This document shows, one piece after another, positions 1-34,017 of a stretch of DNA of 34,017 bases. Under the pieces are notes generated by a model. It saw nothing but the letters and a program-made list of their open reading frames with translations, made no database searches and was not told the DNA's origin. The stretch's first letter is position 1. Each line of letters begins with the position of its first letter. The translations under genes were made by a program, and so were the position numbers. This stretch comes from a bacterium (lineage in GTDB: Bacteria > Patescibacteriota > Minisyncoccia > 1-14-0-10-42-19): assembly GCA_030690215.1 (NCBI GenBank), contig JAUYHD010000015.1:1-34017 (forward strand), in the 5' to 3' direction.

Positions 1-132
1 AAACGAACTGATTTCGATATGATACGAGAAGAAGAAATTCAATATGTTGAATATCTATTGAATACAAGACCAAGAAAGCGTCACGGTTGGAAGACGCCAT
101 TAGAAGTAGCAAGTGTTGCACTTCAAGGTTGA
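1..132 (+). CDS. IS30-family transposase, C-terminal fragment (cut by window edge)
   Basis: The first 43 codons, read in frame 1 to a TGA at 130-132, give the end of an IS30-type DDE transposase. The visible hallmark is the closing segment LLNTRPRKRHGWKTPLEV, which matches the NxRPRKxxGxxTPxE tail typical of this family just after the catalytic glutamate helix. The start lies outside the window, so I cannot tell whether the element is intact. No convincing terminal inverted repeat was identified after the stop codon, and a good promoter for the next gene starts only 18 bases later. It would act as a cut-and-paste DNA recombinase. Confidence 0.8.
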   Translation, partial: KRTDFDMIREEEIQYVEYLLNTRPRKRHGWKTPLEVASVALQG

Positions 133-149
133 ATGTAGGAAACAGGGAA

Positions 150-178
150 TTGACATTTTTTTGATGTTCTGTTATACT
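150..178 (+). promoter_or_regulatory. Sigma70-type promoter for the surface protein gene
   Basis: TTGACA (150-155) and TATACT (173-178) are separated by exactly 17 bp, a near-consensus promoter. The predicted start near 185 gives a leader of about 97 nt, which contains an 8-bp perfect hairpin (190-197 with 203-210) and AT-rich repeats of TTAATAATTAA. The promoter lies just outside the IS30 remnant, so the insertion may have influenced expression of the gene. Confidence 0.75.
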
Positions 179-281
179 TGTTCCGATAGCTGATATGAAC
201 ACCATATCAGAAAGGCATTTAGATTATAATATTTAGTAACAAGCTATTAATAATTAAGTCGTTAATAATTAATTTAAGACT

Positions 282-3035
282 ATGAATACATACATACAGA
301 TACTTTCCGGTCGAAATATATTGCAAATTGCACACAAGGCGTTTTCCGCTTTTGTGATTTTTACATTTGCATTTTATCCATTCGCGTTTACGGGGTTTGT
401 CCCTGTCGCGTATGCGGCAGCAGGCGTCAATATTGATACTATAAATGGTGAAGCGCCGCAATCTGACGAATGTATTGAGAGTCCTGTTATCGCTGGCATA
501 AGCGGAACTACGGGAAGCCAGGGCGGACATTATTCTATTGATATAGATTGGGGTGATGGATCATCTATTGAATCTATTCAACTTGGCGATGGTGGTCCAA
601 TTGGCAAGGATAAGCCGTTTTCTATTTTTGTAAGTCACACTTTTTTAATTACAAGTAATAGCATAAGCGTTTTCTTATATCATGGGCAGCCTGGAGGAAG
701 AGATGCGAGCGATTTAGTTCTTCAAGACATAGAAGGAGTATGCATTACTCCTCCTGATGCACCCGAAAACCCGACTATTCAGATTAAAAAAGTCATTGTT
801 ATTGACGATGAATTGACTCCGGCCGAAGACCAAAGTGGAGCCGAGGGCTGGGATTTTGATATTGATGGCGATGAACCGTCCTCAGCCGGTCCAACAGACG
901 GAAATGGCGAAACCGAAGTGGTAGATGTAAATCCCGATACATATGATATTAGTGAAACCCCTCAGGATGGATTTGTTTTGGTTTACGCGGTTTGTAAAGA
1001 TGACGACGGCGAGGTTGGAGAATTTTATGAACCAGAGAACGGTGTCATTAGCGTTACAGCGGTCAGTGACCAAACTATCGTCTGCACATTCTACAATGCG
1101 CCACTCGGCTCTATAACTGTAGAAAAAGTCACAGAACCCGAATCGGATGATACAGAATTTGATTTTAGTATCACTGGTTTTGAAGATTTTGTGTTGATCG
1201 GCGGAATAAGCGAATTTTTTGGCAATCTTTTCCCGGGCGCATATACAATAGAGGAAGATTTTAATGAAGATTATGAAGCCTCTGTTGAATGTACGAATGG
1301 AGAAAGCGGTTTTTCTCTCGTGTCGTTTCTTTTGGGATATGGCGAAGATGTGACTTGTACGTTTACGAATACGTTTATAGATGAAGACCCTTCAGCCGAT
1401 TTGGAAATTTCAAAATCGGTTAGTCCCAATCCTGTGGTTGAAGGTGGAGAAGTTACATACACTATTGTTGTAACAAATAACGGTCCCGACACCGCGACTA
1501 ATGTCGTAGTAACCGATAACCTTGAGGAATGTTTAATATTTGAAGAGGCATCTGCGAGCCAAGGAATTTATGATCCCGATACCGGGGAGTGGACGGTTGG
1601 TGACTTAGAAGATGGCGAATCCGCCACTTTGGAGATAACAGTCACCGTAGACTGTGAATTTGGCGATGTAGATAACGTTGCAACCGCAACATCAGACGTA
1701 AATGACCCGGACGAAGACAATGAAGAAACTGACAATTCCTCAAGTGTTTCTCTGACAGTTGAAGAAGAGGAAATCACTCCTGACCCCGCAATTCTTACTA
1801 TCGTAAAACTTACCGAGGGAGGTGACGGTACATTTGAATTTACCATATCCGATAACGAAAATGTCACTATCGAAACCTCAGAGGGAGAGGGTTCGGTAGA
1901 AGTTGAGTTAAGCGAAGGGTCTTACGCAGTTCAGGAAATTGTGCCTAACGGGTGGATTCTGGATGACTTTTATTGCGAATACTACGATGAAAGCATTGGA
2001 GAATCTATAGAAAACGGACAGTTTATCTTTGTTGAAGATGGCGACCATGTCACCTGTTACTTTGAAAACACCAAAGACGAACAGACGCAGATTGACCCGC
2101 CTTCTCTTGATGACCCCGAAGATGTAACCCCGCCAGTTTCAACTTTCAACAACGAAAGAGGCCACGAAATAATTGATACTGAAATTGTTTCTCTTGAACT
2201 TCGAGGACAGTCTACCGACGACGTAGGCCCCGAGGGAGATCCGCAATCCGGAGTCGCTAGCGCCGAGATGCAAATGTTTCAGCTTGGTGGTCCGGAAATG
2301 GTGTCGTCTCCCAACTTTAACGAAATTTTTGATAGTTTGAGTTGTGAAGAATTATCAAGCGAGCAGGTTCCGATTGAGATAGTAGCTCTTAGCTTGACCA
2401 GTGTCAGTCCTTTAACTGTTTCTTGGAATCATGACTGGAGCATTCCTAGTTTAGGTGTTTATTGTGTCTTAGTACACGCTACAGATAATGCGGGGAACAT
2501 AGAACATACCGGTGTCGCGGGACCGTTCGCATATGATCCTCCAGCCTCTGAATCTCCTCCACCCCCGCCTCCTCCGCCTTCTAGCGGCGGCGGAACAGGC
2601 GGTGGCGGGACAGACAACTTTCAATTGGGCACGACCGGCGGAAACCTTAACCCCCCTCCTAGCAATACGGGAGGCGAGGTGCTTGGTGAAAGCACAGGAC
2701 CCGAAGAAGAAGTATTGGGAGAAACATGCGAGCTCCTTATCAATTCATACATTAAATCCGGAGCAGAAAATAATGTTGGTGACGTGCAAAAACTTCAAGA
2801 GTTTTTGAATGAACATCTGGGCGTAAACCTTCCTATTACGGGATTTTATGGCGCGTTGACCGAAGCGGCTGTAAATCAATTCCAGCTGAAATATGGAGAT
2901 GATGTTCTTGCTCCATGGATTCCATTCGGCCATCCCGATACAAATACTCCAACGGGATATGTATATAAAACAACGAAGTGGAAGATAAATAATATTGTCT
3001 GTCCGGGCTCGGAGCCGTTCCCAACTCTTCCGTAA
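282..3035 (+). CDS. Large secreted surface protein with DUF11 and C-terminal peptidoglycan-binding domains
   Basis: A 917-residue exported protein. Residues about 18-46 form a hydrophobic signal ending in AYA-A, a plausible signal peptidase I site. Acidic, Thr/Val-rich beta-sandwich modules follow, several closing with a VxCTFxNT-like strand (CTFYNA, CTFTNT, CYFENT) as in SpaA/prealbumin-like surface repeats. About 372-490 is a DUF11 domain (SKSVSPNPVVEGGEVTYTI, TNNGPDTATNVVVTDNL). A Pro/Gly-rich linker (PPPPPPPPSSGGG) near 755-775 leads to a PG_binding_1-type domain around 815-880 (VQKLQEFLNEHLG, LTEAAVNQFQLKYG). The composition (very acidic, cysteine pairs) fits a cell-surface fibre or adhesin tethered to peptidoglycan. 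The ATG at 282 has no Shine-Dalgarno sequence but follows a strong promoter. Ligand unknown; the adhesin role is inference. Confidence 0.85.
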   Translation: MNTYIQILSGRNILQIAHKAFSAFVIFTFAFYPFAFTGFVPVAYAAAGVNIDTINGEAPQSDECIESPVIAGISGTTGSQGGHYSIDIDWGDGSSIESIQLGDGGPIGKDKPFSIFVSHTFLITSNSISVFLYHGQPGGRDASDLVLQDIEGVCITPPDAPENPTIQIKKVIVIDDELTPAEDQSGAEGWDFDIDGDEPSSAGPTDGNGETEVVDVNPDTYDISETPQDGFVLVYAVCKDDDGEVGEFYEPENGVISVTAVSDQTIVCTFYNAPLGSITVEKVTEPESDDTEFDFSITGFEDFVLIGGISEFFGNLFPGAYTIEEDFNEDYEASVECTNGESGFSLVSFLLGYGEDVTCTFTNTFIDEDPSADLEISKSVSPNPVVEGGEVTYTIVVTNNGPDTATNVVVTDNLEECLIFEEASASQGIYDPDTGEWTVGDLEDGESATLEITVTVDCEFGDVDNVATATSDVNDPDEDNEETDNSSSVSLTVEEEEITPDPAILTIVKLTEGGDGTFEFTISDNENVTIETSEGEGSVEVELSEGSYAVQEIVPNGWILDDFYCEYYDESIGESIENGQFIFVEDGDHVTCYFENTKDEQTQIDPPSLDDPEDVTPPVSTFNNERGHEIIDTEIVSLELRGQSTDDVGPEGDPQSGVASAEMQMFQLGGPEMVSSPNFNEIFDSLSCEELSSEQVPIEIVALSLTSVSPLTVSWNHDWSIPSLGVYCVLVHATDNAGNIEHTGVAGPFAYDPPASESPPPPPPPPSSGGGTGGGGTDNFQLGTTGGNLNPPPSNTGGEVLGESTGPEEEVLGETCELLINSYIKSGAENNVGDVQKLQEFLNEHLGVNLPITGFYGALTEAAVNQFQLKYGDDVLAPWIPFGHPDTNTPTGYVYKTTKWKINNIVCPGSEPFPTLP

Positions 3036-3048
3036 AGAAAATAGATAA

Positions 3049-3114
3049 CTAAAATATCCCGCGGAAGCGGGGTATTTTAGTGAAGGGGGAAGCCCCATAT
3101 TCCGCTAAGAGCGG
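3049..3114. repeat. Palindrome cluster between genes, possible terminator
   Basis: Three consecutive hairpins lie in the 107-bp gap. The first (3049-3080) has a 14-bp stem, CTAAAATATCCCGC pairing with GCGGGGTATTTTAG with one G-T wobble, around a GGAA loop. The others are GGGG/CCCC near 3085-3096 and CCGCT-AAG-AGCGG near 3102-3114. The first could end transcription from upstream, but no clean T-tract follows, so this is uncertain. Confidence 0.5.
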
Positions 3115-3128
3115 GGTCGGGTAAATGA

Positions 3129-3134
3129 TATAAT
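3129..3134 (+). promoter_or_regulatory. -10 element directly before the CAP gene
   Basis: TATAAT at 3129-3134 ends 8 bases before the ATG at 3143, and the expected start site falls within one or two bases of the start codon. No convincing -35 is present 17 bp upstream. This fits a leaderless transcript, a layout repeated at several other genes in the window. Confidence 0.5.
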
Positions 3135-3142
3135 AAAGACAT

Positions 3143-4147
3143 ATGAAGAAGCTGGCAAAAAAATATCTGATAGCGCACAAAGATAACGACGGAAAACCGC
3201 ATATTCTTCGCGGGAAGGCGGTTATGGTCATTGCTTTTGTCGTTCTGTTCTTGTTTCTTGTGTCGTTTGTACAGCATGCGATTATTACGGGCACCAATTT
3301 TGCCTCAATCATTTCGTCCGTGCTTATAGATCTTGCAAACGGGGACCGCCAACAAAACGGCGTTCATACGCTTTCCATTAACCCGGTGCTCTCGTACGCC
3401 GCGGAATTAAAAGCGCGCGACATGGCGCAAAAAAGTTATTTTGCGCATACGTCTCCCGAAGGATTGAGCCCGTGGTATTGGTTCGGAGAAGCGGGGTATG
3501 ACTTTTTGTACGCGGGCGAAAACTTGGCGGTTAACTTTTCTGACTCTGTTGATGTGGAGCGCGCATGGATGAATTCGCCGTTGCACCGCAAAAATATTTT
3601 GAGCGAACATTTTTCTGAAATAGGCATAGGGACCGCGCACGGTTTTTATAAGGGGCGCGAAACTACATTTGTAGTCCAGTTATTTGGGAATCCATTGCCC
3701 GAAGAAATAAAAGCAGTAAAAGAATCTGCTCCAAAAGAACAAGAGACCGTAACAGCAATAGCCCCGCGGGAAACGGTTGTGTTAGGGGATGAGGTGTCTC
3801 TAGCAGAAGCCGAGCTTGAATTTACCGAAGAGGAAGAATCATTCGTCGCGGTTGATGTTAATGGCTATGCGCTTTTGGATACGGTGCGTTCTCTCTCGGA
3901 GGCGGAAGAATCTCCGGTGTACGCATCTATGGTTGATACTATATTTACTTCGCCCAAACGCATTTTGTACGCGCTCTATGGGGTTCTTGCGATGTTTATC
4001 TTGCTCGCGCTTTCTTCATTTTTTGCCTACGAGATACGCAAACATCATGTGCGTCATATAGTATATGGCGTTTTTCTCCTTGTGTTTATGGCGGGTCTTT
4101 TTTACGCGAGCCATACGCTCATTTACGCGAAAGTATTTGTGCGGTAA
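3143..4147 (+). CDS. CAP/SCP-domain membrane protein
   Basis: A 334-residue protein. Residues about 28-50 form an N-terminal membrane helix (VMVIAFVVLFLFLVSFV). About 70-190 is a CAP (cysteine-rich secretory protein/PR-1) domain: NPVLSYAAELKARDMA, YFAHTSPEG, AGENLA, AWMNSPLHRKNIL and IGIGTA with the conserved histidines and glutamate. A variable acidic linker (about 190-265) leads to two more helices near the C-terminus (LYALYGVLAMFILLALSSFF; VYGVFLLVFMAGLFYAS). The CAP domain is expected on the outer face of the membrane. Its role in CPR bacteria is unknown; CAP domains elsewhere bind lipids or act in cell-wall contexts. The last 57 bases, including the stop, recur as an imperfect copy at 4937-4993. 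Confidence 0.85.
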   Translation: MKKLAKKYLIAHKDNDGKPHILRGKAVMVIAFVVLFLFLVSFVQHAIITGTNFASIISSVLIDLANGDRQQNGVHTLSINPVLSYAAELKARDMAQKSYFAHTSPEGLSPWYWFGEAGYDFLYAGENLAVNFSDSVDVERAWMNSPLHRKNILSEHFSEIGIGTAHGFYKGRETTFVVQLFGNPLPEEIKAVKESAPKEQETVTAIAPRETVVLGDEVSLAEAELEFTEEEESFVAVDVNGYALLDTVRSLSEAEESPVYASMVDTIFTSPKRILYALYGVLAMFILLALSSFFAYEIRKHHVRHIVYGVFLLVFMAGLFYASHTLIYAKVFVR

Positions 4148-4277
4148 TTTTTTTTCTGCGCACGTTGTTTTATGCGGGCACAAAAAGTGCATATTTTTGA
4201 TTTGCCCCGATATATTGGTGATATGAAGAATATATATTTTCTTGAATGTTTCAATTTTCTATAGTAAATTGATCCTA

Positions 4278-4856
4278 ATGAGTAGTGGCAAGGTAAAAGT
4301 TATTAAATCGGGGGTATTTATTGATGCTTCAAATTTGCTTTGGGCCATGAAGCAGAAAGATGAAAAAACTGGAAAGAAAATCCATTATAATATTTGTTTT
4401 AAAAAATTAAAACAATATTTAAAAAGGCACTATTCCCCCAGTTTTTATCATTATTATGCATGTGAAGATAGTCGTCCCAAAAAAGAACCCTACATTACGC
4501 ACGCAAAGAATACCCAAAAATTTTTTCAAGTTTTGGACGGTCTTGGCTATAATGTGATAAAAAAGGAATTAAAGCACATAGGGGATGGAACCAAGTGTGA
4601 CACAGATGTCGAAATCACTATGGCTATGCATAAATATGCGAACGATATAGAAAATATTATATTATTCAGTGGAGATAGTGATTTTCTTTCCGCAGTAGAG
4701 CATTTTCATTCCTTGGGGAAACACGTAAGAATATTTTCTTTTGAAAAATTTCTTTCCTGGGAGCTTAAGGATTTTGCGATAAAAAATCCAAGATGTAATT
4801 ATAAACTTTTGGATGATTTAAGAGGAAAATTAGAACGCACGGATGATGAAAGCTAG
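4278..4856 (+). CDS. NYN-domain (LabA/DUF88-like) putative ribonuclease
   Basis: A 192-residue single-domain protein of the NYN family, a PIN-like nuclease fold. Conserved acidic motifs are visible: GVFIDASNLLWAM near the start (first Asp), a central KCDTDVEITMAMHKYA segment (second acidic cluster) and ILFSGDSDFLSAVEHF (the SGDSDF signature). Such proteins are thought to cut RNA using Mg2+ bound by these aspartates. I chose ATG 4278 over an in-frame TTG at 4242, since the TTG lies in AT-rich promoter-like sequence and the family normally begins a few residues before the FIDxxN strand. The gene is clearly more AT-rich than its neighbours and stands alone between two copies of the CAP gene 3' end, which suggests acquisition. 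Substrate unknown. Confidence 0.8.
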   Translation: MSSGKVKVIKSGVFIDASNLLWAMKQKDEKTGKKIHYNICFKKLKQYLKRHYSPSFYHYYACEDSRPKKEPYITHAKNTQKFFQVLDGLGYNVIKKELKHIGDGTKCDTDVEITMAMHKYANDIENIILFSGDSDFLSAVEHFHSLGKHVRIFSFEKFLSWELKDFAIKNPRCNYKLLDDLRGKLERTDDES

Positions 4857-4871
4857 TTATTCACAACGCTC

Positions 4872-4899
4872 TTGACGCTCTTCGAATATTGAGTATAAT
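4872..4899 (+). promoter_or_regulatory. Strong promoter just upstream of a terminator
   Basis: TTGACG (4872-4877), 16-bp spacer, TATAAT (4894-4899). The predicted start is near 4906, only about 12 bases before the terminator stem at 4918, so the transcript would be about 45 nt. No ORF is served by it. Confidence 0.6.
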
Positions 4900-4917
4900 G
4901 ACAGTATTAGATATTAC

Positions 4918-4949
4918 CGCCCTCCAGCAATGGGGGGCGGGTCTTTTTT
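4918..4949 (+). terminator. Rho-independent terminator
   Basis: CCGCCCTCCA and TGGGGGGCGG form a 10-bp GC-rich stem with one T-G wobble around GCAA, followed by GTC and six T. The right arm and T-tract overlap the start of the CAP 3'-end copy. It may end NYN-gene transcripts or the tiny transcript from 4906. Confidence 0.75.
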
Positions 4950-4993
4950 ACGCGAGCCACACGCTTATCTACGCAAGGGTATTTGTGCAGTAA
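4937..4993 (+). pseudogene. Displaced copy of the CAP gene 3' end
   Basis: These 57 bases match 4091-4147, the end of the CAP gene, at 50 positions. In frame they read GLFYASHTLIYARVFVQ and a stop, against GLFYASHTLIYAKVFVR in the intact gene. Four of the seven differences are synonymous third-base changes; the rest give K to R and R to Q. It was therefore probably coding after it diverged. Nothing else of the CAP gene remains upstream. Confidence 0.8.
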
Positions 4994-5087
4994 ACGACGA
5001 ATAGTTAGAAGAGTTTTTATGTGGAATGGGCTAAAAAGGGCCTATTTTTAATGCCGATTACCCTTATTTATAAGGGCAATTTAGGGC

Positions 5088-5116
5088 TTGACTTTTGCGT
5101 TTTTATATGCTACAAT
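5088..5116 (+). promoter_or_regulatory. Strong promoter for a structured RNA
   Basis: TTGACT (5088-5093) and TACAAT (5111-5116) with an ideal 17-bp spacer; the predicted start is near 5123. A hairpin CCCTTA-TTTA-TAAGGG (5061-5076) lies just upstream. No convincing protein-coding ORF follows for over 400 bases. Confidence 0.75.
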
Positions 5117-5141
5117 TGCGTCTAGAAAGTAAGGAATTTGA

Positions 5142-5238
5142 TAACAGACAGTAAAGGGGGCTTATTCCAGAGGCATTATTCATTATTTTAAAAATTATAT
5201 TATTTCCTTCTAGGAAGAACCCCCTTTACTGTCTGTTA
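5142..5238. repeat. 97-bp element with 19-bp perfect inverted repeats
   Basis: TAACAGACAGTAAAGGGGG at 5142-5160 is repeated exactly in inverse orientation at 5220-5238. The AT-rich interior (59 bp) has no ORF. As DNA it resembles a miniature inverted-repeat element; as RNA it is the first large hairpin of the candidate transcript. Confidence 0.75.
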
Positions 5239-5487
5239 CAACCTCCTGTAACATATGTGGTAGATTCATCTCTATGAAGAGGGTAATACAAATGCGACTG
5301 GTGGGTCGCATATGTATTCATTTATTACCTCCCCCACTCTTAATAGAGCATAATACCCCAAAGAGGAACCTTTCGGGGAGAAAAGGATCCTCACCAATTC
5401 AACCCGTTATGCATTTTGATACGAAAACTGCGACAGGGTATCTTGTCCAACCATTTCCGAAATGTATAACGGGTATCGAATATAAAA

Positions 5488-5537
5488 AAGGAGCGCGAGT
5501 TTAAAGGAGAAGGGAAAACGCGCTCCTTCTATTTTTA
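5488..5537. terminator. Bidirectional intrinsic terminator/attenuator
   Basis: AAGGAGCGCG (5488-5497) pairs perfectly with CGCGCTCCTT (5519-5528), followed by CTATTTTTA on the plus strand and by a run of six T on the minus strand. The plus T-tract region (5530-5539) can instead pair with TTAAAAATAG (5561-5570) in a read-through transcript. No separate promoter is evident before the next ORF, so partial read-through is plausible. Confidence 0.7.
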
Positions 5538-5609
5538 AGCCACTGTTTTAGAACGGTAGTTTAAAAATAGAATTGAATTATTGAAAATAAAATAGGAGGA
5601 ACAAAAAAA

Positions 5610-5816
5610 ATGGGCGACATGCTAGTTGTTACGGATCTATCCAAGACATGGAAGGGCGTGCCTCCGGCGGTAATCTTTCGCAAAGTGCGCGGAAGCGTTT
5701 TGATGACTACGCGTGACGGGAACGCAAAGTGCGTGATGATCTCAAAGATAAAAAAGGAGCAGCAACATGCTCAAAAAGATAAAAAAATACCACAGGGGAG
5801 GGGCACAACATTCTAA
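5610..5816 (+). CDS. Small basic protein of unknown function
   Basis: A 68-residue ORF starting at ATG 5610, preceded by a perfect AGGAGG (5594-5599) at 10-nt spacing, one of the few strong ribosome binding sites in the window. The protein (MGDMLVVTDLSKTWKGVPP...) begins with a beta/alpha-looking segment and ends in a Lys/Gln-rich tail (KIKKEQQHAQKDKK). I recognise no family. It sits between the terminator at 5488-5537 and the one at 5961-5992 without an obvious promoter, so it is probably transcribed by read-through from 5123. CCTCCT in the leader (5242-5247) is complementary to its ribosome binding site. Its 3' end overlaps another small ORF with its own Shine-Dalgarno sequence. It is real if the ribosome binding site is functional, but no homology supports it. 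Confidence 0.5.
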   Translation: MGDMLVVTDLSKTWKGVPPAVIFRKVRGSVLMTTRDGNAKCVMISKIKKEQQHAQKDKKIPQGRGTTF

Positions 5817-5844
5817 CATTCTGCAGAATGTTAGAATGTTGTAG
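5767..5844 (+). CDS. Possible 25-residue peptide ORF
   Basis: ATG 5767 follows AAGGAG (5754-5759) at 7-nt spacing, inside the 3' end of the upstream small ORF in another frame. The product starts MLKKIKKYHRGGAQ and its last third is encoded by the left and right arms of a perfect palindrome (5805-5842). The sequence just after AAAAAAATACCA recurs near 5859-5880, ahead of a third strong Shine-Dalgarno sequence (5877-5883) that precedes an ATG with only four codons (5891-5905). Coding status is uncertain; ribosome-binding strength is the only support. Confidence 0.3.
   Translation: MLKKIKKYHRGGAQHSNILQNVRML
5805..5842. repeat. 38-bp perfect palindrome
   Basis: The sequence reads the same on both strands across all 38 bases, centred on CTGCAG (5821-5826), with arms of the form ACAACATTCTAACATT. 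No T-tract follows, so it is not a standard terminator. It could be an operator, a recombination site or an RNA dimerisation hairpin. Confidence 0.8.
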
Positions 5845-5960
5845 GAGAAGTAATTTCAACAAAAAAATACCAGAGGAAAGGAGCAAGCGCATGAGAGAGC
5901 AATGACGCTTACTGTATGACATGACAATTGAATAATCGATAACCTATATATTGTATCCGG

Positions 5961-5992
5961 GGAGGGCCACAGCAAAACGGCCCTCCTATTTT
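5961..5992 (+). terminator. Rho-independent terminator upstream of pyrF
   Basis: GGAGGGCC (5961-5968) pairs perfectly with GGCCCTCC (5979-5986) across a 10-nt loop and is followed by TATTTTTTTAT. It closes the small-ORF region and isolates it from pyrF. Confidence 0.85.
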
Positions 5993-6003
5993 TTTATACG
6001 GAT

Positions 6004-6031
6004 TGCTTTTTGGGTGTTTTTTATATATATT
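6004..6031 (+). promoter_or_regulatory. Probable pyrF promoter
   Basis: TTGCTT (6004-6009) and TATATT (6026-6031) with 16-bp spacing lie just after the terminator. The predicted leader is about 31 nt and carries AAAGGAG seven to eight bases before the ATG. Confidence 0.45.
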
Positions 6032-6068
6032 TACAGGAAGCAGGATGTTTTTTGAAAGGAGAATACAG

Positions 6069-6803
6069 ATGGATAAATTAAGACAGGCGGCAGAAAAAAT
6101 AATCGTTGCGCTTGATGTCTCTGATGAACAAAGTGCCACACGCATTCTTGAACAGCTTTCGGGGCATGTAAAAACATTTAAAATCGGCCCCACGCTTTTT
6201 AACGCGATAGGCGTTCCCAAAGCGATTAATCTTGTGCGTCATTTTGACGCAGGCATTTTTTTTGACGGAAAGTTTAACGAAATCCCAAAGATAGTGGCGG
6301 ACTCAATCAGGTCGTTGCCGGATTCGGGGATTGATTTTTTTACGATTCATGCCAATGCCGGAGAAGCAGCGCTTTTGGAAGCGGCGAAAGAAAAAAGGAA
6401 TATGAAAATGCTTGCGATTACCGTGCTTACATCGCTTGATGATTGGGATGTGCGCCATACCTTTCATATGTCGAGACCCGAAGCGGTTATGCATTTTGCG
6501 GGGCTTGCAGTGGGCGCCGGCGCGGATGGCCTTGTGTCTTCGGTTGGCGATCTCCCGTGGATTTTGCAAGAAAAAAATAAAGCGAAGTTCGCAGGCACGA
6601 TTAAAGTTGTTACGGGCGTTCGTCCATCGTGGTATACGCTGGCGGATGATCAAAGAAATGTGGAACGGCCTGAAGTCGCGATTCGTAAGGGCGCGAATTT
6701 TATTGTTGTTGGCCGTCCCATTACGCATCCGCCGAGAGAGATCGGTTCTATGAAAAATGCGTTTGAGAAAATCGTACAAGAGATAGCGTTCGCCTTACCC
6801 TAA
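6069..6803 (+). CDS. pyrF: Orotidine 5'-phosphate decarboxylase
   Basis: A 244-residue OMP decarboxylase, which converts OMP to UMP, the last step of UMP synthesis. By alignment to the E. coli pattern, Asp16 (ALDV) and Lys38 (TFKIGP, the Lys44 equivalent) are present, as are Asp66 and Lys68 of the DxKxxD signature. The third acidic residue is Glu71 (FFDGKFNEIP) where family members have Asp (E. coli Asp76), a rare change at a catalytic position. Also visible: HANAGEAAL, VVTGVRPSW, DDQRNVERPEVAIRKGA and VVGRPITHP for phosphate binding. ATG 6069 is chosen over upstream ATGs in the same frame because GAAAGGAGAATACAG precedes it and the core strand follows directly. pyrE lies 59 bp downstream, so the pair supplies both UMP synthase activities. 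Confidence 0.92.
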   Translation: MDKLRQAAEKIIVALDVSDEQSATRILEQLSGHVKTFKIGPTLFNAIGVPKAINLVRHFDAGIFFDGKFNEIPKIVADSIRSLPDSGIDFFTIHANAGEAALLEAAKEKRNMKMLAITVLTSLDDWDVRHTFHMSRPEAVMHFAGLAVGAGADGLVSSVGDLPWILQEKNKAKFAGTIKVVTGVRPSWYTLADDQRNVERPEVAIRKGANFIVVGRPITHPPREIGSMKNAFEKIVQEIAFALP

Positions 6804-6819
6804 GGCTACGGCGAGACAA

Positions 6820-6848
6820 GTCCGCCTTCGTATAAAACTACGGCGGAC
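6820..6848 (+). promoter_or_regulatory. Hairpin abutting the pyrE ribosome binding site
   Basis: GTCCGCC (6820-6826) pairs with GGCGGAC (6842-6848), and AAGGAGG of pyrE begins at the next base. The stem could affect pyrE translation or coupling to pyrF. It also looks like one of the dispersed GGCGGAC palindromes seen in such genomes. Confidence 0.4.
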
Positions 6849-6862
6849 AAGGAGGCGTTACG

Positions 6863-7549
6863 ATGGAAGAATTCAGCGGACGAAAATCAAAATATTTTTT
6901 TGATGCATTCAAGGAAAAGAATGTTATCATCCCCGGACACTTTGAGTTGACGAGTGGACGGCATACATCCGAATATATAAGCAAAGACGTGCTCACTGCA
7001 AACGCGAGCTTTGATAATCTTTTAGAGGAGTTATGCAAACAGCTTGCGTTTTTCGCCTACGACGGAAATCTTATTGACATTGATGTTGTTGCGGCCCCCG
7101 CGACCGGAGGCATTAATCTCGGATATCTTGTAGCAAAACATCTTTCAGGAATGATACACAAGAACGTTTCTGCAGTATATGCGGAAAGAAAAAAGAGCAA
7201 GAAAATATACGACCAGATGGAAGGATACGGTAAAAGGGGAATGCTGGATGTATACATACATGACGTCTTTGAATTCCGTGAAGAATTTGTTCGACGTATC
7301 CGTTTTAAAAATGTCTTTGTTGTTGATGATATTTTGACGACAGGCATGTCACTCAAGGGCGTGATAGACGCAGTCCGCTTGCAAGGGGGCATTGCTGAAT
7401 ACGCGGGCGTCATTTGGAATAGGGGGAGAGTAGATGCCGAAGATATTATCGTTAAAAAAATATTTTCAGCGATCAATAAAAAGATAGAAGATTGGGAATC
7501 ACCCTGCCCACTCTGTAAAAAAGGCATCCCTCTTATTCGTTTAAAATAA
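6863..7549 (+). CDS. pyrE: Orotate phosphoribosyltransferase
   Basis: A 228-residue type I phosphoribosyltransferase joining orotate and PRPP to make OMP, the substrate of the adjacent PyrF. The hood/N-terminal region shows FELTSGRHTSEYISKDVL, typical of OPRT (LxSGxxSxxYxxxx). VVAAPATGGINLGYLVA follows, and the PRPP-binding loop is VFVVDDILTTGMSLKG around residues 150-166. The C-terminus ends in CPLCKKGIPLIRL, a CxxC-type tail seen in some bacterial OPRTs. A strong AAGGAGG at 6849-6855 sets the start. It ends 6 bases before a terminator, so pyrF-pyrE is a compact unit. No other pyrimidine genes are in the window; the cell may import or salvage orotate, or encode the upstream steps elsewhere. 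Confidence 0.92.
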   Translation: MEEFSGRKSKYFFDAFKEKNVIIPGHFELTSGRHTSEYISKDVLTANASFDNLLEELCKQLAFFAYDGNLIDIDVVAAPATGGINLGYLVAKHLSGMIHKNVSAVYAERKKSKKIYDQMEGYGKRGMLDVYIHDVFEFREEFVRRIRFKNVFVVDDILTTGMSLKGVIDAVRLQGGIAEYAGVIWNRGRVDAEDIIVKKIFSAINKKIEDWESPCPLCKKGIPLIRLK

Positions 7550-7554
7550 ACATT

Positions 7555-7590
7555 CCGCTGTGTCTCTAGCACGGCGGTTTTTATTATTTA
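7555..7590 (+). terminator. Terminator of pyrF-pyrE
   Basis: CCGCTGTG (7555-7562) pairs with CACGGCGG (7570-7577), one U-G wobble, followed by TTTTTATTATTT. Confidence 0.8.
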
Positions 7591-7598
7591 CCCGCAAA

Positions 7599-7735
7599 AT
7601 GTGCAATCTCGGGTTTTGCACAACGATGCGTTGTTTTGCAAAATTGGGGCTTGGGGTATCCCTTAATTCATTTCTCTAATTCGCGCGAATAGGCGAATAG
7701 ATTTTTTAAGATGTGCAATCTCGGGTTTTGCACAA
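7599..7735. repeat. Pair of identical 25-bp repeats, each a hairpin
   Basis: The 25 bases at 7599-7623 are repeated exactly at 7711-7735. Each contains GTGCAA and TTGCAC arms around a TCTCGGGTT-type loop. The 87 bp between include a 12-bp perfect palindrome ATTCGCGCGAAT (7679-7690). No gene is seen in 7591-7960. Confidence 0.8.
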
Positions 7736-7738
7736 TAT

Positions 7739-7805
7739 CCAAAAATTAGGGAAGTCCGACTTCCATACATTGAATATATGTCGGAAGTCCGACTTCCGAA
7801 ATCTC
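7739..7805. repeat. 67-bp REP-like repeat, copy 1
   Basis: Contains two palindromes, GGAAGT-CCG-ACTTCC (7750-7764) and TCGGAAGT-CCG-ACTTCCGA (7781-7799), with a 16-bp AT-rich spacer. It is identical to 8759-8825 except at one base (C at 7757, G at 8777, in the loop of the first palindrome). The two copies are exactly 1020 bp apart and flank the orphan gene. Confidence 0.9.
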
Positions 7806-7820
7806 GGCAGTTTTCTTTTG

Positions 7821-7962
7821 ACCCCGTTAGGCAAAATCGAATCGTCTTTCTTGCTGTATCTAACAACGAATCTTGATGACTCCCATAATGGGCCATTGTT
7901 TCTTTAATCATATATAGTATCCGTCAGACGTAGATACGGCTTTCGATTTAGCCAAACGGGGT
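7821..7962. repeat. Inverted repeat with ACCCCGTTAG-type ends, copy 1
   Basis: ACCCCGTTAGGCAAAATCGA (7821-7840) is repeated in inverse orientation at 7943-7962 with 18 of 20 matches, enclosing 102 bp with no ORF. It follows the 67-bp repeat by 15 bp. The right arm touches the -35 box of the orphan gene promoter. Confidence 0.7.
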
Positions 7963-7990
7963 TGACTTTTTAGTATATATTTGGTATTGT
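7962..7990 (+). promoter_or_regulatory. Promoter of the CPR orphan gene
   Basis: TTGACT (7962-7967), 17-bp spacer, TATTGT (7985-7990). The -35 overlaps the last base of an inverted-repeat arm, so expression is tied to the repeat module. Confidence 0.6.
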
Positions 7991-8070
7991 TTTAATAATC
8001 ATTTTTGAGTTCTTTGATTTAATTTCTGATGAATTCAGAAATGAAATCCAATTGTAGGAGGTCGACTGTT

Positions 8071-8706
8071 ATGGAAAAACACTCGACATTAGAGCTCCGA
8101 GACATACTTGGACCTCTTAAAGATTTACTTGTTAAGCTTTCTGGAGAAGATAGGGATCAGCAGCTAAGGGGATTAAAAAAATTTCTTCGTGGAGAGAATC
8201 CGTATCTTCCATTCGAAATACTGCGGGAAAATACTATTGTTCTTGGGAACATGCCCCTTTCTGATTTAGTAACGGCGATAAGGCGAAAGCATATGAACGA
8301 GTCTAGTTATATGATCAGTATGATTGGGGATTTGTCAGTAAGCCCTATTGAGCGGGAGGTGGATCTTGTTTTCGTCCCGGTGTGGTGTCTATCTGGTGGT
8401 ATAGGTGCTTATCCAGAAAAAATCTGTAAAGAGGCCTTGGGATTTGGTTTGGAGTTGTGCCCCGCAGAAGTTGGGCCCCAGTTATTTCTTCAGACCGAGC
8501 GGATTGCTGACAAAGTCAAAGAAACTTTTATTGGGATGAGTCCTGTCAATGTAATGTGTAATAGCAGTAGGAAGCTTGATTGTATATTCAAGGTGTTCAA
8601 AACGCGTAACAAACGTTCTCCTGTTGATTTTTCTTGGTCTTATTGGGATGCTCTTTACCCAAAAGATGCTTTGTTTGCTTTTATCAACCCAAGGAAAGAA
8701 AAATAA
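8071..8706 (+). CDS. CPR-type orphan protein with LRGLKKFLRGENP and LCPAEVGPQL motifs
   Basis: A 211-residue soluble protein. The start at ATG 8071 is supported by TAGGAGG (8055-8061) at 9-nt spacing; an in-frame ATG at 8029 lacks one. The N-terminus has a helical segment (LGPLKDLLVKLSGEDRDQQ, then LRGLKKFLRGENPYLPFEI). The second half has VFVPVWCLSGG, GLELCPAEVGPQLFLQ and IGMSPV. From memory, proteins with this N-terminal helix and the LCPAEVGPQLxLQ motif recur in many copies in Parcubacteria, with no known function; I cannot run the search here. The gene has its own promoter and terminator and is bracketed by near-identical 67-bp palindromic repeats, like a movable single-gene cassette. Confidence 0.75.
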   Translation: MEKHSTLELRDILGPLKDLLVKLSGEDRDQQLRGLKKFLRGENPYLPFEILRENTIVLGNMPLSDLVTAIRRKHMNESSYMISMIGDLSVSPIEREVDLVFVPVWCLSGGIGAYPEKICKEALGFGLELCPAEVGPQLFLQTERIADKVKETFIGMSPVNVMCNSSRKLDCIFKVFKTRNKRSPVDFSWSYWDALYPKDALFAFINPRKEK

Positions 8707-8719
8707 TTCTATAAAATAT

Positions 8720-8748
8720 CCGCCACCCTGTGTGGCGGTTTTTTATTT
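8720..8748 (+). terminator. Terminator of the orphan gene
   Basis: CCGCCAC (8720-8726) pairs with GTGGCGG (8732-8738), followed by TTTTTTATTT. Confidence 0.85.
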
Positions 8749-8758
8749 AGAACATTAC

Positions 8759-8825
8759 CCAAAAATTAGGGAAGTCGGACTTCCATACATTGAATATATG
8801 TCGGAAGTCCGACTTCCGAAATCTC
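8759..8825. repeat. 67-bp REP-like repeat, copy 2
   Basis: Matches 7739-7805 at 66 of 67 bases and in the same orientation. It starts about 10 bases after the orphan gene's terminator. Confidence 0.9.
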
Positions 8826-8850
8826 AAGGAATTTTTGTTTTTCTATAAAA

Positions 8851-8989
8851 CCCTGTAGCGAAAACAGTATTACGCCGTTGTTGTCCGACAGATGAATTTC
8901 TTTTAATGATGGGCAACATGTTATCTTCTGTTGTCTCTGTTGCTTGTGGTGAGGCGTGAGGATAACCATACTGTTTTCTGCTAACGGGG
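8851..8989. repeat. Inverted repeat with CCCxGTTAGC-type ends, copy 2
   Basis: CCCTGTAGCGAAAACAGTAT (8851-8870) pairs imperfectly with 8968-8989 (reverse complement CCCCGTTAGCAGAAAACAGT and two more bases), with two single-base gaps. It takes the same place relative to the 67-bp repeat as the arms at 7821-7962, though the arm and centre sequences differ. No ORF lies inside. Confidence 0.6.
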
Positions 8990-9024
8990 AAAACAAAACC
9001 CCCTCCTTTGCGCGAAGGAGGGGG
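8990..9024 (-). terminator. Terminator of the HU gene
   Basis: On the minus strand AAGGAGGGGG pairs with CCCCCTCCTT (9015-9024 with 8999-9008) and is followed by TTTTGTTT. Confidence 0.85.
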
Positions 9025-9044
9025 TACTTCTTAGGCCTACGAAG

Positions 9045-9323
9045 TTATGCTGATTTAACTGCTTCTTTCAAAGCTCGGCTTGCGCGGAACTTTGGTACGG
9101 TTGTTGCCGCTACATCAACCATCTCGCCTGTGCGAGGATTTCGCGCCTTTCGCGCCGCGCGCTTTTTGGCGTCAAAGATGCCAAAATCGCTGATTGCAAC
9201 CTTTTCGCCCCTTTTAAGCGAACCCGTGATTGCTTCAAAGATGGTGTCTACCACTTCCTCCGCTTGCTTCTTTGTGCCACCAATCTTTTCATGGACGAGG
9301 TCAATGATGTCTGTTTTTTTCAT
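9045..9323 (-). CDS. hup: HU-family histone-like DNA-binding protein
   Basis: A 92-residue HU/IHF-type protein that bends and compacts DNA as a dimer. It has the typical N-terminal helices (MKKTDIIDLVHEKIGGTKKQ, then AEEVVDTIFEAITGSLKRGE), the beta-arm entry KVAISDFGIFDAKKRAARKARNP, the RNPRTGE arm tip containing the intercalating proline, and the closing helix FRASRALKEAV. The length matches the family (about 90). The start at 9323 (MKKTDI) is preferred over an in-frame ATG six codons upstream, because HU proteins begin there. A minus-strand promoter lies about 50 bp upstream and a strong terminator follows. As the only nucleoid protein in this window it is probably housekeeping. Confidence 0.95.
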   Translation of the reverse strand: MKKTDIIDLVHEKIGGTKKQAEEVVDTIFEAITGSLKRGEKVAISDFGIFDAKKRAARKARNPRTGEMVDVAATTVPKFRASRALKEAVKSA

Positions 9324-9373
9324 AAGAAAAGAGATTATCAATAATAGAACGCATGACCTTTTGCGATATTTCT

Positions 9374-9402
9374 ATAGTATCACAGGCCTTTTTGGACAAC
9401 AA
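9374..9402 (-). promoter_or_regulatory. Promoter of the HU gene
   Basis: On the minus strand TTGTTG (9402-9397) and TACTAT (9379-9374) are 17 bp apart; the predicted start near 9367 gives a 44-nt leader without a clear Shine-Dalgarno sequence. The rest of 9324-9539 holds no gene and no clear rny terminator. Confidence 0.5.
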
Positions 9403-9539
9403 CGCATTTTTTGTGGTGTATGTGTATGCGTTAAAAGACAAAAAAGTGTTGTGAAACCGCCCCGTTTTGTTTGAGACTATCTGTATCTGGAGATTTTTTG
9501 ATGGATGTATGATGCTTTTTACTCCCCCACTTTGTGTAT

Positions 9540-11072
9540 CTACCGAGCATAATCAATAACCCGGGTCTCACGAATGACGTGAACCTTGATCTCACCCGGG
9601 TATTTGAGTTCTTGTTCAATGCGCTCGGCAATTTTTCGCGCGAGCTCTTTTGCTTCAAGGTCGGAGACATGCTCGGGGGACACGAATATGCGTATTTCAC
9701 GGCCTGCTTGGATCGCATATGATTTTTCAATGCCGGTGAATGAATTTGCAATACGCTCAAGATCTTCTAATCGTTTGATGTAATGTTCAATACTGTCGCG
9801 GCGCGCGCCCGGTCTGCCTCCTGATATGGCGTCAGCAGTTTGTACAATAATAGATTCTACTGTTTCATACGGATATTCTTCGTGGTGCGCCTGCATTGCT
9901 TTGATGACCGCTTCATCAACGCCGAATTTTTGAAGAATGCGCCGTCCGATTTCAACATGGGTTCCGGGGATTTCATGGTCAACGGCTTTCCCAATGTCGT
10001 GGAGAAGAGCTCCTTTTTTTGCGACCGCGACATCCGCTCCCAATTCTTCGGCGAGCATGCCCGCGATATGCGCCATTTCAATGGAGTGGCGAAGGACGTT
10101 TTGTCCGAAGCTGGTGCGAAAATGAAGGCGTCCCAGAAGCATCAAAAGTCGCGGGTCAAGATCAAAAACGCCGATCTCATATACCGCGGCATCCGCTGCT
10201 TCTTTCATCATTTTTTCTATTTCGTTTTTTGCCTTTTCTATTGTTTCTTCAATGCGCGCGGGCTGTATGCGTCCGTCCAAAATCAAATTATCAAGCGCGG
10301 ATTTCGCAATTTGCCTGCGCACCGGATCAAAGCTTGAGATAACGATTGACCCGGGGGTATCGTCCACGATAACCTCAACACCCGCCGCGCGCTCAAATGC
10401 GCGGATATTGCGTCCTTCTTTTCCGATAATCTTTCCTTTCAGGTCTTCCGATGGAATTTGGATTGTCGTAGTCGTGATTTCCGATATGCTCGCGGGCGCG
10501 AGTCTTTGGATGACGGAGGAAAGGATATTTCGCGCTGTTTGTTCAAGTTTTTCCATCCCGAATGCTTCTATTTTTTTGATGCGTGCCACGATGTCGTCTT
10601 CGTAGCGCTTTTCAAAGCTTTTGAATAGCTGGTCGCGCGCTTCTTCAGCCGAAAGACCCGATACTTTTTGAAGCTCTTTTTGTTTTTCTTCCTCGGCTTT
10701 TGCGAGGGATTCCTTTGTTTTCTTTATAGTTTCTTCCTGCTCGGCAATGGCGCTTACCTTTGTTTCAAAGTCTTTTTCGCGCCGTTCTATGTTTGATTCT
10801 TTTTGCCCGATTCGGCTTTCAAGTTCACGGATTTGGGACTCGCGTTCCCGCGCTTCTTTGCGCGCGGTTTCAACCGCGGATTCCGCTTTTTGCTTTGCTT
10901 CGGTAATTATTTTTTGCGCCTCGCCTTTGGCGTCTAAGATGAGCTGTTTTATCTTAAGCTCAATTGAGTCGCGCCGCTGCTGTACGAGTATTTGGCGCGT
11001 AATGTAGCCGGCCACCCCTCCGATGACTGCGGCTACCATTATGATTACAAGAAATGTTGTTGATATAACCAT
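9540..11072 (-). CDS. rny: Ribonuclease Y
   Basis: A 510-residue membrane-anchored endoribonuclease that starts mRNA decay. Domain order matches the family: an N-terminal membrane helix (STTFLVIIMVAAVIGGVAG), a long charged coiled coil (to about residue 170), a KH domain (GKIIGKEGRNIRAFERAAGV), and an HD domain with HSIEMAHIAGMLA, LLHDIGK and the later QTADAISGGRPGARRD. The usual ending, KYPGEIKVHVIRETR, is present. Length is normal (about 510-520). I start at 11072 (MVISTTF) because RNase Y begins with its membrane helix; an ATG 11 codons upstream is also in frame, and neither has a good ribosome binding site. The gene is transcribed away from gpmI. It likely sets mRNA half-lives, relevant where transcripts may be leaderless. 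Confidence 0.95.
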   Translation of the reverse strand: MVISTTFLVIIMVAAVIGGVAGYITRQILVQQRRDSIELKIKQLILDAKGEAQKIITEAKQKAESAVETARKEARERESQIRELESRIGQKESNIERREKDFETKVSAIAEQEETIKKTKESLAKAEEEKQKELQKVSGLSAEEARDQLFKSFEKRYEDDIVARIKKIEAFGMEKLEQTARNILSSVIQRLAPASISEITTTTIQIPSEDLKGKIIGKEGRNIRAFERAAGVEVIVDDTPGSIVISSFDPVRRQIAKSALDNLILDGRIQPARIEETIEKAKNEIEKMMKEAADAAVYEIGVFDLDPRLLMLLGRLHFRTSFGQNVLRHSIEMAHIAGMLAEELGADVAVAKKGALLHDIGKAVDHEIPGTHVEIGRRILQKFGVDEAVIKAMQAHHEEYPYETVESIIVQTADAISGGRPGARRDSIEHYIKRLEDLERIANSFTGIEKSYAIQAGREIRIFVSPEHVSDLEAKELARKIAERIEQELKYPGEIKVHVIRETRVIDYAR

Positions 11073-11200
11073 ATGATTCAAACGGTGTTCGTCTTCCGCT
11101 CGCATCCGCTACACGCAGAAAAACTCCCCGTGTGTTTTTTGGGTCTTTGTTTGGCATAGATGCGGTTGTTGGAATTAAGGACACGTTTTTGTCAAAAATT

Positions 11201-11229
11201 GTAATAAAAGAATACCATCATCATAGCAA
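11201..11229 (-). promoter_or_regulatory. Possible rny promoter
   Basis: On the minus strand TTGCTA (11229-11224) and TATTAC (11206-11201) are separated by 17 bp. The predicted leader of about 120 nt is longer than for most genes here. The match is moderate. Confidence 0.4.
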
Positions 11230-11279
11230 ATAATTGCCTGTATGTCCAGCATGGTGCGATTCGCGTAAAGATGCTGTGG

Positions 11280-11285
11280 TACAAT
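11280..11285 (+). promoter_or_regulatory. -10 element directly before gpmI
   Basis: TACAAT at 11280-11285 ends 9 bases before ATG 11295, predicting a start site about 3 nt upstream of the codon. No consensus -35 is visible. Confidence 0.4.
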
Positions 11286-11294
11286 GGAATTATA

Positions 11295-12914
11295 ATGACC
11301 GACAAGGAACAATTTTCTCGTCTCAAGGTTCCGTACACGCCCGTTGTACTGCTTGTGCTTGACGGTTTTGGCGTACATCCCTCTCTTGTTGAGAGCACGT
11401 GGCGGTACGCAAAACGGCCGACGTTTGAAGAAGTTGAAAAATTTTATCCGTTTACAACGCTTCAGGCATCCGGCATCTCGGTAGGGCTGATGTTTGGCGA
11501 GCCGGGGAATTCCGAAGTGGGGCATCTTACGATGGGTTCGGGCCGTGTTGTCTATCACCATCTTCCGCGCATTATCGTTTCTATTCAGGATGGCTCATTT
11601 TTTAAGAATGAAGCATTGTTGGGGGCGCTTTCTCACGCGCGCAAGAACGCAAGCACTCTCCACATCCTTGGACTTTTTTCATCGGGGTCGGTTCATGCAT
11701 ACGCTGATCATTGGTACGCGCTTTTAGATTTGGTACGTCAGAAAGGAGGCGACATACCAACGGCCCTGCATGTGATTACTGATGGTCGTGATGCCCCGCC
11801 GAAAGAGGGCGTTCATTTTATTGAGATGCTCCAGAAAAAAATAAAAGACGAGTACCCCTTTTCAGCGCTCGTTTCTCTTATGGGGAGGCGTTACGCGATG
11901 GATCGCGATGAGCATTGGGATAGGGTTGAGGGGGCGTATATGCTGCTTTCGGGCGGGAAAGGGAATGCGTTTGATGACCCGCTTTTCTATATGGAGCAAC
12001 AGTACGGCGAAGATAAAACCGATGAATTTATTGAACCTGCCTATCTCAAAGATAAAGAGAACGCCCCGGTGGGAAGAATACGGTCGGGGGATGCGGTTAT
12101 TTTTGTAAATTATCGGGAAGACAGCGTGCGCGAGCTTACGGGAGCGTTTACCGAAATCGGGTTTGACCGCTTTTTGCGGGATCCTATTGATGATCTTTTT
12201 TTTGTGACTATGACGGAATATGACAAACGATTCCCGGCGCATATCGCATTCCCGCCGCTCGGCATAGAGTACTCGTTGGGGCGGGTCGTCTCTGACGCGG
12301 GGAAAAAACAAATTCATATTGCTGAAAGTGAGAAGTATGCCCATGTCACCTATTTTTTTAATGGCGGGGCAGAAAATCCTTTTCCGGGCGAAGATAGAAA
12401 GCTTGTGCCGTCATTAAAAAATATTCCTTTTGATGAGAAGCCCGAAATGTCGGCAAAAGACATTACCGAAGCCGTGCTTGATGCTATAGGTTCCTATGAT
12501 TTTGTACTTGCCAATTTCGCGAATGGCGATATGGTGGGCCATACCGGCAACTTTCAAGCAACAGTGCAAGCGATTGAAGTATTGGATTTTTCTCTTGGTA
12601 TGATTATCCCAAAAGTGCTTGAGCAGGGAGGCGCGGTTATCGTGACTTCCGATCACGGCAACGCGGAGGAGAAGATTTTTCCGGTATCGGGCGAGCGTCG
12701 GACAAATCATACCGCAAATCCCGTCCCATGTTATCTTATCGCGAGTGATATCAAACAAAGCATTCCCCGAACTAGCGCCGACATCAAAGCAATGTACGCG
12801 CATAGCGAGGGTGTTATCACTGACGTGGCGCCGACTGCTCTTGAGCTTATGGGTCTTCCTGTACCGCGTGAGATGACCGGGGTTTCTTTGTTGCCGCGTT
12901 TGCTTCGCCTATAA
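11295..12914 (+). CDS. gpmI: 2,3-bisphosphoglycerate-independent phosphoglycerate mutase
   Basis: A 539-residue iPGM that interconverts 3- and 2-phosphoglycerate in glycolysis using two Mn2+ ions. It is an alkaline-phosphatase-superfamily enzyme with visible metal and catalytic motifs: VLLVLDGFG near the start, GNSEVGHLTMGSGR with the nucleophile Ser at about residue 73, HVITDGRDAPP, NYREDSVREL, NFANGDMVGHTG and VIVTSDHGNAEE. The length is slightly above the usual 510-515, spread over small insertions. ATG 11295 is favoured over an in-frame ATG at 11271, which would sit upstream of the -10 box. The MFS gene's -10 box overlaps this gene's stop codon. Its presence implies at least the lower half of glycolysis. 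Confidence 0.95.
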   Translation: MTDKEQFSRLKVPYTPVVLLVLDGFGVHPSLVESTWRYAKRPTFEEVEKFYPFTTLQASGISVGLMFGEPGNSEVGHLTMGSGRVVYHHLPRIIVSIQDGSFFKNEALLGALSHARKNASTLHILGLFSSGSVHAYADHWYALLDLVRQKGGDIPTALHVITDGRDAPPKEGVHFIEMLQKKIKDEYPFSALVSLMGRRYAMDRDEHWDRVEGAYMLLSGGKGNAFDDPLFYMEQQYGEDKTDEFIEPAYLKDKENAPVGRIRSGDAVIFVNYREDSVRELTGAFTEIGFDRFLRDPIDDLFFVTMTEYDKRFPAHIAFPPLGIEYSLGRVVSDAGKKQIHIAESEKYAHVTYFFNGGAENPFPGEDRKLVPSLKNIPFDEKPEMSAKDITEAVLDAIGSYDFVLANFANGDMVGHTGNFQATVQAIEVLDFSLGMIIPKVLEQGGAVIVTSDHGNAEEKIFPVSGERRTNHTANPVPCYLIASDIKQSIPRTSADIKAMYAHSEGVITDVAPTALELMGLPVPREMTGVSLLPRLLRL

Positions 12915-12915
12915 T
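12910..12915 (+). promoter_or_regulatory. -10 element overlapping the gpmI stop codon
   Basis: TATAAT at 12910-12915 includes the gpmI TAA (12912-12914) and ends 11 bases before the MFS ATG at 12927, predicting a leader of only a few bases. Confidence 0.45.
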
Positions 12916-12926
12916 ATGGTAAACAT

Positions 12927-14156
12927 ATGAGCATTTTCCGTACCATTTATTCATTTCCGCGCGATCTCTCGCTTCTTCCCCGTTCAATTCGCTGGATTGC
13001 GCTCGTGATGTTCCTCTATTATCTCGGGTGGGGTATTATTGAGCCGTTTTTAGGCATCTATTTCAATGATTTATTTGATTCGTATACATCGGTAGGTATT
13101 ATTTTCTCGCTGTTGTATGTATTCTCAATGTTGCTTTCGCTTCCATTTGGCGACCTTGCCGATAAGGCATCAAAGCGGACCATTATGACCATCATTCTTA
13201 TTTGCTACGTGCCGATAGGTCCGTTCATCGCAACGATTCGTACGATAGGCCATGCCGTCCTTTTCCGCGTGTATCACGCATTTCTTGCAACGGGCCTGTG
13301 GTCGTCTACCGAGGCGTATGTTCGGAGCCATTCACCACGACGGCAGGCGTCAGAAGGCATCGGTTTTTTCGATATGGCTATTGCCGGCTCTTCGGTCGTA
13401 GGAGCGATTCTCGGAGGAATTCTTATTACGCGGTTCGGCATAGAGACGCTATTTTATATCATGCCGGTATTCAGTATCGGCGCGCTTATTGCCGTTTCGC
13501 GCTTACCGGATTCTGACGGCGCATTTTCATTGTTCGCGGGTATAAAGGATGTGTTTCGACAGCGATTGTTTCGCCACGAGTTCCGTGATTTTTTCTCCGT
13601 CCCCGGAACAATCTATCTTACAGCGCTTTCTTTTTTGTATCATGTTGCGGCCGCGGGCGTTATCGTGCTCTTGCCGCTCGTATACCGCGCGCTTGGGGTA
13701 TCGCTTTGGGAGATAGGTATTATTTACGCGGTGTTTATGATGCCGGCATTTTTTGAAGGACCATTTTCCGTTATTGCCGACCGGGCGAATAAAAAAACAC
13801 TCTTTTTGCTTGGCGCGGGAGCAGCGATTCTGATAGAGTTTTCAATGGTGTGGGCACATTCAGTTATTGCTCTTTTCGGCTTTTCACTGTTGCTCGGTAT
13901 TGCGTTCGCGCTTGTGCGTCCGCTTATTGAAGGCATGATGACGAACTGCATGCCGCCAGCGCAGGTCGGCGAGTTTAACGGCGTGTACCGTTCGTTTGTA
14001 CTCTTGGCGCTTGCTATCGGGTCCTTTGTCATTGGTCCGGTCGCCGACGCCTTTACTATACAAACACCGTTCTTTATCGGCGCGGTGTTGATGTGTATTT
14101 TTTTTATTGTTGCGATGTTCCTTCCGCGCGCACTTCTTGAATCAGACAAGGCTTGA
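12927..14156 (+). CDS. Major facilitator superfamily transporter
   Basis: A 409-residue integral membrane protein with about 12 predicted helices in two halves. The MFS motif A is visible between helices 2 and 3 (GDLADKASKRTIM) and recurs in the second half (SVIADRANKKTLF), supporting the two-fold repeat. Helix 1 is WIALVMFLYYLGWGIIEPFL. Central residues about 200-225 form the cytoplasmic loop (LFAGIKDVFRQRLFRHEFRD). The substrate cannot be deduced; drug or sugar efflux are both possible. It is transcribed with or just after gpmI, from a -10 box in the gpmI stop codon, and a terminator at 14195-14225 follows. No Shine-Dalgarno sequence is evident. Confidence 0.85.
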   Translation: MSIFRTIYSFPRDLSLLPRSIRWIALVMFLYYLGWGIIEPFLGIYFNDLFDSYTSVGIIFSLLYVFSMLLSLPFGDLADKASKRTIMTIILICYVPIGPFIATIRTIGHAVLFRVYHAFLATGLWSSTEAYVRSHSPRRQASEGIGFFDMAIAGSSVVGAILGGILITRFGIETLFYIMPVFSIGALIAVSRLPDSDGAFSLFAGIKDVFRQRLFRHEFRDFFSVPGTIYLTALSFLYHVAAAGVIVLLPLVYRALGVSLWEIGIIYAVFMMPAFFEGPFSVIADRANKKTLFLLGAGAAILIEFSMVWAHSVIALFGFSLLLGIAFALVRPLIEGMMTNCMPPAQVGEFNGVYRSFVLLALAIGSFVIGPVADAFTIQTPFFIGAVLMCIFFIVAMFLPRALLESDKA

Positions 14157-14180
14157 CATACGGGAGTGTCCTGCTATACT
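14153..14180 (+). promoter_or_regulatory. Strong promoter immediately before a terminator, upstream of nusA
   Basis: TTGACA (14153-14158) overlaps the MFS stop codon; TATACT (14175-14180) follows after 16 bp. The predicted start near 14187 lies 8 bases before the terminator stem at 14195. This could be an attenuated nusA promoter. Confidence 0.6.
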
Positions 14181-14194
14181 GTAGGTATATTATT

Positions 14195-14225
14195 AGTCCG
14201 CTTGGATAGAGCGGGCTTTCTTTTT
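14195..14225 (+). terminator. Intrinsic terminator or attenuator ahead of nusA
   Basis: AGTCCGCTT (14195-14203) pairs with the AGAGCGGGCT side (14208-14217) through nine pairs including G-T wobbles, followed by TTCTTTTTA. It ends MFS transcripts and any transcript from the adjacent promoter. Its T-tract overlaps the first arm of the stem at 14223. Confidence 0.75.
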
Positions 14226-14283
14226 AGGGATTTGCTCGCAAAAACAAGCGGAACGCGCAGTTTGAGCGACGGCAAAACCTAAA
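14223..14283 (+). ncRNA. Conserved stem, copy A (upstream of nusA)
   Basis: A 61-nt stem: TTTAGG with CCTAAA, a GA/A bulge, TTTGC with GCAAA, a CG bulge, TCGC with GCGA, an AA/GA internal loop, AAAC with GTTT, then a 14-nt loop. The copy at 24188-24247 keeps the same helices and bulge positions while six base pairs change on both sides, which is evidence that the fold itself is selected. Whether it acts as RNA or as single-stranded DNA is unknown. Confidence 0.6.
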
Positions 14284-14542
14284 CCCAGCACATAACATTA
14301 TGTATTACGTCTATATTTTAAAAAATCAGGCAAAGAGCGAAATATATATTGGGTATTCCAATGACTTGCAGCGGCGACTGAAAGAACATAGATCAAAAAA
14401 TCCTGAATTGGTATATTATGAAGCGTATAAATCAGAGTAAGATGCAAGAATACGGGAAGCAAAATTGAAGCAACATGGGCAAACGAAACGCCGATTAAAA
14501 GAGAGGATCCAGCTCAGTCTTACATAATGTTATGTGCTGGGT
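14283..14542. mobile_element. 260-bp GIY-YIG micro-element with 21-bp perfect terminal inverted repeats
   Basis: The 21 bases at 14283-14303 (starting ACCCAGCACATAAC) are repeated exactly in inverse orientation at 14522-14542. The inverted repeats contain the start codon and overlap the stop codon of the enclosed GIY-YIG gene, so the element is only the gene plus its ends. It sits between two modules that are present without this gene at 24188-24407, which marks it as a separate insert. Confidence 0.7.
14300..14527 (+). pseudogene. GIY-YIG nuclease-domain gene with an in-frame stop
   Basis: Read from ATG 14300, 75 codons give a small stand-alone GIY-YIG (UvrC N-terminal/URI-like) domain: MYYVYILKN with the GIY-type YVY, then IYIGYSNDLQRRLKEH with the YIG-type YIG and the catalytic Arg of the RRLxxH helix, then YYEAY, DARIREAKLK and a basic tail. 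Codon 47 (14438-14440) is TAA where the family usually has a residue between SE and DAR (SExDARxRE), so one substitution would restore the gene. The tail after the stop still reads as conserved sequence, so the inactivation looks recent, or the base is a sequencing or assembly error, or the codon is recoded. GIY-YIG proteins nick DNA; this one may once have mobilised the surrounding inverted repeats. Confidence 0.75.
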
Positions 14543-14543
14543 A

Positions 14544-14659
14544 CTCACATTAAAACAAAATTATTTCCCGATATCTATCAAAAAATATAATAAAGGATAT
14601 CGGGATCCCGACTTCATTATTGAAATATAGTATAATGTGCGTCGGGACATTATCATTCA
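14544..14659 (+). promoter_or_regulatory. Duplicated promoter/leader module, copy A (nusA)
   Basis: About 116 bp nearly identical to 24291-24407 upstream of pilC. It contains a CCCGATATC/GATATCGGG hairpin (14567-14604 region), a second stem CCCGAC/GTCGGG (14607-14612 with 14641-14646), and between those arms the -10 box TATAAT (14631-14636). The predicted leader is about 30 nt. Both copies reach TTGGC-ATG at the downstream start codon. Confidence 0.7.
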
Positions 14660-14671
14660 TTTATCTTTGGC

Positions 14672-16054
14672 ATGTTAACAGACATAAAAATATTTAAGGC
14701 AGCACTCGAACAGCTTGAAGTTGATCGGGGGGTGCCTCGCGAAAAAATTATTGAAGCGATTGAAATGGCGCTTGCGGCAGCCTACAAGAAAGAGTATGGG
14801 AAAAAAGACCAAATTGTACGCGCTCATTTTGATTTTGAAAAAGGAAACGCGCGCTTTGAACAGGTAAAAATAGTTGTGGACGAGTCAATGATTAAAAGCG
14901 AAGAAGAGATTGCCGAAGAAACGCGCGTGCGCGAAGAAAAAATGCTTGAAGCGAAAGAAAAAGGAGAAGAATATCGGGAAGAACGGAGAGAAGAGGAAGA
15001 AATTTCTACCGTAGGAAAAGGGGAGGAAGTCCATCGCAAAGTTCGTTTTAATCCGGAGCGTCATATTATGGCTGATGAGGCAAAAAAGATAAAAAAAGGC
15101 GTTTCCCTCGGCGAGGAGCTTGTGTTTCCTTTGGAATACAAAGAGGAATATGGCCGCATTGCGTCTCAAACCGCCAAGCAGGTTATTATCCAGCGCATTC
15201 GCGAAGCGGAACGCGAATCCGTATTTGACGAGTATAAGGGGAAGGAGGGCGAAGTGATATCGGGTACTGTGCAGCGGATAGAAAACCGAAGCGTATTTTT
15301 GGATTTAGGGCGCGCAACCGCTATTCTTCCGTTTGATGAGCAGGTTCGCGGCGAGCGCTATCGTATTGGAGAGCGGATTAAAGCATATCTGCTTTTAGTG
15401 GAAAAAACAGCGCGTGGCACAAACATGTATCTTTCGCGTTCCCACCCCCGCTTTTTAATGAAACTCTTTGAGATTGAAGTGCCCGAAATTGCCAATGAAG
15501 TTGTTGAAATAAAATCGGTTGCGCGGGAATCGGGGTCGCGTTCCAAAGTCGCCGTTTTCTCGCATGACCCGAATGTGGATCCTGTGGGTTCTTGTGTGGG
15601 GCAAAAAGGGATTCGCGTAGGGACGATTATTAATGAATTAGGCGGAGAAAAAATAGACATTATTGAATGGTCTGAAGAGCCAGGGGCGTTTATTGCGCAC
15701 GCGCTTTCTCCCGCGCGTGTTCTTGATGTGGAAATGAAGGAATCTCGCAAGGAAGCCGCAGTTACAGTCGCTGACGACCAATTGTCTCTTGCGATTGGAC
15801 GGGCGGGACAGAATGTTCGGCTTGCCGCAAAGCTCACCGGTTGGAAGATTGATATTCGTTCCCGCCAAGGCGAATCAGTAGCACAGGCGGACGAAGAAGG
15901 AACAACAAATGTGGAAGAAGCATCAGAAGCACCAAAAGAAGCAGAGCAGAAGAGTGATACGCAAAAGAAAGTGAAAGCGAAAGAGAAGAAAAAAGACGCG
16001 TCTCTTCTGCAAGAAGCCAGTACAAAAACAGAAAAAGAATCGCACGAAGCATAA
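14672..16054 (+). CDS. nusA: Transcription termination/antitermination factor NusA
   Basis: A 460-residue NusA. The N-terminal RNAP-binding domain (about 1-150) carries a charged, helical acidic insertion around 65-118 (EEEIAEETRVREEKMLEAKE...). An S1 domain follows (about 190-260; GEVISGTVQRIENRSVFLDL), then KH1 (about 280-345; DPVGSCVGQKGIRVGTIINE) and KH2 (about 345-410; LSLAIGRAGQNVRLAAKLTG). A 45-residue Lys/Glu/Ala-rich tail ends the protein. NusA binds RNA polymerase and stimulates pausing and hairpin termination. A promoter-terminator pair and a duplicated leader lie upstream. NusA is known to control its own synthesis through leader termination in some bacteria, so a feedback role for 14195-14225 is a reasonable inference. 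Confidence 0.96.
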   Translation: MLTDIKIFKAALEQLEVDRGVPREKIIEAIEMALAAAYKKEYGKKDQIVRAHFDFEKGNARFEQVKIVVDESMIKSEEEIAEETRVREEKMLEAKEKGEEYREERREEEEISTVGKGEEVHRKVRFNPERHIMADEAKKIKKGVSLGEELVFPLEYKEEYGRIASQTAKQVIIQRIREAERESVFDEYKGKEGEVISGTVQRIENRSVFLDLGRATAILPFDEQVRGERYRIGERIKAYLLLVEKTARGTNMYLSRSHPRFLMKLFEIEVPEIANEVVEIKSVARESGSRSKVAVFSHDPNVDPVGSCVGQKGIRVGTIINELGGEKIDIIEWSEEPGAFIAHALSPARVLDVEMKESRKEAAVTVADDQLSLAIGRAGQNVRLAAKLTGWKIDIRSRQGESVAQADEEGTTNVEEASEAPKEAEQKSDTQKKVKAKEKKKDASLLQEASTKTEKESHEA

Positions 16055-16090
16055 TGCGAACATTAATCATTAGACATGTAACATTATTCT

Positions 16091-18130
16091 ATGGATACTC
16101 CAGCCTCCCTCTCTCTTATTATAGGTATTAGTATACTCGGCATTTTTTTTGCGCTTGGGATGCGAAGCCGTGTTTCTCGCGCGCCCTCGGGCAACGAAGA
16201 TATGCGCCGTATCGCGTCTGCCATCCAAGAAGGAGCGCGGGCATATATGCGCAGGCAGTATATAAATGTAGGGTATGTTTCTGTTGCTCTTACTATTATA
16301 TTGTTTCTTTTTCTTGGCTGGACAACCGCGCTTGGCTTTGTGATTGGGGCGGTTGCGTCCGCTCTTGCCGGCTACCTAGGAATGATGACAGCGGTGTTTG
16401 CTAATGTGCGTGTCAGCGAGGCTGCGCGTTCGGGCGTATCTGCCGCATTCCGGTTGGCATTTTATGGCGGGTCAGTAACCGGATTTTTGGTGGTAAGTTT
16501 AGCGCTTCTTGTTGTCGCGGGGTTTTGGTTTTTGTTTGGCGATATTTCAGCATTGATTGGGCTTGGGTTTGGCGGTTCTTTGATTTCGGTGTTTTCTCGA
16601 CTTGGCGGAGGGATTTATACGAAGGGCGCGGATGTCGGCGCTGACTTGGTGGGTAAAGTTGAGGCAGGAATTCCTGAAGATGATCCGCGTAATCCCGCGG
16701 TGATTGCCGATAACGTGGGAGATAATGTCGGAGATTGCGCGGGAATGGCAGCTGACCTTTTTGAAACGTACGCGGTGACCTTGATTGCGGCGATGCTTTT
16801 GGGGTCGTTGATTTTCCCTGGTGTGAACGCCGCGATTTTATATCCTCTTCTGTTGGGGGCGTATGGGCTGGTTGCGTCAATGATAGGCGTTCTATTTGTA
16901 AAAGCTGAACATAAGCGGTCAATCATGAAGGGTCTATATAAGGGGCTTATCGCGTCGGGGGTTCTTTCACTTATTTTCTTTTATCCTTTCACCAGACTTT
17001 TTGTAAAATCCACAAATCTTCCCATTTCTTTTTTGGGCGATGACATCGCCCCGCTGTTAGGAAGCGCGGGGATGCTCTATGGGGCAGCGCTCGTGGGGCT
17101 TATAGTAACGCTTCTTATTGTTGTATCCACGGAATACTATACGTCTAAAAATTTTAGGCCGGTACAATCAATTGCGAAAGCGTCAGAATCCGGACATGGC
17201 ACAAACATCATTACCGGACTTGCTATGTCCATGGAAGCAACTATTTTCCCGATTATCGTGATTGCGTTGGGGACGCTTGTTGCGTGGTGGCTTTTTGGCG
17301 TATACGGCATCGCAATTGCCGCGGTGTCCATGCTTTCCTTGACCGGTATTATTGTCGCCATTGATTCGTTCGGTCCTATTACCGATAACGCGGGCGGGAT
17401 TGCGGAGATGAGCGGTATGTCTCGTGAGGTGCGTGATACAACTGACGCGCTTGATGCCGTTGGCAATACGACGAAAGCGATTACAAAAGGATACGCCATT
17501 GCGTCTGCGGGGCTTGCGGCCCTCGTGCTTTTCAGTTCGTATATTTTTGATATTGAGAAATTGGGCGGAGTCGTTTCATTTGAATTATCCAACCCTCTTG
17601 TGCTTGTCGGGATTTTTTTTGGCGCGATGCTCCCGTATTTCCTCGGCGCGCTTTCTATGCAGGCGGTAGGGAAAGCCGCGCAAAGCATTATTATCGAGGT
17701 GCGCCGCCAATTTAAAGAAATGCCGGGCATTATGCAAGGGACCCAAAAACCGGATTATGCTCGTGCCGTGGATATTGTGACGCGAGCGGCGCTCAAAGAA
17801 ATGATTTTGCCCGCGCTCGTGCCGATTGCCGTCACTTTGTTTGTTGGTTTCGCGTTTGGGTTGGAAGCGCTTGGCGGGCTTTTGATTGGTGTTATTGTAA
17901 CGGGGCTTTTTGTAGCGCTCTCTATGACCGCCGGAGGAGCTGCGTGGGATAATGCGAAAAAATTTATTGAGGAGGGAAATTACGGAGGGAAGGGCTCTTT
18001 TACCCATCAGGCGGCAATAACCGGAGATACGGTCGGCGATCCATACAAAGATACGGCAGGTCCCGCGATTAACCCAATGATTAAAGTGGTAAATATTGTC
18101 GCATTATTGATTCTTACGTTTCTTGTGTAA
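16091..18130 (+). CDS. hppA: Membrane-bound proton-pumping pyrophosphatase (K+-independent type)
   Basis: A 679-residue polytopic enzyme (about 15-16 helices) that uses pyrophosphate hydrolysis to pump ions. Diagnostic motifs: [20 protein letters not shown] and the following [20 protein letters not shown] (about 175-220), [18 protein letters not shown], and [18 protein letters not shown] near the end, holding the Mg-PPi-binding aspartates and lysines. The subfamily switch reads [10 protein letters not shown], with Lys at about residue 462 and Thr at 465; K+-independent H+-pumps have Lys/Thr there, K+-dependent enzymes Ala/Gly. It is 36 bp after nusA and 11 bp before tig, so probably co-transcribed. 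It would conserve energy as a proton gradient in a cell with few respiratory options. Confidence 0.96.
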
Positions 18131-18141
18131 CACATGTGTGT

Positions 18142-19239
18142 ATGGGAGCAGTTATAAAAGAAATTTCTTCATCACAGATTGAAATCACCGTAGAAATTCC
18201 CGCGGTTGATTTTGAGAAGGAGTACAAACGAACTCTTGAACGATATAATAAAGAGCTCAAGATTCCCGGATTTCGTTCCGGGCATATTCCCGAGAATATT
18301 CTTCGCGAGAAAGTGGGAGAGGGCACGCTTCTTCAGGACGCTGCCGAAGACGCAATCCAGGCATGGTATGAAAAGTTTCTTGCGGAAAAAAATATTGAAG
18401 CGATCGGCGCTCCCAATGCTTCTATCACGAAAATGGCGCGTAATAACCCCTTGGGCGTAACATTGATTACGGCGACTATGCCGAAATTTGTTTTGCCGGA
18501 CTATAAAGGAATCGCGAAAGAAGTTATGGAGAAAAAAGTTGAGGTAACGGTTGAAGAAAAAGAAATTGACGATACGCTTGAACACCTTAAAAGCTCCCGC
18601 CAAAAGCGAGGCTCGCCAGAGGCGGCAAAGCTCAAAGCTCAAAACTCAAAAGTTGAGGAGCAAAGCTCAAAATCGGGGGAGGAACAACCGGACCAGGAGG
18701 CCGTAAATGATATTCCGATAGATGACGAATTCGCGCGTAGCGTTGGCGATTTTAAGACGCTTGCGGAGTTACGCGAAGCCATTCGCGCAAATATAATGAT
18801 GGAGAAGGAAACAAAGAAAAAAGAAGAAAAGCGAATGATGATTCTTGAGCGCGTGGCGGAAAAAATAACCGTTACTATCCCCGATATTATGATTACGAGC
18901 GAAAAAAATAAAATGATGGGGGAACTGCGTTCTTCCATTGAGAATATGGGAATGAAATGGGATGATTATACGTCGCATGTAAAAAAAACAGAAGAAGAAA
19001 TAAAAAATGGATGGGGTGACCAAGCCCGAAAACGCGTTATGTTCGGGCTTATCTTACGGGCTCTTTCTAAGGAAGAAAACATCGTAGTTGATGATACAGA
19101 GCTTGATGCATTTGTGGAAAGATTGAAAAAACAATATGGCTACGAACATACAGACGCGCACGCCTCTGAACATCTTCGTGACTATGCATACGGCGTGTTA
19201 AAAAACGAAAAAGTGTTTCAGATGCTGGAACAGCAATAA
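18142..19239 (+). CDS. tig: Trigger factor lacking the PPIase domain
   Basis: A 365-residue ribosome-associated chaperone. The N-terminal ribosome-binding domain is intact (about 1-120), including the exit-tunnel signature PGFRSGHIP. The C-terminal helical arms are present (DEFARSVGDFKTLAELREAI onward, through VERLKKQYGYEHTDAHASEHL). Between them, the roughly 90-residue FKBP-type PPIase domain of standard trigger factors (about 430 residues) is missing. In its place is a short, low-complexity, Lys/Gln/Ser/Glu-rich linker (about 155-195), encoded by tandem CAAAGCTCAAAA-like DNA repeats (18627-18680). I start at ATG 18142; GTG 18136 is possible. It lies between hppA and a putative protease, near clpP. 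Confidence 0.92.
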   Translation: MGAVIKEISSSQIEITVEIPAVDFEKEYKRTLERYNKELKIPGFRSGHIPENILREKVGEGTLLQDAAEDAIQAWYEKFLAEKNIEAIGAPNASITKMARNNPLGVTLITATMPKFVLPDYKGIAKEVMEKKVEVTVEEKEIDDTLEHLKSSRQKRGSPEAAKLKAQNSKVEEQSSKSGEEQPDQEAVNDIPIDDEFARSVGDFKTLAELREAIRANIMMEKETKKKEEKRMMILERVAEKITVTIPDIMITSEKNKMMGELRSSIENMGMKWDDYTSHVKKTEEEIKNGWGDQARKRVMFGLILRALSKEENIVVDDTELDAFVERLKKQYGYEHTDAHASEHLRDYAYGVLKNEKVFQMLEQQ

Positions 19240-19246
19240 ATTTTAC

Positions 19247-20266
19247 ATGAAAGAGAATTTTTCTTCAATTGATAGATTGTACGGGAAGGATGTTGCGGCG
19301 GAGGAAAGAAAAGAAATTTTGAGTATGTACAAAAAAAATTTTGAAGACCAAGTCAATCATGAGGCATTCCAAGAACTGTTGATGCAAGAGCGCGAAAAAA
19401 CAAAAGAAGAAATTGAATTGATTGTTTTTTGTAATGAAAAAATAAATGCGTTACGAGGAAAATATGGCCTTGAGCCGTTTACGATTCCGGAGAGCAATTT
19501 CCATATTGTTCCAATGGAAAAATGGAAGGAAGGTATGGATTATGAAAAGAGTAATACGGCAGCATTTTTTAGTAATAGCTTGCAGGGGGTTGCGGCAATG
19601 GAAATTGATAACCCCCTCGCGTTTGCGAAAGGAGCATACCACGAGCTTATTCATTTTCACGGCTATCAGGCTCTTATGGTAGCAGAGCGGGAAGGCCGGA
19701 AGCTGAAAGATTATGATTATCGGTTTGGCATGGGCATGTTTAAAGAACGGGGAGAAGAAGGGCAGTTTTATTTTGAAAATATGAATGAGGCCCTCACCGA
19801 AGAGCTCGCAAAGCGTTTTATCGAAAATGAGTATGCGTCTGAAAATCCCCATCCGTTATTGCAAAAAGGAATACAGACAATTCGAAACTTACAAGAGGAG
19901 GCAAAAGAAAAAGTTTCAGGGTCAGATCTCGAAAAATCTATCACGAATCCCGAATTATATTATGCTCTATTACATGGGCGCATAGGTATAGACGAAGACC
20001 TCACATTAGGGAATCAATATTTTTTTTCTTACAAAAAACAGCGGTCAATTCTTAATACGTTGATTGATACGCTATACGAGCACAACAAAGAAAACTGTGA
20101 GGGCCGCGAAGCAATATTTGATATGTTTGTGAAGGCACATTTTACAGGGAATATATATGAACTTGGTAAAATGATAGATAGGAGCTTTGGGAAAGGGACA
20201 TTTAGAAAAATCGGCGAACTTGACGAAAATATTGAAGAACAAGAACAATTTATTAAGTCGTTATAA
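19247..20266 (+). CDS. Putative gluzincin-type metalloprotease, unknown family
   Basis: A 339-residue soluble, acidic protein without signal peptide or membrane helix. It carries HELIH (His132, Glu133, His136), a zinc-binding HExxH motif, in a helix [31 protein letters not shown] follows about 45 residues later, with Glu181 or Glu185 as a likely third ligand. This is the gluzincin arrangement, so a cytoplasmic zinc peptidase is plausible. I recognise no named family. The N-terminal 100 residues are helical and highly charged. It starts 7 bp after tig and ends 19 bp before clpP, an unusual place for an extra protease between chaperone and ClpP, suggesting a protein quality-control cluster. Function is inference from the motif. 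Confidence 0.65.
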
Positions 20267-20270
20267 ATGG

Positions 20271-20276
20271 TATAAT
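20271..20276 (+). promoter_or_regulatory. -10 element directly before clpP
   Basis: TATAAT at 20271-20276 ends 9 bases before ATG 20286, predicting a start site about 3 nt before the codon. There is no Shine-Dalgarno sequence. Confidence 0.5.
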
Positions 20277-20285
20277 AAAAATAGT

Positions 20286-20930
20286 ATGACAAACGAAACA
20301 TATAATTATCTTATCCCTACCGTGATTGAAAAATCGCAGTTCGGCGAGCGTGCGTATGATATTTATTCGCGTCTGCTCAAAGAGCGGATTATTTTTCTTG
20401 GCGGCCAGATTAATGACGGATTGGCGAATACTATCATTGCGCAATTTTTATTTTTGGAATCAGAGGACCCTAAAAAAGATATTTCGCTGTATATTAATTC
20501 TCCGGGCGGGTCTGTTTCGGCAACGCTTGCAGTGTATGATACGATGCAGCACATTAAACCCGATGTATCTACGATTTGCGTAGGGTTTGCGGCTTCGGGT
20601 GCCGCTATTCTTCTTGCCGCGGGCGAGAAAGGAAAGCGCTTTTCATTGCCGAATGCCGAAATTATGATTCACCAGGTGCTCGGAGCAGCAGAGGGGCAAG
20701 CGACCGAAATTGAGATTTCTGCCCGGCATATTTTACGGGTGAAGCAGAAATTAAATGAAATTTTGGCTCATCATACCGATCAGTCAATATCTACAATTGA
20801 AAAAGACACTGACCGGGATTTCTTTATGGAGCCGGAAGAAGCCCGCAAGTACGGTATTATTGATAAAATTGTTCGTTCTAAGAATGGTTCGAGTACAGAA
20901 GATCCCGCCTCCAAAAGAAAGAAAAAATAA
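20286..20930 (+). CDS. clpP: ATP-dependent Clp protease proteolytic subunit
   Basis: A 214-residue serine protease that forms the two-ring ClpP chamber fed by a Clp ATPase. The Ser-His-Asp triad is Ser104 (GFAASGAA), His129 (EIMIHQ) and Asp178 (TDRDFFM); the Ser-His and His-Asp spacings of 25 and 49 residues equal those in E. coli ClpP. The usual GQAASMGA reads GFAASGAA, a minor variation. The oligomerisation motif [10 protein letters not shown] and the [10 protein letters not shown] helix are intact. The C-terminal Lys-rich tail (PASKRKKK) is short and divergent. No ClpX or ClpC partner is in the window. ATG 20286 is chosen because the frame upstream overlaps the previous gene and the -10 box lies between. 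Confidence 0.95.
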
Positions 20931-20946
20931 GATAACAGGGTATCGT

Positions 20947-20985
20947 AAAAAGAAAAGCTGTCCCTCTGGGCGGTTTTTCTTTTGT
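20947..20985 (+). terminator. Terminator of clpP
   Basis: AAAAGAAAA, GC and CCC on the left pair with GGG, CGG and TTTTTCTTTT on the right in an interrupted stem around CTCT, with further T after it. Confidence 0.6.
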
Positions 20986-21032
20986 TTCTTTGTAGTCCCC
21001 AGATTCATTTTCCATCAGAGCCCATTGCAATG

Positions 21033-21038
21033 TATAAT
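21033..21038 (+). promoter_or_regulatory. -10 element directly before the kinase-receiver-pilB operon
   Basis: TATAAT at 21033-21038 ends 7 bases before ATG 21046. No good -35 is seen. The unit starts right after the clpP terminator, so this is probably the operon promoter. Confidence 0.5.
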
Positions 21039-21045
21039 ATAGATA

Positions 21046-22044
21046 ATGGAAAATAGCTCACCTTCATCTATTTTTGATTCGTTGAATATCAGAAAAACAT
21101 GCGACAGATATCGTGTGGGGTTATGGCAATGCCCCCAGTTTTTGTTCATCATCATGGGCTTTGTTATTATCGCGGCGATTATTTTTACCAACTTGACCGC
21201 GCGTCTGTATACGGAGCCGGAGGTTGCAGCACTCATTGTGCTTGTGGTGACAGCTCTTTTATTTACCGTGGGTACGGTATTGGTCCGCGCGTTTGAAGAA
21301 GTCGCCGAAACGTCCGTTGCGAAATCAGAATTTATCAGTGTCGTGTCGCATGAAATGCGCAACCCCCTATCAACAATCAAATGGCAGTTGAATCTTCTTG
21401 AAAAAACATCGGAGGAAATAGCAAATGCGGAATTAACAGAAAGTCTTGCGACCATTCAGGACCAAAATACAAAGGCGATCCGTTTGGTAAATGAGCTTAT
21501 TGAAGTATACCGTATTGAAGATAACAAGGTGGTGCTCGCCCCTGCCCCTTTTTCTCTTTCTGCTCTGACAGAAAAAACGATGAATGATTTTGAGCACTTT
21601 GCGAAAGCTCTCAACATTACCATGTCTCTCATGGCGGCATCCGACCTTCCGCTCGTGTTCGCAGACAGAAAGAAGATCGAAGTTGCTATGGGTCATTTGA
21701 TTGATAACGCAATCCAATATAGCGAAGAGGGGGGTGAAATTATGATTACAATTCAGCAGAAAAAGCCGTTTGTTGTTTGGACTATAAGTGACCAGGGGGT
21801 TGGTATTCCGAAAGAGGAATTGGAATTGGTGTTCGGGAAATTTTTCCGCGCGCACAATAAATTGCGCTACCACACAAGCGGTTTGGGGTTAGGATTGTAT
21901 CTTGTGCGTTCGCTTATTTCATTGTCGGGGGGGCAAATCCGAGTGCAGTCGCAGGAAGGCAAGGGCACTACGATTTGGTTTTCACTCCCGGTAAGCCCAT
22001 TAGGTGAAGCAGACGCGTCTCGCGAACCATTAGTTGGCATATAA
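21046..22044 (+). CDS. Membrane sensor histidine kinase
   Basis: A 332-residue kinase. Two helices (about 26-48, FLFIIMGFVIIAAIIFTNL; about 56-80, VAALIVLVVTALLFTVGTVL) are separated by only a few residues, so there is almost no external sensor; it may sense the membrane. The HisKA domain has the phosphoacceptor His102 (FISVVSHEMRNPLSTIK). The ATPase domain shows the N box (HLIDNAIQYS), G1 (DQGVGIP), the F box (FGKFFRA) and G2 (SGLGLGLYLVRSLI). The stop codon is 2 bp before the receiver gene and the chain continues into pilB, so it most likely controls pilus assembly or activity. No DNA-binding response regulator is nearby. Confidence 0.93.
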   Translation: MENSSPSSIFDSLNIRKTCDRYRVGLWQCPQFLFIIMGFVIIAAIIFTNLTARLYTEPEVAALIVLVVTALLFTVGTVLVRAFEEVAETSVAKSEFISVVSHEMRNPLSTIKWQLNLLEKTSEEIANAELTESLATIQDQNTKAIRLVNELIEVYRIEDNKVVLAPAPFSLSALTEKTMNDFEHFAKALNITMSLMAASDLPLVFADRKKIEVAMGHLIDNAIQYSEEGGEIMITIQQKKPFVVWTISDQGVGIPKEELELVFGKFFRAHNKLRYHTSGLGLGLYLVRSLISLSGGQIRVQSQEGKGTTIWFSLPVSPLGEADASREPLVGI

Positions 22045-22046
22045 AT

Positions 22047-22439
22047 ATGAAGCATAAAATTCTTATTATTGAAGACGATACGGTGTTTCAAAAAGTCCTC
22101 TCGCAGGCTCTTGAGGATGCCGGGTTTGAAACGGCGGTCGCATCCGACGGCGAGGCAGGTATTCGGCTTGCAGATAAAGAGATGCCGAATCTTATCGTGC
22201 TTGACGTCATTCTTCCGAAAAAAGACGGATTTACGGTTATGGAATATCTTTCTCGGTCTCCGAAGCTTTCATCTATCCCTGTTGTGGTGATTACGAATCT
22301 TGAGGGGTCTCATGATGTGGAACGGATGATGACGCTGGGGGCGAAAGGATTCTTAATCAAAGTAAATTATTCTATGGAAGAAATTGTTGCTGCGATTAAG
22401 AACATCATGAATACGTATGAAGTCAAAAAGCAAAAATGA
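22047..22439 (+). CDS. Stand-alone CheY-like response receiver
   Basis: A 130-residue receiver domain with no output domain. Conserved residues are all present: acidic pocket Glu9/Asp10/Asp11, phosphoacceptor Asp53 (VLDVILPKKDG), Thr83 (VITN) and Lys105 (FLIKVN). It starts 2 bp after the kinase and its stop overlaps the pilB start (ATGA at 22436-22439), so the three are translated as a coupled set. Lacking a DNA-binding domain, it presumably works by protein contact, with PilB as the obvious candidate; this is inference from coupling. CheY-like proteins in twitching systems (PilG/PilH) act in a comparable way. Confidence 0.93.
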   Translation: MKHKILIIEDDTVFQKVLSQALEDAGFETAVASDGEAGIRLADKEMPNLIVLDVILPKKDGFTVMEYLSRSPKLSSIPVVVITNLEGSHDVERMMTLGAKGFLIKVNYSMEEIVAAIKNIMNTYEVKKQK

Positions 22440-24190
22440 TCATAGAATCAAAACGTCTCAAATTATTTCTCTTAGACTCGGATCTTGTTTCTCCGAAAGA
22501 TATTGAAGTAGCTGAGAAGGAAGCGGAAAAAACAAAAACACCGCTTGGTGATGTGCTGGTAACGCAGGGGAAGATATCCGAAAGCGACCTTATTCGTCTT
22601 GAGGCCTATATTTTGGGGATCCCATTTGTGGATTTGGGACAGGAACATATTGACCCCGATGTATTGCGCGTTATTCCGGAGCCCATTGCGCGCAAGCACA
22701 ATATTATTGCGTATCGCAAGCGCGGAGATGTGCTTGAAGTGGCGATGCTTGACCCCGAAGATTTGGAAACGGTTGAGTTTATCAAGAAAAAATCAAATTT
22801 AAAAATTGCCCCGCGCTTTACAAGCAGAGAAGGGATTAAAGGCGCGCTTTCGCAATACCAAAAAAGCCTGAAAGCAGAATTTGGCGACATCATTAAAGAG
22901 GATGTTGCGAGCATTAGCTTGGGATCGTCTGGCGGGAAAGGAGAAGAGCAATCGCAAGAAGATTTAGAAAAACTCGCCGAAGATTTGCCGGTTGTTCGTA
23001 TTGTGGAGACGCTTTTAAAACATGCAATTGTGCAGAAAGCATCAGACATCCATATTGAGCCGTTAGAAAATGAAGTCATTGTGCGCTATCGTATTGACGG
23101 CATTTTGCATGATGCAATGGTGTTGCCTCGCCAAATTGCCCCCGGTATTATTGCGCGTATTAAGGTGCTTTCAAATCTCAAGCTTGATGAACATCGCCTG
23201 CCGCAAGACGGACGATTTAAAACGGAAACACAGGACGAAAAAATTTCTTTCCGTGTTTCCATTCTCCCGATATACGGAGGCGAGAAAGCGGTGCTTCGTA
23301 TTCTGCACGAAGGTTCTCAAGGGTTTACGCTTGAGGTGCTCGGGTTTCATGACGATCAGCTTGATTTAATCCAAAAAGCAATCAAGCGTCCTACGGGGAT
23401 GATACTCGCAACCGGCCCTACGGGATCCGGCAAAACGACGACGCTCTATACGGTTCTTGATATTTTAAATACACCCGAAGTAAATATTTCAACCATTGAA
23501 GACCCGATTGAATATCGTATGCCTCGCATTAACCAAAGCCAAGTGCGTCCGGATATCGGTTACACGTTTGCGAATGGCCTTCGTTCGCTTTTGCGTCAAG
23601 ATCCGGACATTATTATGGTCGGAGAAATTCGCGACGCAGAAACGGCAGCCCTCGCGGTAAACGCGGCACTCACCGGGCACTTAGTGCTTTCAACGTTGCA
23701 TACAAATTCTGCGGCGGGGGCTCTCCCGCGTCTTATTGAGATGGGCGTTGAGCCGTTCTTGATTGCTTCTACGGTGAACGTTATTGTCGCACAGCGTTTG
23801 GTGCGCCAGCTTTGCAAAAGCAAAAAACAGTACGCGCTGAGCGAAAAAGATGTTAAAGAATTCGGGCAAGAAGTTGACCCCGCGCGCATTCTTGAGGTAA
23901 TTAAACGGTACAAAGCGGCAAAAGAGAAAGCGATGTGGAAAGATGTTTTTTTCGCGCATCCGGAAGCATCAAGCGAATGCGCGGATGGGTATAAGGGGCG
24001 TATCGGCATCCATGAGACGCTGTATGTAAGCGAGGCAATAAAAGAAATGATTATCCGCAGCGCCTCTTCCGATGAAATTGCTCGGCAAGCAAAAAAAGAA
24101 GGCATGGTAACAATGTTTGAAGATGGCATCGCAAAGGCCGCTCAAGGTCTTACGTCTGTTGAGGAGGTGTTGCGTGTGTCGTCTGAGTAA
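22436..24190 (+). CDS. pilB: Type IV pilus assembly ATPase PilB (GspE family)
   Basis: A 584-residue hexameric motor for pilus extension. The N-terminal MshEN/T2SSE_N domain (about 10-130; GDVLVTQGKISESDLIRLEA, LGIPFVDL) is followed by the ATPase core: Walker A GPTGSGKTT (about 327-335), Asp box STIEDPIEYRM, Walker B near 392 (DPDIIMVGEIRDAETA) and His box TGHLVLSTLHTNSA. The zinc-binding region of most PilB/GspE proteins has two CxxC pairs; here only single cysteines near residues 460 (QLCKSK) and 515 (SECADGYKGR) remain, so the zinc site looks degraded. The start overlaps the receiver stop by 4 bp. The stop codon forms part of a conserved stem at 24188. Confidence 0.95.
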   Translation: MIIESKRLKLFLLDSDLVSPKDIEVAEKEAEKTKTPLGDVLVTQGKISESDLIRLEAYILGIPFVDLGQEHIDPDVLRVIPEPIARKHNIIAYRKRGDVLEVAMLDPEDLETVEFIKKKSNLKIAPRFTSREGIKGALSQYQKSLKAEFGDIIKEDVASISLGSSGGKGEEQSQEDLEKLAEDLPVVRIVETLLKHAIVQKASDIHIEPLENEVIVRYRIDGILHDAMVLPRQIAPGIIARIKVLSNLKLDEHRLPQDGRFKTETQDEKISFRVSILPIYGGEKAVLRILHEGSQGFTLEVLGFHDDQLDLIQKAIKRPTGMILATGPTGSGKTTTLYTVLDILNTPEVNISTIEDPIEYRMPRINQSQVRPDIGYTFANGLRSLLRQDPDIIMVGEIRDAETAALAVNAALTGHLVLSTLHTNSAAGALPRLIEMGVEPFLIASTVNVIVAQRLVRQLCKSKKQYALSEKDVKEFGQEVDPARILEVIKRYKAAKEKAMWKDVFFAHPEASSECADGYKGRIGIHETLYVSEAIKEMIIRSASSDEIARQAKKEGMVTMFEDGIAKAAQGLTSVEEVLRVSSE

Positions 24191-24247
24191 AGGAATTTGC
24201 TCATGAAGGCGAGCAACTGCGAAGCCTGAATGACCGCAAAACCTTTA
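24188..24247 (+). ncRNA. Conserved stem, copy B (upstream of pilC)
   Basis: Same helices as copy A: TAAAGG with CCTTTA, AA/A bulge, TTTGC with GCAAA, a CC bulge, TCAT with ATGA, a GA/GA internal loop, AGGC with GCCT, 13-nt loop. The first three bases are the pilB stop codon. Confidence 0.6.
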
Positions 24248-24289
24248 CCCCGTTAGATAGAGCTCGCAAGCTCGCTCATCTAACGGGGT
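24247..24289. repeat. Short ACCCCGTTAGAT hairpin payload
   Basis: ACCCCGTTAGAT (24247-24258) pairs perfectly with ATCTAACGGGGT (24278-24289), with an inner GAGC/GCTC stem. It occupies exactly the place of the GIY-YIG element in the nusA copy and also begins ACCC and ends GGGT. The same ACCCCGTTAG ends occur at 7821. No T-tract follows. Confidence 0.7.
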
Positions 24290-24290
24290 G

Positions 24291-24407
24291 CTCAAATTAA
24301 AACAAAATTTATTCCCCGATATCCATCAAAAAATATAATAAAGGATATCGGGATCCCGACTTCATTATTGAAATAGATTATAATATGCGTCGGGACATTA
24401 TAATTCA
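24291..24407 (+). promoter_or_regulatory. Duplicated promoter/leader module, copy B (pilC)
   Basis: About 117 bp that match 14544-14659 at roughly nine of ten positions. The -10 box TATAAT is at 24379-24384, within the CCCGAC/GTCGGG stem interval, and ATG 24426 is about 41 bp downstream. It could start a pilC transcript inside the pilus operon. Confidence 0.7.
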
Positions 24408-24425
24408 AAATTTTTATAATTTGGC

Positions 24426-25637
24426 ATGTCCACATTTACCTATCGTGCAAAAAAAATGAGCGGAGAGGAAATCTCGGGGGCGCGGGATGTTGCGTCGCGC
24501 GCGGAGCTTGCTTCGTTGTTGCGCGCGGAGGGGTATATTCTGATTTCATACAAAGAAAAAGTAAAAGTATCGCCATTCTCGTTTATGGTAGGGGGAATAC
24601 GCGGTGTCTCTGTTGTTGATAAAATGGTTTTTGCGCGCAATCTTGCCGAAATGATAGGAGCGGGAGTTTCTCTTACACGCGGCATTGAAGTGCTTGGTCG
24701 CCAGACCGCGAATAAAAAATTTAAAAAAGTCCTTTCTCGTATGGGGGATGATATTCAAAAGGGAAAACCGTTTTCGGACGCAATGGAAGCATATCCGAGC
24801 GTATTTTCGTCTTTATTTCGCTCTATGGTTCGTGCGGGTGAGGTGTCAGGAAAACTCCAGGAATCGTTAACGCTTATTGCCAACCAGCTGGAGCGAGATT
24901 ATGATCTCCGCCGCAAAGTGCGCGGGGCTTTCATGTATCCTCTTATTATCGTTGCTGTGATGATTCTCATAGGGATAGTGATGATGATATATGTCATTCC
25001 AACGCTTATCTCTACCTTTGAGGAATTAGCGATTGATCTTCCGGCAAGCACAAAACTCGTAATTGGTATAAGTAATTTTCTTGTGGGACACGGCATTCTT
25101 GCGGCAACGGGAGCGATTGTCTTTTTTGCGCTCCTCGGCGTATTTTTCCGAAGCAGCACAGGCAGGCGGGCTCTTGATATCTTTTTTTTGAATATGCCTC
25201 TTCTCTCCGGGCTTACACAAAAAATAAATTCAGCGCGTATGGCCCGAACGCTTGGGTCGCTTATTAATTCCGGGGTGAATATTATTGAGGCGCTTCAGAT
25301 AACGGGGCATGTTATCCAAAATAGTTATTTCAAACATGTCATTACGGAAGCCCAAGAAGAAATCCAAAAAGGAAATCCTATATCTGCCGCATTCATACGA
25401 AACGAACGGCTCTATCCCGTGTTGGTGGGCGAGATGATGCAGGTTGGGGAAGAAACCGGAAAACTTTCGGGCATGCTTTTCCGTGTTGCGGAATTTTATG
25501 AAGGAGAAGTTGCCGCGGAAACAAAAGATTTGTCGGTGGTTGTTGAGCCGATACTTATGGTGGTTATCGGCGCGGTTGTCGGATTTTTTGCGTTTGCCAT
25601 GATCACACCGCTTTATTCTTCATTGGGGAGTCTTTGA
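24426..25637 (+). CDS. pilC: Type IV pilus inner-membrane platform protein PilC (GspF family)
   Basis: A 403-residue platform protein that couples PilB to pilin insertion. It starts with the usual FTYRAKKMSGEEISG segment, followed by two homologous T2SSF domains: FARNLAEMIGAGVSLTRGIE (first) and NSARMARTLGSLINSGVNII (second). Each is followed by the EAY/xxG motifs (FSSLFRSMVRAGEVSGKLQE; YPVLVGEMMQVGEETGKLSG). Membrane helices lie about 170-195, 215-240 and 375-400. Length matches the family. The gene is separated from pilB by 235 bp filled by a composite repeat element with its own promoter, so expression may differ from that of pilB. It ends 3 bp before the first pilin-like gene. Confidence 0.95.
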   Translation: MSTFTYRAKKMSGEEISGARDVASRAELASLLRAEGYILISYKEKVKVSPFSFMVGGIRGVSVVDKMVFARNLAEMIGAGVSLTRGIEVLGRQTANKKFKKVLSRMGDDIQKGKPFSDAMEAYPSVFSSLFRSMVRAGEVSGKLQESLTLIANQLERDYDLRRKVRGAFMYPLIIVAVMILIGIVMMIYVIPTLISTFEELAIDLPASTKLVIGISNFLVGHGILAATGAIVFFALLGVFFRSSTGRRALDIFFLNMPLLSGLTQKINSARMARTLGSLINSGVNIIEALQITGHVIQNSYFKHVITEAQEEIQKGNPISAAFIRNERLYPVLVGEMMQVGEETGKLSGMLFRVAEFYEGEVAAETKDLSVVVEPILMVVIGAVVGFFAFAMITPLYSSLGSL

Positions 25638-25640
25638 TGT

Positions 25641-26174
25641 ATGAGCGTGTTTTTTTTACCGCAGAGACGAAATGGGTTTTCGCTTATAGAAATTCTGATT
25701 GTTATTTTCGTTATAGGTGTTCTTGCGACGATTATCTTTGCTTATGTAAGGCGCGGCAATGAGAGTACGTATACGCAACGCTCAAAAGCTGATTTGGTCA
25801 GTATTTATCAATCGCTTGAACAATATCATGAAGATTACGGCGTCTATCCCCAGGACGCAAACCGTGATATCCCTCCTGGCTTAGAAGTGTATTTGGCTCC
25901 TGGGATATGGCCCGATGCCGCCTGGCCGGGGAGTGTTTTTGATTGGGATAATTGGCCGCCGAGTGCTTTGTCCTATGATCCAAAAGAGCAGGTATATCAA
26001 ATCAGTATACGGTTTTGCCCGATAGGAGGGCCGCTTTCTGCGTGCAGGTTCCCGGATGAGTCGTGGGCAGCTAATTTTGACGTCCAAAGCGCTGTTTATT
26101 TTTGCGTCCAAGGACCATGCAGAGCGCATTCCGCGAAGCCCGTAAACCATCCCAGCTACTGTATAAATTGTTAA
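25641..26174 (+). CDS. Major-pilin-like (GspG/PilA-type) prepilin
   Basis: A 177-residue type IV pilin-like protein. A 12-residue basic leader ends in Gly with cleavage expected at G|FSLIEIL, including the conserved Glu5, followed by the hydrophobic helix (LIVIFVIGVLATIIFAYV). The next part (ADLVSIYQSLEQYHEDYGVYP) resembles the GspG-type alpha-helix and YPxD turn. The C-terminal half is Trp/Pro-rich and contains six cysteines in its last 55 residues (from RFCPIGG to CINC), so disulfide stabilisation is likely. It directly follows pilC, which suggests it is the main subunit or an abundant minor one. No prepilin peptidase is in the window. The precise role is inferred from position. Confidence 0.85.
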   Translation: MSVFFLPQRRNGFSLIEILIVIFVIGVLATIIFAYVRRGNESTYTQRSKADLVSIYQSLEQYHEDYGVYPQDANRDIPPGLEVYLAPGIWPDAAWPGSVFDWDNWPPSALSYDPKEQVYQISIRFCPIGGPLSACRFPDESWAANFDVQSAVYFCVQGPCRAHSAKPVNHPSYCINC

Positions 26175-26251
26175 TATGCTGCCGAGTAATCGCTCTTTAT
26201 CCGCCGACGCAGAAAACCATGATCGTAAGCTCATGAATGAATGCGGCACGG

Positions 26252-26277
26252 ATACCCTGAGCGAAGTCGAAGGGTAT
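26252..26277. repeat. Dispersed-type palindrome
   Basis: ATACCCT (26252-26258) and AGGGTAT (26271-26277) flank GAGCGAAGTCGA. CCCTGAGCGAAGTCGAAGGG is a palindrome I recall as widespread in environmental bacterial contigs, between genes. Confidence 0.6.
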
Positions 26278-26287
26278 ATAATATGCT

Positions 26288-26316
26288 TTGGCGGATTACA
26301 CTGCATCTTGTATAGT
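26288..26316 (+). promoter_or_regulatory. Promoter of the LamG-pilin gene
   Basis: TTGGCG (26288-26293), 17-bp spacer, TATAGT (26311-26316). The predicted start near 26323 gives a 38-nt leader to ATG 26361. This makes the minor pilin genes a separately driven group. Confidence 0.55.
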
Positions 26317-26360
26317 TTCATTTTTTCTGCTTAAAACCATTCACCGACACACATAAAAAT

Positions 26361-27476
26361 ATGAAAGGATTTACGTTAGTAGAATTTCTTGTGGTGGCGC
26401 TTATTTTGGGGCTTCTTGCGCTTGGGGTTTTTACTGCATTGCCGCGTTTGAAAAAAAATAGCGATCTTAATTCTGCCGCACAGGTTGCGGCATCATTGCT
26501 TATAGAAGCGCGCGCTCGCACCCTCTCGTCAGAGGGCGCATCCCGGTTTGGAGTTCATTTTGAGCCAAACACAATAACGTTGTTTACGGGAAGTGTTTTC
26601 AATCCGTCTGATGCGTCAAACCGCGCAGTAGCTCTTCCAATCAGCGTTGAAGTTTCTTGTATAAGTTTAGGAGGGGGCGCTTCAAGCGCAGTATTTGCGC
26701 GCCTTACCGGGGAAACCGCTCAATATGGATTCGTCAATTTTCGCCTTAGGTCCGAGACGGACGCTATACGAACAGTTGCCGTAACCGAAGCCGGCACCAT
26801 CTTTATAGATGAAGGGAGGCAGGGTCTTATCGGCTATTGGGACTTTAACGACGGATCGGGTAGTGTTGCCGGTGACCGCGGGGTGGGCGGCAACGACGGT
26901 GCTCTCACTAATATGAATACTTCAAGTGCCTGGGTTTCAGGCAAGATGTGCGGCGCTTTGGATTTTGACGGCGCAAATGATTATGTGCGTGTTCTCGGGG
27001 ATGCGTTAGACGTAGCGGACGATATGACAATTTCTCTTTGGGTGAAGCCTTCGGTGTCTTCTTCTGGTTTTCATTCCAGTTGGAATTATTTTATATGGCA
27101 TAAAGACCCGAACCAGTCCGAAACAACAAAATATGAGCTTGGCTATTATGATACGAATGGCCCTCGTTTTAAACCGTATAACCAAACCGGCACTGATTTT
27201 GATTTCAGCGCAAATCTTTTTTTTGCGGCAGACACGTGGTACCACGTCGTATATCGGCGCTTAGGCACGCTTCTTGAGATATATGTTGATGGGGCTTTGG
27301 TTGACTCCCGCAATGATTTTTCGGGCAATCTTCGTTTAACCGGGTCTGATGGCGAGGTAAGAATTGGAGGGCAGGGCGGCTCATCGGGATTTATCGGTAC
27401 TATAGACGAAGTTCGAATGTACAACCGCGCTTTAGATACCTCTGAAATCAGAAGATTGTATACTGTAGGTATATGA
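26361..27476 (+). CDS. Pseudopilin fused to a C-terminal LamG/concanavalin-like domain
   Basis: A 371-residue prepilin. The leader is only MKG, cleaved before FTLVEFLVVA (Glu5 present), followed by a hydrophobic helix and a GspH-like pseudopilin part (about 25-150; AAQVAASLLIEARARTLSSE, then beta strands). From about 157 to the end is a LamG/laminin-G-like beta sandwich: GLIGYWDFNDGSG, DFDGANDYVRV, MTISLWVKPS, WYHVVYRRLGTLLEIYVDG and FIGTIDEVRMYNRALDTSEI, which is the standard LamG_3 sequence pattern. Such domains usually bind sugars or proteins. Fused to a minor pilin they would be placed at the pilus tip, implying a built-in adhesin. The next gene overlaps it by 4 bp (ATGA). Confidence 0.88.
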   Translation: MKGFTLVEFLVVALILGLLALGVFTALPRLKKNSDLNSAAQVAASLLIEARARTLSSEGASRFGVHFEPNTITLFTGSVFNPSDASNRAVALPISVEVSCISLGGGASSAVFARLTGETAQYGFVNFRLRSETDAIRTVAVTEAGTIFIDEGRQGLIGYWDFNDGSGSVAGDRGVGGNDGALTNMNTSSAWVSGKMCGALDFDGANDYVRVLGDALDVADDMTISLWVKPSVSSSGFHSSWNYFIWHKDPNQSETTKYELGYYDTNGPRFKPYNQTGTDFDFSANLFFAADTWYHVVYRRLGTLLEIYVDGALVDSRNDFSGNLRLTGSDGEVRIGGQGGSSGFIGTIDEVRMYNRALDTSEIRRLYTVGI

Positions 27477-27970
27477 ACATTCGGCGAAAAACCAGCGCTA
27501 TGGGGTTCGGCCTTATAGAGATAGTGGTAGCTGTTTCTATTATCTCGATAACATTGTATGCGCTTATTGCAACAACGCATGCCGCATTTAAAATCGTCTC
27601 CAAAAATTCCGCACGGATCCAGGCCGAATTTTTGGCAGAAGAAGCGATTGAGGCCGTACGCAGTTTGCGGGATACAAGCTGGTCGGAAAATATTTCAACG
27701 CGCACATCGGAATTTTTATATTATCCAAAATTTTCAACAGTAACGAATGTCTGGACTTTGGAATCATTGAGCCCCGGTCTTATTGATAATATGTTTACTC
27801 AAATAGTCATATTGAGTGATGTATATAGGGATGCAAATGCGGATATAACCGCGCCCGCAACACCCGGCGCAAGTCTTGATGACGGCACAAAACTGGTGAA
27901 GGCCCGTGTTACTTGGAACGACGAACTATTGGAAATATCTACCTATATTACTAATGTGTTTGATAATTAA
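27473..27970 (+). CDS. Minor pseudopilin (PilV/GspI-like)
   Basis: A 165-residue prepilin with a 10-11-residue leader ending AMG, cleaved before FGLIEIVVAV, with Glu5 conserved and a hydrophobic stretch SIISITLYALIATTH. The helix KNSARIQAEFLAEEAIEAVRSLRDTSW contains the AEEAIEAVRxLRD pattern common to CPR and PilV/GspI-like pseudopilins. The rest is a small beta domain ending TKLVKARVTWNDELLEISTYITN. It overlaps the LamG-pilin gene by 4 bp and ends 24 bp before the next, so the three are co-expressed. Likely part of the pilus-tip priming complex by analogy with GspHIJK. Confidence 0.8.
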   Translation: MNIRRKTSAMGFGLIEIVVAVSIISITLYALIATTHAAFKIVSKNSARIQAEFLAEEAIEAVRSLRDTSWSENISTRTSEFLYYPKFSTVTNVWTLESLSPGLIDNMFTQIVILSDVYRDANADITAPATPGASLDDGTKLVKARVTWNDELLEISTYITNVFDN

Positions 27971-27994
27971 GTATGTCATACGTACGAATGTAAG

Positions 27995-28525
27995 ATGAAT
28001 TTTTTGAAGAAAAAAGCAAAACAACAAAAAGGGTTTTCATTGGTGGAAATGATAATGTATGTGGGTGTTGTCGCGGTGGTTTTTGTGGTTGTTGTAAACA
28101 TGACCTTGTCGGTAGCCTCAATATGGAACAATGCCCGAGTAAAAAGGAATATTATTACACAGGGCGGATCGGCATTAGAACGGATATTGTATGAATTGCG
28201 TTTAGCAAATTCAGTTGATGCTGCTGGCAGCGTCTTCGGAGTCTCTCCCGGGACGGTAAAGGTCAACACAATTGTAAGTCCGGATGATGCTACGCCCACG
28301 ACGCGTGAGTTTTTTGCCGATGCTTCTGCGTTGAAGTTGCGCGAAAACGGCACGGACACCTTTCTTATAACAGATGTTACTATAACCAATTTGATTTTTT
28401 ATCGTATAGAGAACGCGGATACGTCAGAGGCAGTGCGAGTCGTCCTTACCATAGAGGATGGGAACAGAACATCCAAACAAACGCAAACTTTTTATGGGGC
28501 AGCGGTTCTTAGAGGAAGTTATTAA
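27995..28525 (+). CDS. Minor pseudopilin (PilW/GspJ-like)
   Basis: A 176-residue prepilin with a basic 12-13-residue leader ending QKG, cleaved before FSLVEMIMYVGVVAVVF (Glu5 present). The following part (NIITQGGSALERILYELRLANSV) and strands with ITDVTITNLIFYRI and VVLTIED resemble the GspJ/PilW layout. The start is the only ATG near the leader and has no Shine-Dalgarno sequence. It ends 1 bp before the start of the PilX-like gene. By order and size it is the fourth pilin-like protein of the cluster. Confidence 0.8.
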   Translation: MNFLKKKAKQQKGFSLVEMIMYVGVVAVVFVVVVNMTLSVASIWNNARVKRNIITQGGSALERILYELRLANSVDAAGSVFGVSPGTVKVNTIVSPDDATPTTREFFADASALKLRENGTDTFLITDVTITNLIFYRIENADTSEAVRVVLTIEDGNRTSKQTQTFYGAAVLRGSY

Positions 28526-28526
28526 T

Positions 28527-30083
28527 ATGCAATTTCCAATTTTTAATATATCCCAATATAAAGTCAGAATCCTTCAATTTTGTAAGGGGCTTTTGATAAA
28601 GTTGGAGCCGATGTTGGCGTTAAAAAATTCTAATGATGCGTCGGGGCAATTTCCAAGAATGAAGCCTCCACGGGCTTACGCCCGTGGTGTCCTTCATTTC
28701 TTCGGCGGAATCCGCCGAAGCACCCTCCTCCGCTCTTCTAGCTTCGGAGGGTCCAACCTCCGCATTCATCCACGGCTTTACAGCCGTGGTCTTCTGCGAA
28801 GGCGGATAAAAAATCAAGGCCAAGCAGCGATTGCCGCTGTGATATTTTTTGTCGCGTTCATGGTTGCCGTCACATATGGATTTTCATCTATCGCGCTCCA
28901 TTCGGAAAAAATAACCAGGACAATTATTGACGGCAAGGCGAGCTTTTTTTTGGCCGAAGCCGGGACTGAAGATGTGATGTATCGTTTGGCGACCGGAAGA
29001 AGCGTGGACAGTACAGAGGTTCTTACCCTCAATAATTCAAGCGCAACTGTGAGCACTAGTATCATTGATGCTGATAAAGAAATTACATCAGTTGGGGATC
29101 ACAATACGCACATACGAAAAATCGTGACACGCATTAATGTGTCGCCGGCAGGAAACACGTTTAATTATGGGGTGCAAGCTGGCGCGGGCGGAATTTTTAT
29201 GGAAAATTCGTCAGAGGTGCTTGGCAATGTTTTCTCAAACGGGCCGGTTACAAGCAATAATAATAATGTTGTAAGGGGTGAGATTATTTCCGCGGGGCCC
29301 GCGGGTCTTATTGATGGCGCTCACGCTACAAGCACCGGTCGCGCCCATACCATACAAAACGCAGTGATTGATGGAGACGCATATTACCAAACAATTTTCA
29401 ATACTATAGTTGGAGGCGCTCAATTTCCGGGAAGCTCGGATCAGGCAATATCATCTTTGCCAATTACTGACGAGCAAATTAATACATGGGAGCAGGAAGC
29501 AGAAGCGGGGGGTAGTATTACTTCACCGTGCCCGTACAAAATACAAGATGATGCGCCATTAGGTCCAATAAAAATTGCATGTGATGTTGAGATTTCAGGA
29601 AACAATTTTACCGTTACGCTTACCGGCAATGTCTGGATTACGGGCAATCTTACTATCAGCAACTCACCTCTCATTAGGGTTGACCCATCGCTTGGCGAAA
29701 CGACTATCGCGGTAATAACCGATAATCCTGTCAATCGGCTCTCAAGCAGTAAGGTAATGCTTCAAAATAGTGCCGTATTTGAAGGATCTGGCGCTGACAA
29801 TTCTTATATTCTTCTTATATCTCAAAATAACAGTTCAGAGAGCGGCGGATCAGAAATTGCCATTGAACTTAAAAATTCAGCGTCCGGAGATCTCCTGCTG
29901 TATGCCCCACACGGCGAAATACTGCAGCAAAACAATAACGACCTCCGTGAAATAACAGCGTATAAAATTCACCTCAAGAATAATGCGAAAGTAATTTATG
30001 AAAGCGGACTTGCGAATCTTTTATTTACCTCCGGTCCGTCGGGCGGCGGCATTGATATAAAACGATGGCAGGAAGCCGAGTAA
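28527..30083 (+). CDS. PilX-like pilus protein with palindrome-derived N-terminal segment
   Basis: A protein of up to 518 residues. The family-like part begins near residue 93: KNQGQAAIAAVIFFVAFMVA (membrane helix) then FFLAEAGTEDVMYRL, which resembles PilX/GspK-type tip proteins. The large C-terminal region is Asn/Ser/Gly-rich with repeating NGNV/NGPVxxNNN turns (GGIFMENSSEVLGNVFSNGP, NVWITGNLTISNSP), suggesting a beta-helix-like or polymer-like fold. Residues about 48-92 are encoded by four consecutive DNA palindromes (28668-28789) and read PPRAYARG...HPRLYSRG, not a natural signal region. The true start may be 28527 or 28656; no ATG lies between the palindromes and the membrane helix. The array therefore appears to have been inserted in frame at the 5' end of the gene. 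Confidence 0.75.
   Translation: MQFPIFNISQYKVRILQFCKGLLIKLEPMLALKNSNDASGQFPRMKPPRAYARGVLHFFGGIRRSTLLRSSSFGGSNLRIHPRLYSRGLLRRRIKNQGQAAIAAVIFFVAFMVAVTYGFSSIALHSEKITRTIIDGKASFFLAEAGTEDVMYRLATGRSVDSTEVLTLNNSSATVSTSIIDADKEITSVGDHNTHIRKIVTRINVSPAGNTFNYGVQAGAGGIFMENSSEVLGNVFSNGPVTSNNNNVVRGEIISAGPAGLIDGAHATSTGRAHTIQNAVIDGDAYYQTIFNTIVGGAQFPGSSDQAISSLPITDEQINTWEQEAEAGGSITSPCPYKIQDDAPLGPIKIACDVEISGNNFTVTLTGNVWITGNLTISNSPLIRVDPSLGETTIAVITDNPVNRLSSSKVMLQNSAVFEGSGADNSYILLISQNNSSESGGSEIAIELKNSASGDLLLYAPHGEILQQNNNDLREITAYKIHLKNNAKVIYESGLANLLFTSGPSGGGIDIKRWQEAE
28668..28789. repeat. Array of four palindromes inside a coding region
   Basis: CCACGGGC-TTAC-GCCCGTGG (28668-28687), CTTCGGCGGA-A-TCCGCCGAAG (28700-28720), CCTCCG with CGGAGG (28727-28750, with an alternative partner at 28757-28762), and CCACGGCT-TTAC-AGCCGTGG (28770-28789). 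The first and last are versions of the same unit. All lie in an open frame. Confidence 0.85.
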
Positions 30084-30088
30084 TTTTA

Positions 30089-30094
30089 TACAAT
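30089..30094 (+). promoter_or_regulatory. -10 element directly before pilM
   Basis: TACAAT at 30089-30094 ends 9 bases before ATG 30104. The region between the preceding stop and the ATG is AT-only apart from two C. There is no clear -35. Confidence 0.35.
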
Positions 30095-30103
30095 ACTATA
30101 TAT

Positions 30104-31198
30104 ATGTCTCTTTTATATAAACAATTTCCTCCGCCCGCCTACCTCTCTATGCCCTCCTTTGGGCTTGATATTTCAGATGAAACGCTTAAGTTTATTAAAC
30201 TTGAGCCATTCAAGGGTGGTTTTCGTATCGCTTCATTTGGAAAAAAAACTATTCCAAAGGGTGTTATTGAGTCGGGAGAAGTAAAAAAGCCGGAAGAGCT
30301 CGCCTCGTTTTTGCGCGATACGTGTAAGCCCGCCGGTGTTCGCTATGTATATCTCACGTTACCCGAAGAGAAAGGATACATGAATGTTGTGGAATTGCCC
30401 GCAATGCACACTTCAGAGATACGAACAGCGCTTGAATCTCAATTTTCAGAATATGTTCCTTTGCCGCCGGAGGAGGCCGTGTTTGATTTTGAGGTTCTTC
30501 ATTCCAAGTCGTCAGGGAAAGGTAAAAGACAGCTTGAGGTAGCAATGATATCGTTCCCGCATGCTCTCGTAGATAGTTATTATCATGCGGTGCGCGATGC
30601 GGGTCTCATGCCGCTTGCGTTTGATGCAGAAGTACAAGCGCTTGCGCGGGCCGTTATACCGCGACAAGAACGAGACCCGTTTTTACTTATTGATTTCGGC
30701 AAAACCCGCACCACGTTTATTATCGTGCATGAGCGTCAGGTTCGTTTTACGTCAACTGTTCCTGTCGCGGGCAAGGATATTGATCGTATTATAGCCGAGA
30801 AAATGTCGGCACCGCTTTCTGAGGCGGAACAGATTAAAAAAGAGAATTTTAATATTGCGGGGTCGTATGACAAAAAGCTTTTTAATGAGGTGCTCCCTAT
30901 TCTTTCGGCGGTACGCGATGAATTAGAGCGGTATATTTCATTTTGGGAGACGCACGCACCCGGGCTTCATGGAGGAGAAAAGTACGGACCTATAAAAAAG
31001 ATACTGTTATGCGGCGGGGATTCTAATTTAATCGGTTTGGCTGAATATCTTTCGCACAATATTCATATTCCCGTTGAACACGCAAATGTCTGGGCGAATG
31101 TCGTTTCGTTTGACGAGTATATCCCGGAAATTACATTTCATGAATCATTGATGTATGGTTCCGCTATTGGCGCAGCGCTTCGCTCGTTTGATATATGA
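30104..31198 (+). CDS. pilM: Type IV pilus assembly protein PilM
   Basis: A 364-residue actin-like ATPase of the inner-membrane alignment complex. Visible elements are the phosphate-1 strand (SFGLDISDETLKFIKLEPF), YVYLTLPEEKGYMNVVELPA, ESQFSEYVPLPPEEAVFDFE, the phosphate-2 strand (FLLIDFGKTRTTFIIV) and the adenosine motif (KKILLCGGDSNLIGLAEYL). PilM binds the short N-terminal NLLP motif of PilN, and the next gene indeed starts MINLLPEK. ATG 30104 is preferred over an in-frame ATG at 30065 inside the previous gene; MPSFG, 15 codons further on, is also possible. The stop overlaps the pilN start by 4 bp. Confidence 0.93.
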   Translation: MSLLYKQFPPPAYLSMPSFGLDISDETLKFIKLEPFKGGFRIASFGKKTIPKGVIESGEVKKPEELASFLRDTCKPAGVRYVYLTLPEEKGYMNVVELPAMHTSEIRTALESQFSEYVPLPPEEAVFDFEVLHSKSSGKGKRQLEVAMISFPHALVDSYYHAVRDAGLMPLAFDAEVQALARAVIPRQERDPFLLIDFGKTRTTFIIVHERQVRFTSTVPVAGKDIDRIIAEKMSAPLSEAEQIKKENFNIAGSYDKKLFNEVLPILSAVRDELERYISFWETHAPGLHGGEKYGPIKKILLCGGDSNLIGLAEYLSHNIHIPVEHANVWANVVSFDEYIPEITFHESLMYGSAIGAALRSFDI

Positions 31199-31770
31199 TA
31201 AATCTGCTTCCTGAAAAAGCAAAGCACGGATTGAGAGAAGAACGATTTGCGCGTTTTCTTATTGTGTGTGGGGTAACAGTGTCTCTTATTGTAAGCGGCG
31301 GCATGTTTCTGTTGTGGATTCCATGGATAACGCTTGTGTTGCAAGAACATGAACTTGAAAAACAATTACGTGTTGCGCAACAATCGCCGCTTCTTATGCA
31401 TGTTGAAGAAATTGAAGGGCGCCTGTCTTTATTGAACGATCGATTGGATGCCTATGAGCGAAACCAAGATGAAATTCTTATTGCATCACGCAGTATTGAC
31501 GCGGTGCGCGCTCATGTTGGGGGCGGTATTTCACTCTTATTTTTCTCGTATACGCGTTCTCACGGGGCGGGGAGTGCGCCGCAATTTAGCATTGAGGGGG
31601 TCGCGCGCGATAGAGGCGCGCTTGTGGCGTTTAGCGACGCGTTGGATGCCGAACCGATGATTGAAAACGTACGTTCGCCAATATCAAACTTTTTGAAGGA
31701 ATCAAACATTGTATTTACGCTTACATTTGAAATTATACCCTCATTTCTTCGCATATCCGGAACACAATGA
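31195..31770 (+). CDS. pilN: Type IV pilus alignment protein PilN
   Basis: A 191-residue bitopic protein. It starts with the PilM-binding motif MINLLPEK, then a basic segment, one membrane helix (about 20-44; FLIVCGVTVSLIVSGGMFLLW), a coiled coil (about 50-100) and a ferredoxin-like periplasmic domain (GISLLFFSYTRSHGAG, FSIEGVARDRGALVAFSDAL). It overlaps both neighbours by 4 bp (ATGA), so PilM, PilN and PilO are translationally coupled and made in fixed ratio. Confidence 0.88.
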   Translation: MINLLPEKAKHGLREERFARFLIVCGVTVSLIVSGGMFLLWIPWITLVLQEHELEKQLRVAQQSPLLMHVEEIEGRLSLLNDRLDAYERNQDEILIASRSIDAVRAHVGGGISLLFFSYTRSHGAGSAPQFSIEGVARDRGALVAFSDALDAEPMIENVRSPISNFLKESNIVFTLTFEIIPSFLRISGTQ

Positions 31771-32285
31771 AAAAAATCGCGATTATCAGTATCATCGGCG
31801 TAGTGGTTTTTGTCCTTTTGGGAGGATTGGGCAAGTTTTTTATTGATGCGATATACGAAAAGCGCGAGCGCCTTATCACTATCCAAGAAGAAATTCAAAA
31901 GATGGAAGCGCGCCAGCAAAATTTGAAAGATTTGGAGGCATTGTTTGGAGAGGTGCAAAAAAGGGAAAAAGACATTGAAAATATCTTTGTCAGTGAACGT
32001 TCCGTTGTTCGTGTTATTGAGGCGCTTGAGGCGCGCGCGCGCGATCTTGCCATTAGTTTACGTGTGGATAGCGCTTCTTTGCCTACGGCGTCAGCAACGC
32101 GAGGTCCCGAAATCCAGATTCGTCTTTCCGGGAGTTTTGACGCGTTGTATCGCTATATAAAAATACTGGAAGTGCTGCCGTTCCAACTTTCAATTGATGT
32201 ATTGCATGTGAGTATGTCTGACACGGCGGAAGAATGGTCATCCACGATCAAATTAACAGTGTTAAGTTTTATGCCCCAATTGTAA
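31767..32285 (+). CDS. pilO: Type IV pilus alignment protein PilO-like
   Basis: A 172-residue bitopic protein with an N-terminal membrane helix (about 4-25; IAIISIIGVVVFVLLGGLGKF), a coiled coil rich in Glu/Lys/Gln (about 35-80) and a small C-terminal alpha/beta domain (RIRL-type strands: IQIRLSGSFDALYRYIKILE, LPFQLSIDVLHVS, KLTVLSF). Order, size and the 4-bp overlap with pilN support PilO; sequence identity across PilO proteins is low. It pairs with PilN to link PilM to the outer parts of the machine. Confidence 0.85.
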   Translation: MKKIAIISIIGVVVFVLLGGLGKFFIDAIYEKRERLITIQEEIQKMEARQQNLKDLEALFGEVQKREKDIENIFVSERSVVRVIEALEARARDLAISLRVDSASLPTASATRGPEIQIRLSGSFDALYRYIKILEVLPFQLSIDVLHVSMSDTAEEWSSTIKLTVLSFMPQL

Positions 32286-32291
32286 TTCTCT

Positions 32292-32606
32292 ATGGAACGC
32301 GGTATAAAAAAAATAATACAGGTGCCTCAAAATATTTTTTTCGTGCTAAGTGGTCCGCCGCGTGCATATTGGGGAATGTTTGTGCTGTTTGTGTTTATTT
32401 TTCTGGGCGCTATTTTTATCTTTGATGTTTTTCTCTATTTTGATGCGGCCTATACTATTGTCCCCGATGATTTTTTTGATGCAAGCGCGCGTCTTGGTAC
32501 GGTAAATGAACGGGCGCTAGATACTATTCTTTCCGCGCTCCCTCGCAACGAATCCGCGCTGAAGGATATCTTGCAAGCGCCAACAGTCCCTGACCCGTCA
32601 CGCTAA
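32292..32606 (+). CDS. Small bitopic membrane protein at the end of the pilus operon
   Basis: A 104-residue protein with one membrane helix (about 27-52; MFVLFVFIFLGAIFIFDVFLYF) and a short outside domain ending in a conserved-looking VNERALDTILSALPRNESAL segment. It lies 6 bp after pilO and before a terminator, so it belongs to the operon. By position it would correspond to PilP, but it has no lipobox and is not obviously homologous. I recognise no family. Confidence 0.7.
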   Translation: MERGIKKIIQVPQNIFFVLSGPPRAYWGMFVLFVFIFLGAIFIFDVFLYFDAAYTIVPDDFFDASARLGTVNERALDTILSALPRNESALKDILQAPTVPDPSR

Positions 32607-32618
32607 ATCGCTCCCCAA

Positions 32619-32689
32619 GCGTACCCGCTTCGCCAAGACGAAGACGAGGCGAGCGCTCGGGGGCTTTCTGGCGCGGGGTAAACGCGCCA
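32619..32689. repeat. GC-rich hairpins after the pilus operon
   Basis: TGGCGCG (32669-32675) pairs perfectly with CGCGCCA (32683-32689); upstream, an imperfect GCTCCCC/GGGGGC-type stem spans about 32610-32663. The stretch 32607-32764 holds no supported gene. Confidence 0.45.
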
Positions 32690-32764
32690 CCTAAAGCAGG
32701 ACGCAAAAGCGCGGAAGATGTATTCACCCGCAGAATAACTGGAGTACATAGCAACGAATGAGGC

Positions 32765-32800
32765 GCGCAGATAATCACTGCGCTTTTGTTTTTTTTGTTT
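32765..32800 (+). terminator. Terminator of the pilus operon
   Basis: GCGCAG (32765-32770) pairs with CTGCGC (32778-32783), then TTTTGTTTTTTTTG. It overlaps the 3' end of the convergent membrane-protein gene. Confidence 0.8.
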
Positions 32801-33251
32801 GTTTAAGAGAGGCGCCTATAGTTATTGCCGAGGCAATAATGAGTATGTTTTTGATGATGTATTGCCCTTCAAGGGTCGGTATCATAATGCTTTGCCAGGT
32901 TGCCTCTGGGACAAGGAAAAGAGGCAACACAGTTGTAATTAAATGAAGGGCTAAAAGAAAAAGGGCTAGGCGCTCGGCTCCTTTGATTAAAAACAGGATT
33001 CCGATGGTCATTTCAAAAATAGCAAAAAATGAATAGAAAACCCCATACGACACAAAGGGCCCCATGGTATGGTCAAAGAGAGCTTGCACGATTGGGCTTG
33101 CAGGGCTTATGTCTATTGCTTTCAGAAGCCCGAACCAAAAATACACGACAAAAATTGCAATGCGCGCAAAATCAATGTAGATATGTTTAAAACATTTGAT
33201 AATTGAGGCGTCCCATTTTCGGATTGTTTTTGAAAAAGATATCTTTGCCAT
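32775..33251 (-). CDS. DoxX/DUF417-like four-helix membrane protein
   Basis: A 158-residue membrane protein. After a basic cytosolic start (MAKISFSKTIRKWDASIIKC) come four hydrophobic helices. The first contains FARIAIFVVYFWFGLLKAID followed by SPASPIVQALF, a pattern of the DUF417/DoxX-like superfamily. The second is FVSYGVFYSFFAIFEMTIGI, the third ALFLLALHLITTVLPLFLVP, the last NILIIASAITIGASL. The function of such proteins is poorly defined. ATG 33251 is chosen because TATTAT (minus strand, 33264-33259) ends 7 bases upstream, consistent with a leaderless start, and a perfect palindromic terminator lies just beyond. It converges with the pilus operon. Confidence 0.7.
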   Translation of the reverse strand: MAKISFSKTIRKWDASIIKCFKHIYIDFARIAIFVVYFWFGLLKAIDISPASPIVQALFDHTMGPFVSYGVFYSFFAIFEMTIGILFLIKGAERLALFLLALHLITTVLPLFLVPEATWQSIMIPTLEGQYIIKNILIIASAITIGASLKQTKKTKAQ

Positions 33252-33258
33252 TATTTTT

Positions 33259-33264
33259 ATAATA
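33259..33264 (-). promoter_or_regulatory. -10 element directly before the DoxX-like gene
   Basis: On the minus strand TATTAT (33264-33259) ends 7 bases before ATG 33251; no clear -35 because the palindromic terminator occupies that place. Confidence 0.4.
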
Positions 33265-33270
33265 CCATAT

Positions 33271-33304
33271 ACAAAAACACCAGCAGTACTGCTGGTGTTT
33301 TTGT
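33271..33304. terminator. Perfect 34-bp palindrome, bidirectional terminator
   Basis: ACAAAAACACCAGCAGT (33271-33287) and its exact complement (33288-33304) form a stem flanked by A-tracts and T-tracts, so it can end transcription on either strand, including read-through from tRNA-Val. Confidence 0.8.
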
Positions 33305-33311
33305 ATGCTGT

Positions 33312-33330
33312 ATGGGCGCTGAGGGACTCG
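33312..33330 (-). repeat. Copy of the tRNA-Val 3' end
   Basis: Nineteen bases identical to 33467-33485, that is, the last 18 bases of the tRNA (acceptor 3' strand, CCCTC and part of the T loop) plus one following base, 155 bp away in the same orientation. Confidence 0.8.
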
Positions 33331-33339
33331 GTCACAAAT

Positions 33340-33461
33340 ATTCCGCCTGACGGCGGAATTGTGCGACCCCGCCTCGCGGCGCTCGCCTGTCGCCTAAGGC
33401 GACAACTCGCGCAACGCTGCGGCTTTCTCGTCCCTCAATGCAAGCAAATAAATTTGCTTGC
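33340..33461. repeat. Palindromes between tRNA-Val and its 3'-end copy
   Basis: ATTCCGCC with GGCGGAAT (33340-33359), TGTCGCC with GGCGACA (about 33389-33405) and GCAAGCAAAT-AA-ATTTGCTTGC (33440-33461). CGTCCCTCAATG (33430-33441) also resembles the inverse of the tRNA end. No ORF is supported here. Confidence 0.65.
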
Positions 33462-33467
33462 AACTAA

Positions 33468-33541
33468 TGGGCGCTGAGGGACTCGAACCCCCGGCCTACT
33501 CGGTGTAAACGAGTCGCTCTAGCCAACTGAGCTAACCGCCC
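33468..33541 (-). tRNA. tRNA-Val (anticodon UAC)
   Basis: A complete 74-nt cloverleaf on the minus strand: acceptor GGGCGGT, D arm GCTC/GAGC with loop AGTTGGCTA, anticodon stem ACTCG/CGAGT with loop TTTACAC (anticodon TAC, reading GUN codons), a 5-nt variable loop and T arm GGGGG/CCCTC with loop TTCGAGT. The acceptor pairs except position 6-67 (G opposite G). CCA is not encoded, so it must be added by a CCA-adding enzyme. Confidence 0.95.
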
Positions 33542-33579
33542 CGGTGTGTCCCTTGAAGAGCCAATACGCTACGCTGTAT

Positions 33580-33608
33580 ATTGTTACTTAAATGATGGGT
33601 TTCGTCAA
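33580..33608 (-). promoter_or_regulatory. Probable tRNA-Val promoter
   Basis: On the minus strand TTGACG (33608-33603), 17-bp spacer, AACAAT (33585-33580); the predicted 5' leader is about 32 nt. Nothing else is supported in 33542-33667. Confidence 0.45.
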
Positions 33609-33667
33609 CCTCTTACCACCCGCTCCACGTGCCCCCACCTACGCAGTACCTTCGATTGGGCGAGTCT

Positions 33668-34017
33668 TCATCGTTTCTTCATGAAGACGTAATTGTCAAA
33701 GTTAAGTCGGCGATTTTCCACGTCTTGCGCTAAATCTCCGTCGGCAAGTATAAGATCTCCCGCGTCATTGACGCGGTACGCTTGATACCCAAGGTCTCTT
33801 ACCTTCTCAACAGCGTTCATTGAAATCTCTCCACCGGAATGTGTGGGCCACACCTCTAACGAGATGGTCGGAGCGTGCTTCCTCAAGAACCGATCTCCGC
33901 CTGCTATCACATTCTCCTCAGCCCCCTCAACGTCAATTTTAACGACTGTTGGAGGTGTATGGTGCTCTACGTATTCATCAAGCGTAACAGCGTACACCCG
34001 GGTTGGCTTGCTGTACG
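33668..34017 (-). CDS. FkbM-family methyltransferase, C-terminal part (cut by window edge)
   Basis: The last 116 or so codons of a SAM-dependent methyltransferase of the FkbM type; the frame stays open to the window end, so the start is missing. It contains VTLDEYV, the signature VVKIDVEGAEENVIAGG (acidic loop after strand 4-5) and TISLEVWPTHSG, followed by a variable tail ending NFDNYVFMKK, where the FNxxF-like ending is typical. FkbM proteins often methylate sugars or polyketides; in this setting surface glycan modification is likely, but that is inference. A GTG at 33997 could be taken for a start, but the residues before it (YSKPTR) continue the domain. Confidence 0.85.
   Translation of the reverse strand, partial: YSKPTRVYAVTLDEYVEHHTPPTVVKIDVEGAEENVIAGGDRFLRKHAPTISLEVWPTHSGGEISMNAVEKVRDLGYQAYRVNDAGDLILADGDLAQDVENRRLNFDNYVFMKKR

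Follow-up and report, generated by a model that had tools for sequence, protein, structure and literature searches.

The window analyzed here, a 34,017-nucleotide stretch of a 1.02-Mb, 38-contig genome (G000) of Paceibacteria (Parcubacteria), encodes a structured, noncoding RNA that represents a new, previously uncatalogued family and is restricted to one genus in the sets searched. We consider it probable that this is a stand-alone ncRNA gene, inherited vertically within one genus of Niyogibacteria, with a single hairpin (hairpin 1) as its core, a candidate binding loop, and an accreted 3′ domain (Table 1). One genus mate (G001) was deposited as Candidatus Niyogibacteria bacterium NC_groundwater_1197; therefore, the organism of the window is a Parcubacteria-type CPR bacterium. 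That a genome of ~1 Mb devotes ~450 bp to a conserved, covarying noncoding gene suggests a real use. Our literature searches turned up no paper on structured noncoding RNAs of Parcubacteria.

TABLE 1 Positions of the RNA gene and of its features in the window
Feature	Position	Strand	Remarks
RNA gene	5118-5540	+	Structured, noncoding
Extended -10 σ70-type promoter, TTGACT-17-TACAAT	5088-5116	+	TG precedes the -10
Hairpin 1	5142-5238	+	Basal stem, internal loop, inner stem, apical loop; common to all three species
Basal stem of hairpin 1, 19 bp	5142-5160/5220-5238	+	Perfect pairing
Inner stem of hairpin 1, bulged A	5165-5173/5207-5216	+	
Apical loop of hairpin 1, A/U-rich, ~33 nt	5174-5206	+	
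Central domain, helix CTATGAAGAG with CACTCTTAATAG	5240-5400	+	Helices covarying between window and G002
Small hairpin GAGGAACC...GGATCCTC	5363-5392	+	Within the central domain
Long hairpin CCCGTTATGCATTT...AAATGTATAACGGG	5403-5473	+	Similar to an inverted repeat of REPIN-like type in Paceibacteria
Putative intrinsic terminator, stem GGAGCGCG (5490-5497)/CGCGCTCC (5519-5526), then TTCTATTTTTAA	5490-5540	+	
A/U hairpin TTCTATTTTTAA...TTTAAAAATAGAA	5527-5572	+	Overlaps the U-tract; arms identical in window and G002, loop differs

The predicted fold of positions 5124 to 5537 has a minimum free energy of -147.5 kcal/mol compared to -92.3 ± 5.8 kcal/mol for dinucleotide-shuffled sequences (z = -9.5; none of 100 shuffles was as good), and the homologues in the genus mates G002 and G001 also fold better than expected (z = -6.1 and -6.7, respectively). 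The first-pass annotation had proposed a candidate structured RNA with long stems, including a perfect 19-bp one; the stems are confirmed in the sequence, the 19-bp stem is exact, and additional stems are present. Its statement that no credible open reading frame exists needs a qualification: the RNA contains one long ORF of 76 amino acids (5274-5504), but this ORF is not conserved in G002, whose homologue has stops in all three frames and no frame that is convincingly similar. A search of the window against Rfam 15 returned no family at the gathering threshold over the RNA, the sole passing match in the whole window being a tRNA, and permissive matches to the RNA were chance-like (best subthreshold E = 0.013, a plant miRNA family). 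Thus, neither a known Rfam family nor a conserved protein-coding frame, both named beforehand as findings that would speak against a new RNA, was encountered.

Homologues occur in two genus mates, one copy per genome, with the entire RNA in G002 and the promoter and hairpin 1 in G001. The gene order is CAP-NYN-RNA-pyrF-PRTase-HU-RNase Y-iPGM-MFS in the window, CAP-RNA-pyrF-PRTase-HU-RNase Y-iPGM in G002, and RNA-HU-RNase Y-iPGM-MFS in G001; the three RNA loci are orthologous. The promoter proposed for the window is indeed there and is conserved in all three species, reading TTGACT/TATAAT in G002 and TTGACA/TATACT in G001, with the 17-nt spacing and the TG kept and hairpin 1 following in both. 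Transcription would start from a promoter of the housekeeping type.

In G002, no NYN-domain gene separates CAP from the RNA. In the window, this nuclease-like gene (4242-4856) is bracketed by two copies of the terminal 18 codons of the CAP-domain gene (4087-4147 and 4937-4990), and it looks as though it had been inserted in such a way that the CAP 3′ end was restored. At 4872-4940, a near-consensus promoter, TTGACG-16-TATAAT, almost directly abuts a strong terminator-like hairpin inside the CAP gene fragment, and a perfect palindrome of ~36 nt (CAACATTCTAACATTCTGCAGAATGTTAGAATGTTG, 5807-5842) lies closely downstream of the RNA.

Covariation in homologues, the support that the first-pass annotation had looked to, is found in a sample of three sequences, two for the 3′ domain. 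In an ungapped alignment of the three species, 7 of the 19 basal-stem pairs of hairpin 1 show double compensatory changes, and 53 of 57 cells are paired, a value reached by 4 of 10,000 shuffles. Between the window and G002, 104 pairs are shared, 19 of them compensatory, 11 one-sided, and 0 broken, the last figure meaning less since alifold picks pairs that fit both sequences. The consensus energy of this pair (alifold) has a z score of -16 against column-shuffled alignments, or -12.4 for the 3′ domain alone.

Hairpin 1 is conserved in an uneven manner. The interior of the basal stem measures 59 to 60 nt in all three species and keeps much of its sequence (ATTCCAG...TATTTnAAAA...TAGGAA); the inner stem and apical loop are preserved in sequence while the basal stem varies yet still pairs, which points to the loop as the functional site. 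The three-species comparison also splits the conserved core from the accreted domain and hence directs attention to the apical loop. The basal stem may be a rigid support, free in sequence as long as pairing is kept, that would present the conserved inner stem and a fixed-size, A/U-rich loop. The loop would then be the working part, most likely a putative protein-binding site and less likely a target-RNA site, because it seems too A/U-rich for much base-pairing specificity. We infer this partner, as we do transcription, the termination point, and the function of the RNA.

The distribution of the RNA is narrow. A covariance model of hairpin 1 (R1) recovered only the three genus members among 384 genomes of the class; in a sample of 380 genomes of the phylum, its sole hit was the genome of the window. 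There was a single copy per genome and no match elsewhere. Scanning all of GTDB with a relaxed version of the loop pattern gave 17 loci, of which the model supports only that in the G001 genome; the same kind of scan of viral sequences gave 5 loci, the best of which (18 bits, E = 0.29) resembles coding sequence on the opposite strand, and blastn against phages and plasmids gave no match to the RNA. No comparable RNA is present at the syntenic place beside HU in four other families, nor at a contig end beside HU in G003, a member of the next genus of the same family, where the HU gene is split between contigs and the comparison is incomplete.

Downstream of hairpin 1 the species differ. G001 has neither the central domain nor the rest of the 3′ domain, and its promoter and hairpin 1 are followed by its own strong terminator-like hairpin, whereas in the other two species the transcript would have gained a ~300-nt 3′ domain with extra helices and a terminator. 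In the central domain, CUCCCC/GGGGAG could form a putative pseudoknot. The proposed unit of ~415 nt therefore holds in full for the window and G002, but it is a composite, with only the promoter and hairpin 1 in all three species. A similar distinction applies to the proposed terminator: a terminator-like hairpin exists, with compensatory changes in its stem and an identical U-rich tail in G002, but its 21-nt loop and imperfect U-run explain why it escapes a simple scan. The RNA 3′ end is uncertain because the second A/U hairpin, conserved in G002, comes after the terminator. Given the imperfect terminator, this trailing hairpin, and small ORFs led by ribosome-binding sites, read-through past the RNA is possible.

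Such ORFs bring up the alternative of a 5′ leader with a regulatory role, resembling an attenuator or a riboswitch and serving either the small ORF behind the RNA or pyrF and the phosphoribosyltransferase gene, which we regard as unlikely. An RBS-like GGAGG and short ORFs do follow the RNA in the window (5610-5816) and in G002, and pyrF lies downstream on the same strand. However, the small ORFs of the two species are unrelated, a GC-rich hairpin with a T-run, seen by eye, precedes pyrF, and in G001 the pyr genes are missing from the neighborhood and the RNA is followed by HU, which is encoded on the opposite strand. No conserved gene, the mark of a cis-regulatory leader, thus stands downstream of the RNA, where ORFs are unrelated or absent, and a leader role is disfavored because the downstream genes differ.

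The long hairpin of the 3′ domain has relatives outside this locus. A model built from this stem in the window and G002 (R2) matches sequences in six other Paceibacteria families that have in common only the CCCGTTA...TAACGGG palindrome and not the inner loop; as the palindrome alone is shared, they were rejected as homologues of the whole RNA. Of the 384 class genomes, 20 carry the exact pattern CCCGTTANNNATT-spacer-AATNNNTAACGGG, with up to five copies each, compared to 0 for the reversed control pattern among the matches listed. The common dispersed form is CCCGTTAGAAATTT...AAATTTCTAACGGGG, ~60 to 100 bp in total with a variable interior; a single base separates the arm in G002, AAATTTGTAACGGGAT, from the dispersed form AAATTTCTAACGGGAT, and the window copy, diverged at three stem positions, is further away. 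REPINs are REP doublets that form hairpins, with inverted conserved ends and a variable spacer, and are dispersed in intergenic DNA (PMC3116915). The long hairpin likewise has inverted conserved ends and a spacer and matches a dispersed family, its arms fitting the Paceibacteria form in the same end-spacer-end organization (PMC3116915); unlike REPINs, it is single copy by the strict pattern, fixed at one syntenic place, and embedded within a larger RNA.

Because this stem matches a dispersed REPIN-like repeat, the 415-nt RNA is best described as a composite, and one may ask whether it is mainly mobile-element debris, i.e., REPIN- or MITE-like palindromes that fold merely as palindromes do. The repeat pattern just described speaks for this, as does the 9-mer CTAACGGGG, which is enriched in the window (4 occurrences against 0.15 expected). 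Hairpin 1 and the promoter, on the other hand, are covarying, single-copy elements at a syntenic locus of three species, and no match to hairpin 1 turned up elsewhere; for hairpin 1 the debris reading is largely refuted, and for the RNA overall we judge it improbable. Under the preferred reading of a stand-alone RNA gene, sequence comparison indicates that the lineage leading to the window and G002 probably took up a REPIN-like hairpin into this gene, where it apparently became one helix of the 3′ domain, a possible example of RNA growth via mobile-hairpin capture. It is conceivable, as a tentative extension, that the RNA belongs to a new CPR-specific ribonucleoprotein with a loop-presenting core, whose second domain arose by this capture in one sublineage; if true, this would document how a mobile palindrome turned into a structural helix within an RNA that has a function.

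Related repeats are seen elsewhere. The strict pattern has one copy in G000, and the window contains a second, shorter inverted pair, intergenic and with REP-like CTAACGGGG ends, at 24249-24287; the same ends also occur at 7822-7830 and 8981-8989. Two ~58-kb viral contigs from IMG/VR (L069 and L070) carry a related intergenic hairpin, ACCCGTTAAGCATT...AATGCTTAACGGGT. A crude HUH-motif scan found no transposase near 25 of these repeat loci, and no literature on the repeat sequence was found.

Comparison with known RNAs agrees with the earlier statement that signatures of tmRNA, RNase P RNA, 6S RNA, and SRP RNA are not visible. tmRNA was rejected with no RF00023 match at the locus, the genome's own lying on contig C7; RNase P RNA with neither an RF00010 match nor GAGGAAAGT...ACAGAA signatures there, a probable one being on contig C30; 6S RNA with no RF00013 match in the three genus genomes; and bacterial small SRP RNA with no RF00169 match and no visible SRP apical motif. 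RF00169 gave no match in any of 18 Paceibacteria examined, though it was detected in most named control genomes; small SRP RNA would be lost or divergent in this class. A highly diverged substitute for SRP RNA, 6S RNA, or a similar housekeeping RNA is very improbable. In its favor, neither RF00169 nor RF00013 was found in the three genus genomes, and hairpin 1 roughly equals a small SRP RNA in size. Against it, the lack of RF00169 across all 18 genomes does not single out an RNA whose hairpin 1 is confined to one genus, and no SRP tetraloop, symmetric-loop motif, or 6S central bubble with terminal stem is visible.

The RNA shares with 6S RNA a small size, a long hairpin, and an A/U-rich unpaired region but, unlike it, has no central bubble with terminal stem and no RF00013 match and is not widespread. 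It also resembles orphan structured ncRNAs that comparative genomics has brought to light in bacteria (e.g., PMC2864571 and PMC8040213), which are likewise intergenic and promoter led, with covarying helices, a conserved loop, and no function assigned; unlike those, it comes from one CPR genus so far, with a tiny covariation sample and no Rfam match. OLE, GOLLD, and ROOL (PMC12286853 and PMC9723947) are likewise multidomain and ornate, with functions not evident from sequence, but the RNA described here is shorter and matches no Rfam family. As a separate observation, the RNase P RNA candidate on C30 (L016, ~1190-1880) matches RF00010 at 26 bits, below the gathering score, and its GAGGAAAGT and ACAGAA signatures are ~680 nt apart, which suggests a large insertion or a divergent RNA.
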